A stretch of 64,000 bases of DNA, from NCBI RefSeq assembly GCF_000022565.1, contig NC_012483.1, positions 744,001-808,000 on the forward strand. Direction: 5' to 3'. Positions 1 to 64,000 of the stretch are shown here, piece by piece. Every line of letters begins with the position of its first letter. The stretch's first letter is position 1. The position numbers and the translations under genes were made by a program. The notes beneath the pieces are model-generated. The model had not been told where the DNA came from. It ran no database searches and saw only the letters and a program-made list of their open reading frames with translations. Source of the stretch: Acidobacterium capsulatum ATCC 51196 (lineage in GTDB: Bacteria > Acidobacteriota > Terriglobia > Terriglobales > Acidobacteriaceae).

Positions 1-1
1 T

Positions 2-1336
2 CCCGTCCCGCCGCGAAAGAAAACCGACAAAGAAAACAGATTGCACCTCTCGAATTTTCCTGGGTTGGAAGAAGCGTTTGGCATCATGGTCAGCCCGGGA
101 GACTTTGTTCAGCGTACTGTCGATTACACGGTACTCGACGACGCCACCCGTACGGTGAACCAGCATGAAGCGGTACGCAAAGCGGTGGACCTCTATGTGG
201 GAGAAATTGAACGCTATGACAACAATGAAGAAAAGACGGTAGACGTTTGGATGTTCATTCTCCCCGAAATCATCTTCGAGCGTTGCAAGCCGCTATCGCG
301 GCGCACCGGCCTTGGCCTGACAAAAGGCGAATTCGCCAAGAGCCAGAAAGAAAGAATTGATCTTCCGTTGTTCAAGGATGTGATCGACCAGAGCGGCGAG
401 GACATCTTTGACGACGTGCCAGATTTTCACCGCCAGGTGAAAGCGCGTCTGCTCAAGCTAGGTCGCACTTCGCAACTCATCCGCGAAACGACGTTGGCAC
501 CCGACAAATTCCTAAATAACGCGGGCTATCCAAAGCGTGGGTTGCAGGATCCGGCGACAGTGGCGTGGAATCTGGCAACTGGACTTTACTACAAAACCCA
601 ACCCTTGCCGCCGTGGAAACTCGCGCATGTCAGGCCGGGCGTTTGTTACATCGGACTTGTTTTCAAGATGATTCCGAATGATCCAAAGGAACATGCCTGC
701 TGTGCGGCGCAGATGTTTCTTAATGAGAGCGACGCCGTTGTTTTCAGGGGCGCAAATGGCCCGTGGAAAACCGACGACTTTGAATTCCACCTTCAACCCA
801 AAGAGGCGCAAAGCCTGATTGCCAAAGTGCTCAAAACCTTCGAGGAGAAGCACGGTGTGCCACCAAAGGAATTTTTCATCCACGGGTGCACAACCTTCAA
901 CGAGGATGAATGGAAAGCCTTCAAAAAGGCCACGCCGAAGGGCACCAATCTTGTCGGCGTCCGCATCAAGGAAACCAAAGGGGAATCCAAGCTGTTCCGT
1001 GATGGTGATTATCCGGTAATGAGGGGAACGGCCATCATTCTTGATCACCGAAACGCCTTGCTGTGGACGAATGGATTTGTGCCACGGCTGGACACCTATA
1101 TTGGGCCTGAGACGCCAAACCCGCTTTTGATAACCGTTCTGCGTAGTACGGGTCGGCGACCTAACATTCGCACCGTTCTTGCTGACATCATGGGCCTTAC
1201 CAAGATCAACTACAACGCCTGCAACTACAATGACGGATTGCCCGTCACGATCCGCTTTGCGAGCAAGGTGGGCGATGTGCTGACGATGGGTTCGGCACGC
1301 GACGCAGACAAACAGCCCCTGAAGTTCTACGTCTAG
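2..1336 (+). CDS. short prokaryotic Argonaute (MID-PIWI), 5' end outside window
   Basis: The frame is open from the first bases of the window, so the protein is cut at its N-terminus; about 444 residues are visible and a TTG at 41 is not a convincing start. The protein reads as a MID domain followed by a PIWI domain. The MID pocket segment [14 protein letters not shown] resembles the QIIRESTL-type 5'-end guide-binding motif of short pAgos. The PIWI part contains [23 protein letters not shown] and [20 protein letters not shown], and ends in FYV, an Argonaute-like C-terminus. The first PIWI catalytic Asp (normally in a YIGID-type strand) is replaced by Val/Phe, so the protein should not cleave targets. 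In known short pAgo systems (SPARTA, SIR2-APAZ) such a protein pairs with an upstream TIR- or SIR2-APAZ effector and senses invader nucleic acid; that partner would lie left of base 1. The family call is firm; the system type is inference. Confidence 0.85.
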
Positions 1337-1420
1337 TATGTGATCGCGATCCGTGGCGGTGCTCCGCACCGGATGTACGTAGTCGCGGTAGGGATACGGC
1401 TTACGCCGTACCCCCCGCAC

Positions 1421-1454
1421 AGATCCGTACGGGCGGATTTCCCGCATACGGCTC
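1421..1454 (-). ncRNA. group II intron domain V catalytic hairpin
   Basis: On the minus strand these 34 bases begin GAGCCGTATGCGG and end CCCGTACGGATCT, the standard length and shape of domain V with the AGC catalytic triad and a GAAA-type loop region. It follows the maturase gene and precedes the domain VI hairpin. The ribozyme core therefore looks intact even though the maturase frame is broken. Confidence 0.85.
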
Positions 1455-1459
1455 TTACC

Positions 1460-2976
1460 TCAGGTGGTGACGCGCAGACGGCGCGAAGGATAAGGACGGC
1501 AGATATGGGCCGGAGGAAGCCATTTGCGGATGAGCCGTTTCATTCGTTCCCACTTGACGCGACCATGCTGGCTTCGCCTGCACAGAGCGCGATGCCAGAG
1601 GTTGCTCACGGTGTAACGAAAATGGGCCAGAGCATGCCGGTTGCCCGGCACTCCGAAGTATCGGATATGCCCGCCCACAACGGACTTCAACCACTTTCCG
1701 ACTTCCGGAACAGGGTCATGCATGCGCCGCCACAAGCCGATCTTCACCTCTTGCAGCTTGGCCTGCATGCGCTTGCGAATCGTCTGCCGAAGCACCATGA
1801 ACCTTCCCTTCTTTGTCTTCCCGCAGATATGCGTGAAGCCGAGGAAGTCGAAGGTCTCCGGCTTGCCCAGACCGGCGCGCTTTCGGTTCTTCGCCGCATG
1901 GCGTCCGAACTCGATCAGCCGCGTCTTCTCCGGGTGCAGCTCCAGTTGGAACTTCTCCATTCGTTCTTTCAGTTCCAACCAGAACCGTTCGGCCTCGTCT
2001 TTGTACTCGAACCCAACCACGATGTGTCCGCATAACGCACCACGATTACATCGCCGTGCGCACGCTTCTTACGCCATGCCTGAACCCAGAGATCGAAGAC
2101 GTAGTGGAGGTAGATATTCGCCAACAGGGGCGATGCACTTCCGCCCTGTGGCGAGCCTGCTTCCACGAAGGTTCGCTTGCCCTTTTCCAGCACGCCCGCG
2201 TTCAGCCATTTCTGGATGAGACGCACAACGCGCCGGTCCGCTATCCGATGCTGGAGGAACCGGACCAGCCATTCATGCGACAGCCTGTCGAAGAAGCTGC
2301 GCACGTCCAGGTCCAGCACCCAGTTCACACGTCGCTCATGGAGTCCACACCACAACGCATCCAGCGCTTTATGCTGGTGCCGCTTTGGACGGAACCCATA
2401 AGAGAAGCCGAGGAAGTCGGTTTCGTAGATTTGATTCAGTACCTCCACCGTCGCTCTCTGAACGAGCTTGTCTTCGAGCGCCGGGACGCCGAGCGGTCGC
2501 TGCCGCCCATCCGCCTTCGGGATGTACACCCTACGCACCGGCTTGGCCCGGTATGCCCCGCGCTTCAGTCTATGGGAGAGATTCTGGAGATTCTCCTCAA
2601 GAGCCTCGCCGTAGTGCCGCCATGTCTCCCCGTCCACACCCGCCGCAGCGTGCCTCTTCAACTGCAAGTAGGCGAACCGCAGGGTGTCGATCCGGTAGAC
2701 ATGATGCATCAGAGCAGTGAACCTTGCATCCTTGTTCGATTTTGCCGTTTGTCGTATCTGTTCCAACTCACTTGGCGCGCTGAGAGACCCCAGCGACGAA
2801 GACCTGTCGCCGGGGACCCCCTTGATCCGGCTCTGAGTCCGGGGCGCGTTTTGTTGGCCCAGATTCCCCTTGGTCAGACCCCTTCCCTCCATCTCCTCCG
2901 CCACCGATACTCTGGCTTTGTTCGGAGACTTCCCCGGTACTATGAGTCTGTCCGACTTCCCGTGTTCGTTCATCAT
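1460..2976 (-). pseudogene. ltrA: group II intron reverse transcriptase/maturase, frameshifted at YADD
   Basis: This reads as an intron-encoded reverse transcriptase and maturase in two frames. The first part (2976 to about 2025) has RT blocks including PKADGRQRPLGVPALEDKLV, LDLDVRSFFDRLSHEWL and the AGSPQGG motif. It then reads VVRYADT and falls out of frame. The second part continues as a normal RT end (VGFEYKDEAERFWLELKER) and a maturase X domain with GGHIRYFGVPGN. One missing base near 2022-2027 converts GACGAC (Asp-Asp) into GACAC, exactly inside the YADD catalytic motif. No HNH endonuclease domain follows. Unless the base loss is a sequencing error, the intron cannot move by its own enzyme. 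Confidence 0.88.
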
Positions 2977-3390
2977 CGGCTCCTGTCCTTAGACTTCCCG
3001 ATGCGTCCCGAGAACGCTGGCCGCTCTCAGGTGAACCCGGGATCTCTCAATTTCCGTGCAAAGTGTGTCCCTACATGCCAGGGTCATAGACCGCGCAGGA
3101 CTCCTGCCAAGCTCGCCATACTGCTTGTCAGGATGTTGCCTTCCGCGTTGTGTCAAGGCGTCGGCGTCCTGAAGTTAGGGATATTTCGCGGCTCAATAGC
3201 CTGGCCTGTAGTTCCTCCTGTCTACGCTTCGTACATGGCCTTACGGCCACATCCGCAAGACTCGGAGCCGGTGTGGCTGGCTAGGCCCTCACCGTACGAC
3301 TCTTGCATTCGCTACACCTTGCCGGTTCCGTGCTTGCGCACGGGATTGACGCTACGACACGTCACCCCCAAAATGGGTTGCGATTGGTAA

Positions 3391-3560
3391 ACGTGACGTG
3401 TGTCCGGTTATCCAGCGTTAACGTACTTTGAATCAATGGTTTGATAAACCATCCGTCCGGCGGGGGGTCCAGCGTTTACGTACGTAAACGCGCAGAGTGC
3501 TCCGAAGAGCGCGGCGCGTAAACGCACTGATAATCAAGGATTTTCATACATCGGAGCTTG
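3391..3560. repeat. palindrome cluster upstream of mobilization genes, candidate oriT
   Basis: This non-coding stretch carries a perfect 20-bp palindrome GCGTTTACGTACGTAAACGC at 3472-3491, a near copy of its left part (TCCAGCGTTAACGTAC at 3411-3426, compare TCCAGCGTTTACGTAC from 3468), a further half copy CGCGTAAACGCA at 3515-3526, and a 7-bp inverted repeat ATGGTTT-GAT-AAACCAT at 3436-3452. It lies directly before the MobC-like and coupling-protein genes, where a relaxase origin of transfer or autoregulatory operator is usually found. The repeats are seen; the oriT role is inferred from position only and no nic site was recognised. Confidence 0.45.
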
Positions 3561-3607
3561 ACGGGAAAAATTGCTAAGTGCAAGCTGGTTGCGAGGCGGG
3601 TTCCCCC

Positions 3608-4033
3608 ATGAACACTCCCCGCATCCCGAATCCATTGCCGTCTCCAGACTCACCGAAGGGTGAAGCGCGACCGGTTCTTCGTGCCAAAACCATCGCAACC
3701 AGGGTCACGCTGGAAGAACTGGTGGAGGTGGAAACCGCCGCCGAAAGTGCAGGAAAAACCGTGGCCGAATGGCTGCGCGAGCTGGCCCTAAAAGCCGCGC
3801 GGGAGCGTCCGGCAGACCCTGCCGAGTTCCTGCTGGCCGAGGTCGCGGCGCTGCGATACATGCTCCTGAATCTCTTTCATGCGACGGCTCAGGCGAACGC
3901 CGAGGGCAAGTATTTGCTGCCCGATTCGGTGGTCAGAATTCGAGACCAGGCCAATGCGCGGAAGCTGGCGGATGCCCGGAAATTGCTGGCGGAATTTCTG
4001 TCCCAGGAGGGGCCGGACGGGGACAAGCAGTGA
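3608..4033 (+). CDS. MobC-like mobilization accessory protein (ribbon-helix-helix type)
   Basis: A 141-residue protein if the ATG at 3608 is used; a GTG at 3578 would add ten residues. The core RVTLEELVEVETAAESAGKTVAEWLRELAL has the pattern of ribbon-helix-helix relaxosome accessory proteins (a short strand, then two helices with small residues at the turn), followed by a helical tail rich in Ala, Lys and Arg. Such proteins bind oriT and help the relaxase. It overlaps the next gene by five bases, and that gene is a conjugative coupling protein, which supports a transfer role. No database check was possible, so the family name is an inference from pattern and context. Confidence 0.55.
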   Translation: MNTPRIPNPLPSPDSPKGEARPVLRAKTIATRVTLEELVEVETAAESAGKTVAEWLRELALKAARERPADPAEFLLAEVAALRYMLLNLFHATAQANAEGKYLLPDSVVRIRDQANARKLADARKLLAEFLSQEGPDGDKQ

Positions 4034-6011
4034 GCCGTCCTCTTCATTTTCCCAGCCGGGGCAGATGGCTCTTGTGGCTGATTTTGCTCTTCGTTCTGGG
4101 GCCATTTGTGGTGATCGTACCGGCCATGCTCTGGCTCGGCTGGACGATGAACCCAGTCCAGAATTTCTACCTCGGAACCTACGCTGCCAGTTCCACGTTG
4201 AGCATCTATCCCGGTGCCCTGACTACCGTGCGCTACGCCGAAAAGACGGCTCCGGGCAGAAAGCCAGAGCCACTGTTACCGGAAGATGCGGTGAAAGGGG
4301 CGAGTGGCAGTCAGGGTCTCGCACTGAGTCCAAAAGCCCTTGCCGAAGGTTGGCGCGGTGTCATTATTACGCCGCCCGAGAAGGTTCGTGCGAAGGCGTT
4401 GCGAGCATATCTGGCGTCCACGATTTATGACAACGACAGCGCATGGCTGATCTTTCTTCGACCTATCCTCTACCTGACGCTGGCAGTCTTGTTTTTGTAT
4501 GCCCTGTGGCTCTTCTTTGGTCATAGACTTCGCACCAGTTGGAAGCATGAGCAGCGGCATGGGCGACGCACCAAAGGCCCAGAGTTGGCCTCGGCTTTCG
4601 GGGGGCGCAGCGCGAAGACGAACGGCATTCGCTTCCGCCTACGCTTCGAGAATTCGCGTTTGCAGTGGTTGCCGTTTGGTCCAAGCTACCGGATTCCGAA
4701 GCGTCTTGAGGCCAGCCACATTCTGATGATGGGCGACACCGGTTCAGGCAAATCGAACGCCATCCGGCAGCTACTTCGTCAGGTGCGGAAGCGCGGAGAG
4801 ACCGCCATCGTTTATGACCCGGCAATGGACTTTGTGAGCGAGTTCTACTCGCCCGCACGGGGCGATCTGATTCTCAATCCGCTGGACCAGCGTTGTCCTT
4901 ATTGGAGTCTGGGCGAGGAGATCGACCGAGACGAAACAGCGACGACCATCGCCGCTGCGTTCCTGCCGGAAAAGGAGTACGAGAAGGAGTTTTTCACCGA
5001 TGGGCCGCGCCGGATACTGGCCCACTTGCTCAAGCAGCAGCCACAGCCCCGGGACATTCTGAAGATGATGGCCGATCCATCATGGATGGAGGCAAAGGTG
5101 AAAGGAACGCCGCTTGCAGCGCTGCTCGATGCGGGAGCACCGGCGCAGCGGGCGGGTGTGCTGGCGAGCTTAAACATGGTGGCCGACAGCTTTGAACTAT
5201 TGCCAGAGTGGGAGCACACGAGGCCAACCTTTGCGACAGCGAAGTGGTACACGACGCGTAAGCGTTGGGTGTTTCTGACTTCCACTCCCGCCTATCGTGC
5301 GAAGATTCTGCCGTTGCATTCCGTGTGGCTCGATTTATTCATCCTCCGCATGATGGGCTACTGCGAAGACCTCATGGCAAAGCCTGTATGGTTTGTTCTG
5401 GACGAGCTGGCAAGCCTTAATAAACTGCCGCAGCTTCACACAGCCGTTACGGAAAACCGCAAATACGGCAATCCGGTTTGTTGGGTTTTCAGGGACGCAG
5501 CCAGCTTGAAAAACGCTATGGGAAAGACGCCGAGGCCATGCTTTCGCAGCCCGCAACCAAGCTGTTTTTCAAAACCACGGAGCCACGCGCCGCGAAGTGG
5601 ATTTCCGACACCATCGGGGAAATTGAAGTGGAACGATTGAAGGAATCGCGCAGCATGGGGCTGCTAGGAAGTAGGAAATCCTATGCGATGGAGATTGCGA
5701 CCAAGCCGCTTGTGATGGCTTCGGAAATCTCCGGCCTGGAGCCGTTGCACGGCTTCATCAAGCAGGAAAACAAAGCTGTTCCGGTTCACTTTCGGTTCGC
5801 AAGGAAACACGGCGGACAGCCGGAGTTTATTGAACGCAAGCTGACGGAGATTGCGCCCAGGTCGTCACCGCCGAAGACCACAGCTCGCGCAGAGCAACCC
5901 AGGACGCCAGCAGCAGCGCAGGCCACGCTCCCACTTTTCGATGTGTCCGCAGGCCAACCGGACAAAGCGAAAGAGGCGTTTGTGTGGGATGAATCCAAAG
6001 AGCGTGAATGA
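4029..6011 (+). pseudogene. type IV coupling protein (TraD/TrwB/VirD4-like), frameshifted
   Basis: The gene appears to start at GTG 4029, overlapping the MobC-like gene. It encodes two N-terminal membrane segments (about residues 12-35 and 137-157), then a cytoplasmic ATPase with Walker A GDTGSGKSN (about residue 235) and a Walker B-like WFVLDELASL. These are hallmarks of TraD/TrwB-type DNA pumps that link a relaxosome to a type IV secretion channel. At about 5475-5485 the frame shifts: NPVCWVFRD in one frame should continue as LGFQGRSQLEKRYG in another, consistent with loss of one base. The distal part (to 6011) is otherwise coding and matches the expected C-terminus. The product is probably truncated at about 500 residues unless the shift is a sequencing error. 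Confidence 0.82.
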
Positions 6012-6095
6012 AGATAAGCCCATTTCCACCTACTCATTGCCATGTAGCTAAGCTGGGTCACTGAGTGCGTTGACATAAAATGATCGATCCAAGCG

Positions 6096-7631
6096 CTACA
6101 CCCTTTGGAGGCCAGATTTCTCGTCCGACCCTGAGTTACCTCCTAACGCCAGACTGCGTGATCGCCAACAATTGCGCCCAGATCGCTTTGCATCGTATAG
6201 AGCCGCATCGGCAGTATGGAGCAACAACGCGGGGGTCGGTTCCATGAATGTGAGGCACGTGGCGATGCCCATACTAATTGTGGCAAAGCCTGTCGTAGTC
6301 GCGCTGTTTTCAATACGAAGTTGACGGACGCCATGACACATTCTCTCCGCAACAATCTCTGCTGCACCAGCATCGGTGCTTGGCAGAATCGCCGCGAACT
6401 CGTCCCCTCCGTAGCGCCCGATTATATCAATGCTGCGATGCAGTGATGCGCGCAATGCTTCTGCTATGGCAATTAGGTACTCGTCCCCGGCCTGATGACC
6501 ATGCCGGTCATTGGCTTGTTTAAAAAAATCCACATCAATGAGGATGAACGAAAGCGGGGAGCCTGAACGTATGCAGTGTTCCCATTCGGAGCAGAGGGCT
6601 TTCTCCAGCGCCCGCCTGTTTACTACGCCAGTCAGGCCATCGGTATAGGAGAGATGCTCGAGCTCCGCACGCGCACCTTCAAGGTCTCGATGCAATGCCT
6701 CAAAGCTCCGGTGATAAAAGGTGGCTCGAACGACGAAGAGAACGAATGCCGTAATAATAGCTGTGCGTCCAAGACTCTGATATCGGGTCTCGACTATGAT
6801 GCCGAGCGTCAATAACACCGCAGAAGGAAGAGCTGGACTTGCGATATTGACCAGGTCAGCCATGAGTCCTTTCCTTTGTGTCGGCAGTTCACCAATCGTC
6901 TCTTCTGGAGATTGCAGAATCAGCAGAATGCTAACAAACCCTGCCAGTAGGACCGGTATCCCGGTTAATGTCTCCTTCGGGTTGCGCAACAAGAGCACGT
7001 TGTGAAGATATGATCCTGCCGTTCCCAGCGTGATTACAAAAAAGATCAGACGAAAAAAGTGCATCTCGTCTTTATTTACGGCCGCAAAAAGATGCAGAAG
7101 TGCTCCCGCGATCGTAATGAGATCGGCGACAAGGAAAAGGTGAAATAGTGCTATGCCGGTAATCCCGATTGGAGTGTCATGCGTAAACGGACGAGCCTGA
7201 AAGAGGATTGCATAGCCTACATACATGGCCATGATTACCTGTCCAAGATCAATCCAGAAGAACTGGTGAAAGTAGCGGCGGCCCGCAGGCAACGATATCA
7301 ACAGAAATAACGGAATGTACGTGCAAAAAATAAAAAACGAGGTAAAAGTAATGAAAACCGCTGATCTCACTAGTAGTGCCACAATCGCCACCACAAGATT
7401 CGCACCGGTCGCAGCGGCCAGGAGAGCCCAATGTGTCTTGAGGTGCGAAGAACTACGCACGCGTGTGAAAGCAATCCAGGACTCAACGGCCGCGTCTGCC
7501 AGGTAAGCAAGAGTGAATAGTCCGCTTGCAAGTGGCATATTGCCGCGCAGCGCCACAACGGATATACATCCAAAAAGCAGTGTTAATACTGCAAAATAGG
7601 TGATCCCTCGACTTTTGATCATTCTCGACAA
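6096..7631 (-). CDS. membrane-bound diguanylate cyclase (GGDEF)
   Basis: A 511-residue protein with a hydrophobic N-terminal half (several membrane helices up to about residue 310), a short coiled linker, and a C-terminal GGDEF domain. The active site reads RYGGDEF and the product-inhibition I-site RSID lies five residues upstream, so it should be an active, feedback-controlled cyclase making c-di-GMP from two GTP. The membrane part is not a recognised sensor domain here; it resembles multi-pass sensor modules. It is transcribed against its neighbours, between the coupling protein and an insertion sequence, so it may be cargo of the mobile region. The function call is firm; the signal sensed is unknown. 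Confidence 0.9.
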   Translation of the reverse strand: MSRMIKSRGITYFAVLTLLFGCISVVALRGNMPLASGLFTLAYLADAAVESWIAFTRVRSSSHLKTHWALLAAATGANLVVAIVALLVRSAVFITFTSFFIFCTYIPLFLLISLPAGRRYFHQFFWIDLGQVIMAMYVGYAILFQARPFTHDTPIGITGIALFHLFLVADLITIAGALLHLFAAVNKDEMHFFRLIFFVITLGTAGSYLHNVLLLRNPKETLTGIPVLLAGFVSILLILQSPEETIGELPTQRKGLMADLVNIASPALPSAVLLTLGIIVETRYQSLGRTAIITAFVLFVVRATFYHRSFEALHRDLEGARAELEHLSYTDGLTGVVNRRALEKALCSEWEHCIRSGSPLSFILIDVDFFKQANDRHGHQAGDEYLIAIAEALRASLHRSIDIIGRYGGDEFAAILPSTDAGAAEIVAERMCHGVRQLRIENSATTTGFATISMGIATCLTFMEPTPALLLHTADAALYDAKRSGRNCWRSRSLALGGNSGSDEKSGLQRV

Positions 7632-7801
7632 TATCGGCTCTCGCGGCGTAATTGGAAATCACGGTGCGCAGGACAGTCAATCAGATAAAGCGTTGGCTAG
7701 TTTTACGCAGCCAGACGAGATTCAACTTGTCTATTTGTACTGGAGGAGTTGAGAAGTATGGATACTCCACAAGTTTATTGAAGACGCCGCGTGTTGGAGG
7801 G

Positions 7802-7819
7802 CTAGAATCAGTCTCATAA
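7802..7819 (+). repeat. IS left terminal inverted repeat with possible CTAG target duplication
   Basis: CTAGAATCAGTCTCATAA; 15 of 18 positions match the inverted copy at 8650-8667. The first four bases may be target sequence rather than element. Confidence 0.65.
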
Positions 7820-8663
7820 TTCCCTTGGGTTGAGATTTGTTGCATTCTGGAATTGCTCTGATGTCTCCGCGCGGCTTGGATGGCAGGACGCTGGGAGTTA
7901 ACCGAAGAACAGTGGTTGTTGGTAGAGCCGGTGTTGCGGCCTGCTTCGGCAGGTGTGCGGCGGGGCCGTCCCTGGCACGACACGCGGGCCGTGCTGAATG
8001 GTGTGTTGTGGGTCTTGGGAACCGGGGCGCAGTGGCGTGAGTTGCCGGAGAAGTATCCGCCATACCAAACCTGCCACCGCCGTTTCCAGCAGTGGATCCG
8101 CGATGGCAAGCTGGTGGAAGCGCTGAGGCTGCTGGCGCGATTGCTGCACGAGCAGGGCAAGCTCAACCTGGAGGAAGCGTTCGTGGATGCAACCTTCGCG
8201 AGCGCCAAAAAAGGGGCTTCGCCATCGGCCCGACCCGCCGCGGGAAGGGCACGAAGATCGTCGCTATCGCCGCTGATAACAGTCTTCCACTCGCCGTTAC
8301 TGTGGAAAGCGCTTCGCCGGCAGAGTGCCATCTCGTCGAAGATGCCCTTGCCGCCAGCTTCCTCGACGAACTTCCCGCCAGGTTGATCGGCGACAAGGCC
8401 TATGACTCGGACGGACTGGACAGAAAACTGGCCGAAGACTATGGAATCGAAATGATTGCACCGAACCGTCGCAACCGCTCCAAAACACAGGATGGCCGCC
8501 CCTTGCGCCGCTACAGGAAGCGATGGAAGGTCGAAAGGCTCTTCGCATGGATGCACAACTTCCGAAGGCTCGTAAACCGATGGGAGTACCACATCGAAAA
8601 TTACCTCGGAATGGCTCAACTCGCATGCCTCCACATGATGCTCAGATATTTATGAGACCGCTT
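7806..8663 (+). mobile_element. IS5-family insertion sequence (IS427-type), about 0.86 kb
   Basis: A two-frame DDE transposase is enclosed by imperfect inverted ends. The left end CTAGAATCAGTCTCATAA (7802-7819) matches the reverse complement of the right end (8650-8667) except for three bases. Both outer edges carry CTAG, which may be the target duplication; the exact element ends are therefore placed just inside it. Size, frameshift and gene layout fit the IS427 subgroup. The copy sits between the coupling-protein side and the relaxase remnant, 9 bp before the relaxase start codon. Confidence 0.8.
7880..8655 (+). CDS. IS5-family transposase made by programmed frameshift
   Basis: The first frame starts at ATG 7880 (MAGRWELTEEQWLLVEPVL) with the N-terminal domain typical of IS427 transposases and reaches the first catalytic Asp in VDATF. 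The second frame continues from about 8216 (GFAIGPTRRGKGTKIVAI) with the second Asp in IGDKAYDSD and the Glu in the KRWKVERLFAWMHNF block, ending at 8655. The switch falls at A6G4 (8207-8216), a classic slippery run, so the two frames are expected to be joined by ribosomal slippage into one enzyme of about 258 residues. All three DDE residues are present, so the element may still be active. Confidence 0.85.
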
Positions 8664-8667
8664 CTAG
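8650..8667 (-). repeat. IS right terminal inverted repeat with possible CTAG target duplication
   Basis: Inverted partner of 7802-7819 (reads CTAGAAGCGGTCTCATAA on the minus strand). The transposase stop codon TGA at 8653-8655 lies inside it, as is common in compact insertion sequences. Confidence 0.65.
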
Positions 8668-8676
8668 AATCTCTCT

Positions 8677-9114
8677 ATGTTGACGATCTCCAAGCCGCTG
8701 TCAGCTTCGCAGGTACGGGCGTACTATCAGCGGGAATTTGCGTCGGAGCGGCAGAACTATTGGAGCCGCGACCAGCAGGGGCATAGTGAATGGCAAGGCA
8801 AGCTGGCGGAGCAGTGGGGCTTGGAAGGTGCGGTTGGCAATGAGCACTTTGCGCGGCTGACCGAAGGGCAGCATCCGCACACGGAAGCGCAGCTTGTTCG
8901 CCATCAGGTTTCTAAAACCTATGAAGGAAAATTCGGCAAGGAAGTGACCAGCGTAGAACACCGCGCCGGTTGGGATGCTACGTTCTCCGCGCCAAAGTCT
9001 GTTTCTCTCACGGCCCTTGTGGGCGGCGATGAGCGCGTAAGAGAGGCGCATCGGGAGAGTGTGCGCGTTGCGCTCAGTGAGTTGCATGGCTCAGGCATGG
9101 AGCATAGCCTCTAA
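8677..9114 (+). pseudogene. MobF/TrwC-type relaxase, N-terminal fragment only
   Basis: The start MLTISKPLSASQVRAYYQRE has the TrwC/TraI N-terminal pattern with the nucleophilic tyrosine region, and WDATFSAPKSVSLTALVGGD is the family's conserved 'F-APKSVS' block. A full relaxase-helicase of this family is usually around 1000 residues with a His triad and helicase domains; here a stop comes after 145 residues at 9114, and after about 9080 the sequence no longer resembles the family. The His triad and helicase are therefore missing. With the frameshifted coupling protein this indicates a dead transfer module. An IS ends 9 bp upstream and may have removed its promoter. Confidence 0.8.
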
Positions 9115-9156
9115 CTCAACCTGTTCCGCAGCATCCGACTAATCCATTCGAACGGT

Positions 9157-9411
9157 TTAATCGTTTTTTTTCTTTGATCCGGCCTTTTTCTTTGGGGACG
9201 CTTTCTTCTTGGGTGGCCTGCCACCAGGATCGGGAACATACGCCTCCACATCCTTTCGGCTGACGAATTTCTTTCCCCCAAACTCCAAAGTACGCAGGCG
9301 GCCACGGCGCACTAGGCTTCCTATTGCCTGTCTCGATACACCACGCAGACGGGCAGCTTCAGACGCACTGATCCAATCGCCGGGCGATTCTCCAATTAAA
9401 CTAGTTGACAT
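9157..9411 (-). CDS. small helix-turn-helix (excisionase/MerR-like) DNA-binding protein
   Basis: An 84-residue protein if started at ATG 9411 (a TTG at 9417 is possible). The core WISASEAARLRGVSRQAIGS followed by LVRRGRLRTLEFGGKKFVSR is the winged-helix pattern of excisionase/MerR-like HTH_17 domains, ending in 'RKDVEAY'. The C-terminus is a Lys/Pro/Ser-rich tail. Proteins like this act as recombination directionality factors or local repressors in mobile elements. It is transcribed away from the next gene, sharing a 126-bp divergent space with it. Function beyond DNA binding is not known. Confidence 0.65.
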   Translation of the reverse strand: MSTSLIGESPGDWISASEAARLRGVSRQAIGSLVRRGRLRTLEFGGKKFVSRKDVEAYVPDPGGRPPKKKASPKKKAGSKKKND

Positions 9412-9537
9412 TGACAATATGTTTAGATACTCTTTCTAAGAGTTCAGGTCACGGTTCCACTATAGCCGCGACGACGCACTTCTGTGCGCCCATGCAAATC
9501 CCTGTTTTCAAACAGTTCTCTCTCTCCGAGGTCTGCC

Positions 9538-10284
9538 ATGAAATGGGACTTTCGTCATCATCTGCTCGCTCAGATCGAAATGTTGCGCGGAGACATTTCG
9601 CACGAAGAGCTGAGCAGCCGGTTAGGCGACGTTACCGAACGCTGTCTGGCGCGCTATATCGCCGGAAAGACCTTTCTCAACGACGACGACATCCGGGCGG
9701 TAGCGAAAGCGCTGGGCGTAGACGCGCAGATTCTGGCGCGGGCATGGGCCGCCTCGCTCGGTTTGCGCGCTCCGGATAGGGATGCGGTGAGTTGGATGGC
9801 GAGAAAAGTCTACGGGCAGTGGCAGCAATTTTCGCCCGGGGCAAATCGCGGCGTTCCTTCGAATCCCTCTCCTATGGCCGTGATTCGGGCCAGGTATGCG
9901 GACCGGCTCCCTGTAACGCCTCCACCTCTGTGGCTTGGCGCAAACGCTGACAACCGCAGACGAAGGGACACTCCCGAAAACCGCGCCAGATTCGTTCGGG
10001 CATACGAGATGCTGGTCGATTCGGTTCACGGCGGCATGTCCGCGCGGGACATTGGAGCGATGCGCGGAATCAGCGGCGAACGCGCACGGCAACTGATGGT
10101 GGCCGCTGCTTATGCATGGGCCAGAAGCGAGCGGATCAATCTCTCGGGCAAGCTGGTGCCGTTCAAGAAGGACGCCAGAGCGGTGAAGAACCTCTACGCC
10201 GGGTTGAGGTTCTTCGGTCAGCAGCAATTTCACGAACTCACGGCGAAAGATGCAACTCGGGGACGGCCTCCCCGGAGGAGATGA
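9538..10284 (+). CDS. unrecognised protein with N-terminal XRE-like helix-turn-helix
   Basis: A 248-residue protein; the ATG at 9538 is preferred to upstream starts because the HTH begins there (MKWDFRHHLLAQIEMLRGDI). The segment ISHEELSSRLGDVTERCLARYIAGKTFLN followed by 'DIRAVAKALGV' has the spacing of a Cro/C1-type DNA-binding domain. The middle part is rich in Arg and Pro. A second HTH-like segment, MSARDIGAMRGISGERARQL, lies near residue 170 and resembles a sigma-region-4 or transposase-type HTH. I do not recognise the family. It heads a tightly packed run of three genes in the accessory region. Confidence 0.6.
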   Translation: MKWDFRHHLLAQIEMLRGDISHEELSSRLGDVTERCLARYIAGKTFLNDDDIRAVAKALGVDAQILARAWAASLGLRAPDRDAVSWMARKVYGQWQQFSPGANRGVPSNPSPMAVIRARYADRLPVTPPPLWLGANADNRRRRDTPENRARFVRAYEMLVDSVHGGMSARDIGAMRGISGERARQLMVAAAYAWARSERINLSGKLVPFKKDARAVKNLYAGLRFFGQQQFHELTAKDATRGRPPRRR

Positions 10285-10288
10285 CTCC

Positions 10289-10612
10289 ATGAAAGAGCGG
10301 GCAAATTGGGACAAGGAAACAGCGGACCGCTACAACCAGGAGCTGGACCGCTGTCTCGGCTTGGCGGTGCAGGAGTTTCGGACGGCCAACGGGTTGACTC
10401 AAGGCGAGCTCGCGAAGGCTGCCGTCATGTCGGTCCGGTGGCTCAAGAAGCTGGAGGCCAACCAGCTCACTACGGCGTACTCGATTCGCAGGATCGACCG
10501 GATTGCCTGTGCACTGGGAGTGCCCATCTACGATCTTTTTAAGCGAGCCACCGAAATGGCGGGGCCGCTGCCGCCGTGGCTCGATCAGGAAGGAGCAGAA
10601 GGCGATGAGTAA
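10289..10612 (+). CDS. XRE-family helix-turn-helix protein
   Basis: The ATG at 10289 is chosen because a strong ribosome site GGAGGAG lies 9 bases before it; an earlier ATG at 10250 would overlap the preceding gene. The 107-residue product has a Cro/C1 domain: EFRTANGLTQGELAKAAVMS, then WLKKLEANQLTTAYSIRRIDRIACALGV. It is probably a small repressor, or the antitoxin half of a toxin-antitoxin-like pair, with the overlapping next gene as the partner to test. The DNA-binding call is good; the biological role is open. Confidence 0.7.
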   Translation: MKERANWDKETADRYNQELDRCLGLAVQEFRTANGLTQGELAKAAVMSVRWLKKLEANQLTTAYSIRRIDRIACALGVPIYDLFKRATEMAGPLPPWLDQEGAEGDE

Positions 10613-10871
10613 AGCAAAGCGTGCCATTCTGGCTGTGGAGGAGGTTGTCGGCAAGCGAATCCGCCGGTTGTGCCTGGAGGAGCCCTATCCGCAGGCCCGG
10701 GATGGATACCTGACGATTGAGTTTGAGGACGGAACTTCGCTCTTGATCGAGGTGGGATGCCGCTCCTGCTTCGGCATTACGCATCTTTCCAGAGACACGC
10801 ACGGAGAGCTGGCCCCGGCGAAGATGCCGATGCGGGGGACCATCCGTTCGCTTGCCAGGGGTAAGCGGTGA
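10605..10871 (+). CDS. small protein of unknown function
   Basis: An 88-residue protein whose ATG (10605) overlaps the end of the XRE gene, so the two are translationally coupled. The sequence is mixed alpha/beta, with a hydrophobic strand pattern YLTIEFEDGTSLLIEVGC and a CRSC pair. No known family is recognised. It is not obviously a toxin of the RelE or HipA type. Coupling to a DNA-binding gene suggests a joint function. Confidence 0.5.
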   Translation: MSKAKRAILAVEEVVGKRIRRLCLEEPYPQARDGYLTIEFEDGTSLLIEVGCRSCFGITHLSRDTHGELAPAKMPMRGTIRSLARGKR

Positions 10872-11244
10872 TCAATGGCTCAAACTCAGCTGTCGCGTCT
10901 TTGTTCCAAAGGAACAGGGCAGAGAGAGATTCGCTGGAATATGCACAAATGCTTTGGACCATTCGTACAGGCCCCAAGTCATTGACTTAGCTCCTTGTAC
11001 GCTGCACCCTTCCTAAGGGAGCCAAGCCCCTAGTGGGTGCTACCCCCGCCTTCGCCAGGAAAAGTGCCGCATCTATATGCCGTGTTTCAACGCGCATGTG
11101 AAAAGCAAATTCCGACCCGTTGCTGGCTTCTGGACATGGAAGGACTTAGGCCGTTCCATAAAGAAAGCCGAGATGGGTAGAAGATATCGATCGCGGTCTT
11201 CATCAAGGCCAGTTGCATGACCTCGATGAAGACCAGCGAGCGTT
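10872..11244. other. gene-free stretch at the right edge of the accessory region
   Basis: About 370 bases hold no convincing reading frame, tRNA or attachment-site repeat. The only open frames are short and lack family features. It separates the HTH cluster from the DJ-1/SDR genes and could contain the worn border of the mobile region. Confidence 0.4.
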
Positions 11245-12009
11245 TCAGCGAACGCCTGGGATGCTTGCGAGTCCTTTGGTTGCGCCGGGCAATAGATTTT
11301 CAACCATTGCGATTACCTCGGGAGATGCATTCCGGGGATGGCCGGAATGAAACGGCGGGGCAGGATCATATTCGATGATGAGTTGCGCGAATTCAGCGCT
11401 CGCTCGTCCTTTCAGCTTTTCAGCAACGCGAAGCGCAAAGTCGATGCCTGAGGTTACGCCACCGCCGCTCATGAACCTGCCGTTGTCGTCCTCCGCAAAG
11501 CGATCCGCTACCGGGATAGCGCCATATTCAGCCAGCTTGTTGACGAGGGCCCAGTGGCAGGCACTCCGCTTTCCCTTCAGAATGCCCGCAGCCGCAAGCG
11601 CGAGCGATCCCGTGCAGACTGACGTAACATGCTTGGCGCTTTCAGCCAGACGCCGGATCTGAGCCAGAAACTCTGGCGTCATCGCTGCTGTCATGTCCGG
11701 AGCACCTGGAACCAGAAGCAGATCCGTCTTCTCTATCTCTGCCAGCCGGTCGGTTCTGCCAAACACGACACCGTATTCAAGAGTCACCGGACCACCTTCG
11801 CGACTTGCAAAGCGAATGATTGTGTTTGGTAGCCGATGAAAAACCTCGCTGGGACCGGCAAAGTCCAGTAGTGTCCCACCGGGATAAATGGCAATGACGA
11901 TGTGGAGTGGGGCGACGCTTCTGGACCGCAGAGCTTCGCGGCGTAAATGGCCCGCGCTGGTCGGGTGTCCGTTGGAGGCGTTGCCTTCAAGATTGTTTGT
12001 CACGCTCAT
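11245..12009 (-). CDS. DJ-1/PfpI-family protein, isonitrile hydratase-like
   Basis: A GATase1-like fold protein of about 255 residues. The N-terminal strand HIVIAIYPGGTLLDFAGPSE carries the acidic residue, and TSVCTGSLALAAAGILKGKR holds the nucleophile-elbow Cys, followed by SACHWALVNKLAEYG; this matches isonitrile hydratase (InhA) and the sensor half of GlxA regulators. It may hydrate an isonitrile or detoxify reactive carbonyls. The start is uncertain: ATG 12009, GTG 12003 (better spaced from AGGAAGGA) or GTG 12093. It lies just downstream of the SDR gene in the same direction, probably co-transcribed, and opposite a GlxA-type regulator. Confidence 0.75.
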   Translation of the reverse strand: MSVTNNLEGNASNGHPTSAGHLRREALRSRSVAPLHIVIAIYPGGTLLDFAGPSEVFHRLPNTIIRFASREGGPVTLEYGVVFGRTDRLAEIEKTDLLLVPGAPDMTAAMTPEFLAQIRRLAESAKHVTSVCTGSLALAAAGILKGKRSACHWALVNKLAEYGAIPVADRFAEDDNGRFMSGGGVTSGIDFALRVAEKLKGRASAEFAQLIIEYDPAPPFHSGHPRNASPEVIAMVENLLPGATKGLASIPGVR

Positions 12010-12122
12010 TCCTTCCTGAGTTTTGACCACCTTTGCAAGCGCAGCCAGTTGATCAGATTGACGAGTACCCATGGCGCAGAAAGTGATGCGCACAGAGGAC
12101 CCTGAAACTCAATATTGAAATC

Positions 12123-12869
12123 TCAAAGCTGCGAGGCTCCGCCATCAACAACGAGCTCAGTGCCGACGACGTAAGAGGATTCATCGCTGGCCAAATAGAG
12201 CGCCGCGTAGGCGACATCCTCAGCTTTGCCCATGTGTCCTACCGGAATCTTTTTAGCAAGCTCCTGCTTGATGTTGCGAACGGCCTCGTCAGGCAAGCCC
12301 CACTTACTTATCAGAGGCGTGTTCATTGCACCTGGAGCGATGGCATTAAACCGAATCTTCCGGTCGAGAAACTCGTACGACCAACTGCGGGCAAGCGATC
12401 GCACAGCAGCTTTTGCTGCTGCGGTCAACGAGATGCCATGCTCGCCAGTCTGCGCGACAAACGATGTATTCAGGATGAAAGAGGAGCCCTCGCGCAGGTC
12501 TGGGAGCACCGCCTGAAGCGTGAATACCACACCCTTGACGTTGATATCCATGATTTCGCAATAAAGTTCTTCGCTAATGTCGTTGAGTGGAGATGGAAAT
12601 GCTCGCCCCGCGTTGGCAAACACAACATCCAAGCCACCGAAGTTTTCCTTCACTGTAGCCGCAATTGCTCGCATGTCTTCGATCGATCGGACGTCGCCCT
12701 TCAGAATAAGCGCGTCCTTGCCGAGTTCGGCCCTCACGCGGTCAAATACAGATTCATCGCGACCAGTCACCGCCACGCGAGCGCCTTCTGCAACGAAGAG
12801 CTTCGCGGTTGCAAGGCCAATACCGCTGGTGCCGCCCGTAATCAAAGCTGATTTGTTCTTAAGTCTCAT
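12123..12869 (-). CDS. SDR-family oxidoreductase with altered active site
   Basis: A 248-residue classical-length short-chain dehydrogenase. The start at 12869 follows AAGGAG. The Rossmann motif TGGTSGIG (residues 11-18) and FANAG (NNAG-like) are present, as is the C-terminal SYVVGTELVVDGGA. The catalytic YxxxK is instead TAAAK (Thr149-Lys153), so the proton-donating tyrosine is missing; a Ser remains in NTSFVAQTG. It may bind NAD(P) but have changed or lost catalysis. It is the first gene of a two-gene unit with the DJ-1/PfpI protein and diverges from a GlxA-like regulator, which probably controls it. Confidence 0.85.
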   Translation of the reverse strand: MRLKNKSALITGGTSGIGLATAKLFVAEGARVAVTGRDESVFDRVRAELGKDALILKGDVRSIEDMRAIAATVKENFGGLDVVFANAGRAFPSPLNDISEELYCEIMDINVKGVVFTLQAVLPDLREGSSFILNTSFVAQTGEHGISLTAAAKAAVRSLARSWSYEFLDRKIRFNAIAPGAMNTPLISKWGLPDEAVRNIKQELAKKIPVGHMGKAEDVAYAALYLASDESSYVVGTELVVDGGASQL

Positions 12870-13168
12870 CTTGTTCTCCTTTATTGCCTCGTAATCGATC
12901 AGTGCTAGCGGCGAAAGCACAATCCTGTCTGCACATGCGCCGCGACTTGATCTTTCATGCAGATTATGGAAGACGAGCAGAATGGCGTAAAGGTCGTTTA
13001 TCCCTTAAAACAAGTCATAATACTGCTTGGGGCTAGTGCAAGCGAGCGATCGCCGAACGATTCATTCCACAATGGCGTGATAAGAGGGGTCTATGACATT
13101 TACGTCTCTTGGGAAAATGGGTATTCTCGTCCTTACAATGCTCATCCTTGAGTCAGTCGTTGGCGCAT
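12870..13168. promoter_or_regulatory. divergent control region between SDR and GlxA-like regulator genes
   Basis: About 300 bases separate two divergently transcribed genes, so it must hold both promoters and probably the regulator's binding sites. It is clearly more AT-rich than the surrounding chromosome. I could not assign unambiguous -35/-10 boxes or a repeated operator. The short open frame inside it has no coding features. Confidence 0.5.
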
Positions 13169-14131
13169 ATGTCTAGACGCATTGGATTCTTTGTTTACCC
13201 TGGCCACCAAATGCTCGACCTATCTGGCCCTCTGTGCGTCTTTGAGGACGCGAACCTTCTAGCGGGAGAGGAACTCTATCAAATTCATATCTTCTCCGCC
13301 GAGGGAGGCGTTGTGAGGAACAGTGTGGGCCTTGGCATCGATACATTGCGGATAGGACGACGTAAACTAGACACGCTTATTGTGGTCGGAGGTAAGTTGC
13401 CCAATGAATTCGATCCTTTCATTCTTCGATCACTGCTCGCTCAATCGAAACTCGCGCGCCGAATTGCAAGCGTATGCACAGGAGCTTTCCTACTTGCTCA
13501 AGCGGGCCTGTTAAGAGGAAAGCGAGCGACCACGCACTGGCGATATGCGCACCTTCTAGAAAAGGAATTTCCGCAGACGAAGGTTAACGGCGATGCAATT
13601 TTTGTAAAGGACGGCAACACGTGGACCTCAGCAGGAATCGCAGCAGGGATGGACTTAGCGCTTGCGCTGATTCAAGAGGACCACGGCATATCCCTGTCGA
13701 AGGCGGTCGCCCAGGACCTGGTGATCTATCACCGTCGCCCAGGTGGACAGACACAGTTCTCAGCTCTGGCCGATATGTCTCCAGCAACCGAGCGAATGCA
13801 GCAGATTATCGGGCACATCCGTGAAAATCTATCGAATAGTCTGTCCATGGAAGAATTGGCGGGAGTTGCGCACCTAAGCGTCCGTCAATTTGGAAGAATC
13901 TTCAAAGCAGAGACTGGCGAGACGCCTTCAAAGGCGGTCGAACGAATTCGGGCCGAAGTTGCACATTCACTGGTCGAACAGACAAGTGAACCCGTTGAAA
14001 TGATCGCCGAGCAAGTCGGGTTCAGCGATCCGGAGAGGATGCGCCGAGCGTTCCTGCGAATTTATGGTCATCCACCACAGGCTGTGCGACGCAATGCTCG
14101 AATGGTCATGCGCGCCTCGAGCGAGATCTAA
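13169..14131 (+). CDS. GlxA-family transcriptional regulator (DJ-1/PfpI plus AraC HTH)
   Basis: Starting at ATG 13169, the 320-residue product has an N-terminal DJ-1/PfpI-like domain (IGFFVYPGHQMLDLSGP, IASVCTGAFLLAQAGLLRGK, TTHWRYAHLLEKEF) and a C-terminal AraC/XylS double HTH from about residue 215 (NSLSMEELAGVAHLSVRQFG; VEMIAEQVGFSDPERMRRAF). Members of this family control genes of amine, carnitine or isonitrile metabolism and usually act on an adjacent divergent operon. Here the divergent operon encodes an SDR and a protein of the same DJ-1 family, which is the likely target. Confidence 0.88.
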   Translation: MSRRIGFFVYPGHQMLDLSGPLCVFEDANLLAGEELYQIHIFSAEGGVVRNSVGLGIDTLRIGRRKLDTLIVVGGKLPNEFDPFILRSLLAQSKLARRIASVCTGAFLLAQAGLLRGKRATTHWRYAHLLEKEFPQTKVNGDAIFVKDGNTWTSAGIAAGMDLALALIQEDHGISLSKAVAQDLVIYHRRPGGQTQFSALADMSPATERMQQIIGHIRENLSNSLSMEELAGVAHLSVRQFGRIFKAETGETPSKAVERIRAEVAHSLVEQTSEPVEMIAEQVGFSDPERMRRAFLRIYGHPPQAVRRNARMVMRASSEI

Positions 14132-14510
14132 ATAGAGGCGGAGATCTGCATCTCTATCAGGTGCTGGCTGGATTCTCTAGTCGAAATTCGATTCAAGATA
14201 GGACTGCTTTGGGTCGAATGTCAAGGGGACGCCGGGAAAATGGGCTTCCGTTTTCTATACCTAATGAAAGCAGAGACAATTGCTCGGGAAGTAAATTCAA
14301 TCGTTTCGCCTGGAGATCCCATTTCCCTAATTCCTTGAGCTTTTACAGCTTTGTTGCACTAACAACTTGAAGATGCCACACAATTCTCCTGCACAGTTCC
14401 TGCACAGCCAAAATCCATGTTTTTATCTCTCTCCCAGTCAGTAATTTCCAGAATTCTCTTCACATGGTCGGTATGACAACGGGGTGGGGATGGGGGGGTA
14501 GTCAAAGGAA
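14132..14510. other. intergenic stretch without recognisable gene
   Basis: About 380 AT-richer bases follow the GlxA-like gene. A short tandem-like repeat CCTGCACAG...CCTGCACAG occurs near 14388-14407. No supported reading frame, tRNA or operator was found. Confidence 0.4.
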
Positions 14511-14537
14511 TGCCCGGAATCGTGCGGATTCCGGGCA
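14511..14537 (-). terminator. hairpin terminator after the DsbA-like gene
   Basis: TGCCCGGAATC (14511-14521) pairs perfectly with GATTCCGGGCA (14527-14537) across a 5-base loop, about 20 bases past the stop codon of the minus-strand gene. The following tract on that strand (TTCCTTT) is only moderately T-rich. Confidence 0.65.
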
Positions 14538-14559
14538 TCGCTGTTGGCGGAGGTGGGGG

Positions 14560-15564
14560 TTACTTCGCCGAGGTGGTGTTGCTGTCGAGGTTGAACTGGT
14601 ACTCGATGATCTTCTTGAGTTCGGGGTAGGGCAGCTCGGTCATGGGGACGGGGCGGCCATCGACGAAGAGGGTCGGGGTCTCGTTGACGTTGAGCTCGTT
14701 GGCCAGCTTGAGGTCGGCCTGGACGGCGGCCTTGCCTGCGGGCGAGGCGGCGCAGGCGGCGACCTTGGCGGGATCGAGTCCGGCGGCGGTGACGGCCGCG
14801 TCGAGGGTCTTGGTGCCACCGTCGTTCACGAGGTCATTCTGGTTGGCGAAGACGCTGTCAGCAAACTTGAAGAAGGCGGTGTTGCCACCGATCCTGGTGA
14901 CGCAGTTGCCGTAATCCGCAGCCTTGAAGGCCTCAGGATGCACGTTGACCAGCGGGAAAGGCTGATAGACGTAGCGCGCATTTGGAAAGTCGGCGACGAG
15001 CTTTTTGGCGGTGGGCTGCGCGGCCTTGCAGTGCGGGCACTGGAAGTCGGCGAACTCGACGAGCTCATGCTGCTTGCTGGCGCTTCCCTGCCAGGCGCCG
15101 GTAGCGTCCTGCTGGAGGGTGGCGCGGGCGGCGGCGAAGGGATGCGGGCCGAAGGGGATGATGGAGTCGTTGGCGATGAGGTAGTGGCCGTCGGGCGTGA
15201 CGAAGAAGGTGAGGCCGGCGACCTGCGGGCGGCCCTTTTCCGCAACGAAGATGATGACCTTGCTGACACCGGGCGCGGGCGTCTTGAGGATGCCGTAGAC
15301 CTCATAGGAACGGTTGGTGTCGTATCCCCAGGAGGTCTTGAGGAAGGACTCGACCTCAGCTTTGGTGGGCTGCGCGGCGGTGAAGTTCTTGGGATTGACG
15401 GGCGGCAACTGCGCCTCAGTGGCCGGAGTGGGCGCGCTGGGCGTGGAAGCAGACGGCGCGGCCGGCATGGAGGCCTGGGCCTGCGCGGAGATGGTCAGCG
15501 TGAGTGCGCCCGCCATCAGAATTGCCGGCATGGCGAGGGAGTGCAAGGTACGGCGTGAAATCAT
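14560..15564 (-). CDS. periplasmic DsbA/DsbG-like thiol-disulfide oxidoreductase
   Basis: A 334-residue protein with a signal peptide (MISRRTLHSLAMPAILMAGA, cleavage after QAQA) and a Pro/Ala-rich spacer. A middle segment (about 60-150) resembles the dimerisation part of longer Dsb proteins. The thioredoxin fold follows with active site FADFQCPHCKAA, and the cis-proline loop is ETPTLFVDGRPV. It likely forms or isomerises disulfides in exported proteins. No DsbB is adjacent. A hairpin terminator follows it and a REP-like repeat lies upstream. Confidence 0.85.
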   Translation of the reverse strand: MISRRTLHSLAMPAILMAGALTLTISAQAQASMPAAPSASTPSAPTPATEAQLPPVNPKNFTAAQPTKAEVESFLKTSWGYDTNRSYEVYGILKTPAPGVSKVIIFVAEKGRPQVAGLTFFVTPDGHYLIANDSIIPFGPHPFAAARATLQQDATGAWQGSASKQHELVEFADFQCPHCKAAQPTAKKLVADFPNARYVYQPFPLVNVHPEAFKAADYGNCVTRIGGNTAFFKFADSVFANQNDLVNDGGTKTLDAAVTAAGLDPAKVAACAASPAGKAAVQADLKLANELNVNETPTLFVDGRPVPMTELPYPELKKIIEYQFNLDSNTTSAK

Positions 15565-15684
15565 CGTGAGCCTTTCTGTCTCCTGTGTTGCGTGTTTGGG
15601 AATCTCTGCATCGGTTGCCGGGATACTCCGCAGCAGCGAACAGCTTTTGGTGAGAGTGTAACGTCTCGCGGAACGGCCTGAATT

Positions 15685-15742
15685 CAGGGGCCAAAGCCCG
15701 CTGATGCAATGGACGTTGCGGCACGGCTAAAGCCGTGCCCTG
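15685..15742. repeat. bipartite REP-like extragenic palindrome, copy 1
   Basis: Two neighbouring hairpins: a short one, GGGGCCAAAGCCC, and a longer one, GCACGGCTAAAGCCGTGC, separated by about 20 bases containing TGCAATG. The same order and inner bases recur at 28884-28948. It lies between the nadE end and the DsbA-like gene start. Confidence 0.7.
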
Positions 15743-15835
15743 ATACAAAATAGAGTTTCTTCACAGACTGCAAAACCGCCTTGCTTTTGCGGCTCTTCCT
15801 GCTGTGGCCTTCTCCAGAGATTGCTTGCAATGAGC

Positions 15836-17494
15836 TTACACCTCAACCTTGACGGCGATCGGGAAGCGGCGGCCAAGGCCAAATGCTTTGGGGGTTACTT
15901 TAAGGACGGGCGCGGCCTGCTGACGTTTGTATTCAGCGCGCTCGATCATGCGAATGACGGTGCGGACGGTGGCCAGATCGATGTTCTGCGAGGCGGCGAT
16001 GCGCTCGGCGCTCTCGTAGCGCTCGACGTAGGCCTCGACGATGGGATCGAGCTGGTCGTAGGGCAAGAGGGTGTCGGTGTCTTTTTGATCGGGGCGGAGT
16101 TCGGCCGAGGGCGGCTTGTCGAGAATGGCGTGCGGAATGATCTCCTGCTCGCGATTGAGGTAGCGGCAGAGGGCGTAGACCTGCGTTTTGACGACGTCGC
16201 CGATGACGGCGAGCGCGCCGACCATGTCGCCGTAAAGGGTGCAGTAGCCGGTGGACATTTCGCTCTTGTTGCCGGTGGTGAGCACGAGCGCGTTGCGCTT
16301 GTTGGAGACGGCCATGAGGAGCGCGCCGCGGATGCGGGACTGGATGTTCTCCTCGGTCACGTCAGGCTTGAGGCCGGCGAAGACGGGGGCGAGGGTTTCG
16401 AGGTATTTCTCATAGAGGCCGTGGATGGGCAGCACGTCAAAGCCGATGCCGAGATGAGCGGCGAGCTGGCGGCTGTCATCAATGGAGCCTTGCGAAGAGA
16501 AGGCACTGGGCATGCCGTAGCCGTGGACGTTTTCCGCGCCGAGGGCACGGACGGCGATGGCGGCGACGAGCGCGGAGTCAATGCCGCCGCTGAGGCCGAC
16601 GACGACGCGGGAGAATCCGCATTTGCGCACGTAGTCGCGGGTGCCGAGCGTGAGCGCGTCAAGCAGGGCGGCGGTCTTGTCGTCTTCTGACGGGCCGGTG
16701 ACGGCGTGGAGGTCGCCCTGGAGGGTCTCGGTGTCGAAGAGGACGAGGTCTTCTTCAAAGGAGCGAGCCTGTGCGCAGACGCGGCCATCGGGCGCGAGAG
16801 CAATGCTGGTTCCGTCAAAGACGAGGCTGTCATTGCCGCCGACCTGATTGACCATGACGACGGGAAGATTGTGCTGGCGGGCAATGTTGGCCAGCATGTG
16901 CTGGCGCGTGGTGCGCTTGCCGCGCCAGTAGGGCGAGGCCGAGAGATTGAGAATCACGGATGCGCCGTGGCGGGTGAGCTCTTCGATGGGATCGACGGAG
17001 TAGCGGCGGTGCTCCCAGAAGCTTTTGTCGTTCCAAGCGTCTTCGCAGATGGTGATGGCGATGGACTGGCCGTGGAAGTGGCAAATCTGCTGGTGGCGCG
17101 CGGGCGCGAAGTAGCGCTGCTCATCAAAGACGTCATAGAACGGCAGCAGCATTTTGGACTGGACAAACTCGACATGGCCCTCGCTAAGCAGGGCGGCGGA
17201 GTTCATGACATGCTTGCCGCTGCCGTGGGGCGCGGGCGTGACGTAGCCGCAGAGAACCGCGATGCGGAGAGACGCTGTTTCGTGCGCGATGTGGGCGATG
17301 GCCTCTTCACAGCGGGCGACGAAGGATGGTTTTTCGAGCAGATCGGCCGGCGGGTAGCCGCAAACGGCAAGCTCGGGAAAGATGGCCAGATGAGCGCCGG
17401 CATCGGCGGCGCGGCGCGTGAAGTCGAGGATTTTCTGTACGTTTCCGTGGAAGTCTCCCACGGTGGGATTGATCTGTGCGAGGGCAATCTTCAC
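15836..17494 (-). CDS. nadE: glutamine-dependent NAD+ synthetase
   Basis: A 552-residue two-domain enzyme that amidates nicotinic acid adenine dinucleotide to NAD+ using glutamine. The GTG at 17494 is chosen because the nitrilase domain starts there (KIALAQINPTVGDF). That domain has its Glu (FPELAVCGYP), Lys (VQSKMLLPFYDVFDEQRYF) and Cys (ITICEDAWN). The C-terminal synthetase has the PP-loop GLSGGIDSALVAAIA and the KSEMSTGYCTLYGD substrate loop. Length matches bacterial enzymes of this type. It appears monocistronic, with a strong inverted repeat upstream at 17561-17592. Confidence 0.95.
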   Translation of the reverse strand: MKIALAQINPTVGDFHGNVQKILDFTRRAADAGAHLAIFPELAVCGYPPADLLEKPSFVARCEEAIAHIAHETASLRIAVLCGYVTPAPHGSGKHVMNSAALLSEGHVEFVQSKMLLPFYDVFDEQRYFAPARHQQICHFHGQSIAITICEDAWNDKSFWEHRRYSVDPIEELTRHGASVILNLSASPYWRGKRTTRQHMLANIARQHNLPVVMVNQVGGNDSLVFDGTSIALAPDGRVCAQARSFEEDLVLFDTETLQGDLHAVTGPSEDDKTAALLDALTLGTRDYVRKCGFSRVVVGLSGGIDSALVAAIAVRALGAENVHGYGMPSAFSSQGSIDDSRQLAAHLGIGFDVLPIHGLYEKYLETLAPVFAGLKPDVTEENIQSRIRGALLMAVSNKRNALVLTTGNKSEMSTGYCTLYGDMVGALAVIGDVVKTQVYALCRYLNREQEIIPHAILDKPPSAELRPDQKDTDTLLPYDQLDPIVEAYVERYESAERIAASQNIDLATVRTVIRMIERAEYKRQQAAPVLKVTPKAFGLGRRFPIAVKVEV

Positions 17495-17560
17495 GTGACA
17501 AGTGTATCGGAATCGGGGCGGCGGTTGCGCTGTGCGGGGATTGGGAGAGCTGGGACTCAA

Positions 17561-17592
17561 TCTCAGGGCGTGGCCGAGGCCACGCCCTGAGA
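17561..17592 (-). terminator. perfect 15-bp inverted repeat between cytochrome c gene and nadE
   Basis: TCTCAGGGCGTGGCC (17561-17575) is followed after two bases by its exact reverse complement (17578-17592). It lies about 45 bases past the end of the minus-strand copper operon and about 65 bases before the nadE start, so it probably ends the operon. There is no clear T-run, so it may also be an extragenic palindrome. Confidence 0.5.
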
Positions 17593-17635
17593 CGGACTGC
17601 GGGGATGGGTGCGGGGATGACGCGATCCGTGCCGA

Positions 17636-18151
17636 TCAGTGCTGCGTGGCGGCCGTCTTCCATGCAGCGGCGACGTCGGGCGGTAGCTTGTCCATATGGC
17701 TGAGGAAGGTGGTGACCTGCCACATCTGCTCGTCGCTGAGATCATCTTTCCAGCCGGGCATTCCGCTGAGACGCACTCCGTGGCGGATGATGTAGTAGTT
17801 CTGGTTTTCGGGCATGTCGGGCGCATCCTCTACGAACTGCGGCGGGCGCGGGTAGAGGGTTTCGGCCAGGGCCGCGTGCGGATGGTTGACGTCGCCGTGA
17901 CAACTGGCGCAATCGGACTGGTAGATCTGCATGCCGGTGAGCAGGTTCTCTGAGGTGAGCGCCACCGGATTTTTGAGCTGCGGAGCGCGGCGGTCCACGG
18001 CAGCGTCGAGCGCGGGCATGGCGACGTGCATTTCAAAGGCGTTGATGGGGATGTCGGCACGGGGATCGACGAAGCCGAAGCGGACGTAGAGGAAGACTGC
18101 GAGCAGGAGCAGCAGGATTCCTGAGACGAAGCCGAGAATGAATTTGCGCAT
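17636..18151 (-). CDS. class I cytochrome c, membrane anchored or secreted
   Basis: A 171-residue protein with one N-terminal hydrophobic helix (FILGFVSGILLLLLAVFLYV), a haem attachment site CASCH near residue 81, and a distal ligand Met in RLSGMPGWKDDLS. The fold matches small c-type cytochromes of electron transfer. It is the last gene of the copper-resistance operon, 30 bases after copB, suggesting it passes electrons in copper oxidation or oxidative defence. That role is an inference from position. Confidence 0.85.
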   Translation of the reverse strand: MRKFILGFVSGILLLLLAVFLYVRFGFVDPRADIPINAFEMHVAMPALDAAVDRRAPQLKNPVALTSENLLTGMQIYQSDCASCHGDVNHPHAALAETLYPRPPQFVEDAPDMPENQNYYIIRHGVRLSGMPGWKDDLSDEQMWQVTTFLSHMDKLPPDVAAAWKTAATQH

Positions 18152-18181
18152 GATGTTTCTCCTAACTGCGACGTCTCTGGA

Positions 18182-19018
18182 TCAATACCACATGCGGATG
18201 CCGAAGACGAATCGAGGGTCGCGTGTGGATTCACCGGACTGCATTGCGTAGCGGGCGCTGTTGCCGAATTTGCCGGAGTAAGCAAAGCCGACATAGGGCG
18301 CGAATTTGCGGCGGATCTCATAGCGCAGGCGGAGGCCGCCGTCGAGGTCAGAGAAGCCGGAGCCGATGTGGCGCGCGGGATCGTCTTTGCTGTAGAAGTT
18401 CAGCTCGGCCTGCGGCTCAAGGATGAGGCGCTGCGTGAGCAGGAATTCATAGGCGGCGTTGATACGCCCGGCAAGGTGGCCGCCGTTGCGCCAGTAGAGG
18501 GTGGGCTCAAGATCGAAGCCGTAAGGGGCGAGGCCCTCGACGCCGAGCGCGGCCCAGGTGCGGGTGGGTCCGGAGTCGAGATCGGCGCGGAGGCCGGCCT
18601 GCGCGTCGAGGTAACGCAGGCGCGGGATGGGGCGGTCGTAGAGGAACTCATCGTCACCGTCGCTGATGAGGCCGTTCTGGGCGGTGCCTTCGGTCTTGAT
18701 CCAGAGCTTGTTGAAGTCAGTGCCGCTCCAGATCTGGCCGTCCCAGCGGAAGGCATTGTCAGGGCCATTGGTGCGGCCCTCGAACTGGTCAAAGAGCACA
18801 TGCGTGAAGATGTCGTGGCCGCCCATGGAGTCTTTGGCGCCAGGAATCATCGCGGTGACCTTGCCGGAGGCGTCGCGGTAGGGATCATGACTCTGCTGCG
18901 CAAAGGATTGCGAACCGGCGAGGGCAAGAAACAGCACTATCACGGTTACAGATGCGCGACGGGCCGTGCGGAGCGCGGAAGCGTGCATAGGAAGACTCTT
19001 TCTCAGACTCTTTCTCAC
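18182..19018 (-). CDS. copB: copper resistance protein B (outer membrane)
   Basis: CopB/PcoB-family beta-barrel protein; mature sequence begins after a signal peptide ending SQSFAQQ. Family features include the segment VLFDQFEGRTNGPDNAFRWD, LWIKTEGTAQNG and the C-terminal GLRLRYEIRRKFAPYVGFAY with a final aromatic residue, RMWY. A GTG at 19018 overlaps the copA stop; an ATG at 18988 (MHASALRTARR) is an alternative giving a cleaner signal peptide. It is thought to bind or pass copper at the outer membrane. The short His/Met-rich N-terminal tail of some relatives is missing. Confidence 0.9.
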   Translation of the reverse strand: MRKSLRKSLPMHASALRTARRASVTVIVLFLALAGSQSFAQQSHDPYRDASGKVTAMIPGAKDSMGGHDIFTHVLFDQFEGRTNGPDNAFRWDGQIWSGTDFNKLWIKTEGTAQNGLISDGDDEFLYDRPIPRLRYLDAQAGLRADLDSGPTRTWAALGVEGLAPYGFDLEPTLYWRNGGHLAGRINAAYEFLLTQRLILEPQAELNFYSKDDPARHIGSGFSDLDGGLRLRYEIRRKFAPYVGFAYSGKFGNSARYAMQSGESTRDPRFVFGIRMWY

Positions 19019-21048
19019 GGGAGCACCACCACGGTGCGGAACATGCCTGCCTCCATGTGGTAGAGCAGGTGGCAGTGGTAGGCCCAGCGGCCGGGCGTGT
19101 CGGCACTGACGAGGTAGCTGACGCGCTCGGCGGGCTTGACGATGATGGTGTCTTTGAAGGGGCGGTAGGGGCCGTGGCCGTTTTCGAGCTCGCTCCAGAG
19201 GCCGTGGAGGTGGATGGGGTGCTCCATCATGGTGTCGTTGATGAGCACGAAGCGAACACGCTCGCCGAGACGCAGGACGATGGGCTCGGCCTGGCTGAAT
19301 TTTTCTCCGTTGAAGCCCCAGATGTAGCGGTTCATGTTGCCGGTGAGGTGCAGCTCGATTTCGCGCGTGGGCGGGCGGTCATCGACGCCGCGAAAACGGG
19401 CGCGCAGATCGGCGTAGGTGAGCACGCGGCGGCCGTTGTGGTTGAGTCCGTCACCGGGTTGGTTGAGGCGGCTCTCGACGTGGCGGGCGACCTCGGCGAC
19501 CTGCGGGCCGGGATGCAGATGAACGGGATCGGCGGGCTGGAGCTTTGCCTCAGCCGCGTGGATGGCGCTTTCAGGCACGTTTGCGGCAGGATGGGTGTCG
19601 GTCCAGGGCTGCGGAAAGGGTGTCTTGCCGAAGCTGCCGGGAATGGGCGGAGGTTCCGGGGATTCTTCAGCCGTCATGGCGGACATTGCCATGCCAGGCA
19701 TACTGTTGCCGCGCATCTTCATGCCGGACATTTCGCTGCGCATGTTCATCTCAGACATGCTTCCACCGGGCATGTTCATTCCGGGCATGTCTTGGTTGAT
19801 TTTCTGGGCGTTCATTTTCTGGACGTCCATGCCTTGAGCGTCTTTGGCGGTCATGCCGTCGATGCCGGCCATGGAGGCCATGCCGCTCATGTTCATTTTC
19901 ATGGCCATGCCCATGTCGGCCATGGTGCGGCGAGGGACGGGGTCCATGGGCGGAACGGGAGCGGTCATGCCGGGGCGTGGGGCGAGGGTGCCGCGCGCGT
20001 AGCCGCTGCGATCTTCCGACTGGGCAAAGATGGTGTAGGCGCGGTTGTCCTCCGGCTCGATGAGCACGTCGTAGCGCTCGGCAACGCCGATGCGGAATTC
20101 ATCGACGGGCACCGGCTCGACGTAGTTGCCGTCGGCCTGCACGACGGTCATTTTGAGGCCTGGGATGCGGACGTCAAAGAAGGTCATGGACGAGCCGTTG
20201 ATGAAGCGCAGGCGGAGCTTTTCGCCGCGCTGGAAGAGGCCGGTCCAGTTGCGGGCGGGGCTGTTGCCGTTGAGCAGATAGGTGTAGGTGGCGCCGGAGA
20301 CGTCAGAGATGTCACTGGGGCTCATGTTCATGCGCGCCCAGGCGAGGCGTGCGGAGATGGCTTTGCCGAGGCCCTGCTGCTTTGCCTGATGGAAGAAGCC
20401 GCCGGCGGTGATGCGCTCGTAATTGTAATAGTCACTGTTCTCTTTGAGGTTGCTGAAGACGGTTTCGGGATTGGTATCTGTCCAATCGGAGAGAAAGATG
20501 ACGTAATCGCGATCGGCCTGGACGGGGTCTGTGCCGCGCGGATCGATGATGATGGCTCCGCTGAGGCCGCTCTGCTCTTGAAAGCGCGTGTGGCTGTGGT
20601 ACCAGGCGGTGCCGTTCTGGAGCACGGGAAAGCGGTAGTGGAAGGTTTCGCCGGGCATGATGCCGCGATAGGTGAGGCCGGGGACGCCATCCATGGGGTT
20701 GGGCAGACGCAAGGAATGCCAGTGCACGGAGGTGGGCACGCGCATGCGATTAGTGACGGCGATGCTCACGGTGTCGCCCTGGCGCCAGCGCAGCGTAGGG
20801 CCAGGCACCGAGCCGTTGACGGCCAGGGCGCGGGCGCGGCGGCCGGTGAAGTTGACGGGCAGCGTGTCGATGGTGAGGTCGAAGTGCGTTCCGGCGAGGA
20901 CAGGCGGATGATACGGGGCGGCTTCCGCGAAGGTGGGCAGAGCGTGCCCGTCGAGAGCGGCGATGGCGGCTCCGGCGGCGATGCCCTGCACGAAGCGGCG
21001 GCGCGAGATGGGGACGAGTTCAGGGATGGATCGGTCAGCAGCGGACAT
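19015..21048 (-). CDS. copA: copper resistance multicopper oxidase, Tat-exported
   Basis: A CopA/PcoA-type periplasmic oxidase of 677 residues with start ATG 21048. A twin-arginine signal (SRRRFVQGIAAGAAIAAL) is present. Copper sites are HWHSLRLP and WYHSHTRFQEQSG in domain 1, and HPIHLHGLWSE plus AYHCHLLYHMEAGM at the C-terminus. A Met-rich insert of about 85 residues (roughly 385-465) has about two dozen Met in patterns such as MPGMNMPGG, likely binding Cu(I). The enzyme probably oxidises periplasmic Cu(I). It ends in a 4-base overlap with copB, so the genes are coupled. Confidence 0.95.
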   Translation of the reverse strand: MSAADRSIPELVPISRRRFVQGIAAGAAIAALDGHALPTFAEAAPYHPPVLAGTHFDLTIDTLPVNFTGRRARALAVNGSVPGPTLRWRQGDTVSIAVTNRMRVPTSVHWHSLRLPNPMDGVPGLTYRGIMPGETFHYRFPVLQNGTAWYHSHTRFQEQSGLSGAIIIDPRGTDPVQADRDYVIFLSDWTDTNPETVFSNLKENSDYYNYERITAGGFFHQAKQQGLGKAISARLAWARMNMSPSDISDVSGATYTYLLNGNSPARNWTGLFQRGEKLRLRFINGSSMTFFDVRIPGLKMTVVQADGNYVEPVPVDEFRIGVAERYDVLIEPEDNRAYTIFAQSEDRSGYARGTLAPRPGMTAPVPPMDPVPRRTMADMGMAMKMNMSGMASMAGIDGMTAKDAQGMDVQKMNAQKINQDMPGMNMPGGSMSEMNMRSEMSGMKMRGNSMPGMAMSAMTAEESPEPPPIPGSFGKTPFPQPWTDTHPAANVPESAIHAAEAKLQPADPVHLHPGPQVAEVARHVESRLNQPGDGLNHNGRRVLTYADLRARFRGVDDRPPTREIELHLTGNMNRYIWGFNGEKFSQAEPIVLRLGERVRFVLINDTMMEHPIHLHGLWSELENGHGPYRPFKDTIIVKPAERVSYLVSADTPGRWAYHCHLLYHMEAGMFRTVVVLP

Positions 21049-21163
21049 GGGGATCTCCAGATCGATGGGCGGCGAAGAGATGGCTTCGCGACCGCATGGC
21101 GGCAAGAGCGACGGCGAGAAGCATAGGAGGCCGGGCGCTCAGGGGTGCGCGGAGATGACGCGG

Positions 21164-21583
21164 CTAGATGCGGAGCTGGGAGACGGCTGGATGGAAAGAC
21201 GGCAGTGGTGCGTGTTTTCGCCGGGATTGAACGATGCGTACATTGAGCGCCACAGCAGGCATGGCGGCTGGATGGATGGCCGGCAGCACGAGCAGAGCCT
21301 GCCAGTGAGCCTGGGGCGCGTGGGAAGCCTGCGTCTGCATGAGCTTGCCGCCGTGGTGGCAGAGCTTGTCGCAGTGCTGGACAGGCAGGGCGCCGGAGTG
21401 GCGTTCCGGTTGAGGAGTGCGCATGGACGGCATGCCGCAGGTGGGCATACCGGGCTGCGCGGCGGCCATGGAAAGCGTCATGGCCTCACAGCGGATGCCA
21501 CACGTAAGCGCGGCTGCCTGCAGGCTGACGAGCAGCAGGAGCAGCAGCGACCAGACGCTTCGATGGTGTGCGGCACGCTTCAT
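21164..21583 (-). CDS. secreted His/Met/Cys-rich small protein of copper operon
   Basis: A 139-residue protein with a strong signal peptide (SVWSLLLLLLVSLQAAALTC) followed by metal-ligand-rich segments: CGIRCEAMTLSM, MPTCGMPSMRTP, VQHCDKLCHHGG. No known domain was recognised; it is similar in style to small copper-binding proteins of metal operons. It lies about 115 bases upstream of copA in the same direction and is probably the first gene of the operon. A copper-buffering role is inferred from composition and place. Confidence 0.6.
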   Translation of the reverse strand: MKRAAHHRSVWSLLLLLLVSLQAAALTCGIRCEAMTLSMAAAQPGMPTCGMPSMRTPQPERHSGALPVQHCDKLCHHGGKLMQTQASHAPQAHWQALLVLPAIHPAAMPAVALNVRIVQSRRKHAPLPSFHPAVSQLRI

Positions 21584-21639
21584 GGGACTAAGTTAGCAGA
21601 TGCGTGGATGAGAAGTGGGGTCGCAGGCTGCATGTCTCA

Positions 21640-21828
21640 TCAGGAGCGACCGGCGAGGCGTTGGAGGGCGTTTTTGTACTGCTGTGTGATTAGACGCCCG
21701 GCGTCCAGCGCCTCTTCCCTCTCAAGTTGCACAACGGGCTCGCTGGAGGATCGAGCGGCGAGGGGACGGTCCTCTTCCCTCGCCTGCTCTTCAGCAGTTC
21801 TTCGTTCTGGCCTGCGCGGTTGCGTCAT
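21640..21828 (-). CDS. small hypothetical protein
   Basis: A 62-residue charged frame (MTQPRRPERRTAEEQAREED...) lying 9 bases after the rhodanese stop and in the same direction. It has balanced amphipathic composition with a helical C-terminus (AGRLITQQYKNALQRLAGR), but no good ribosome site. It may be real and coupled to the rhodanese gene; a chance frame cannot be ruled out. Confidence 0.35.
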   Translation of the reverse strand: MTQPRRPERRTAEEQAREEDRPLAARSSSEPVVQLEREEALDAGRLITQQYKNALQRLAGRS

Positions 21829-21837
21829 AGCTAAATT

Positions 21838-22176
21838 TTAGTACCGTGGCACGTTGGGATCGACGGTCTGGGACCAGGCGTCGATGCCGCCGCGGACGGA
21901 CTGGACCTTTTCAAAGCCCTGGTCGCGGAGCCAGACGGCGACGTTCATGCTGCGGACGCCGGCGTGGCACATGGTGGCGATGTGGGTGTCGGGGTCGAGT
22001 TCCTGCACGCGGGAGGGGATTTCGCCCATGGGAATCCAGAGGGCTCCGGGGACGCGGGCGGTCTGGATTTCAGCGCGTTCGCGGACATCGAGGAGGATAA
22101 ACTGGGGTTTTTCAGACTGCTGGGCCTGCTCAAGGAGCTGGGCGGCTTCGGTCGCGGTTATCTCATACGGCAGCAT
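21838..22176 (-). CDS. single-domain rhodanese
   Basis: A 112-residue protein covering one complete rhodanese domain: FILLDVRERAEIQTARVPGA, the active-site loop MCHAGVRS with the catalytic Cys, and VQSVRGGIDAWS at the end. It probably transfers sulfane sulfur to a thiol acceptor in the cytoplasm. It is divergent from the NtrC-type regulator, with 86 bases between start codons, and may be co-transcribed with the small downstream frame. Confidence 0.88.
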   Translation of the reverse strand: MLPYEITATEAAQLLEQAQQSEKPQFILLDVRERAEIQTARVPGALWIPMGEIPSRVQELDPDTHIATMCHAGVRSMNVAVWLRDQGFEKVQSVRGGIDAWSQTVDPNVPRY

Positions 22177-22262
22177 ATCTTTATGATACAGACGTAGCCG
22201 TGTGTGGAGCGGGGCGGGTTCCCTGCGAGGAACCCACGATTCCGGTTGCGGAAAAAGGAAGC

Positions 22263-23687
22263 ATGAGCCAGGAAAAAGTACTGATCGTAGAAGATGAGCC
22301 GCACGCGCTGACGGGGCTGGCCGAACTGGTGAGCGCCTGGGATTACCGCACCGAGACGGCGCGCGATGGCATCGAAGCGCTGGAAAAGGTGCGCGGCTGG
22401 CAGCCGGCCATTGTGGTGACCGACCTCAAGATGCCGCGCATGGATGGCATGCAACTGCTGGAGCGGCTGAACCAGATGGATGGTTCGCGCGCGGTGATTG
22501 TGCTGACGGCGCAGGGGTCGATTGAGTCTGCCGTGGAGGCGATGAAGATTGGCGCCTTTGACTACCTGCAGAAGCCGGTGGACTCGGTGCGGCTGCGCAC
22601 GATTTTGAGCAATGTTTCGCGGCAGCTTGAGATGCAGCGCGAGATGGCGGCCACGCGCACGCGACTACGCAGCATGAGCGGCCTTGGCCTGATGGTGGGC
22701 ACCTCGCAGCCGATGAAGGATGTTTTCAGCCTGATTGAGCGCGTGGCGCCGACGAATGTCTCCGTGCTGATCACGGGTGAAAGCGGCACGGGCAAGGAAC
22801 TGGTGGCGAAGACGCTGCATGAGCTGAGTCCGCGAAAGAACAAGCCGTTTGTGGCGGTGAACTGCGCGGCGATTCCTGAAACGCTGATTGAGAGCGAAAT
22901 TTTTGGGCACGAGAAGGGCGCGTTCACGGGCGCGATAGAGCGGCGCGCCGGCTGCTTTGAGCTGGCCGAGGAAGGCACGCTGCTGCTGGACGAGATTGGC
23001 GAGATGCCCATCGGCACGCAGGCCAAGCTGCTGCGGGTGCTGGAAGACCGGCGCTACCGGCGGCTGGGCAGCAAGGTGGAGACGCCAATCGATGTGCGGG
23101 TGCTGGCGGCGACGAACAAGAATCCTGACCAGGCGGTGGCCGATGGCGAGCTGCGCGGGGATCTCTATTACCGCCTGAATGTGTTCAACATTCATATGCC
23201 GCCGCTGCGGGAGCACAAAGAGGATATTCCGGCGATTGCGCAGCGGATGATCGCGGATATGACCTCAAAGCATGACCGGGCCATCGAGGGCATGGACGAC
23301 GAGATGCAGGCGCGGTTGTTGAGCTATGACTGGCCGGGCAATGTGCGGGAACTGCGCAATACGATGGAGCGGGCCGTGATTTTGTGCACGGGCGACCGCC
23401 TGCAGGCGCAGCATCTGCCGCCGGGTTTTGGCACGGCGCGGCCCCTGAAGACGGCGGCGGTGACGGCGGAACCGCCGGCCAATGCCGTGCAGGTGGAGGT
23501 GGGCACGACGGTGGATGAGGCCGAGCGGCTGCTGATTCTGAAAACGCTCGAGTCCACGCACAACAACAAGACGCGGGCCGCCGAGATACTGGGCATCAGC
23601 CTGAAGACGCTGCACAACAAGCTGAAGGAATACAGCAGCCAGCCGGGGCCAAACGATGAGGCCGGCGAATCTGAAAACAACGATTGA
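22263..23687 (+). CDS. NtrC-family sigma-54-dependent response regulator
   Basis: A 474-residue regulator; ATG 22263 gives a normal receiver start (MSQEKVLIVEDEPHAL). The receiver has phospho-acceptor Asp54 (VVTDLKMPRMDG). The AAA+ domain has Walker A GESGTGKE, the sigma-54 contact loop GAFTGA, and Walker B LLLDEIGEMP. A Fis-type HTH ends the protein (NNKTRAAEILGISLKTLHNK). It activates RNA polymerase carrying sigma-54 when phosphorylated by its partner, the sensor kinase encoded 31 bases downstream. Its target genes cannot be read from this window. Confidence 0.95.
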   Translation: MSQEKVLIVEDEPHALTGLAELVSAWDYRTETARDGIEALEKVRGWQPAIVVTDLKMPRMDGMQLLERLNQMDGSRAVIVLTAQGSIESAVEAMKIGAFDYLQKPVDSVRLRTILSNVSRQLEMQREMAATRTRLRSMSGLGLMVGTSQPMKDVFSLIERVAPTNVSVLITGESGTGKELVAKTLHELSPRKNKPFVAVNCAAIPETLIESEIFGHEKGAFTGAIERRAGCFELAEEGTLLLDEIGEMPIGTQAKLLRVLEDRRYRRLGSKVETPIDVRVLAATNKNPDQAVADGELRGDLYYRLNVFNIHMPPLREHKEDIPAIAQRMIADMTSKHDRAIEGMDDEMQARLLSYDWPGNVRELRNTMERAVILCTGDRLQAQHLPPGFGTARPLKTAAVTAEPPANAVQVEVGTTVDEAERLLILKTLESTHNNKTRAAEILGISLKTLHNKLKEYSSQPGPNDEAGESENND

Positions 23688-23718
23688 TGTGAGGGGTTGA
23701 GAGGGTTCGCGGCGGCCG

Positions 23719-25662
23719 ATGAAGCTCAAGACCAAACTCGTGCTGCTGATTACCGGGCTGGTGTTCCTGGTGATCAGCACGCTCTCATGGCTTTACCTGG
23801 GCCAGTTGCTGCAGGTTTACATCAATCAGTCGTACACGACGACGACCGAGGCGGCGCACCAGGTGCTGTTTGCCACGCGGCAGGCCATTGACTCAGGGCT
23901 GCGCGAGCGCACGTTCAACGTGAATGATCCGGCAGCGGTGCGAGCGGCGGTGGCGGATTCGCTGCGGACGAACCAGGGGCTGAATGCGCTGATTAACTCG
24001 ATCATCGATTATTCGCCGACGGTTCTGGATGTTTCGATTGCCGACAGCCAGGGACGGGCGCTGCTGAGTGCGCCCAACGCGGCGCTGAATGACCAGATGC
24101 TGCCGCACCGGGAGAATTACGGGAGCCTGCGCGGACAGACGCTGTGGCAGACACTGCATACGATTTTTGGTCCGCCGCAGGTTTATAACGTGAGCGCGGG
24201 ACTGGACCTGAGCGGCAAGCCGTTTTTGACGGTGCGGATCGGGGTGCGCACGACGTTTTTGAAGAACTCCTTCCGGCCCTGGCTGCTGGAGGCGCTGTGG
24301 CTGTTTGCGCTGGGCATGATCACTTCGCTGGCGGTGGCGGCCTTTGTGGCGAACCTGGCGCTGGCACCGATTGAGACGATCAGCCGCAGACTGGACCTAC
24401 TGGAGCAGACGCAGGGCGAGGAAAGCGGAGGCGAACTCGCGGCCGAGAGCAGTGGTACGGTGCCCGCGCGGCGGGCGGCGGGCAGCGATGCGGTGGCGCA
24501 GGTTTCAGGAAAGATCGAACGGCTGGGCCAGCGCATGCGGAACGTGGAAGAGGTGTTCACGGCCCTCAAGGAAAACCTGGACCAGGTGCTGTCAAAGCTG
24601 CAGGACGGCATGATTCTGTTCACGCGGGACTCGCGGGCCATTCTGGTTTCGAGCGCGGTGGAGCGCTTTGTGGGACGGCACCGCGATGAACTGCTGGGCG
24701 CCGATGTGCGCGAGATATTTGACCGCGAGACCCGGCTGGGGCGGCTGGTGCGGGACTCGTTTGAAGCCGGCATGTCGATTGTGCAGGAAGAGGTCACAAC
24801 CGAGACGGGACGGCAGGTGCAGGTGTCGCTCGACTTTATTCACGATGGCCAGGGAGGCGAGCAGCACTCATTTGGCGCGCTGCTGACGCTGCATGATCTG
24901 GAGTCGATGCAGGAGCTGGAGAGCGAACTGGAGCTTTCGCGGCGCATGGCCTCGATTGGGCGGCTGACGGCGGGCGTGGGGCATGAGGTGAAGAATCCGA
25001 TCAACGCCATCGTGGTGCACCTGGAGCTGCTGCGGAACAAGGTGGAGCTGAAGGAGCCGGCCCAGAAGCACCTGGATATTATTCAGTCGGAGATTCGCCG
25101 CCTGGACCGGGTGGTGCAGACGCTGGTGGATTTTTCGCGGCCGGTGGACCTGCATATGCGCGAGTACGACCTGCGCCAGATTGTGCAGCAGGTGCTGACG
25201 CTGGCCTCAGTGGAGCTGGAAGGCCGGGGCGTGACGCTGAAGAGTTCCCTGCCGGAGTTTCCGGTGACGGTGAAGGTGGATGCGGACCTGACGACGCAGG
25301 CCCTGCTGAATGTGGTGATCAACGGCGCGCAGGCCATGCCCGACGGCGGCCTGCTCGACGTGCGGCTGGCCGAGGATGGCCGCTGGGCGATTATTCGCGT
25401 GCGGGACGAGGGAACCGGCATTCCGCCGGAGGTGCTGCCCCGCATCTTTGACCTGTACTACACCACGAAGAAAGACGGCAGCGGAATCGGGCTGGCGATG
25501 ACTTATCGCATCCTGCAGTTCCAGAACGGCAGGGTTGACGTAGAATCGAGTTCTGGTGGTACTGAATTTTCTCTTTGTCTGCCTTTGCAGGGGGTGTCTG
25601 ACCCCGCTGCCCGCGTTGAACTAGCCTCCGAATCGAGCTGGAACGAAGGAACCGGTGCATGA
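23719..25662 (+). CDS. membrane sensor histidine kinase (partner of NtrC-type regulator)
   Basis: A 647-residue kinase. An N-terminal membrane helix (LVLLITGLVFLVISTLSWLY) starts a periplasmic region of about 150 residues, followed by a second helix near 190-215 and a HAMP-like stretch. A PAS domain (about 285-395) is followed by HisKA with the phosphorylated His422 in GVGHEVKNPINAI. The ATPase has an N box (LLNVVINGAQAMPDGG), VRDEGTGIPPEV and KKDGSGIGLAM. The architecture fits an NtrB/ZraS-like partner for the upstream regulator. Its stop overlaps the start of the lipoprotein gene. Confidence 0.93.
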   Translation: MKLKTKLVLLITGLVFLVISTLSWLYLGQLLQVYINQSYTTTTEAAHQVLFATRQAIDSGLRERTFNVNDPAAVRAAVADSLRTNQGLNALINSIIDYSPTVLDVSIADSQGRALLSAPNAALNDQMLPHRENYGSLRGQTLWQTLHTIFGPPQVYNVSAGLDLSGKPFLTVRIGVRTTFLKNSFRPWLLEALWLFALGMITSLAVAAFVANLALAPIETISRRLDLLEQTQGEESGGELAAESSGTVPARRAAGSDAVAQVSGKIERLGQRMRNVEEVFTALKENLDQVLSKLQDGMILFTRDSRAILVSSAVERFVGRHRDELLGADVREIFDRETRLGRLVRDSFEAGMSIVQEEVTTETGRQVQVSLDFIHDGQGGEQHSFGALLTLHDLESMQELESELELSRRMASIGRLTAGVGHEVKNPINAIVVHLELLRNKVELKEPAQKHLDIIQSEIRRLDRVVQTLVDFSRPVDLHMREYDLRQIVQQVLTLASVELEGRGVTLKSSLPEFPVTVKVDADLTTQALLNVVINGAQAMPDGGLLDVRLAEDGRWAIIRVRDEGTGIPPEVLPRIFDLYYTTKKDGSGIGLAMTYRILQFQNGRVDVESSSGGTEFSLCLPLQGVSDPAARVELASESSWNEGTGA

Positions 25663-26246
25663 GAAAAAAGCTGGCGGCCTCTCTGTCCCTGGCGTTTGCG
25701 CTTGGCCTTATGTCGGGGTGCGCGCATAAGCCGGTCACGGCTCCTGCTCCCCCGGTTCCCGCGCCGCTACCGCCGCCCCAGACGAGCACCGAGAGCCTGC
25801 CCAAGCTGCCCACGCCCACGCTGCCGGATGTGGAGCTGAGTCTGCCTCCCGCGCCCCATGAAGCGACACCCGAGCACCGGCACTACAGTCACCCGCTGCG
25901 CCGTCGGCATGCGGCCGAAGCCGCTCCCAGCGCTGCGGCCAAGCCTGCCCCATCCGGATCGAGCACCGGGCAGGAGCCGACGGATTCGACGCCGATTGGC
26001 CGCCTTTCCACCGCCCCGGCGTCAGCGAATCAGCGCAGTTACGGGAGCATTGTGGGTGAAATCACCTCGGTGCAGGATGGCGTGCAAGGGATTCACCGCG
26101 CCTTGAGCCGCAGTGAGCAGCAGACGGTGACCGAGATCGAGATGTTTCTGGGCAAGGCGCGCAATGCGCTCGATGCCGGCGATCTGGATGGAGCGCACAC
26201 GCTGACGGTGAAGGCGCGCGTACTGCTGAATGAACTTAGCCGCTGA
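25659..26246 (+). CDS. putative lipoprotein linked to two-component operon
   Basis: A 195-residue protein with a lipobox LMSGC at about residue 21, so it is likely lipid-anchored. A long Pro/Ala/Ser-rich linker follows, then a helical C-terminal domain of about 75 residues (SVQDGVQGIHRALSRSEQQT; FLGKARNALDAGDLDGAHTL), TPR-like in its 'A-x-AGDLDGA' pattern. Its ATG overlaps the kinase stop, so it belongs to the operon and may modulate the kinase or be its cell-envelope input. The family is not recognised. Confidence 0.75.
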   Translation: MRKKLAASLSLAFALGLMSGCAHKPVTAPAPPVPAPLPPPQTSTESLPKLPTPTLPDVELSLPPAPHEATPEHRHYSHPLRRRHAAEAAPSAAAKPAPSGSSTGQEPTDSTPIGRLSTAPASANQRSYGSIVGEITSVQDGVQGIHRALSRSEQQTVTEIEMFLGKARNALDAGDLDGAHTLTVKARVLLNELSR

Positions 26247-26326
26247 AGCGCGGCGTGAAGCACTGCTAAAAGGACAACTGCAGGTCTCTCCACTTCGCTA
26301 CGCTATACACCTTCAGTGAGAATGCT

Positions 26327-27184
26327 CTAGCGCTCGCCCCACTTGAGCTTGGCGCGGAGCACGTCGAAGAATCCTGTAGAGCCGAGACGTACCAGCTTGA
26401 CCGTGTAGACGGACTTGCGGCAGTGAATTTCATCGCCGACGCAGAGGGCGATGGCCTCTTGCCCATCGACGGTGAGGTAGGTCTGATCAGGGATACCCGC
26501 GACCTTCAGCTTGAGATCCGCATTGCCCTGCACCACCAGCGGGCGCAGCGTGAGCAGGTGCGGACAAACGGGTGTGACGATGAGCGCATCCACGTTGGGC
26601 GCAAGGATAGGGCCGTTCGCCGCGAGCGAGTAGGCGGTGGAGCCGGTGGGCGTGGAGATGATGACGCCATCGGCGCGGAAGGCCGCTACGAGCGCTCCGT
26701 CAAGATCGATGCGGAAGTCGCCCATGCGGGCGATGGCGCCCTTGGAGACGACAACGTCGTTGAGGGCCTCGTATTCGCAGACCTGATGGCCGTCGCGGCG
26801 CAGTTCGCAGTGGAGCATGGCGCGCTGCTCAATGTTGCAGCAGTTCTGTGCCCAGCCCTCCAGGTGACGGTAGAGATCGCCGAGCGGCACCTCGGTGAGA
26901 AAACCGAGTGAGCCAAGATTGACGCTGAGGATGGGGACGCCGGTCTTGGCAAAGACGCGTGCGGCAGCGAGCAGGGTGCCGTCTCCACCGAGCACGATGA
27001 CCAGCTCAGGATTCTCATTTGGCAGATCGGCGCGCGGCACGATGCGGGCCTCGCTGGTGTAGGTGGCCGCGATGTCGTCAATGACGGGATCATAGCCGTG
27101 GCCGTGCAACCAGGCCAACAGCTCGGGCAGCAGGCTGGCGAGTTCGTCTTTTTGCGGCTTGGCGATGACGGCGATACGACGCAT
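26327..27184 (-). CDS. nadK: NAD kinase
   Basis: A 285-residue kinase that makes NADP from NAD. The diagnostic GGDGTLLAAARVF lies near residue 65, with the conserved PTGSTAYSLAANGP and a late VDGQEAI segment. Length is normal. It lies 20 bases downstream of tlyA on the same strand, a common pair in bacteria, and both are probably co-transcribed. Confidence 0.95.
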   Translation of the reverse strand: MRRIAVIAKPQKDELASLLPELLAWLHGHGYDPVIDDIAATYTSEARIVPRADLPNENPELVIVLGGDGTLLAAARVFAKTGVPILSVNLGSLGFLTEVPLGDLYRHLEGWAQNCCNIEQRAMLHCELRRDGHQVCEYEALNDVVVSKGAIARMGDFRIDLDGALVAAFRADGVIISTPTGSTAYSLAANGPILAPNVDALIVTPVCPHLLTLRPLVVQGNADLKLKVAGIPDQTYLTVDGQEAIALCVGDEIHCRKSVYTVKLVRLGSTGFFDVLRAKLKWGER

Positions 27185-27204
27185 AAGCCCCAGTGTATCC
27201 GGTC

Positions 27205-27990
27205 TCAGGTGGCAGCGGGAGACGGTGGGCCCGCCGCTGGTAACGGCGCGAGCCAGCGGGCGTGGAGCAGGAACTCCTTGTTGCCCTCGACGCCGGTGAT
27301 GGGCGAATCGGTGATTTCGATTTCGCTGCCGCCGGTGGCGGCGACGGCCTCGCGCACGCGCTCGATGGCAAATGCATGCGCGGCGGGATCGCGCACGATG
27401 CCGCCCTTGCCGACCTGCGTGCGGCCCACTTCAAATTGAGGCTTGACGAGCAGGACGCCTTCGAGCGGCTGCGCCTCGGCGTGACGCGCCGCAATGATGA
27501 CGGCGGGCAGCACGAGTGTGGCGGAGATGAATGAAACATCCATGCCGAAGAAGCTGATGCCCGGCGGAAGATCGCCGGATTTGAGATGGCGCGCATTGGT
27601 ACGCTCAAGCAGTTGCACACGCGGATCGCGGCGCAGACTCTCGGCGATCTGGCCGTAACCGGTATCGACGGCGAGGACGCGGGCCGCGCCGTGCTGCAGC
27701 ATGCAGTCGGTGAAGCCGCCGGTGGATGCGCCGACGTCCATGCAGAAACGGCCGGTGAGATCGATGTGCCAATGGGCGAGCGCACCTTCAAGCTTGAGGC
27801 CGCCACGGCTGACGTAGCGCAGGTCTTCGCCGAGGAGGCGCAGAGTGGCGGCCTCGTCCACGGCGTGGCCGGGCTTGGTGATTTTTTGCTCATTGACGAG
27901 CACGCGGCCCGCAAGAATGAGCGCCTGCGCGCGCTCGCGCGAGGCGGCGAGGCCTTGTTCAGCGACGAGTTTGTCGAGCCGCACTTTCAT
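27205..27990 (-). CDS. tlyA: TlyA-family rRNA 2'-O-methyltransferase
   Basis: A 261-residue protein with an N-terminal S4 RNA-binding domain (RLDKLVAEQGLAASRERAQA) and a FtsJ-like methyltransferase domain with the SAM motif DVGASTGGFTDCMLQHGAA and a catalytic Lys region (LLVKPQFEVGR). TlyA enzymes methylate ribose of 16S/23S rRNA cytidines and in some species show haemolysin-like activity. It precedes nadK in a two-gene unit. Confidence 0.92.
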   Translation of the reverse strand: MKVRLDKLVAEQGLAASRERAQALILAGRVLVNEQKITKPGHAVDEAATLRLLGEDLRYVSRGGLKLEGALAHWHIDLTGRFCMDVGASTGGFTDCMLQHGAARVLAVDTGYGQIAESLRRDPRVQLLERTNARHLKSGDLPPGISFFGMDVSFISATLVLPAVIIAARHAEAQPLEGVLLVKPQFEVGRTQVGKGGIVRDPAAHAFAIERVREAVAATGGSEIEITDSPITGVEGNKEFLLHARWLAPLPAAGPPSPAAT

Positions 27991-28107
27991 GTCACTGACA
28001 ACATGCTAATTGCTCTGGCTCATCGAGCTGGCTAATTGCCATGGGAGAAAGAGTTTCGATGCAGCCCTGTCGCAAGTAGCGCTCATCCAATTAAACTGTT
28101 CACCGCT

Positions 28108-28833
28108 ATGGCAAAGAAGAAATCTGTCTCGAGCAAGCCGGTTACGCTGGCCGTCGATATTGGCGGCTCTCACATCAAGATCATGCTGCTGGACTACCGC
28201 GGCAAGCCTTTGAGCGACCGCCTGCGGCAGCCGACGCCTGTTCCGCCAACCCCGGAGAATGTGCTGGCGCTGCTGGACGGGATGCGCGCGCAGGTGGGGG
28301 ATTTTGACCGCGTGAGCATCGGATTTCCGGGCGTGGTTAAAGAAGGCATTACTTACACGGCGGCAAACCTGGACCCGGCATGGATCGGCTTCCCTTTTGC
28401 GCACGAGATCATGAAGCGCTGGCGGCGGCCCGTGCAGTTGGCTAACGATGCCGCGGTGCAGGGCTTTGGCGCGATTCGCGGCCGTGGCGTGGAGCTGGTG
28501 CTGACGCTGGGCACAGGACTCGGCTCGGCCCTGTATGTGAACGGGCATCTGTGCCCGGGGCTGGAGCTGGGGCATCATCCCTGGCGCAAGGGCCACAGCT
28601 ATGAGGACTACCTGGGCCGCGAGGGGTATGACAAGCACGGCAAGAAAAAGTGGAACAAGCACCTCGCGAAGGCGATTGAGCAGACGCTGCACACCTTCAA
28701 CTGGGACCATTTGTATCTTGGCGGCGGGAATGCGAAGAAGATTACGCTTGATCCGCAGCCGAACATCACCATTGTGAGCAATGAAGACGGGCTGACCGGC
28801 GGCGTGGCTCTGTGGCGGGATGTGTCGATTTAA
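28108..28833 (+). CDS. ppgK: polyphosphate glucokinase (ROK family)
   Basis: A 241-residue kinase starting at ATG 28108 (MAKKKSVSSKPVTLAVDIGG). The ATP/phosphate motif AVDIGGSHIK, SIGFPGVVKEG, the catalytic Asp in LANDAAVQGFG and the adenosine-type loop TLGTGLGSALY are present. The segment ELGHHPWRKGHSYEDYLG is typical of polyphosphate-dependent enzymes. It phosphorylates glucose using inorganic polyphosphate or ATP. It stands alone on the plus strand, diverging from tlyA. Confidence 0.88.
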   Translation: MAKKKSVSSKPVTLAVDIGGSHIKIMLLDYRGKPLSDRLRQPTPVPPTPENVLALLDGMRAQVGDFDRVSIGFPGVVKEGITYTAANLDPAWIGFPFAHEIMKRWRRPVQLANDAAVQGFGAIRGRGVELVLTLGTGLGSALYVNGHLCPGLELGHHPWRKGHSYEDYLGREGYDKHGKKKWNKHLAKAIEQTLHTFNWDHLYLGGGNAKKITLDPQPNITIVSNEDGLTGGVALWRDVSI

Positions 28834-28883
28834 GCAGCTCATGGAAGATGCAGTCTGAAGGCGCGAGTTCTGCAAAAAGATGC

Positions 28884-28948
28884 CCTCAGGGGCTAAAGCC
28901 CGGAGGTGCAATGCCTATGGAACGCACGGGCTGAAGCCCGTGCCCTTC
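28884..28948. repeat. bipartite REP-like extragenic palindrome, copy 2
   Basis: Hairpin GGGCTAAAGCCC then, after about 22 bases including TGCAATG, hairpin GCACGGGCTGAAGCCCGTGC. Same two-part layout and inner sequence as 15685-15742. It lies after ppgK and before the methyltransferase-like gene. Confidence 0.7.
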
Positions 28949-29051
28949 AGAGAATGAATTCCGCTCAGGTCTTTTGACAAGCTGCATGAGGGGCGGCTGA
29001 ACATTTCGGGCATCTGTTGCGTACCTATGACAGCAGGCCCGGGGGTGGCGA

Positions 29052-29630
29052 TTGTACGTGTTTGTCGCGCACTGGATCACAGTGCTGTGGGATGTGTGGC
29101 TGGCGCTGTGGCTGCTGGCGGCCTTTACCTCAAAACGCACGGTGCAGCGGCAGAGCCAGAATTCGAGGCTGGCGCAGGCGGCGCTGATGGTGTTTGGCTT
29201 CTACCTGATCTTCGGGCCGGTGCGGTGGATTCCTGCCTCGGGCTTGAAGCGCGCGATTTTTGCAGCCGACGATACGACCGCGTGGATAGGGCTGGCGCTG
29301 GTGGCGGCTGGCATGCTCTTCAGCTTCTGGGCGCGGGCCGTGATCGGGCGCAACTGGAGCGGCACCGTGACACTCAAGGAAAATCATGAACTGGTGAAGC
29401 GCGGGCCTTACCGGCTGGTGCGGCACCCGATCTATACCGGCCTGCTGGCCGCGGCCGCGGGCACGGCGGTGATCTATCTGCGGCCCATGGGATTTGTGGG
29501 TGTGCTGGTGATTGCGGTGAGCTTCTGGTACAAGCTGCGAACGGAGGAGCGGTTTATGGTGCAGCAGTTTGGCGAGGAGTACGAGCAGTACCGCATGCAG
29601 GTGCGGGCGCTGATTCCGTTTGTGCTGTAA
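29052..29630 (+). CDS. isoprenylcysteine methyltransferase-like membrane protein
   Basis: A 192-residue polytopic protein with about five membrane helices. The C-terminal block ELVKRGPYRLVRHPIYTG followed by GEEYEQYRMQVR is the SAM-binding ICMT/PEMT-type signature ('RHP-Y-G ... E-F--Y'). In bacteria such proteins methylate unknown lipids or small molecules; the substrate is not known here. The start is a TTG at 29052 and could be different. It is followed at once by a bidirectional terminator. Confidence 0.82.
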   Translation: MYVFVAHWITVLWDVWLALWLLAAFTSKRTVQRQSQNSRLAQAALMVFGFYLIFGPVRWIPASGLKRAIFAADDTTAWIGLALVAAGMLFSFWARAVIGRNWSGTVTLKENHELVKRGPYRLVRHPIYTGLLAAAAGTAVIYLRPMGFVGVLVIAVSFWYKLRTEERFMVQQFGEEYEQYRMQVRALIPFVL

Positions 29631-29635
29631 AGAGA

Positions 29636-29672
29636 AAATCCCCATCGGCGTGGTGTGAGCCGATGGGGATTT
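29636..29672 (+). terminator. bidirectional terminator between convergent genes
   Basis: AAATCCCCATCGGC (29636-29649) pairs with GCCGATGGGGATTT (29659-29672) around a 9-base loop. With A-tract on one side and T-tract on the other, it serves both the plus-strand methyltransferase-like gene and minus-strand carB. Confidence 0.85.
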
Positions 29673-29696
29673 GTTGTGTCTGGCTATGTATTTGCG

Positions 29697-32600
29697 CTAC
29701 TTCACCGCGTGCCCGGCATGCAGCAACTGCAGCGGATTGACGGTGATGTGCTTGCGCTGCGAAGCGGCAATGCCCTCGGCCGCGGCGCGAGCCGCCGCGA
29801 TGGTGGTGATGGTGGGAATGCGCTGCAGCACAGCGGCGCGGCGAATGGCCTGCTCGTCAAAGAAGGTATCCTGCCCGCGCGGCGTGTTGATGATGAGCTG
29901 AATGCGCTGCCCCTTGATGAGATCGACGATGTTGGGACGGCCTTCCTTGACCTTGTAGACCGACTCGGCCTGGATGCCTGCCTTGTGCAGCACCTTGGCT
30001 GTGCCCTCGGTAGCGACGATCTGGAAGCCGAGGTCGATGTACTGCTTGGCAAGCGGCACGAGCGCGGCCTTGTCATGGTCATTGACGCTGAAGAAGACGG
30101 TGCCGGAACTGGGCAGAATCAAACCAGCGGAGAGCTGCGCCTTGGCGAAGGCTTCGCCAAAGTTGTCAGCCACGCCCATGACTTCGCCGGTGGACTTCAT
30201 CTCGGGACCGAGGACGGTGTCCACGCCCGGGAACTTGTTCCAGGGGAAGACGGGCGACTTGACGTAGTAGTGCGCGCCGGTGCCGAGGTCTTTGCCGGAG
30301 GCGATATTCTCTGGCAGGAACTCGCTCAGCTTGCGGCCGGTCATGAGGCGCGAGGCAATCTTGGCGAGCGGCACGCCGGTGGCCTTGGAGACATAAGGCA
30401 CGGTGCGCGAGGCGCGCGGATTGACCTCGATGACGTAGACCTTGTCGCGCTGGATGGCGAACTGCAGATTGACGAGGCCGATGACCTTGAGCGAGAGCGC
30501 GAGCTTGCGCGTGTAGTCGCGGATGGTGTCGAGGACCTGAGGCGCGAGATCGACCGCCGGAAGCACGCAGGAAGAGTCGCCGGAGTGGATGCCGGCCTCT
30601 TCAATGTGCTGCATGATGCCGGCAATGACGACATCGGTGCCATCGCAGAGCGCGTCCACATCGACCTCGACCGCGTCTTCGAGGAAGTGGTCGATGAGGA
30701 TGGGGCGTTCCTGCGAGTACTCGACGGCTTCCTTCATGTAGTGCGAGACGGCGGCGGCATCGTAGGCGATGACCATGGCGCGTCCGCCAAGCACGTAGGA
30801 GGGCCGCACGAGCACCGGGTAGCCGATGCGCTCGGCTGAGGCGAGCGCTTCTTCCACGCTGGTGGCGGTGGCGCCCTGCGGCTGCGGAATTTGTAACTGT
30901 TCGAGTAGCTTTCCGAAGCTCTTGCGATCTTCGGCAAGGTCAATGGACTCAGGCGAGGTGCCGATGATCTTGACGCCGGCCTGCTTGAGGCGGAGCGCGA
31001 GGTTCAAGGGCGTCTGGCCGCCGAACTGCACGATCATGCCGGCATCGGCACCGTTGGCGGTCTCGTGCTCGTAGATGGCGAGCACGTCCTCGAGGGTCAG
31101 CGGCTCAAAGTAGAGGCGGTCGCTGGTGTCGTAATCCGTCGAGACGGTCTCGGGATTGCAGTTCACCATGATGGCTTCAAAGCCGTCTTCCTTGAGAGCA
31201 AAGGCGGCGTGGCAGCAGCAGTAATCGAACTCAATTCCCTGCCCGATGCGGTTGGGACCGCTGCCGAGAATGATGACCTTGCGCTTGTCCGTCTGGGGCG
31301 CTTCGTCCTCTTCCTCGTAGCTGGAATAGAAGTAGGGCGTGGCGCTTTCGAACTCCGCGGCGCAGGTATCGACGAGCTTATAGATTGGGCGGATACCGTG
31401 GCCCTGGCGCAGCTCGCGGACCTTAGCGACACCCTCATTGCCGGTCAGGCCCCATACTTCAGCCAGGCGCTCGTCGGAGATGCCCATGCGCTTGGCTTTA
31501 CGTAACTGCTCTGGTGACACATTGTCGAAGGTGGCGTCGCCGATGGCCGCGATGGTGTCGGTGATCTCCTTGATCTGGTAGAGGAACCAGGGGTCCATGG
31601 AGGTCATGCGGGCAACTTCGCGCACGGAGAGCCCCTGGCGGAAGGCGAAGCGCACGTAGTTGAGGCGCTCGGGCTGCGGCGTGACGAGGCGCTGGGTGAG
31701 GCGGCGCGGCTCGAGCACCTCTGCCCCGACGCGCTTGCCGGTTTCGAGCGAGCGCAGGGCCTTCATGAGCGACTCTTTGAAGGTACGGCCGATGGCCATG
31801 ACTTCGCCCACGGACTTCATCTGCGGGCCGAGGTTTTCGTCGGCGCCCGGGAACTTCTCGAACTGCCACTTGGGAATCTTGGTGACAACGTAATCGATGG
31901 TCGGCTCGAAGCAGGCCGGGGTCATCCTGGTGATGTCGTTGGGAATTTCATCAAGGGTGTAACCGACGGCGAGCTTGGCAGCGATCTTGGCGATGGGAAA
32001 GCCGGTGGCCTTGGATGCCAGCGCCGAGGAGCGCGAGACGCGCGGGTTCATCTCAATGACGGTCATGCGGCCGGTTTGTGGATTGACGGCAAACTGCACG
32101 TTGGAGCCGCCGGTCTCGACGCCGATCTCGCGCATGACGAGGAGGGCGGCGTCGCGCATGGCCTGGTATTCGCGATCGGTGAGCGTCTGCGCGGGCGCAA
32201 CGGTGATGGAGTCGCCGGTGTGCACACCCATCGGGTCCATATTTTCAATGGAGCAGATGATGATGACGTTGTCGGCGAGGTCGCGCATGACCTCCAGCTC
32301 GTATTCCTTCCAGCCGAGAACGGATTCCTCGATGAGGCACTCGTGGACGGGTGAGAGGTCGAGGCCGCGGGCGAGTATCTCCATGAGCTCTTCGCGGTTG
32401 TAGCCGATGCCGCCGCCGGAGCCGCCCAGGGTGAACGAGGGGCGGATGATGACCGGGAAGCCGATTTTAGTGGCGAATTCGAGGCCGTCGCGAATGTTGT
32501 TGACCAGAGCGGAGCGCGGCACATCGAGGCCGATGCGCGTCATCGCGTCCTTGAAGAGCAGACGGTCTTCGGCCTTCTTGATGGCATCGAGCTTGGCGCC

Positions 32601-32978
32601 GATGAGTTCGACGCCGTATTTGTCGAGGATGCCGGCATCGGCCAGCTCGACGGCGAGATTGAGCGCGGTCTGTCCGCCGACGGTGGGCAGCACGGCAAAC
32701 TTGCCGTTGGAGCCGCTGGCGGCGAGCATTTCGGCCTCGATGCGCAGGATCTCGTCGAGATATTTGACCGTGAGCGGCTCGATGTAGGTGCGGTCGGCGA
32801 GCTCAGGGTCGGTCATGATGGTGGCCGGGTTGGAGTTGACCAACACCACCTCATAGCCCTCGGCCTTGAGCGCCTTGCAGGCCTGGGTGCCGGAGTAGTC
32901 GAACTCGGCGGACTGGCCAATGACGATCGGCCCGGAGCCGATCACGAGAATCTTGCGGATGTCATTCCTGCGTGGCAT
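29697..32978 (-). CDS. carB: carbamoyl-phosphate synthase, large subunit
   Basis: A 1093-residue enzyme with the duplicated ATP-grasp layout of CarB. The N-terminal half starts [20 protein letters not shown]; the second half has [20 protein letters not shown]; both carry substrate loops and '[10 protein letters not shown]'-type metal sites. The C-terminal MGS-like allosteric domain is at about 960-1075. It makes carbamoyl phosphate for pyrimidine and arginine synthesis with CarA. Its start codon overlaps the carA stop (TAATG), so the pair is translationally coupled. Confidence 0.97.
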
Positions 32979-34108
32979 TACTTCTTCCAGTCCTCCATCA
33001 TCTTTCTGAAATCCCGGAAGAGGTAGTGCGAGTCATGCGGGCCGGGGCTCGCCTCGGGATGGTATTGCACGCTGAAGAGCGGCATATTGCGATGGCGCAG
33101 GCCTTCGAGCGTGTTGTCATTCAGATCGATGTGCGTCAGATCGACTTCGCTGGTGTTGATGGAATCGGGATCGACGGCGAAGTTGTGGTTGTGGCAGGTG
33201 ATCTCAACCTTGCCCGTCTCAGTGCATTTGACCGGATGGTTGCCGCCGTGGTGGCCGAAACGCAGCTTGTAGGTCTTGCCGCCAAGGGCCAGGCCGATAA
33301 GCTGATGACCAAGGCAGATGCCGAACATGGGCTTGCGGCCAGCGAGCTGGCGGATATTCTCTTGCGCGTAGGTGACCGGCTCGGGATCGCCGGGGCCATT
33401 CGACAGAAAGATGCCGTCAGGATTGAGCGACAGCACATCTTCCGCAGAGGTTTGCGCCGGAACCACCGTGACGCGGCAGCCTTCGCGCGAGAGCATGCGC
33501 AGGATGTTCTTCTTGATGCCGAAGTCGTAGGCGACCACGTGCAGGTCAGGCCGTTCGGGGGCGATGACCAGATCCTCCTGATGGAGGGGATCGTGGATGT
33601 CATGCTCCCATTCGTAGCGGGCCTTGGTGGTGACGACGCTGGCGAGATCGGTGCCGTCCATTTTGCGCAGCGAACGCGCCTTCTGGACGAGGACATCAGG
33701 ATCGGTCTCAATGGACGAGATGACGCCGCGCATGACGCCGTGGTTGCGCAAGTGGCGCACGACGGCGCGGGTGTCGATTTCAGAGATGACGGGAACCTTG
33801 AAGCGTTCCAGATACTCGTCGGCGACCTGCTGGGAACGCCAATTGGAGCTGATGGGAGAAAATTCGCGGGTCACCAGACCCTCGATATAGGGCTGGTTCG
33901 CTTCATTGTCGGCGTGGTTGGTGCCGTAGTTGCCAATTTGAGGATTGGTCAGTACGACAATCTGTCCGGCATAGGAGGGGTCAGTAAAAATCTCCTGATA
34001 GCCGGTCAATGAGGTATTGAAAACAACTTCGCCATAGCACTCGCCGCGCGCGCCGTGGCCCTCACCGCGGAAGATGCGCCCGTCTTCGAGCGCAAGGATC
34101 GCCTGCAT
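32978..34108 (-). CDS. carA: carbamoyl-phosphate synthase, small (glutaminase) subunit
   Basis: A 376-residue protein starting at ATG 34108 ([19 protein letters not shown]). The N-terminal CarA domain has [20 protein letters not shown]. The class I glutaminase domain has the catalytic Cys in [17 protein letters not shown], with the His/Glu pair in the [16 protein letters not shown] segment. It feeds ammonia from glutamine to CarB. A Met eight codons upstream is possible but gives an atypical N-terminus. It is the first gene of the carAB unit. Confidence 0.96.
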
Positions 34109-34250
34109 CGGTTCTCCGAGGAGTGGATTCAATAGATTTTAGCAGTCAATCGGGGAGGAATTCGCGCTTTGTTGAGGAATTTCTGCGCGGGGCGGCAAAA
34201 GGGCTGGAAGAGCCGGAGATGTGTGGAGGGAAGAAGGATGGAAAGGTGAA

Positions 34251-34280
34251 GCCGGCTCTGGAGGGATGTCCGGAGCCGGC
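34251..34280 (-). terminator. hairpin after the TolC-like gene (minus strand)
   Basis: GCCGGCTC (34251-34258) and GAGCCGGC (34273-34280) pair, with an inner GGA/TCC extension. It lies 16 bases past the stop of the minus-strand outer membrane protein gene. The following T-content is weak, so confidence is moderate. Confidence 0.45.
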
Positions 34281-34295
34281 GGAGTGGAACGAGAG

Positions 34296-36506
34296 TTACC
34301 GGCTGCCGATTTTTCCGTTGGGGGCAGGCTTTTCCGGCTCGGGCACGGGTTGCTGCTTCTGCTTTTGCAACTGCTGCTTCTGGCCCGGCAGGTTCACGAC
34401 CGGCATGGCGGGAGCGGGTTCGACGCCGGGAATGGTGGGCGGCGTGCTGATTTTTCCGGTTGCGGCATCGACGATGGAGATGCCGTAGCGGTCGAGCGTG
34501 GTGCCGAGCAACTGCGCCAGTTCGGCGCGGTCTGTCGCGTACTTGGCCGTGGCGGAGAGCAGGCTGCTTTCCGCATTGGAGAGGTTCTTCTCCTGCAGGA
34601 GCACGTCAGCCGAGGTGGCCGCGCCGAGATGCAGCTTTTTGATGGCGGCGTCGAGGCTCTGCTTGTTGTAGTTGCGGTTGGCGATCGCGGACTGCACGGC
34701 GGCTCGGTCATTGGTGAGTGCGTACTGGCCGTTGATGATCTGCATGCGAATCTGCACGTAAATCTGCTGCAGGCGCATCTCCTCCTGCTGGTACTCGATG
34801 CGGGAACGTTCTTCGAGCGCCTGGGCGGTGCGGTTGCGGATGGGAATATTCAGGTTGAAGAGCACGCCCTTGTTGGGGCCGGAGCTGTTGAAGAGATTCC
34901 CGAAGACGTGAGGGTAATTGGTATTGGGCAGGCTCTGGCAGATGTTGGTGGTGCTCTGGACGCCAAAGATGGAATTGGAGCAGACCGGGCTGACCGCGCC
35001 GCCTACCGCCTGGGCTCCGTAGAACGCGGAGACATCGAGCGTTGGCAGCATACCGTTCTTGACGGCCTTGAGCGTGAGTTGGTCGTTCTTAAGGGTCAGC
35101 ATGGCCTGCTCGACCGAGGGGCTGTTCTGATCGGCCTCGCGAACGAGTTCATTGACGGAGGCGTCCTCTTCGGGCGTCTCGATCATGTTGACGCGATCGG
35201 TGGGAATGACGGGCGCGCTGGCCACGGTGGGGTCGCTCAAGTTGCGGCTGATGGCCTGCTTCATGACGAGTTGCTGGTACTCGAGCGTGCTCTGGGACTG
35301 GATGAGGGCCTGCTCGTCACTGGCGTGCTGGCTGCGCACGTTGACCAGATCGAGTGGAGCGATGGCGCCGGCCTGCAACTGCTTTTCGTCATCCTTGACG
35401 AGGCTGCCCGATTGCTGGGCGGCGCGCTGCTTGGCGGCCACGTCCTCATAGGCGCCGACGAGGCCCCAGTAGATGTTCTCCACCTGATTGATGGTGTAGA
35501 GCAACTGGGCTCGGAAGGCGGAGTCAGCAATGCGGCGGTCATTGGTGGCCTGCACCATGAAGCGGCGGTTGATGCCGAGTCCAAAGCCCTGCAGCAGGTG
35601 CTGCGTGATCTCGGCATTGAAGGTGGACTGTAGCGTCGGGCTGTAGACGTTGAAGGGGTTATTCGTGGTCAGCCGCGTGTTGTTGAAGGTTACCTGCAGG
35701 GCGGTGCCGGTGGAGAAGCCCTGATTGTAGGTGAAGTTGTACGAATCGGTGTTGCTGTTGATGGCGGGAAGGCCGCCGCTGAAGAGGACGTTTTGCTGCG
35801 GCGTCTGCTCCCGGTTGAGCTCGACCTGAGCCTGCAGGGTGGGGTCGAGATTTTCTGGCGTGGGGCCCGCGCCGTTGGCCGAGAGGGTGAGTCCGCCGGA
35901 GCCCGCGCCTGCTCCGCCGGAGCCGGTGCTGGTGCCGCCCGGGCCACCGCCCGCGGCTGCGCTAACGGTGGAGGTGCTGCCGCCCTGCGTGCCGGTGACC
36001 AGGCCGGAGTTGACGCCGAAGAGGCTGGAGCCGGCGTGCGCGCGCAGGATGTCAGTGTCGGCGATATCGAGATTGAGCCGCTGGATGGCGATGTCGTAGT
36101 TGTTCTCAAGCGCGAGCAGCACGGCGTCACTGAGGCTGAGATAAATCTTGCCGTTGCGGATGAGGTCTTTGAGGTGCAGGCCGTTCAGATAGTTGTTGGT
36201 GTTGGGCATGCGGCCGGGAAAGTAGGGCGCCACGGGACTGGGAAAATAGCCGCGTCCGACGGCATAGTTATGCGCGGAGGGCCGCAGGTAAAGCGGCTCG
36301 GTGTAATTCGGGCCGGGCGCCATGGGCATGGCATTCATGGCCGGAGCCTGCTGCGGGGTCTGCTGCTGCCCGACCCCAAGGCCCAATGCATAACTGGGAG
36401 CCGTGCTTGCCATGAGGCATGCAATTGCCGCCCAGACCTTGATCTTTCCTAATGCGGAGGAAGACTGCTGTTTCTGCTGTGATTCAAGGTCCTTCTGCAC
36501 GCTCAT
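34296..36506 (-). CDS. TolC-family outer membrane protein
   Basis: A 736-residue protein starting at ATG 36506 after AGAGGAG, with a signal peptide ending SYALG. Two outer-membrane efflux protein repeats of long alpha-helices and beta segments are visible: SLSDAVLLALENNYDIAIQR near residue 125 and LGAATSADVLLQEKNLSNAE near 650. The protein is longer than a typical TolC because of a Gly/Ser/Thr-rich insert near residues 165-215 (GGGPGGTSTGSGGAGAGSGG) and a Gln/Pro-rich tail. It probably forms an export channel, but no pump genes are adjacent. Confidence 0.85.
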   Translation of the reverse strand: MSVQKDLESQQKQQSSSALGKIKVWAAIACLMASTAPSYALGLGVGQQQTPQQAPAMNAMPMAPGPNYTEPLYLRPSAHNYAVGRGYFPSPVAPYFPGRMPNTNNYLNGLHLKDLIRNGKIYLSLSDAVLLALENNYDIAIQRLNLDIADTDILRAHAGSSLFGVNSGLVTGTQGGSTSTVSAAAGGGPGGTSTGSGGAGAGSGGLTLSANGAGPTPENLDPTLQAQVELNREQTPQQNVLFSGGLPAINSNTDSYNFTYNQGFSTGTALQVTFNNTRLTTNNPFNVYSPTLQSTFNAEITQHLLQGFGLGINRRFMVQATNDRRIADSAFRAQLLYTINQVENIYWGLVGAYEDVAAKQRAAQQSGSLVKDDEKQLQAGAIAPLDLVNVRSQHASDEQALIQSQSTLEYQQLVMKQAISRNLSDPTVASAPVIPTDRVNMIETPEEDASVNELVREADQNSPSVEQAMLTLKNDQLTLKAVKNGMLPTLDVSAFYGAQAVGGAVSPVCSNSIFGVQSTTNICQSLPNTNYPHVFGNLFNSSGPNKGVLFNLNIPIRNRTAQALEERSRIEYQQEEMRLQQIYVQIRMQIINGQYALTNDRAAVQSAIANRNYNKQSLDAAIKKLHLGAATSADVLLQEKNLSNAESSLLSATAKYATDRAELAQLLGTTLDRYGISIVDAATGKISTPPTIPGVEPAPAMPVVNLPGQKQQLQKQKQQPVPEPEKPAPNGKIGSR

Positions 36507-36793
36507 TCGCTCCTCTTCTCTTCCCTTGCTGCTGCTGTTTGGTCTGCAGGGCACTACAGACGGCCCGCGACGCGTATTGTCCAGCTATACGCTACTTCCC
36601 TGGTTCCGGTTCCCGAATTCTGGCCGGAAAACATTTGCAATCTCAACCCTCGAGACAGCCGCGCACAAAAACGGCATAACGATGCACAGATGACTCGAAT
36701 TGCCGGGAAGCCTGAGTATACCTTGGAGTTACACCTCTTATGGAGTGCGGAGATCAGAGGAGATAGCGGCCTCGCCAGGCTGGGGAAAGACAC

Positions 36794-37558
36794 GTGCCAT
36801 TGAACTGGAAACTGACGCTTGCCTATGACGGCACCGACTACCGCGGATGGCAGGTGCAGCCGGAGCTGCCGACCATTCAAGGGGAGCTGGCCGCGGCCGT
36901 CGAGCGCATCACGGGCGAGCGTGTACTGCCGCAGGGCAGCGGACGCACCGACGCCGGAGTGCATGCGCTGGGGCAGGTGGCGTCGTTTGTGCTGAAGGCG
37001 CCGATTCCGGCGGAGAACCTGCACCGCGCGCTGAATCGCACGCTGCCGGCGGCGATTCGCGTGCTCGGGGCCGAGAGCATGCCTGAGGACTTTCATGCGC
37101 GGCACAGCGCGCGGAGCAAGTGGTATGAGTACCGGATCTTTCGCGGAGAAGTCTGCCCGCCGTGGACGGCGCGCTATGTGTATGCGCTGCACTGGCCGCT
37201 GGATGTAGAGGCCATGCGACGGGCGGCGGCGGCCTTTGTGGGCGAGCATGACTTTCGCTCCTTTGCGGCGAGCGACCCGGATGTGGCCGCACGCGGCAGC
37301 GAAGATGCGGAAGAAAGCCATGTGCGCACGATCTTTGCTTCAGGATGGGCAGAAGAGGACGATCTGCTGATCTACCGCGTGCATGGCAATGGATTTCTGC
37401 ACCATATGGTGCGGAATCTGGTGGGCACGATGATTGGCGTGGGACGGAGACAGTTCGATGCCGAAGATATGCCCGGGCTGCTGGCGCTACGCGACCGGTC
37501 GGCGGCTGGGGCGACGGCTCCGGCGCGCGGACTGTTTCTGTATAGCGTGTGTTACTGA
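36794..37558 (+). CDS. truA: tRNA pseudouridine synthase A
   Basis: A 254-residue enzyme with a GTG start at 36794. The catalytic Asp is in GRTDAGVHALGQVASF, with the N-terminal strand LAYDGTDYRGWQVQPE and the late HHMVRNLVGTMIGVGR. It converts U38-U40 in tRNA anticodon stems to pseudouridine. Length matches the family. It lies 42 bases before the peptidase gene on the same strand. Confidence 0.95.
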   Translation: MPLNWKLTLAYDGTDYRGWQVQPELPTIQGELAAAVERITGERVLPQGSGRTDAGVHALGQVASFVLKAPIPAENLHRALNRTLPAAIRVLGAESMPEDFHARHSARSKWYEYRIFRGEVCPPWTARYVYALHWPLDVEAMRRAAAAFVGEHDFRSFAASDPDVAARGSEDAEESHVRTIFASGWAEEDDLLIYRVHGNGFLHHMVRNLVGTMIGVGRRQFDAEDMPGLLALRDRSAAGATAPARGLFLYSVCY

Positions 37559-37600
37559 AGGGTCTCCGCATTGCGCGTTTGGTAATGGTAGCCTCGTGCT

Positions 37601-38875
37601 ATGGCTTCTCCTCTCGCGGCAACGGCATTTGGACAGGTGACCCGCCTGGCCGCCGAGCGCCGCGTGCATCAGGCTTTTCGCTGGCTGCACCTGCAGGAGC
37701 AAGCCGTCTTTGCCTGGCAGCAGGAGCTGGTCGAGATTCCCGCGCCGCCCTTTGGCGAGGGTCCGCGCGCGGAGTGGCTGGCGCAGCGCTTTCGCGAGCT
37801 CGACCTGCGGGACGTGGTGACGGATGAAGCGGGGAATGTGATTGGGCGCATGCCGGGCATGGATGAAGCTGCCGGCTGCGTGGTGCTCTCGGCACATATT
37901 GATACGGTTTTCCCCGCAGGCACGGTGATTGAACCGCGTGTGGAGGGCCGGAGACTGCACGCTCCAGGCGCCTGCGACAATGGCGCGGGGGTGGCCGGCA
38001 TGCTGGCGCTGGCGACGGCGCTGCGCGAGGCCGAACTGCAGCCGGCCTGCGATGTATATTTTGTGGGCAACACGGGCGAAGAGGGGGGTGGCGACCTGCG
38101 CGGCATACGCCATCTTTACCAGCATGCGCCGTGGCGGGAGCGCATTCGCGGACATATTGTGCTCGATGGAGCGGGCGACAGCGTGGCGATTACGCATGCG
38201 CTGGCCAGCCTGCGCTTTCGCGCGGTGGTGCGCGGGCCAGGCGGCCATGCCTGGACGGATGCCGGTTCGCTGAACCCCATTCTGGTGCTGAGCCGGGCGA
38301 TTGCGCGGTTGGGCGAGATCGTGCTGCCGAGCTCGCCGCGCACGACCTTGAACATAGGGTCGATTCGGGGCGGTACGGCGATCAATGCGATTCCGGAAGA
38401 GGCGGAGGCGAGCTTTGACCTTCGCTCCACCGATCCGGAGCAACTGATCCGGCTGGAGGTGGAGGTGCATCGCGCGACCGAAGATGCGGTGCTGAGTGCC
38501 AACCTCGAGATGGCCACACGGCTGGCGGGGCAGCGCTCTGCACTGCACCTGGCCGGGCAGCGGCTGCGCTTTGCAGTGGAGAAAATTGGCGACCGGCCGG
38601 GCGGCCGGCTGCCGGAGGATTCGCGGCTGATGGGGCTGCTGCTGGCGGTGGACCGCCAACTCGGCTTGCGCACCGAGCCCCGTGTCGCGTCGACCGATGC
38701 GAATCTGCCGTTGTCATTGGGCGTGCCAGCCCTGACGCTGGGCGCGGGCGGGCAAGGCGGCGGCATTCATACCCAGGCGGAATGGTATGACGCGACCAAC
38801 CGCGAGCTGGCCTTGCGGCGCGTGTTGCTGCTGCTGCTGGCGACCGCCGATGCCTCATCCTCAAAAGAAGCCTGA
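37601..38875 (+). CDS. M20-family metallopeptidase
   Basis: A 424-residue enzyme. Zinc ligands are visible in LSAHIDTVFPAG (His, Asp), GACDNGAGVAGMLAL (Asp), NTGEEGGGDLRG (Glu pair) and GGGIHTQAEW (His near the C-terminus). The dimerisation domain contains GPGGHAWTDAG. It is predicted to cut amino acids from peptides or acyl amino acids; the exact substrate is unclear. No signal peptide is seen, so it acts in the cytoplasm. Confidence 0.9.
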   Translation: MASPLAATAFGQVTRLAAERRVHQAFRWLHLQEQAVFAWQQELVEIPAPPFGEGPRAEWLAQRFRELDLRDVVTDEAGNVIGRMPGMDEAAGCVVLSAHIDTVFPAGTVIEPRVEGRRLHAPGACDNGAGVAGMLALATALREAELQPACDVYFVGNTGEEGGGDLRGIRHLYQHAPWRERIRGHIVLDGAGDSVAITHALASLRFRAVVRGPGGHAWTDAGSLNPILVLSRAIARLGEIVLPSSPRTTLNIGSIRGGTAINAIPEEAEASFDLRSTDPEQLIRLEVEVHRATEDAVLSANLEMATRLAGQRSALHLAGQRLRFAVEKIGDRPGGRLPEDSRLMGLLLAVDRQLGLRTEPRVASTDANLPLSLGVPALTLGAGGQGGGIHTQAEWYDATNRELALRRVLLLLLATADASSSKEA

Positions 38876-39098
38876 GCGGCGGCTGGAGAAATTTGCAGAG
38901 TAACGTGCAGTTTTTTCATGCATTTCAACTTGCAGGCAGCAATTTTCTCTCGTGAATGCCGTTATCGCGCGGAGAAATTCGAGCATCTGAGAGTGCAAGC
39001 CGTTTGGCCCGCTGCGTGCTGCAGTTGAGGTGAAGCGGACGGTATGCCGGGACTCCCCCGCATGAATGCAAACCCCGTTGAGAGGATCTGCGAAGCAA

Positions 39099-39656
39099 AT
39101 GATGAAGAAATTCCCCCTGTTTGGCCTGATGATCGCGCTGTTGACGCTTCCCACGCTGGCACAGGTGCGCCCGGATGCGTACCGGGTAGGCCACAAAATC
39201 AACATTGGCGGCGAGTATGCCCTGTTCAACTCTGATTATTTCCAAGGAAATCACAGCCTGAACAAGAGCGCTTTTGCGATTTACGGCAACTACAGCATTC
39301 TGAACGGGCGCTGGCCGGTAGCTGGTGAGATCAACTTTTCGCGCATGGCGAGCGATGCTCCGGGCAAGGGCTCAGAGTACAGCCTGCTCGTGGGCCCGAC
39401 GATCGGGCACTATTACGGGCGGCTGAAGCCATTTGCCAAAGTAGGACTCGGCATTGGACATTTCTCCTTGCAGGGCGCGCCGGGGCAGCAGTTGGGCACT
39501 CATCTTGCGATTGGCTTTGGCGGAGGGCTGGAATATCACCTGACCAACCGGATTACGCTGCGCCCGCTGGACTACACGTATGAGCGCTGGAACTTCTCAC
39601 CGAATGCGCTGTCGCCCTCGGTGCTGGGCTTTGGCGCGTCGTACCGCATTCACTAG
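39099..39656 (+). CDS. small outer membrane beta-barrel protein
   Basis: A 185-residue protein starting at MMKKFPLFGLMIALLTLPTL, with signal peptide cleavage expected after TLAQ. The rest is alternating aromatic/Gly strands (NIGGEYALFNSDYF; YSLLVGPTIGHYYGRLKPFA; LGFGASYRIH) matching an eight-stranded OmpA/OmpX-like barrel and ending in a strand with a terminal His. Members are common in Acidobacteriota; function is unknown. Confidence 0.8.
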   Translation: MMKKFPLFGLMIALLTLPTLAQVRPDAYRVGHKINIGGEYALFNSDYFQGNHSLNKSAFAIYGNYSILNGRWPVAGEINFSRMASDAPGKGSEYSLLVGPTIGHYYGRLKPFAKVGLGIGHFSLQGAPGQQLGTHLAIGFGGGLEYHLTNRITLRPLDYTYERWNFSPNALSPSVLGFGASYRIH

Positions 39657-39718
39657 GCGCTCGATCCACACGGGTGGAGTGCCAACCTAAGCCGTAGCAC
39701 TCTTCCCTTCCGGGATTC

Positions 39719-40594
39719 TCAGCCTCTGTATGGCGGTACGAAAATTCCGAGCGTCTGCAGCGCTGAGAAGTCCGGACTGGGATCCTGATGGACGAAGCTG
39801 ATCACGCTGTCGCTGCGAAAAGGCATGTGCAGACCCAAAATCTCTCCCGAACGCAGTCCCATGTATAGCAGCCTCCACGGGATGGGGAGCAATGCCACGC
39901 GGCGGCCGTGGCGGCGCGCGATGCTGTGAACCAGGTCGCGGAATCTCCAAGGCTGCGGATTGGCGATGGTAATCGGCTGTCCGGCGGGAGCATCCAGTTT
40001 TCCGCGCGCGGCGCCAGCCACTATTTGAGCCAGCGTCTGCACGGGCACCAGAAATTGCGGAGCCTTTCCGTCACCGATCACAGGAATTCGGCTGGAGCTT
40101 TTGACCTGTTTCTCGATGGCCTGAAAGATGCCGCCTGAGTCTTCGTCCTGCCCGCCTGGCCCGTAAACCAATCCAGGACGGAGGATGAGTCCCCCCATAG
40201 CGGCCACGGCGGCTTCGACCTGCAGTTTTGACTTTCCGTAAAGCGAGCGCGCGCCAGGGAAGGCACTGATCGTGGAGATGAAAACAATCCGGGAAATACC
40301 GGCGGCGGCAGCCATTTGCAACAACCTAAGCGATCCTTCCACATTGGTACGCTGCACCTCGGCAGCTTTGACGGCGGTCATATCCCACGCCGCATGCACG
40401 AGGCAGGAGATGCCTTTGTCGCGGAACTGCGCCGTGATGTCCTGCTCAGATTCGAGCGACCAGAAGATACCGGCCTGGGAAGGGGTTCTTCTGCTGAGGG
40501 GAATGACCGTACCGTGGGCCTGAAGAGCCTTCACGATAGCGGAACCAACGTATCCAGTTGCGCCGGTTACGGCGAAGACATGCGAATCTGCCAT
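39719..40594 (-). CDS. NAD-dependent epimerase/dehydratase (extended SDR)
   Basis: A 291-residue protein with the Rossmann motif VTGATGYVGSAIVKAL and the catalytic pair in SLYGKSKLQVE (Tyr, Lys). It is third in a minus-strand unit of glycosyltransferase, GMC oxidoreductase and this gene, with an 18-base gap, so it likely works in sugar or polyprenyl-glycan modification. The specific substrate is not recognised. Confidence 0.85.
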   Translation of the reverse strand: MADSHVFAVTGATGYVGSAIVKALQAHGTVIPLSRRTPSQAGIFWSLESEQDITAQFRDKGISCLVHAAWDMTAVKAAEVQRTNVEGSLRLLQMAAAAGISRIVFISTISAFPGARSLYGKSKLQVEAAVAAMGGLILRPGLVYGPGGQDEDSGGIFQAIEKQVKSSSRIPVIGDGKAPQFLVPVQTLAQIVAGAARGKLDAPAGQPITIANPQPWRFRDLVHSIARRHGRRVALLPIPWRLLYMGLRSGEILGLHMPFRSDSVISFVHQDPSPDFSALQTLGIFVPPYRG

Positions 40595-40612
40595 TGAAAC
40601 TCCCTTTTTGAA

Positions 40613-42187
40613 TCAGGAATATTGCGGGGCCAGAGAACCAATGCGGTAGGCATTGGCCATCGCCGTGAGCGTGATGGTGGTCGCAGCAATGGAGGGAAAA
40701 ACCGTTGAATCCACGGCATGAATTCTCCGGAACCCGGCGGGACGCCCGTAAATATCCGTTTGCGCGCTCGTGGGCTGGGCGCTCATAGGGAAAGTGCCTC
40801 CGGAATGAAAGCCGCGGCCTGGAGCACCCATTTTGAGGAGAGGCGGCAGTGGCACTGATCCGGTGGCTCGTGAAAGACCGAACATCTTGGCGATGAGCCG
40901 CTTGAGCGTTGCGCGCGTCTCTGGGCTGGGGGCACCCCGGACACGCAACACGTCGCCGGAGGCGGTGCGCGAGAGTACAGCTTGCATACTCGCTGAATGA
41001 TCGGAATGTAGATACCCCTGGATGAGCAAGAGCCGGCCCAGGAACGGCTCCATGGGAAAGAGGGGCCTGAGCGGGCCAAGCGTCTGCTCAATGGGGGCGC
41101 GGAAAAGATCGTTGTAGGTGTAAAGCTGGCAATGAATCGTGTGAGGGCTAGTAGATGGATCGTAGATTTCGAGGAAAAGCTGCGCCAGCGTGTGGAGGTT
41201 TTCCTGACTGACGTCTCCCGCGCCACGCGCCCGCAGGAGAGGCAATAGAAAGTACTGCGAATCACAGAACGGAACCGGTTCGTCGTAGCGTTCCATTGAG
41301 CGAAGCAGAATGGTTGTTGTGCTGTAGAGGCCGCCGGCGAGGTAGACACGGCTAGCGTGAAAGGCCAGTTCTTCTCCGGATGAGGTGGCCGCGGAGATGC
41401 GGACGCCGTTTCCGGCCTCCGTTACAGAGCGGACAATCACGCCGGGACGGTAGACGAACAGATCGTTCCGTTTCATCTCCTCCACGGCGCGACTGCTCGA
41501 ATAGATCAACTGGTGAGGGCAGCCGTACATGCAAAGCCCGCAGTAAATGCAACCTGGGCCTTCAAGGCCCAGGGGGGCGACAGCGATTCTGGCCTTTCCA
41601 AAGGATATGCCCGCTTGCTGGAGCCGGTGACGGTGCTCCTGCAGCCGGCTCATCATCTGCGCAGCCTGGCGGCTGAGTTTCATGTCGTGACAATGGCTGG
41701 AGTAGAGGGGAAACTCCGCGGAAAGATCGTCTTGAGCAGCGGACAAGGGCATGAAGCGAAGGACGGCACGATAGCCGTCTTCGAGACTGGCAGAGGAAAC
41801 CGGCCACTTCTCCATGTCTCGCTGGTGGTAGGGCATCACGGCCGAACCCCAAACGTTGCTGAGCCCTCCCAGAGCATAGGAGGCACTGGCGTCGGCAGAC
41901 TCGAACTCGACCGGGGTAGCATTCCGAGGAGTTCGATACGGGTAGTCAGAGCCGTAGACCAGCTTGAGCGGGATGCCCGAGGCCGAACTCTGCATGTCCT
42001 TCCGCAAAAACTCGAGGTTTTCAGCCGTCCAGTCCTGATGCGGGGCTGCAGCGAGCTGAACGAGTTTCTGATGCCGCTCTTGTTCAAGAGTCAATCCCGC
42101 ATCCAGCATGGTGACGGGGAGTCTCTGATCGAGAAGAGCCCGGGCACACGAAACGCCGGCGGGCCCGGAGCCTACAACATAGTTCAT
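40613..42187 (-). CDS. GMC-family FAD oxidoreductase with cysteine cluster
   Basis: A 524-residue flavoenzyme. The FAD-binding start is NYVVGSGPAGVSCARALL, with 'YALGGLSNVWGSAV' and the C-terminal HSGGTFPMS plus VDSTVFPSIAATTITLTAMA blocks typical of GMC oxidases. It has a C-x2-C-x2-C-x3-C motif (Cys213, 216, 219, 223 in CIYCGLCMYGC), also known from long-chain alcohol oxidases. It likely oxidises an alcohol or sugar, and lies between a glycosyltransferase and an epimerase. No signal peptide is seen. Confidence 0.87.
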   Translation of the reverse strand: MNYVVGSGPAGVSCARALLDQRLPVTMLDAGLTLEQERHQKLVQLAAAPHQDWTAENLEFLRKDMQSSASGIPLKLVYGSDYPYRTPRNATPVEFESADASASYALGGLSNVWGSAVMPYHQRDMEKWPVSSASLEDGYRAVLRFMPLSAAQDDLSAEFPLYSSHCHDMKLSRQAAQMMSRLQEHRHRLQQAGISFGKARIAVAPLGLEGPGCIYCGLCMYGCPHQLIYSSSRAVEEMKRNDLFVYRPGVIVRSVTEAGNGVRISAATSSGEELAFHASRVYLAGGLYSTTTILLRSMERYDEPVPFCDSQYFLLPLLRARGAGDVSQENLHTLAQLFLEIYDPSTSPHTIHCQLYTYNDLFRAPIEQTLGPLRPLFPMEPFLGRLLLIQGYLHSDHSASMQAVLSRTASGDVLRVRGAPSPETRATLKRLIAKMFGLSRATGSVPLPPLLKMGAPGRGFHSGGTFPMSAQPTSAQTDIYGRPAGFRRIHAVDSTVFPSIAATTITLTAMANAYRIGSLAPQYS

Positions 42188-42226
42188 TCCTTGCCTCCCG
42201 AAAGGAGTTCACAAGTCCCAAGCGAA

Positions 42227-43429
42227 TCAGCCTCTTGCCCGCTCCGGCTCCACATAGTCCAAAGGAGACTCGGTGGGATGATGACGCACACTCATACCCA
42301 GAGTACTCAGGAAAAAGCTGAATAGTATGGTTTCGATGCCGAGAGTGGCCGTAAGCCCCGAAGGGATGCAGATGCGAGCGATGTGCTCGATGTCAAGCAT
42401 GCCAAAGGCGAACCGCTGCCACTCGACGAGCGCATAGATGAAGGCACCCAGACCGGTGGCCAAGAGCAGGCCGCCGGCGATGAGGCCACGCTCCAGGCCG
42501 ATGTGCCGGAAGAAATAACGGTAACCGATGCTGCCCGGGTAGAGATTCTCCTGCACGGAATAGACGCGGGATAAGATAGCGAACAGCACGGATTGATAAC
42601 CGGCAATCACCATGAACGCGAAGTAGATCAGCGAGTCGATTCCCAGACGCACATGATGAATGTGTATCGGAGTCAGCATCAGGGCGAGGGACCCGGCAAT
42701 ACCGATCAGCATGAGTAATGTGCCCGGATACAGAAACAGCCAGTTCGGGCTGAACAGGAGCATGAAACGCAGATGCCGCCATCCGTCCCGGTAAGGACGC
42801 AAATGAGGAGGCCGCGAGCGCCCGTCGGGGCTGAGCGTAGTGGGAACTTCGGTAATCTTCATGTTCATCAAGGTCGCTTTGATTACCATCTCGGAGGCAT
42901 ACTCCATGCCGGTAGTCCTGAGGTCCATACGGTGAAAGGCCTCCTTTGAGAAGCCGCGGATGCCACAGTGAAAGTCGCTGGCCGGGCAGCGAAAAAGCGC
43001 CTTGCCGATGCTTGAGAGAATCGGGTTGCCGATATAGCGGTTCTTCCATGGCATGGCGCCAGGCTTGATGCCGCCCTTGAAGCGGTTACCCATCACCAGA
43101 TCGTAGCCCTCGCGAAGCTTGCTGATAAAAGGATCAAGATTGGAGAAATCATAGCTGTCATCGGAGTCAGCCATGATGATGTATCTGCCCTGGGCCGCGA
43201 GCGACGCGCCATAAAGAGCGGAGCCGTAACCGCGCTGCGTCACGTTGACAACCCTTGCTCCCAGCGACAGGGCAATCGCCTGGGAGCCGTCCGTAGAGCC
43301 ATTGTCACCGATGACAATTTCTGCGGAAACGCCGGAGCGCTCCAGATAATCCCTTGCCTTGCCAATACACACGGCCAAGGTCTCGGCCTCGTTCAGACAG
43401 GGCATGATGATGCTCAGTTCAATGGGCAT
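42227..43429 (-). CDS. family 2 glycosyltransferase with membrane tail
   Basis: A 400-residue protein. The GT-A domain carries LSIIMPCLNEAETLAVCIGK, VIGDNGSTDGS and the metal motif IMADSDDSYDFS, as in dolichol-phosphate mannosyltransferase/DPM-like enzymes. The C-terminal part has four membrane helices (about 235-385). It probably moves a sugar onto a polyprenyl phosphate at the inner membrane. It is the first gene of the unit with the GMC oxidoreductase (39-base gap) and the epimerase. Confidence 0.9.
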   Translation of the reverse strand: MPIELSIIMPCLNEAETLAVCIGKARDYLERSGVSAEIVIGDNGSTDGSQAIALSLGARVVNVTQRGYGSALYGASLAAQGRYIIMADSDDSYDFSNLDPFISKLREGYDLVMGNRFKGGIKPGAMPWKNRYIGNPILSSIGKALFRCPASDFHCGIRGFSKEAFHRMDLRTTGMEYASEMVIKATLMNMKITEVPTTLSPDGRSRPPHLRPYRDGWRHLRFMLLFSPNWLFLYPGTLLMLIGIAGSLALMLTPIHIHHVRLGIDSLIYFAFMVIAGYQSVLFAILSRVYSVQENLYPGSIGYRYFFRHIGLERGLIAGGLLLATGLGAFIYALVEWQRFAFGMLDIEHIARICIPSGLTATLGIETILFSFFLSTLGMSVRHHPTESPLDYVEPERARG

Positions 43430-44094
43430 TCAGGTCTCTTTCAGTGCGGAAGTCGAATTCAATTGAGTGTGATGAGGGGGGGCCATAGCTCAATGCTGAC
43501 AGGCTTCCTTCACGAAGACAGAAAGAGCCCATCTCAATTATCTGCGTTACTTGCATCATGCTGAGATAGCTACTGTCCGGAACCGAGATACAAGCCACGT
43601 CCTTCCGGAATCCGCCCACGCCCTACGGCCCGCGCCGCAGCATCCATCGTGAATGTCCCACAGAAAAACACTTTATCCTGATCCGCCGTGATTCCCAAAG
43701 TTAACTTCCCTCTTTCTGCCATATCTTTCCCGAACCTGCCAGCCAACCCGCCTGCAGGAGCAGGACAATATCGCTGCTTTCATCCAGCAAGAGAGCTATT
43801 GCTGGAGCGGCAACCGCGGTCTTCTTTCGCTTGAAGAACCGGCTGGCCGCCGGATTACAGCTGACTTGCGGTCCAATGCCCGGGGTTGCGGACGCGGGCT
43901 GCGGGGCTTAGTCTGAAGGCGGCAATTCTCCGTCCCTTCTCTACTTTTCGCTGATATTGGTCCCTGGATTTGGATTTGGGGAACGCGTGTTCTCGAAATG
44001 GCCGTTTTTAGGGCCAGGATGGGGTCAAAAGTGCGCTTCTTTCCTATTCCTTGTATTTGGGACGCCTTATCCACAACATCTTGGGGTGAGGTTG
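43430..44094. other. intergenic stretch upstream of smc
   Basis: About 665 bases with no supported gene or RNA. Short open frames have no family features. It is AT-richer than the genes on both sides and precedes the smc promoter. Confidence 0.4.
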
Positions 44095-44123
44095 TTGACC
44101 CCCCTTGCCCCCGGCGCTAGAGT
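44095..44123 (+). promoter_or_regulatory. candidate sigma-70 promoter of smc
   Basis: TTGACC at 44095-44100 and TAGAGT at 44118-44123 are 17 bases apart, 38 bases before the smc start codon. The -35 matches at five of six positions and the -10 at four of six. Confidence 0.5.
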
Positions 44124-44160
44124 TTTCACGTATAGCCACGTTCTGTGGGGAGTTTTTGCC

Positions 44161-47100
44161 ATGCTAAAGCTGAAAAAAATCCAGATTCTGGGCTTCAAGT
44201 CCTTTTGCGACCGTACCGAGGTCGCGCTGCCCGGCAATGGGATCGCAGTGGTCGTAGGACCCAACGGGTGCGGCAAGTCGAACATCCTCGACGGCGTGAC
44301 GTGGGTGCTGGGCGAGCAGAGCGCCAAGACGCTGCGCGGCGGCAAGATGGAAGACGTGATCTTTGCCGGTACGCGCAGCCGGAAGCCGCTGGGCATGGCC
44401 GAGGTGTCGATCACGCTGATTGATCCGGAGGCCTACCAGGGGCCGCTGCTGGACGAGCCTGAGATCAGCGTGGAGAACGAGCTGCCCAAGGACTGGGACG
44501 AAGACGCTCTGCGCGCAGAAAGCGCGGCGGAGGTGGAAGAGATTATCTCGGAGTCGCAGCCGGGCCAGGTGATTGAGGCGGCGGGGGCGAATCCGGCGGC
44601 GGAAGCAGGCGCGGCACAGGCGGAGTCTCAGGCGGCGCAGGCTACGGAGGGCGTGCCGGAAGCGGCGGCAGCGCAGGAGGGTGGCGCGGTGCCGGCGGTG
44701 GTGCTGAAGATTCGCCGCCGCAAGTTTCAGCGCGTACCGCAGCAGGGCGAAATTGTGGTGACGCGGCGTCTCTTCCGCACGGGCGAGAGCGAGTATCTGC
44801 TGAACGGCAAGCTGTGCCGGCTGCGGGACATTCAGGACATCTTCATGGGCACCGGCCTGGGGCCGGAGTCGTACGCGATCATTGGGCAGGAGCGCATCGG
44901 GCAACTGTTGAGCTCAAAACCGCATGACCGCCGCGCCATCATTGAAGAGGCCGCGGGCATTACGCGCTTCAAGACCAAGAAGCGGCTCGCCGAGCTGCGG
45001 CTGGAGCAGGCCAAGCAGAACCTGGCCCGCGTGAATGACATTTTTGAAGAAGTGACGCGGCAGATGGCTTCGCTGAAGCGGCAGGCGGCCAAGGCCGAGC
45101 GCTATGGCGCGCTGCGCGATGAACTGCGCGGACGCCTGCGGGTGGTGCTGGCGAGCAAGCTGGCGCAGATGGACGCCGAGCAGGCCGGGCTGCAGCAGGA
45201 GATTCAGGAGACCACGGCGAGCATTGACGAGCGCTCGGCGAAGGTGGAAGAGCTGGACCAGCAGCACGCGGCCGGGCTTTCGCAAGGGTATGCGCTGGAT
45301 GAGCAGGCCAAGGCCGCGCAGCAGCAGGCCAGCCAGAGCGCCGTGGAACTGGAACGTACGACGACGCGCGAACAGGCCAATCGCGAGCGCCTGCAGGAGC
45401 TGGAGCGGCGCGGCGAACAGGCCAAGGCGGAGCAGCAACAGGCGCGGCAGCAACTGGAGGCCACGGCTGCGGAGCGCGAAGCACAGCGCGGATTTCTGCA
45501 GAATGCCGAAGAAGAGGCCGCGAGCTTCCGGGCGCAGGCGCAGGCCTCGCAGCAGAAGATGCGCGATGCGAGCCAGGCCGTCTCGGCCGCTGAGCAGAAG
45601 ATTGAGGCCGGACGCCGGCAGGCCGGGCAACTGCTGAACCAGTTGAATGTGGTGCGCAACCAGTCCGCGCAGGCCGAAGAGTCACTGGCGGCGCTGGACC
45701 GCGAAGCGGCGCGCCTGGAAGCGGAGATGGCCACGGCGAAGCGCGACCTGGAAAATCTGGGTGCGGAGCGCGGACAGCTCTCGATGCGGTTTGAGTCCAT
45801 CACGGAGACGCTGCAGCGGCTGGAGCAGGAGATTGGGGCCGCGCGCGCCGAGATTGCGCAGAAGCGCACCGAAGAGATGGAAGCGCGGCGCAAAGGCGAC
45901 CAGTTGCGCTCAGAGCGCGCGACGCTGGTGGGCCGCAAGAATTCGATTGAGTCGTTGATTCGCGATCACAGCTATTCGACGGAAACCGTACGGAAGCTCT
46001 TTCGCGCGAATACGCTGGGCGAGGGGCTGAAGCCGGTCGGTACGCTTGCGGACTTTCTGGAAGTGCAGGATCAGTATGAAAACGTCGTGGATGAATTTCT
46101 GCGCGATGAGCTGAACTACGTGGTGGTGAAGAGCTGGGATGCGGCGAATGAAGGCATGCGCGTGCTCAAGACCGACGTGGATGGACGCGCGACGTTCCTG
46201 GTGCATCCGGAGGACTCGCAGGCACTGTTCTCATTTGCGGCCACGGAGAATGCTCAGGCCACGGTGGCCGAGCGCGCGGGCGTGGTGCCGCTGAAGGATT
46301 GCATTCGAGTGCTGAACGGGTTTGGCCGGTCGCTTGAAGTGATTCTGCCGAAGCTGCGCGATGGCTACGTCGCTCCGGACACGGAGACGGCGCGTTCGCT
46401 GGCGCTCGAACATCCGCGCGCATTTTTCCTTGCGCCGAGCGGAGAGTGCTTCCATAACCTGACGGTGACGGGCGGGCGCAGCCGCAGCGGGGGTCCGCTG
46501 GCGTTGAAGCGCGACCTGCGCGAGGTGAGCGAAAAGCTGGCCGCAGTGGAGAAGGACCTGGGCCAGGCGGAAGTAACAGCCGCCGAGCTGTCAAAACTGC
46601 TGGGCGACCTGACGCGCTCGCTCGAAGTGAAGAGCGAGGAGCGGCGGCAAGCCGAGCGCGAGAGCGCGCAGCAGGGCGCGGCGCTGCGGCAGATGGACTC
46701 GGAGATTCAACGGCTCGACCGCCGCGTGCAGGACTGGAATCTGCAGAGCAGCCGCAACAAGGATGCGCGCACGGCGAAGCAGAGCTTCCTTGAAGAAAAG
46801 CGCGAGGAGATTAGCCGGCTGGAAGAACAGCATCGCGCGGCGGAAGCCTCCATTGCCGAGGGTCAGGCTGCGGTGGCGGAGTTGCGCGCGACGCGCGAAG
46901 GCGCGCAGCAGGACGCGGCGCGGCTCTCCGCCGAGCTGGCCGGGCACGAAGAGCGCCGGCGCGGCGCGGAAGCGGCCTTTGGACGCATCGATCGCCTGCA
47001 TGGTGATCTGGAACGCCGCCTGCAGCAGATGGAGCAGCAGATGGCCGCCGCCGCCGCCGAACAGCAGCAGCGCCAGCAGGAAAATGAACAACTGGCCGTG

Positions 47101-48072
47101 CGCCGCGAAGAGTTGAGCAATACACGCACGGAAGCCATGAAGCAGGTGGCGGAGCTGACGCAGCAGGCCGCGACACTGCGCAGCGAACTGGCGCAGGTGG
47201 AACAATCCCTGAAGACGCTGCGCGCGGAGAACAATGCCCTGCGCGAAAAGCTGACGGCCGCGACGGCGCGCGAGGCGCGCTGCTCGGCCGACAAACAGCA
47301 CCTGGAAGAGACGTGCATGCAGGACCTCGGGATGGAAGCCTCGGCACTGCGCGCGGAAGAAGGCATTGCTCCTCTGGAGGGCGAGGCACTGCAGGCGGAA
47401 GATGAAGCCTGCCGCGGCCTGAAACAAAAACTCGAGTCGATGGGGCCTGTGAACATGATGGCGCTCGAGGAGTATCGCGAGACCGAGCAGCGGCACGCCT
47501 TTCTGGAGACGCAGCGCAAGGACCTCGTGGACTCGATTGAGAACACGCGGGCGACGATCAAGGAAATTGACGAGATCTCGTTCACCAAATTCAACGAAGC
47601 GTTCGCGCGCATCAATGAGAACTTCAGCGCGACCTTTACGCGGCTGTTTGGCGGCGGGCAGGCCTTTATGCGGCTGACCGATGAGGAGAACACCCTCGAC
47701 AGCGGCGTGGACATTGTGGCGCAGCCGCCGGGCAAGAAACTGCAGAACGTCTTTCTGCTCTCGGGCGGCGAGAAGGCGTTGACGGTGCTGGCGCTGCTGA
47801 TGGGCATCTTCCAGTACCAGCCAAGCCCCTTCTGCGTGCTGGACGAGGTAGACGCTCCGCTGGATGAAACCAACGTGGGCCGCCTGGCGGACCTGCTGCG
47901 CAGCATGTCAGTGGATACGCAGTTTGTGATGGTGACGCACTCCAAGCGCATGATGACGGCCGCTGACATGATCTACGGCGTCACGATGCAGGAGCAGGGC
48001 GTCTCCAAGGTGGTGAGCGTGCGCATGGGCGGGCAGGAACGCCCGGCGATGGCGCGCCGCGCGACGGCGTAA
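44161..48072 (+). CDS. smc: chromosome segregation ATPase SMC, with extra head insertion
   Basis: A 1303-residue SMC starting at ATG 44161 (MLKLKKIQILGFKSFCDRTE). Walker A VVGPNGCGKSNILDGV, the signature LSGGEKALTVLALLMGIF and Walker B PFCVLDEVDAPLDETN are complete, with two long coiled coils and a hinge at about 615-775. It compacts and segregates chromosomes with ScpAB. Unlike most SMCs (near 1180 residues), residues about 90-193 insert a low-complexity acidic, Ala/Gln/Glu-rich stretch between the Walker A lobe and the VTRRLFRTGESEYLLNG strand. The insert is in frame with no disruption. Confidence 0.96.
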   Translation: MLKLKKIQILGFKSFCDRTEVALPGNGIAVVVGPNGCGKSNILDGVTWVLGEQSAKTLRGGKMEDVIFAGTRSRKPLGMAEVSITLIDPEAYQGPLLDEPEISVENELPKDWDEDALRAESAAEVEEIISESQPGQVIEAAGANPAAEAGAAQAESQAAQATEGVPEAAAAQEGGAVPAVVLKIRRRKFQRVPQQGEIVVTRRLFRTGESEYLLNGKLCRLRDIQDIFMGTGLGPESYAIIGQERIGQLLSSKPHDRRAIIEEAAGITRFKTKKRLAELRLEQAKQNLARVNDIFEEVTRQMASLKRQAAKAERYGALRDELRGRLRVVLASKLAQMDAEQAGLQQEIQETTASIDERSAKVEELDQQHAAGLSQGYALDEQAKAAQQQASQSAVELERTTTREQANRERLQELERRGEQAKAEQQQARQQLEATAAEREAQRGFLQNAEEEAASFRAQAQASQQKMRDASQAVSAAEQKIEAGRRQAGQLLNQLNVVRNQSAQAEESLAALDREAARLEAEMATAKRDLENLGAERGQLSMRFESITETLQRLEQEIGAARAEIAQKRTEEMEARRKGDQLRSERATLVGRKNSIESLIRDHSYSTETVRKLFRANTLGEGLKPVGTLADFLEVQDQYENVVDEFLRDELNYVVVKSWDAANEGMRVLKTDVDGRATFLVHPEDSQALFSFAATENAQATVAERAGVVPLKDCIRVLNGFGRSLEVILPKLRDGYVAPDTETARSLALEHPRAFFLAPSGECFHNLTVTGGRSRSGGPLALKRDLREVSEKLAAVEKDLGQAEVTAAELSKLLGDLTRSLEVKSEERRQAERESAQQGAALRQMDSEIQRLDRRVQDWNLQSSRNKDARTAKQSFLEEKREEISRLEEQHRAAEASIAEGQAAVAELRATREGAQQDAARLSAELAGHEERRRGAEAAFGRIDRLHGDLERRLQQMEQQMAAAAAEQQQRQQENEQLAVRREELSNTRTEAMKQVAELTQQAATLRSELAQVEQSLKTLRAENNALREKLTAATAREARCSADKQHLEETCMQDLGMEASALRAEEGIAPLEGEALQAEDEACRGLKQKLESMGPVNMMALEEYRETEQRHAFLETQRKDLVDSIENTRATIKEIDEISFTKFNEAFARINENFSATFTRLFGGGQAFMRLTDEENTLDSGVDIVAQPPGKKLQNVFLLSGGEKALTVLALLMGIFQYQPSPFCVLDEVDAPLDETNVGRLADLLRSMSVDTQFVMVTHSKRMMTAADMIYGVTMQEQGVSKVVSVRMGGQERPAMARRATA

Positions 48073-48211
48073 TACCCAAAAGTCACCATGCTTCCCTGCC
48101 CATCTGCCATGAGCTTGCACCGCACTCGCGGCGCGCATAGGCTGAGAGATGCGGCGGGGAGCGTGTATTTTCTCTCGCGGGCTATCCAGACCGCGATGCC
48201 AACCTTGTAAC

Positions 48212-49159
48212 ATGTTGGAAGAGTCAACAGTTCCCCGTGCCGTTGGAAAGGTGTTACACAATCCCTTGAAAGCTCTGCTGAAAGCCGAACTCCCTGAACT
48301 CAAGCTCGTCTCGCGTGGCAAGGTGCGCGACATCTACGCCATTGGCATGGACCTGCTGATGATTGCGACAGACCGCATCTCAGCGTTTGATCACATTCTG
48401 CCGACGGGCATTCCCGGCAAGGGCGAGGTGCTCACGCAGCTCTCGGCCTTCTGGTTCCGCAAGCTGGCCGACGTGGTGCCGAATCACATGATCAGCACCG
48501 ACCTGGCGGAGTTTCCTGAAGACCTCTCGGAGTACAAGAAGATTCTGAAGGGCCGCAGCATGCGTGTGAAGCGCGCGGAGATGTTTCCGGTGGAGTGCGT
48601 GGTGCGCGGCTATATCTCGGGCAGCGGCTGGAAGGATTACATTCGCACGGGCAGCATTGGCGGCATCACGCTGACTCCGGGCATGCGGGAATCCGAGCGC
48701 CTCTCAGAGCCGATTTTCACGCCGGCGACCAAGGCCGCCGATGGCGAGCATGACGAGAATATCTCCTTTGCCAAGATGGCCAATATGATTGGCGGCGAAG
48801 AAGCCGAGAAGCTGCGCGACCTGAGCATTGAGCTTTACCTGCGCGCGTCAAAGCATGCCGAGGCGCGCGGCATTGTGATTGCCGACACGAAGTTTGAGTT
48901 TGGCAAGAACGACCGGGGCATTCTGCTGTGCGATGAGGCGCTAACGCCGGACTCTTCGCGCTTCTGGCCGCGTGACCAGTACCGTGCCGGACAGTCGCAG
49001 CCTTCGTTTGACAAGCAGTACGTGCGGGACTACCTGGAAAAGATCAAGTGGAACAAGAAGGCTCCCGCGCCTCCGCTACCCGCCGAAGTGGTGCGCGGCA
49101 CGCAGAAGCGCTACGCTGAGGTCTACTTCATGCTGACGGACAGCGTTCTGCAGCAGTAA
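48212..49159 (+). CDS. purC: SAICAR synthetase
   Basis: A 315-residue purine synthesis enzyme starting at ATG 48212. Key features are VSRGKVRDIYAIGMDLLMIA, ATDRISAFDHILPTGIPGKG and VECVVRGYISGSGWKDY, as in the longer (about 300-residue) PurC type. It joins aspartate to CAIR in step 8 of IMP synthesis. It follows smc by 139 bases and precedes cvpA by five bases, the same purine-linked neighbour seen in many bacteria. Confidence 0.96.
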   Translation: MLEESTVPRAVGKVLHNPLKALLKAELPELKLVSRGKVRDIYAIGMDLLMIATDRISAFDHILPTGIPGKGEVLTQLSAFWFRKLADVVPNHMISTDLAEFPEDLSEYKKILKGRSMRVKRAEMFPVECVVRGYISGSGWKDYIRTGSIGGITLTPGMRESERLSEPIFTPATKAADGEHDENISFAKMANMIGGEEAEKLRDLSIELYLRASKHAEARGIVIADTKFEFGKNDRGILLCDEALTPDSSRFWPRDQYRAGQSQPSFDKQYVRDYLEKIKWNKKAPAPPLPAEVVRGTQKRYAEVYFMLTDSVLQQ

Positions 49160-49164
49160 ACGCC

Positions 49165-49710
49165 ATGAGCCTACTTGACTGGATCATCGTGACCATTGTG
49201 GTGGTTTCGGTGCTTTCAGCAGCACGCAGTGGCCTGGTGGTCGAGGTGTGTTCGCTGGGCGGCGCCGTACTGGGGCTGCTGCTGGCCTGCTGGAACTATC
49301 AGCGGCTGCTGCCGTGGCTGGACAGGTGGGTGTATCCGCTGGAGCTGACGAAGATTGTGGCGTTTGTCATGATCGCGCTGGGTACCATGATTGTGGCCGG
49401 ACTGCTGGGGCGCATTGTGCGGTGGTCGCTGCGCACCGTGGGCCTGGGATGGCTCGACCGGCTGGCCGGCGCGGCCTTTGGACTGGTGAAAGGCGCGGTG
49501 CTCAGCGTGGTGATGATTGTAGCCATCACGGCGTTTGCGCCCCGGGCCACGATGCTGCGCAACTCCCGCTTTGCGCCGTACTTTATGGCGGCGGCGCATG
49601 GGGCAGCTTATGTAAGTCCGAGCGAATTGAGCGGCCAGATTCGCCACGGCATCGATATTTTGCGCGGGGAACAAAGTGAGTGGTTTACGCATGGCGCCCG
49701 GGTGCCGTAA
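49165..49710 (+). CDS. cvpA: CvpA-family membrane protein
   Basis: A 181-residue protein with four predicted membrane helices (LLDWIIVTIVVVSVLSAARS at the start) and the CvpA pattern with a final helix through GLVKGAVLSVVMIVAITAF. Related proteins are involved in colicin V production or envelope integrity. It begins five bases after purC, so translation is coupled; the purine link is traditional in this family. Biochemical function is unknown. Confidence 0.85.
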   Translation: MSLLDWIIVTIVVVSVLSAARSGLVVEVCSLGGAVLGLLLACWNYQRLLPWLDRWVYPLELTKIVAFVMIALGTMIVAGLLGRIVRWSLRTVGLGWLDRLAGAAFGLVKGAVLSVVMIVAITAFAPRATMLRNSRFAPYFMAAAHGAAYVSPSELSGQIRHGIDILRGEQSEWFTHGARVP

Positions 49711-49776
49711 ACTTCAGTTCGTCCCCGCGGTTATTCTGAACCAGCACCATTCCCCCGTAGACCGATTGCAGGAGAG

Positions 49777-50061
49777 ATGCAAGTGAAGCGCGAACTCGAC
49801 AGTCTCGTGATGCAGATGCAAGCCAGCGGTATCACCTATGACGAAGCTCTTCGCGAGTTCAAAAAGCGCTTCCTGCTGCAGGTGCTGGCCAGCCACCGCG
49901 GCAACCAGTGCAAGGCCGCCAAGGAACTGGGCATGCACCGCAATACGCTGAGCCGTACGCTGGCCGAGCTGGAGATTGAACCTAGCCAGGTTCGCATGGG
50001 ACTCAAGCGCCCGCCGCGCAGCGAACGTCCTGTATTTGACACCAAACAGGCGGCGCGCTAA
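49777..50061 (+). CDS. Fis-type helix-turn-helix protein
   Basis: A 94-residue protein, or 92 residues from the GTG at 49783, which is better spaced (8 bases) from the AGGAG at 49770-49774. The C-terminal HTH has the pattern KKRFLLQVLASHRGNQCKAA-KELGMHRNTLSRTLAEL, as in the DNA-binding domain of Fis and NtrC. It lacks a receiver or AAA+ domain and is a stand-alone Fis-like regulator. The name fis itself is not assigned because the N-terminus differs. Confidence 0.8.
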   Translation: MQVKRELDSLVMQMQASGITYDEALREFKKRFLLQVLASHRGNQCKAAKELGMHRNTLSRTLAELEIEPSQVRMGLKRPPRSERPVFDTKQAAR

Positions 50062-50125
50062 CCACGCAGCAGAATGGCCGCCTGCTTTACTCTGAGAAGA
50101 GAACGCAGAAAGGGCCTTTGACCGC

Positions 50126-50920
50126 TTGAGCACACTGGACGCGACCGCGCACCCCATTCGCTACACCACGCAAACCGCAGAGCTGCCTCACCAGGTGCAT
50201 GTTCAACCGGGCTTTGCCTGGGATGCGCAGAATGCCTACCTTTTTGACATTGACGGCACGCTGCTGCGGAGCCGTGACCGCATCCACTATGAATCCTTTG
50301 CAGAGGGCGTGCGCCATGTGATGGGGCATGAACTTTCGCTGGACGGGGTGACGCTGCAGGGCAACACTGATCCGGGCATTCTGCGGGATGCGTTTGTGCA
50401 GACCACGCTGGAAGATGGCCACTGGCGCGCGGCGCTCGAAGAGATTCTGGAGCACATGCGCGTGAACGTGGCGGCGCGGCGCGGCGAAATGAAGCTGATC
50501 CGCATGCCGGCGATTGAAGAGACGCTCCGCTATCTGCACAGCAAGGGACGCGCGCTCGGCGTGGCCACAGGCAATCTGGAGTCGATTGGCTGGCTGAAGA
50601 TCGAGACCGTGGGGCTGCGCGAGTGGTTTGATTTCGGCGGCTTCAGCGACCACTACACAGAGCGCGCCGAGATGATTGCCCACGCGGCGGAGCTGGCGCG
50701 GGAGCGCACGGGAGCGCAGGCCACGGTGTGCGTGGTAGGCGATACGATATCGGACATTCGCGCGGCGCGGGCGAACGGCCTGCCGACAATTGCGGTGGCG
50801 ACGGGGCAGCAGTCATTTGAAACACTGATGGAGCTGGAGCCGGAGGTCTGCGCGAGTTCACTGGAAGCTCTCATGGAGAAGACGCCGGAAGCCGCGCCGT
50901 TTCTGCGAGGACGGCCGTAG
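50126..50920 (+). CDS. HAD-family hydrolase (phosphoglycolate phosphatase-like)
   Basis: A 264-residue protein, start probably TTG 50126 though a later start is possible because the domain begins at residue 40. Motif I is LFDIDGTLLRSRD, a motif II-like Gly/Thr is in LGVATGNLES, and motif IV is in VVGDTISDIRAARANGLP. A small helical cap follows motif I. It should act on a small phosphate ester. It is four bases before the secretin gene and on the same strand. Confidence 0.88.
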   Translation: MSTLDATAHPIRYTTQTAELPHQVHVQPGFAWDAQNAYLFDIDGTLLRSRDRIHYESFAEGVRHVMGHELSLDGVTLQGNTDPGILRDAFVQTTLEDGHWRAALEEILEHMRVNVAARRGEMKLIRMPAIEETLRYLHSKGRALGVATGNLESIGWLKIETVGLREWFDFGGFSDHYTERAEMIAHAAELARERTGAQATVCVVGDTISDIRAARANGLPTIAVATGQQSFETLMELEPEVCASSLEALMEKTPEAAPFLRGRP

Positions 50921-50924
50921 CAGG

Positions 50925-52895
50925 ATGTCACGGAGTCTCCTCATCGCGGCAAGCTGCGTACTCGCACTGAGCACGGCGGCACTCGCACAGACACAGAGCA
51001 GCGCAACACAGCCGCAGGGCCGGTCCGCTGTGAACGGGCAGCCGATGCAGAGCGTGACCAGCGAGCGGCCGCTCTTTGCTGCGCAATCGAAGGCCGCGGC
51101 GAATAAGAAACCCAAAAAACAGGATGCTGTTTCAGTGCGAGACAGAAACCGGGCCGAAGCACTCGCAGCGAAAGGCACGCGTGCCCTGCTGGCCAAGCAA
51201 GCGCGCGAGGCGATGCTGGACTTTGAGCACGCGGCAAAGCTGGACCCGGAGAATCCGCGCTTTGAGGCCGATGCGAAGATTGCACGCGAGCATCTCGTGA
51301 CGGAGCTGGTGCAGCAGGCGCACCACGCGCGCATGCAGGGGCACCCGATGCGGGCGCAAAAGCTGCTGACGGAGGCGCTGCAGCTTGACCCGCACAACGC
51401 CGAGGTGACGCAGCACTTCGATGATCTGCCGCCGGTGGGCGCGGCGGGCTTTGACGCCGGAAAAGATATTCAGGTGAGCGCGCCGCCCGTGGCGCTTGAT
51501 CCGCTGCCGGGGGAACACAGTTTTCATCTTTACGCTTCAGCTCAGACCCTGTTGCGGCAGGTGATGCAGGCGTGGAACATTGACGCGGCCAGCACCAGCG
51601 AAGTGGAGAATCAGCCGGTTCGTTTTTATGTGGATCACGTGGGCTTTGAGCAGGCGTTGCATGCCGTGGAGCTGGCCACGAATACCTTTGCGGTGCCGCT
51701 TGATCCGGCACGGGTGCTGTTTGTGCCGGATACGCCGGAGAATCGCCTGCAGTATGAGCGGCTGGCCATGGAGACGGTGCGGCTGCGGGGCGTGCCGGAG
51801 CACGAGCGCACGCACCTGATCGAGATTGCGCACAACGCCTTCAACATCAAGCAGGCAAGCTACGACGCCTCGCAGCAGGCCCTGACGCTGCGAGGACCCG
51901 AGCGGGACCTGAAGGGATTTAACGAGACACTGACGCAACTGCTGCAGGGGCAGAGCGAGATTTTACTGGACGTTCGCATGTATGAGATTGACCTGACGCA
52001 TGCGCATAACGTGGGAGCAGAGCTACCGAATCAGTCGACGGTCTTCAACATTCCTTCGGAGTTGAATTCGGTCATCAACAACAACCAGAGCCTGATTCAG
52101 GAGATCATTTCGAGCGGACTCGCCTCGCCCGGCGATTATGCGGCCATCGCGGCGATTCTGATTGGCTCAGGTGCGGTGACGAACAGCATTCTGGACAGCC
52201 CGTTCGCGTATTTTGGCGGCGGCCTCACGCTCACGGGCCTCACCTTTGGCAACGGCGGCACGCTGAATGGCTCGCTGACGGCCTCGGCGGTTCACTCGCT
52301 CGACCAGATGCAGATACTGGCGCAGAACCATGAAGACGAAGAGGTGCGCAGCGGCACGCGCTACCCGATCATTACGTCGAGCTACTCCAATCTGAGCAGC
52401 AGCAGCACCTCGATCGCCGGGCTAACGTCGCCGGGCGTTTCAAGCGCGCTGCAGAGCCTGGGCATCAGTTCCAGTTCCCTGCTCTCGACGGAAGAGACGA
52501 TTCCCCAGGTGCAGTATGAAGACCTCGGCCTCACGCTACATGTGACGCCGTCGGTGACCGGGCGCGGCAACGTCGCGCTGAAGCTCGACTTGAAGCTCGA
52601 CACGCTGGAGGGCCAGTCACTCAACAGCATTCCGGTACTCAATGATCGCGAGCTGACGGCGATCACGACGGTCAAGCCGGGATCGAGCGCGATGATCATG
52701 AGCAGCATGAGCCAGCAGTTGTCGAATGCGGTGACGGGGATCCCCGGCCTGAGCGAACTGCCGGGCTTTGGCAACGCGACGAACAGCGATGCAAGCAAGA
52801 ATATTTCGCGGCTGGTGATTGTGGTGACCCCGCGCATTGTGCGCCGCGTGCATGCGGAGGAAGCCGGGCCGGTGATTTTATTTCCGGCGCACTGA
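50925..52895 (+). CDS. secretin-like outer membrane protein
   Basis: A 656-residue protein with a signal peptide (MSRSLLIAASCVLALSTAAL). The N-terminal part has TPR-like helices (about 80-165: 'RALLAKQAREAMLDFEHAAKL', a tetratricopeptide pattern). The middle holds an N1/STN-like domain and the C-terminus a secretin domain with YEDLGLTLHVTPSVTGRGN and NISRLVIVVTPRIVRR. It resembles GspD/PilQ gates for type II secretion or pili. Partners such as ATPases and pseudopilins are not adjacent. Confidence 0.85.
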   Translation: MSRSLLIAASCVLALSTAALAQTQSSATQPQGRSAVNGQPMQSVTSERPLFAAQSKAAANKKPKKQDAVSVRDRNRAEALAAKGTRALLAKQAREAMLDFEHAAKLDPENPRFEADAKIAREHLVTELVQQAHHARMQGHPMRAQKLLTEALQLDPHNAEVTQHFDDLPPVGAAGFDAGKDIQVSAPPVALDPLPGEHSFHLYASAQTLLRQVMQAWNIDAASTSEVENQPVRFYVDHVGFEQALHAVELATNTFAVPLDPARVLFVPDTPENRLQYERLAMETVRLRGVPEHERTHLIEIAHNAFNIKQASYDASQQALTLRGPERDLKGFNETLTQLLQGQSEILLDVRMYEIDLTHAHNVGAELPNQSTVFNIPSELNSVINNNQSLIQEIISSGLASPGDYAAIAAILIGSGAVTNSILDSPFAYFGGGLTLTGLTFGNGGTLNGSLTASAVHSLDQMQILAQNHEDEEVRSGTRYPIITSSYSNLSSSSTSIAGLTSPGVSSALQSLGISSSSLLSTEETIPQVQYEDLGLTLHVTPSVTGRGNVALKLDLKLDTLEGQSLNSIPVLNDRELTAITTVKPGSSAMIMSSMSQQLSNAVTGIPGLSELPGFGNATNSDASKNISRLVIVVTPRIVRRVHAEEAGPVILFPAH

Positions 52896-52910
52896 CGTAC
52901 CAGCGCGCCC

Positions 52911-54086
52911 TCAGCGCTGCGCGGCTTCCACGACGCCGACGCGGGAATCGGCGCAGCCATAGTAGAGAAACCATCGGTGATGAAAGAAGACAAGCCCCTC
53001 GGCAAAGGTGGTGCCGGCTCCGTATTGGCCCGTCTTTTCGTACGGGCGCTCCGGTTTCAGGAAGGGTTCCGTGGAGCGCGCCAGCAGACGGCCCGGATTG
53101 GATGTCTGAAACAGAGCCTGCCCCGTCGAATATGCGCCCGAGCCGAGTGCGGAATCTCCATGCTGCGATGCATTTTTACCGTTGTAGAAGAGGACGATGC
53201 CCTTCGGCGTGAGCAGCGGCGGGGGGCCTACCTCGGGAAATCCGCTGTCGAAGTGCCCCGGGCGGTGCTGCAGCAACACCAGTGCGTCGCCTTGCGGATT
53301 CATGACGGGCGTCCAGTGAATGAGGTCGGGCGACCAGGCGAGATGGATGATCTTTTCTCCCCAATACATCCAATACCGGCCATGGATCTTTGCGGCGACG
53401 AGGCGACCGTGGTCGAGCCGGGTCACGATTCCTCCCGATTTGTAACTCTCGAAGGCAGGGCCCAGACGGTGAGGAAAGATGGGGCCGTATTTGGTCCAGT
53501 GGCGCAGGTCGTGTGAGGTGGCAAGACCAATGTCAGTCACCTTGCGGTTCCACTGGGTGTAGGTGAGCACATACAGGCCGCCGGGAGCCTCCACGATGCG
53601 CGGGTCTTCCACACCGCCGGGCCACTCGCGGCTCTTCTGCGCATCATTGGCAGGATAAAAGACCGGCTCCGGATCGCGCGTAAAGTGGATGCCGTCGCGG
53701 CTCCAGGCGAGCCCCAGGCGCGAGGTGTGGCCGCCGATGGCCTGCAGGCCAGTGTCGTCTTCTGCACGGTAGAGGATATAGACTTTGCCGTGGCGCACGA
53801 CGGCCGCCGGATTGAAGGTGGCGTTTGCCTCCCAATGCACCATCTGTCTTCGGATGGGATCGCGAAAAACGGCGCTGGGATCAGGAGTAAGAATCGGCGC
53901 ATCGACAGGACGGCGCCATGAACCGGCCTGCAACCTGGTCCGAGGCCCGATCTGCCAACCCGACGGTGCGCGCTTCGTGTCCCGCTGCGCCAGCACGGGG
54001 GCGAGCAGCACCAAGGCCAGGAAGATTCCACACGCCCACGCGATCGCCTGCCTGATTTGCTCCCGTCTCAGCCCCCACACGTCCAT
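52911..54086 (-). CDS. secreted GH130-like beta-mannoside phosphorylase family protein
   Basis: A 391-residue protein starting at ATG 54086 with a signal peptide (MDVWGLRREQIRQAIAWACG... ending VLLAPVLAQ). The five-bladed propeller pattern of GH130/GH43-like enzymes is seen: LGLAWSRDGIHFTRDPEPVF, GGVEDPRIVEAPGG with the putative catalytic Asp, and GIVLFYNGKNAS. Relatives cleave or phosphorolyse beta-1,2/1,4-mannosides. Secreted location is unusual for a phosphorylase, so hydrolysis may be more likely. It lies convergent to the secretin gene. Confidence 0.8.
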   Translation of the reverse strand: MDVWGLRREQIRQAIAWACGIFLALVLLAPVLAQRDTKRAPSGWQIGPRTRLQAGSWRRPVDAPILTPDPSAVFRDPIRRQMVHWEANATFNPAAVVRHGKVYILYRAEDDTGLQAIGGHTSRLGLAWSRDGIHFTRDPEPVFYPANDAQKSREWPGGVEDPRIVEAPGGLYVLTYTQWNRKVTDIGLATSHDLRHWTKYGPIFPHRLGPAFESYKSGGIVTRLDHGRLVAAKIHGRYWMYWGEKIIHLAWSPDLIHWTPVMNPQGDALVLLQHRPGHFDSGFPEVGPPPLLTPKGIVLFYNGKNASQHGDSALGSGAYSTGQALFQTSNPGRLLARSTEPFLKPERPYEKTGQYGAGTTFAEGLVFFHHRWFLYYGCADSRVGVVEAAQR

Positions 54087-54630
54087 TCGCCCTCCTTTTG
54101 CCGGCCGCTTCTGATATCGCCACCATGCCACGATAGCAGCCGGGAGCGGAATGGTGAAGGCAGAGAAATACCCGCCTTCAGCGTGGCCCCGGGCTTTGTC
54201 GAGAAACAATTGCGATAGAAAGAAGCACTATCAAGGCATCTTTCTGGCCGCTCAATGCGCCCTGCGCGGGCAGGAACGTCCACGCTGATGGGTGCTCTCG
54301 CCGCCATCCATCAGGGCATGGTGTGTTGTCGCCCTGGAGCGTACCGGCATCTGCACAATTCAATTATTCGGCCGTCGACGACTGAGCCGCCTGCGCGCTC
54401 AGGATGCTCCCTGGTGGCCGCCTCCCCGATTGAATCTTCCGGAAGATGAGAGCACAGGGGGCCTCTCCGCCCTCCGTTTACTCCGCATAAACACAAGATG
54501 GCGTCCCTTTATAAATGCGCACAGGGTTGTATACCCATTTTGGGATATTTATTTACCCGATCTCAGGGATGGGATTATTAGAAGAAATTCAGCATTTTGA
54601 TAGTAGAGAACATTTACAGGAGATTTGGAC
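54087..54630. other. intergenic stretch before a terminator
   Basis: About 545 bases with no convincing gene. A weak promoter-like pair, TTGTAT and TATTTA 17 bases apart, lies at about 54528-54556, followed by about 120 bases to the strong terminator at 54631-54676, so a short untranslated transcript is possible. Confidence 0.35.
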
Positions 54631-54676
54631 AGACCGCCATCAGCGAGTCACCCTCCATGAGGGCGGTCTTTTTTTT
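54631..54676 (+). terminator. strong intrinsic terminator, possible attenuator or small-RNA end
   Basis: AGACCGCC (54631-54638) pairs perfectly with GGCGGTCT (54662-54669), followed by a run of T to 54676. The loop holds a second, overlapping hairpin CCCTC-CAT-GAGGG (54651-54663) that competes with the terminator's right arm. No protein gene ends just upstream, and the zinc-ribbon gene begins 110 bases later. Confidence 0.75.
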
Positions 54677-54786
54677 GAGGGACGGGCAAAAAGATGCGGC
54701 AACAGACCGCTTCGCTCCTCAGTTAATGCATTTCGATCGACTTGTTGCTCTACCTATCTGCCCTCTTGTTTTGCTGGAGATAATTA

Positions 54787-54972
54787 ATGCCCCAAAAGCA
54801 TCCCGTTTGCCCAACCTGTCTCCGAAGGGATAGCGTTCATCGCATTCCCCGGCGGGGGTTAGCGGCGGCAGCGGCGAAACTGATCCGGAAGTATCCGTGG
54901 TTCTGCGAGATCTGCTACCAGAGATTCTGGGGCGTGCGCGAATATCACAGAAGCAGCACAGTGAATAGCTAA
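54787..54972 (+). CDS. mini zinc-ribbon protein
   Basis: A 61-residue protein with two Cys pairs, HPVCPTCLRRDS and WFCEICYQRFWG, separated by a basic Arg/Ala-rich helix (RIPRRGLAAAAAKLIRKYPW). This spacing matches a small treble-clef or zinc-ribbon unit. A GGAGA lies before the start. The family is not named here, but the conserved motif order makes a real gene likely. It may bind RNA, DNA or a protein partner; it precedes the EAL-kinase gene by 213 bases in the same direction. Confidence 0.65.
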   Translation: MPQKHPVCPTCLRRDSVHRIPRRGLAAAAAKLIRKYPWFCEICYQRFWGVREYHRSSTVNS

Positions 54973-55185
54973 ACGGAAGCTCTCTCCCCGCGAGCCTCTT
55001 TGCTCTTGAAGAAAAATAGCCACTAGCGCCATTGCCATATGCATTGGACTGGATGGACAGTCTGCCGGACGAAAGCCATGCTTTTCCATAAAGCGAGATC
55101 TCTCTCATTCTGATCCTGCTTGTGGCGACTGCTCTTCCGCGGGATGAAGCGATTTCATAGACGATCAACAGGGCCGTGCATCGTT

Positions 55186-56925
55186 ATGGCGACTATAAGC
55201 ACATCAAGACTGATCCTAGCCTTGCAATCCGGAGAGATTGTTCCCTATTTTCAGCCGCAGATCGAGCTTAAGACCGGGAGCCTGTCAGGCTTTGAAGTGC
55301 TCGCTCGCTGGCTTCATCCAGAGCTCGGAATTTTGCTGCCGGCTGAATTCATTCCGTTAGCACAGGGCGCTAATCTTTTGCCGGATGTCACGCATGAGGT
55401 TCTAGGCCAGGCGACCGTCGCAATTGCGGCGTTTTGTCCCATGCCTCTGCGGCTTTCAATCAATATTTCAGCCGATGAACTCCTTGATCCAGAGTTGTGC
55501 GAACGATTGAGCCTCATTGCAGAATGCTCGGGATTTCCAATCTCATGCCTCACTCTTGAACTGACGGAATCGACCCGGATTGAAAATACAGCATTGGCAC
55601 GAGCCACCGTTCACCGTATCCGCCGCAGCGGATTTCGTCTTTCGCTCGATGATTTCGGTAAGGGTTATGCGGGTTTGCAGCACCTTCACGAGATTCCTTT
55701 TGACGAACTGAAGATCGACATGAGGTTCGTCCAGTGCATATCGGAATATCAAAGGTCTGAAGATTTCATCGCCGGCGTGATTGCGTTGGGAGAAGCTCTT
55801 GGAATCCACACGGTTGCCGAAGGGATTGAGACGCATATCCAGGCGAATCTGCTCACGAGCCTGCAATGCGAACTCGGACAAGGATTTCTTTTTGGTGCTC
55901 CTGTTCCGGCATCATCTATTCCTGCCTTGATGATGGAGAGAACTGCACGCAAAGAGAACGTCATATACTGCGCGAACGCAGGACAATATCGATTTGAAAT
56001 TGCTCGCGGGAAACAACGCGACTCTCCGTACAGCGATTGCGCCACGGCAGAATTACGTCATTCAGATCAGCTTCCGCACTACTTGGAATATCCTCGTTCT
56101 AAACCTCCACACACAGATTTCGCGGGGAACTCCCAAATGTCGCTCCCTCCTTTATCCATCAGAAGATCATTTGCTCCGCCGCCACAAGCTCAAAAGCAAA
56201 GAGCAGAGATCGCGGCAGTACCTCCATCCGTCGCAACGGGGAACAGCACTGGTCCCAAAGAAGAAAAGACGCTTCAGAATTGGAGTAGTCAACTTTTAAA
56301 AGCGCAAGAGGAAGAACGACGCCGCATCGCACGAGAGTTGCATGATTCGGTGCTTCAGTTGCATGCATTGCTCTCTCTCAATCTCGACAAAATATCTTCA
56401 GAATCCTTAGACCGGACCAGCAGAAATGCCCTGGAAGACACAAAGGCGCTCGTTACGATTTGCTCAGAAGAACTGAGGACGATCAGCTACCTGTTGCATC
56501 CTCCCTTCATCGAAGACCTGGGGCTGGAGTCGGCACTCCGGATCTTTGTGGAAGGGCTGACGCGAAGAACTGACATCGACATCAGAGTTCAAATTGCCAC
56601 GCCACTTCCAAGATTCGACTCTGACCTTGAATTAGCACTTTTCCGTGTTGTTCAGGAGTCTCTCTCCAACATTCTGCGGCACTCCGGAAGTTCCTGGGCT
56701 GAGATACGCATCCAGATTGCGGCAGATCTCGTGCTCGAGGTGGAAGATCACGGCAAGGGTCTACCCGCAACTTTTTATGATCAGAGCCAGTCTCATGCAC
56801 ACATGGGAGTGGGAATAGCGGGGATGCGGGAACGAATTCGCCCATTTGGAGGGACCATCGAGCTGCTTCCCGCCAATCCAGGCCTACTCGTGCGAGCGGT
56901 TGTGCCCAAGGTAGCACCTGCATGA
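55186..56925 (+). CDS. EAL phosphodiesterase-histidine kinase fusion
   Basis: A 579-residue cytoplasmic protein starting at ATG 55186. Residues 5-250 form an EAL domain with the metal and catalytic set complete: EVL (Glu37, an EAL variant), SINIS, ELTES, LDDFGKGYAGL, ELKID and AEGIET. A Pro/Ser-rich linker (about 265-360) is followed by a NarX/DesK-type kinase: HisKA_3 with His386 in RRIARELHDSVLQ, N box VVQESLSNILRHSGSS, G1 VEDHGKGLP, and G2 GVGIAGMRERI. No membrane or known sensor segment is present. Its stop overlaps the regulator gene, so c-di-GMP turnover and phosphorelay are joined in one polypeptide. Confidence 0.92.
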   Translation: MATISTSRLILALQSGEIVPYFQPQIELKTGSLSGFEVLARWLHPELGILLPAEFIPLAQGANLLPDVTHEVLGQATVAIAAFCPMPLRLSINISADELLDPELCERLSLIAECSGFPISCLTLELTESTRIENTALARATVHRIRRSGFRLSLDDFGKGYAGLQHLHEIPFDELKIDMRFVQCISEYQRSEDFIAGVIALGEALGIHTVAEGIETHIQANLLTSLQCELGQGFLFGAPVPASSIPALMMERTARKENVIYCANAGQYRFEIARGKQRDSPYSDCATAELRHSDQLPHYLEYPRSKPPHTDFAGNSQMSLPPLSIRRSFAPPPQAQKQRAEIAAVPPSVATGNSTGPKEEKTLQNWSSQLLKAQEEERRRIARELHDSVLQLHALLSLNLDKISSESLDRTSRNALEDTKALVTICSEELRTISYLLHPPFIEDLGLESALRIFVEGLTRRTDIDIRVQIATPLPRFDSDLELALFRVVQESLSNILRHSGSSWAEIRIQIAADLVLEVEDHGKGLPATFYDQSQSHAHMGVGIAGMRERIRPFGGTIELLPANPGLLVRAVVPKVAPA

Positions 56926-57578
56926 TGAAGGGAGTGAATGCTTTAATTGCCGACGATCACATGCTGCTCCGCGCAGGCGTCAGGGATGCCATCGAGCGAA
57001 ATGGCGGAATCGTATGCGATGAAGCGACGACAGGACGGGAAGCTTTCGATAAAGCGATCCTCTACAAGCCAACTCTCGTTGTGATCGATGTCACTATGCC
57101 GGAACTCAATGGCATCGAAGCTACCCGCCGGATCCTGAATGCGCTGCCAACCGTGAAGGTCATTATCCTGACCCAACATCAGAGCAATGAACTGGTTCGA
57201 AGTGCGGTCGAGGCCGGTGCCCGTGGCTATCTACTCAAGACCGATACCGGTCAAATCCTGTTACAGGCCATTCAATCAGTAATGGCGGGGGGAACCTTTT
57301 TCTCTCCTGTAATCACGGACGTTGTGCTGCAGTCGCTGGCGCGTTCTGTTCACCTGACGGGTCCCGGCATTGTCTATAAAGAAAGACTGACTCCTCGCGA
57401 AGGCGAGGTGCTGCAGCTTCTAGCCGAGGGAAAATCCACGAAAGAAGCGGCATCCGTACTGGGCACCAGTACTTTCACTGTCGAAACACAACGCAAAAAT
57501 GTGATGCGCAAACTGCGGCTAAGAAATGTGAGCGATCTGGTTCGCTACGCCGTGCGAAATCACATGATTGATGCTTGA
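56922..57578 (+). CDS. NarL/LuxR-family response regulator
   Basis: A 218-residue regulator with receiver Asp56 (LVVIDVTMPELNG), ADDH near the start, and a C-terminal LuxR HTH (LTPREGEVLQLLAEGKSTKE; STFTVETQRKNVMRKL). Its ATG overlaps the kinase stop (ATGA), and HisKA_3 kinases pair with exactly this class, so it is almost surely the partner of the EAL-kinase fusion. A terminator at 57608-57633 ends the operon. Confidence 0.93.
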   Translation: MMKGVNALIADDHMLLRAGVRDAIERNGGIVCDEATTGREAFDKAILYKPTLVVIDVTMPELNGIEATRRILNALPTVKVIILTQHQSNELVRSAVEAGARGYLLKTDTGQILLQAIQSVMAGGTFFSPVITDVVLQSLARSVHLTGPGIVYKERLTPREGEVLQLLAEGKSTKEAASVLGTSTFTVETQRKNVMRKLRLRNVSDLVRYAVRNHMIDA

Positions 57579-57607
57579 GACGGCTTATCTGACATTGCAA
57601 GCAAAGC

Positions 57608-57633
57608 AAAACCCCTCCGGTTGGAGGGGTTTT
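57608..57633 (+). terminator. bidirectional terminator between response regulator and ino1-like gene
   Basis: AAAACCCCTCC (57608-57618) and GGAGGGGTTTT (57623-57633) form an 11-bp stem with a 4-base loop and A/T flanks, serving both convergent genes. Confidence 0.88.
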
Positions 57634-57655
57634 GGTCTTTCACGGAAACTGAACC

Positions 57656-58966
<1,311 letters not shown>

Positions 58967-59088
58967 TGCTTTCTGCGCCTGCTCTCTTCCTTCCAATGTT
59001 GATTGCACGAATCTTCAGTTTCTGACGCGGAGGCATGGTTTGGCAATGCCGCCCGGCTTAACGGCAGCTTTGCGGGGCTGAGTGGAGG

Positions 59089-59727
59089 CTAGGCCTGCGT
59101 GGGCCGTTCCCGGGTCTTCCAGTGGCTCCAGACGAACCAGACCAGACCAAGCAGAACGACGATTTCGACGCCCAGGTGGAAACGGTGAAAGATCGCCTTG
59201 AAGCGGGGATCCGTATCCCAGGCGCGGCCCAGCCGGACGCCCACATAGGCCAATACAAAGCACCAGGGCCAGGAACCCAGGAACGTGTAGAGATGGAAGC
59301 GCCACTGCCGCATGCGCGCCATGCCGGCCGGCAGGGCGATGAACGTGCGAACCACAGGAAGCAGCCGCCCCACAAAGACCGTGATGCTGCCGTAGCGCTC
59401 AAAAAAGCGCTCGGTGCGATCGAGGTCATGGGTGCTGAGCAGCACAAAGCGCCCATAGCGCTCAATGAAGGGACGGCCGCCCCAGGCGCCGATCCAGTAG
59501 GCGATGGCCGAGCCAAGATTGCAGCCGATGGCCCCCGCCGTGGCCACCCAGAAGAGGTTGAGCCGCCCCATCTCCACCAGATAACCGGCAAACGGCATGA
59601 TGACCTCTGACGGCAGAGGAATGCAGGCCGACTCGATCGCCATGAGCAGGCCCACCCCGGTGTACCCGGTGGAGGAGATGACAGAGATGATGAAGTGGGC
59701 CAGAAGGGCGAGGATTTTTTCACTCAT
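59089..59727 (-). CDS. DedA-family membrane protein
   Basis: A 212-residue protein starting at ATG 59727 (MSEKILALLAHFIISVISST). Family marks include the amphipathic hairpin ESACIPLPSEVIMPFAGYLV and the Arg-containing VGRLLPVVRTFIALPAGMARM. DedA proteins flip lipids (C55-isoprenyl phosphate or phospholipids) across the inner membrane. About five helices are seen. It diverges from nth with 68 bases between. Confidence 0.92.
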   Translation of the reverse strand: MSEKILALLAHFIISVISSTGYTGVGLLMAIESACIPLPSEVIMPFAGYLVEMGRLNLFWVATAGAIGCNLGSAIAYWIGAWGGRPFIERYGRFVLLSTHDLDRTERFFERYGSITVFVGRLLPVVRTFIALPAGMARMRQWRFHLYTFLGSWPWCFVLAYVGVRLGRAWDTDPRFKAIFHRFHLGVEIVVLLGLVWFVWSHWKTRERPTQA

Positions 59728-59795
59728 TCGATGGCAGTATACGGGAAGCGTGTGGCCACCGCGCTGAAAGAGACGGCGCTGGTTACAATGCGTGC

Positions 59796-60662
59796 ATGCC
59801 CGCCCTGAAGAGCACGAAGAAGCCACCCGCAAAAGCAGCCAAGACAGCCCCGAAGCCCACCGCGTCCAAGAAGGCCCGGACGACACCTTCCAAGGCCGCG
59901 CCCTCCAAGCTCGCTCCGGCCAAGGCCGATCAGGTCCCCGCTCGTAAAGCGAAATCCACTGCCACGGCTGTGCCCCGCAAGAGCGCCAAAGCTTCCTCTA
60001 AAAAAAGAGATCGCTCGCCGGAGCGCGTGGCTGAGATTTTGCGGCGGCTGCGGGCGGCCTATCCCGATGCCGAGTGCGCGCTGCTGCACCGCTCGCCGTG
60101 GGAGCTGCTGGTGGCGACGATTCTCTCAGCGCAGTGCACCGACGCGCGGGTGAACATGGTGACGCCGAAGCTGTTTCGCGACTTCCCTACTCCGCAAGCG
60201 ATGGCGCAAGCCACGCCCGAGGCGATTGAAGAGTATGTGAAGAGCACGGGCTTTTATCGCAACAAGGCGAAGTCGATTCACGGGGCGGCCAAGCGGCTGG
60301 TGGAGGTGTACGGCGGCAAGCTGCCCGAGAGCATGGACGAGTTGCTGACGCTGCCCGGAGCAGCGCGCAAAACCGCCAACGTGGTGCTGGGCGTGGCCTT
60401 TGGCAAGGCCGAAGGCGTGGTGGTGGATACGCATGTGCTGCGGCTCTCAAACCGGCTGGGGCTGGTGAATTCAAACGACCCTAAAAAGGTGGAGCAGGAG
60501 CTGATGCAGATTTTGCCGCGGGAGAGGTGGATTCAGTTTTCACACGAGATGATCTACCACGGGCGGCAGGTGTGCGATGCGCGCAAGCCGAAGTGCGAGG
60601 TATGCACGCTGGAGACACTGTGCCATTCCGGGGACAAGACGTGGTCTTCGGCGGGAATGTGA
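59796..60662 (+). CDS. nth: endonuclease III with basic N-terminal tail
   Basis: A 288-residue DNA glycosylase/AP lyase. The core from about residue 75 has SAQCTDARVN, the helix-hairpin-helix LPGAARKTANVVLGVAF with catalytic Lys, the catalytic Asp in VVVDTHVLRLSNRLGL, and the 4Fe-4S cluster Cys in CDARKPKCEVCTLETLC. Uncommonly, residues 1-72 are a Lys/Ala/Pro/Ser-rich tail with histone H1-like composition, and the HhH usual 'PGVGRKTA' reads PGAARKTA. The enzyme removes oxidised pyrimidines. Its stop codon lies inside the first palindrome of a repeat cluster. Confidence 0.95.
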   Translation: MPALKSTKKPPAKAAKTAPKPTASKKARTTPSKAAPSKLAPAKADQVPARKAKSTATAVPRKSAKASSKKRDRSPERVAEILRRLRAAYPDAECALLHRSPWELLVATILSAQCTDARVNMVTPKLFRDFPTPQAMAQATPEAIEEYVKSTGFYRNKAKSIHGAAKRLVEVYGGKLPESMDELLTLPGAARKTANVVLGVAFGKAEGVVVDTHVLRLSNRLGLVNSNDPKKVEQELMQILPRERWIQFSHEMIYHGRQVCDARKPKCEVCTLETLCHSGDKTWSSAGM

Positions 60663-60967
60663 ATGGGGATTCGCATCCGGGAGGACATCAGGTGCGAATT
60701 TCATGCTTAAACCTTTTATTTTGTGAAACTTGAGTCATTATGTGAATATGCATTCACGTTTTTTCTGGTTTTTCGGCCGATTTCGCCGGTAAACCTTACA
60801 AAATGAGCGACTTGGACAAATGTGAATATGGATTCACATTTCTATCCTATTTTCTTGACCGAAGCACGGGTAAAGAAACGGCCCGGCCAGAAACCGCATA
60901 AGCACCTTATAAAACAACGAGATACGACCAGCACGAGCCAGAAGATAAATGTGAATCCAGATTCACA
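60658..60967. repeat. cluster of four TGTGAAT-N4-ATTCACA palindromes
   Basis: Four inverted repeats with 7-base arms and a 4-base centre: TGTGAAT-GGGG-ATTCGCA (60658-60675), TGTGAAT-ATGC-ATTCACG (60741-60758), TGTGAAT-ATGG-ATTCACA (60821-60838) and TGTGAAT-CCAG-ATTCACA (60950-60967). Starts are 83, 80 and 129 bases apart. Left arms are identical; the first and second have one changed base on the right. They lie between two convergent genes, not in front of a start. The arms look CRP-like, but the half-sites are two bases further apart than in CRP sites. No other copy was noticed in the window. Confidence 0.8.
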
Positions 60968-61130
60968 TGTTTTGTGGCAGCGATTTTAGAGATCCGGGGG
61001 GCGGAGGGGGTGCGAAGAGATGCCGGACGGATCTTGCCCCTGTAGCTATGGTAGCGGTTTTCGGGGTAATTTCAGGCAAAGCGGTGGGAATCGAGGACGG
61101 CGTAGAGAATCGGGGATGCGCCATTCCCGC
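60968..61130. other. remainder of convergent intergenic region
   Basis: No gene is supported between the palindrome cluster and the stop codon of the minus-strand membrane protein. It is GC-rich with a GGGGGGCGGAGGGGG tract near 60998-61012. Confidence 0.4.
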
Positions 61131-61685
61131 TCAGGGAACTGCTGCGTGAGCTGTACTTCGCAATGCCGTGTGGCGGCCGGTCCACGCGAAGATGAAGAGA
61201 AGCGCAGCCGTCAGCCAGGCTCCCAGGCTGACCGGGTAGGGCCGATACATGCCAAGTATCAGGCCGCTTGCCACCAGAAGCCCGCAGAGAACGGCGAACT
61301 GCCGCATGCCATAGAGAAAAACAAATGGCAGATAGTGCGCGCCCAAGACAATCATGAAGGCCGGATAGAACCAGACCGGGTGAATGACGGCGATAGCGAT
61401 GACCAGAGGCAGGCTGAGCGGCAGCGTAAAGGCCACCTGTATGGCCAGGCCGTTCGTCGGATGGCCTTTGGGCAGCGCGTAGGAGTGGCCCATGAGGCGC
61501 AGTAAAAGCTGCGTCAAAGGAAAGATGAAGAATCCGCCCAGCAGAAGAATGATCTCGGCCAGATGTAAGGAAGACCAGGTACAGGCTGCCGCGGAAACTG
61601 CCCAGAGAGTGCCCGCAACCAATTGGCCGGCGAATCCGCCGAGGTAGGTCTCCCGAACCTCCTGCTGCGCCTGTGTGATTTCCAT
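61131..61685 (-). CDS. small multi-pass membrane protein of unknown function
   Basis: A 184-residue protein starting at ATG 61685. Several hydrophobic helices are present (LWAVSAAACTWSSLHLAEII; LSLPLVIAIAVIHPVWFYPA; YMRQ-like FLYGMRQFAVLCGLLVASGL), separated by short charged loops, giving about five or six membrane passes. It resembles the DUF7010-type family of small membrane proteins, but this is only a pattern match. It diverges from glgX and converges on nth across the palindrome cluster. Confidence 0.6.
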   Translation of the reverse strand: MEITQAQQEVRETYLGGFAGQLVAGTLWAVSAAACTWSSLHLAEIILLLGGFFIFPLTQLLLRLMGHSYALPKGHPTNGLAIQVAFTLPLSLPLVIAIAVIHPVWFYPAFMIVLGAHYLPFVFLYGMRQFAVLCGLLVASGLILGMYRPYPVSLGAWLTAALLFIFAWTGRHTALRSTAHAAVP

Positions 61686-61858
61686 GATGCGGGCATTGTA
61701 CCGTTGCGTGCATGCTTTCGTGCATTGCAAAAGCAGCGAGCCTCGGACCAGGAGCAGAAGCGGCGTTTCCACCGCTTTTTGGCATCGAAGCATGCACAGG
61801 CGCGGTTGGCTCGCAGCGATCGCGCTTTGCCGCCAATTTGCACACGTAAGGAAGAAAA

Positions 61859-64000
61859 ATGACAAACAAGAACTACGAGATTCTTGAAGGCCATCCCCTG
61901 CCGCGAGGCGCGACATGGGACGGCAAGGGCACCAACTTTGCAGTCTTCTCCGCGCATGCCACCAAGGTGGAGGTGTGCCTGTTTGACGAATCGGGAGAGA
62001 ACGAAGAAGCCCGGATTGCGCTGCCGGAGTACACCAACCAGATATGGCATGGGTATTTGCCGGACATCAAGCCGGGGACGCGCTATGGCTACCGCGTGCA
62101 TGGGCCGTATGAGCCGGAGAAGGGTCACAGGTTTAATCCGAACAAGCTGCTGCTCGACCCCTATGCGACGGCGCATAGCGGGCATATCGAGTGGAATCCG
62201 GCGCTGTTTGGCTACCGAATGGAGTCGATGGATGATCTGACCTTTGACGAGCGCGACAGCGCGCCCTACATGCCGAAGTGCATCGTGGTAGACCCGAATT
62301 TTGACTGGCACGGCCAGACGCGGCTGACGAAGCTGCGGGTTCCCTTTGACGAGACGGTGATTTATGAGATGCACGTCAAGGGCTTTACCAAGCGCCATGA
62401 GAAGGTTCCGGAGCATTTGCGCGGCACCTATGCTTCCTATGCGACGAAAGAGGTGCTGGACTATATCTGCTCGCTGGGGGTGACTTCGGTCGAGTTGCTG
62501 CCCATTCACGCCTTTGTGCATGACAGCCACCTGGTCGAGAAGGGATTGTCCAATTACTGGGGCTACAACACGATCGGCTTTTTCGCGCCTGACCCGGGCT
62601 ATGCGTCGGACCCGGCGGACACGCTGAAGGAGTTCAAGGAGATGGTCTCGCGGTTTCATGACGCGGGGCTGGAGGTGATTCTGGACGTGGTGTATAACCA
62701 CACCGGCGAGGGCAATGAAAAAGGGCCGACACTGTCGTTCCGGGGCATCGACAATGCGAGCTATTACCGGCTGCTGCCGGACAATCCGCGCTACTACATC
62801 AATGACACCGGCACGGGCAACACGCTGAATGTGACGGATCCGCGCGTACTGCAAATGGTCACCGACAGCCTGCGCTACTGGGTGGAGCAGACGCATGTGG
62901 ACGGCTTTCGATTTGACCTGGGAACGATTCTGGCGCGCGAGCCGAACGGCTTTGACAATCGCAGCGGCTTTTTGAAGGCTGTTTGCCAGGACCCGGTGCT
63001 GGGCTGCGTCAAGCTGATTGCCGAGCCGTGGGACTGCGGTCCGGGCGGCTACCAGGTGGGCGCGTTTCCGCCGGAGTGGGCGGAGTGGAATGACCGCTTT
63101 CGTGATGATGTGCGTGACTTCTGGCGGGGCGAAGCGCATGCCGCCGCGCTGACCGAGAGGCTGTGCGCATCGGCCTCTATCTTCAACTGCGAGGGGCGCA
63201 GGCCGTGGTCGTCAGTGAACTTTATTACCGCGCATGACGGTTTCACGCTGAACGATCTGGTGAGCTACAACGAGAAGCACAATGAGGCCAACGGCGAAGG
63301 CAACCGCGACGGCAATGACAACAACCTGTCATGGAACTGCGGGGCGGAAGGCCCTACCGACGATGCGGAGATCAACGCGTTGCGCCACCGCCAGATGCGG
63401 AACATGCTGGCGACGCTGCTGCTCTCACAAGGTACGCCGATGCTGGTGGCCGGCGATGAGTTTGCGCGCACGCAGGGCGGCAACAACAATGCCTACTGCC
63501 AGGACGATGAAATCAGTTGGGTCGACTGGAGCCTGGCCGAGAAGGAAAAAGCGCAGGTGCGCTTTGTGCAGCGGCTGACCGGGCTGCGGCGCAAGTATCC
63601 CATTCTGCGCCGCAACCTTTTTCTAACCGGCGACTGGAACGAGGAACAGGGCCTCAAGGATGTGACCTGGATCAACGCCAACGGACGCGAGATGGAAGAT
63701 CAGCACTGGGGCGACACGAACATGCGCTGCTTTGGCATGCTGCTCGACGGGCGCTCGCCGGTGAGCGGCGTGAAGCAGCGCGGCACCGAGGCGACGCTGC
63801 TGATGATCATCAATGGGCATCACGATCTGGTGGAGTTCACGCTGCCGGAGTCGAACGGAGGCTCGTCGTGGGCGCTGCTGATCGACACCAACATTGAAGA
63901 CATGTGCGCGCAGCCGCAGAAGGAGCAGTTCAATATAGGCGACACGTATCAGGTGACGGCGCGTTCGCTGCTGCTCTTGCAACTGGTCTGCGAGGATACG
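61859..64000 (+). CDS. glgX: glycogen debranching enzyme GlgX, 3' end outside window
   Basis: The ATG at 61859 follows AAGGAAG. All 714 codons to the window edge are open, and the last visible residues (ARSLLLLQLV) are near the normal C-terminus. An N-terminal CBM48-like domain (GATWDGKGTNFAVFSAHATK) precedes the GH13 barrel with catalytic residues in DGFRFDLGTIL (Asp, about 352), LIAEPWDCG (Glu, about 386) and ITAHDGFTLND (Asp, about 457). It hydrolyses alpha-1,6 branches of glycogen after phosphorylase action. Neighbouring glg genes would lie to the right. Confidence 0.95.
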   Translation, partial: MTNKNYEILEGHPLPRGATWDGKGTNFAVFSAHATKVEVCLFDESGENEEARIALPEYTNQIWHGYLPDIKPGTRYGYRVHGPYEPEKGHRFNPNKLLLDPYATAHSGHIEWNPALFGYRMESMDDLTFDERDSAPYMPKCIVVDPNFDWHGQTRLTKLRVPFDETVIYEMHVKGFTKRHEKVPEHLRGTYASYATKEVLDYICSLGVTSVELLPIHAFVHDSHLVEKGLSNYWGYNTIGFFAPDPGYASDPADTLKEFKEMVSRFHDAGLEVILDVVYNHTGEGNEKGPTLSFRGIDNASYYRLLPDNPRYYINDTGTGNTLNVTDPRVLQMVTDSLRYWVEQTHVDGFRFDLGTILAREPNGFDNRSGFLKAVCQDPVLGCVKLIAEPWDCGPGGYQVGAFPPEWAEWNDRFRDDVRDFWRGEAHAAALTERLCASASIFNCEGRRPWSSVNFITAHDGFTLNDLVSYNEKHNEANGEGNRDGNDNNLSWNCGAEGPTDDAEINALRHRQMRNMLATLLLSQGTPMLVAGDEFARTQGGNNNAYCQDDEISWVDWSLAEKEKAQVRFVQRLTGLRRKYPILRRNLFLTGDWNEEQGLKDVTWINANGREMEDQHWGDTNMRCFGMLLDGRSPVSGVKQRGTEATLLMIINGHHDLVEFTLPESNGGSSWALLIDTNIEDMCAQPQKEQFNIGDTYQVTARSLLLLQLVCEDT

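Follow-up and report, generated by a model that had tools for sequence, protein, structure and literature searches.

An intact, soluble HisKA_3 histidine kinase with an acidobacterial EAL domain in the sensor position is encoded in Acidobacterium capsulatum ATCC 51196, where its gene is followed directly by that of a NarL-type response regulator. We propose, with a probability of about 0.4, that the EAL domain is the c-di-GMP-responsive input of this kinase. The EAL domain would bind c-di-GMP and hydrolyze it weakly, EAL pairing dependent on the ligand would shift the tethered HisKA_3 dimer between kinase and phosphatase activity, and the level of c-di-GMP would thereby set phosphorylation of the regulator. 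The features of the locus are listed by their positions in the window, the whole 64,000-nucleotide stretch of contig NC_012483.1 that was analyzed.

55186..56925, +: EAL-HisKA_3-HATPase_c protein, a single open frame of 579 aa plus stop
55144, +: in-frame ATG, a possible earlier start of the EAL-kinase gene
55219..55902, +: EAL domain, residues 12-239 (Pfam PF00563; Foldseek)
55294..55296, +: Glu37 of the EAL signature (E-V-L-A-R-W), Glu in 105/105 compared EAL domains
55648..55677, +: loop 6, residues 155-164, DDFGKGYAGL (from the 105-EAL comparison)
55936..56256, +: linker, residues 251-357, without homologue, with atypical codon use, residues 257-331 predicted disordered
56314..56505, +: HisKA_3 dimerization domain, residues 377-440, with H386 and HDxxxQ (Pfam PF07730)
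56341-56343, +: His386 codon
56629..56865, +: HATPase_c domain, residues 482-560 (Pfam PF02518)
56922..57578, +: NarL/FixJ-type response regulator, 218 aa, with REC (D56) and GerE HTH
57607..57634, strandless: terminator-like hairpin of 12 pairs with T tails, 3′ of the regulator, between convergent genes

The first-pass annotation had placed an EAL domain and a HisKA_3 kinase in one soluble protein with a NarL-type regulator overlapping downstream, and the profile searches bear this out. The EAL domain matches PF00563 at 207.7 bits (2e-61) against a curated cut-off of 31.3, and HATPase_c (40.7 bits) and HisKA_3 (36.4 bits) also exceed their curated Pfam cut-offs. The protein is soluble and lacks a membrane helix, since its highest 19-residue Kyte-Doolittle mean is 1.44. 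Pfam recognized no conventional sensor besides the EAL domain; such a sensor is usual for HisKA_3 kinases, although not strictly required. The kinase stop codon TGA (56923-56925) and the regulator start codon ATG (56922-56924) overlap by 4 bp, and the regulator scores 82.3 bits for Response_reg and 58.2 bits for GerE. The two genes are probably co-transcribed, and the strong hairpin downstream is probably a bidirectional terminator. No c-di-GMP riboswitch or other known RNA was matched by Rfam within 54200-57700. Upstream of the EAL-kinase gene, a 61-aa ORF (54787-54972, +) contains two CxxC pairs (CPTC and CEIC) and has no significant Pfam match. Elsewhere in the window lies a group II intron (1382-3303, −) with Rfam D1-D4 and D5/6 matches, whose reverse transcriptase ORF (1969-2976) covers the RVT_1 profile partially and may be split or truncated. 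Adjoining it is a gene for a TrwB-type coupling-protein ATPase (3769-5640, +), possibly a conjugative-element remnant.

The signalling modules look competent from their residues. In a comparison with 38 relatives, the phospho-acceptor H386 is shared by 38/38, and D387 and Q391 by 37/38 each, which completes HDxxxQ, the motif for phosphatase activity in kinases of the HisKA_3 type. N495, D521, G523 and G543 of HATPase_c are common to all compared proteins, and G525 matches in 37 or 38 of the 38. With both profiles above cut-off, a phospho-acceptor His and N, G1 and G2 boxes, the kinase belongs to the NarX/UhpB/DesK-type HisKA_3 group; the regulator, with a GerE HTH and a REC phospho-acceptor (D56 in VIDVTMP), is of the NarL/FixJ type. 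The positions given earlier for Glu37 and His386 proved correct.

The chemistry of the EAL domain is less straightforward. Aligned against 105 other EAL domains, its metal, substrate and catalytic residues are all at consensus (E37, R41, N93, E125, E128, D155, D156, K176, E212, E215 and Q232); the c-di-GMP ligand residues are thus present in the alignment, and binding itself is predicted. The fold is supported by Foldseek, with an E value of 8e-23 to the EAL domain of PdeA and further matches to those of MorA, BifA and RocR. Loop 6, however, reads DDFGKGYAGL instead of DDFG(T/S)GYSSL: K159 occurs in 0/105, A162 in 2/105 and G163 in 2/105 of the other EAL domains. The claim that the phosphodiesterase signature set is complete therefore stands for the catalytic residues, but not for loop 6, which deviates at K159, A162 and G163. 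The canonical loop 6 motif is DFG(T/A/S)G(Y/F)SS (PMC2994820, PMC7290235), and in PMC7290235, which cites Rao et al. (2009), loop 6 [DFG(T/A)GYSS] is called essential for EAL dimerization and for binding of Mg2+ and c-di-GMP. The regulator RocR3 has changes both at loop 6 and at a single catalytic position, and its phosphodiesterase activity was judged possibly compromised (PMC12051241). Given this role of loop 6 and the RocR3 case, the activity of the present EAL domain is uncertain; full phosphodiesterase activity is doubtful because loop 6 is not canonical, and the domain may be fully active, slow, or capable of binding only. A supply of ligand can be expected, since the source genome encodes 16 GGDEF domains, alongside 7 EAL domains, and the host should thus make c-di-GMP.

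Both halves of the protein have recognizable acidobacterial relatives. The closest EAL domains (44-47% identity) are found in Acidobacteriaceae proteins that carry an N-terminal EAL followed by two or three PAS domains, two of them in the same genome. In a FastTree phylogeny, the EAL domain groups with all 22 acidobacterial N-terminal EALs with a support of 0.69, and the next wider groups have 0.87-0.93; its branch is long (0.76 vs a median of 0.25). It thus matches the subgroup of the EAL-PAS proteins, but no PAS follows the EAL here. Proteins in which an N-terminal EAL precedes between one and three PAS domains, with no other recognized output domain, are widespread in Acidobacteriaceae, an uncommon order in its own right (loci L111, L113, L118, L119, L120, L122, L199 and L004). 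The closest kinase/regulator pairs are adjacent genes in other Acidobacteriota, with identities of 41-46% for the kinase and 45-53% for the regulator; their sensors occupy the same slot and comprise PAS, MASE1-GAF, CHASE3-PAS or MEDS, with EAL in none of those examined. An EAL of the EAL-PAS type joined to a common pair with variable sensors looks like a standard two-component pair whose sensor was exchanged for an EAL domain.

This combination was met once among the genomes searched. In the source genome, a single contig of 4,127,356 bp, 7 EAL and 7 HisKA_3 domains were found, which overlap in this protein only. The first-pass annotation had remarked that c-di-GMP enzymes are usually joined to GGDEF or sensor domains. 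No orthologue or second EAL+HisKA_3 frame was among the domain-level matches listed from 398 genomes of the family and 396 of the phylum, two samples that overlap; distant fusions beyond Acidobacteriota may exist. Likewise, no orthologue was among the matches listed from 61 relatives, no other EAL+HisKA_3 fusion occurs in the ORFs of the loci used for the EAL tree, and no place covering 80% of the query was found among the best 5000 plasmid records. A search of genome contigs gave EAL-side matches only among the 80 loci listed, and no described EAL-HisKA_3 kinase was found in open-licence papers. The surrounding gene order (purC, cvpA, HAD hydrolase, secretin, inositol-phosphate synthase) is kept in two congeneric genomes. 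Between secretin and synthase, one congener has 66 bp (L195 11227-11292) and the other about 2.7 kb of unrelated inserted DNA encoding a Methyltransf_24 protein and others (L196 8596-11281). Here the gap (window 52896-57655) is taken up by a gene of the GH130 family together with the EAL-kinase and regulator genes. The EAL segment has a GC3 of 0.52, the linker 0.44, the kinase 0.53 and the regulator 0.56, compared with 0.73-0.83 in neighboring genes. The variable gap content and the low GC3 together point to a species-specific acquisition.

The junction of EAL and kinase consists of about 107 residues without homologue. The linker has no Pfam match, and its DNA matches nothing but itself in 21 relatives; a remnant of a PAS or other domain, or a copy from elsewhere, was rejected on these results. 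Its codon use is worse than expected from its amino acids (frame 0, p 0.009) and resembles non-coding DNA, whereas the EAL, kinase and regulator segments are clearly coding. The +1 frame of the linker is open, with codon scores somewhat better than those of frame 0, and its peptide matched no Pfam family. A frameshift or mis-joined gene was also considered and rejected: an open +1 frame arose by chance in 15% of synonymous simulations that kept the protein fixed, and its score was not significant (p 0.09), unlike the poor codon use of frame 0. In an AlphaFold2 model of the monomer, folded with a balanced 12+12 sequence set (mean pLDDT 78.5, pTM 0.51), the EAL barrel is confident and the DHp and CA folds are mostly so, whereas about 75 linker residues (257-331), between the EAL and the signalling helix, have pLDDT below 50 and are predicted to be disordered. 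A rigid, rod-like relay from EAL to DHp is unlikely in view of this predicted disorder, so coupling, if any, would go through ligand-dependent EAL pairing or contact through the tether.

The EAL domain is plausible as an input rather than an output because it sits in the sensor slot, no other sensor accompanies it and its loop 6 is altered. Yet since all catalytic residues remain, it may simply be an enzyme. Such a dual-output protein would have an active EAL phosphodiesterase, either set by the kinase or independent of it, that lowers c-di-GMP while the regulator changes transcription. The conserved metal and catalytic residues would fit this arrangement, as would the best structural matches, phosphodiesterases of the EAL type that include PdeA and MorA, and the EAL paralogues of the genome, which score as typical EAL domains. 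It would, however, leave the kinase without a recognizable input domain and place the EAL at the N-terminus, where kinases carry sensors, and the altered loop 6 also argues against it; we consider it somewhat unlikely. Between enzyme and sensor lies the idea that a catalytically competent EAL gates its own kinase, with c-di-GMP binding switching the kinase and slow hydrolysis resetting it. This is unlikely, but if true, the sensor would erase its own signal and second-messenger level would pass directly into a transcriptional phosphorelay.

Two further explanations appear quite improbable, to about the same degree. One is that c-di-GMP binding or partner contacts of the EAL place the kinase within the cell and leave catalysis unchanged. 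The long tether predicted to be disordered would suit such recruitment, and SgmT sets a precedent in which c-di-GMP sequesters a kinase with phosphorylation unaltered (PMC3509222), although the present protein, unlike SgmT, has no separate sensor domain. The other is a recent chimera that does little: a gene of one species, either foreign or newly joined, that is not yet selected as a unit. The gene is indeed a singleton among the matches listed in the genomes searched, in a species-specific insertion between the secretin and inositol-phosphate synthase genes. Its low GC3 (0.44-0.53 against 0.73-0.83 in neighbors), linker codons like those of non-coding DNA and long EAL branch agree with such an origin. 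Against this, the catalytic and phosphorylation motifs of EAL, DHp, CA and REC are all intact despite long divergence, and the codon use of EAL, kinase and regulator is clearly that of coding sequence. Some of these observations would also count against the reading of the EAL as a c-di-GMP input: selection for the pairing would have no orthologue behind it among the matches listed, the intact catalytic residues may denote plain phosphodiesterase function, the predicted disorder of residues 257-331 makes a rigid relay unlikely, and SgmT, by analogy, binds c-di-GMP with no effect on its kinase (PMC3509222).

The c-di-GMP input reading, if right, would matter for the direction of signalling. Pathways of c-di-GMP and two-component systems usually meet through response regulators that bear EAL or GGDEF domains, such that c-di-GMP is under the control of phosphorylation. 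This protein has the opposite order, and an EAL at the sensor end of a kinase would let c-di-GMP control phosphorylation. The EAL-kinase may be a lone evolutionary experiment that wired c-di-GMP straight into a two-component system, and with its regulator it offers a compact, soluble two-gene test case, of a size that suits purification and assay, for the idea that a kinase can take its input from a catalytic EAL. It looks like a chimera of a single species, which limits what it says about bacteria at large.

Several known systems share parts of this architecture. The EAL phosphodiesterases RocR, PdeA and MorA have the fold and all catalytic residues in common with this EAL, but loop 6 is altered here and the fusion partner is a kinase rather than REC, GGDEF or PAS. 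The EAL-PAS proteins of Acidobacteriaceae (for example L199, from this genome, and L111, L113, L119 and L122) have an N-terminal EAL of the same subgroup (44-47%) but differ in having two or three PAS domains, no kinase and the canonical loop 6 DDFGTGYSSL. The HisKA_3 and NarL-type pairs of Acidobacteriota (for example L186, L188, L189 and L193) show the same gene order as here, with 43-46% identity in the kinase core and 45-53% in the regulator, but with PAS, MASE1-GAF, CHASE3-PAS or MEDS sensors and not EAL among those examined. Kinases that bind c-di-GMP are also on record: a review lists CckA of Caulobacter, in which c-di-GMP inhibits kinase and stimulates phosphatase activity, and PdtaS of Mycobacterium (PMC10519070). 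Neither is listed with an EAL; PdtaS is given a GAF domain as its binding region, and none is named for CckA (PMC10519070). The nearest characterized analogue is SgmT of Myxococcus xanthus, likewise a soluble histidine kinase that carries a domain of the c-di-GMP turnover type and is paired with a DNA-binding regulator. Its GGDEF domain binds c-di-GMP and sequesters the protein, while autophosphorylation and transfer are unchanged by c-di-GMP in vitro (PMC3509222). SgmT has the order GAF-HK-REC-GGDEF, with a GAF sensor and a degenerate C-terminal GGDEF with an I-site, whereas the order here is EAL-HisKA_3-HATPase_c: the sole input candidate is an EAL at the N-terminus, complete in its catalytic residues, on a HisKA_3 kinase whose NarL-type regulator is encoded next to it.
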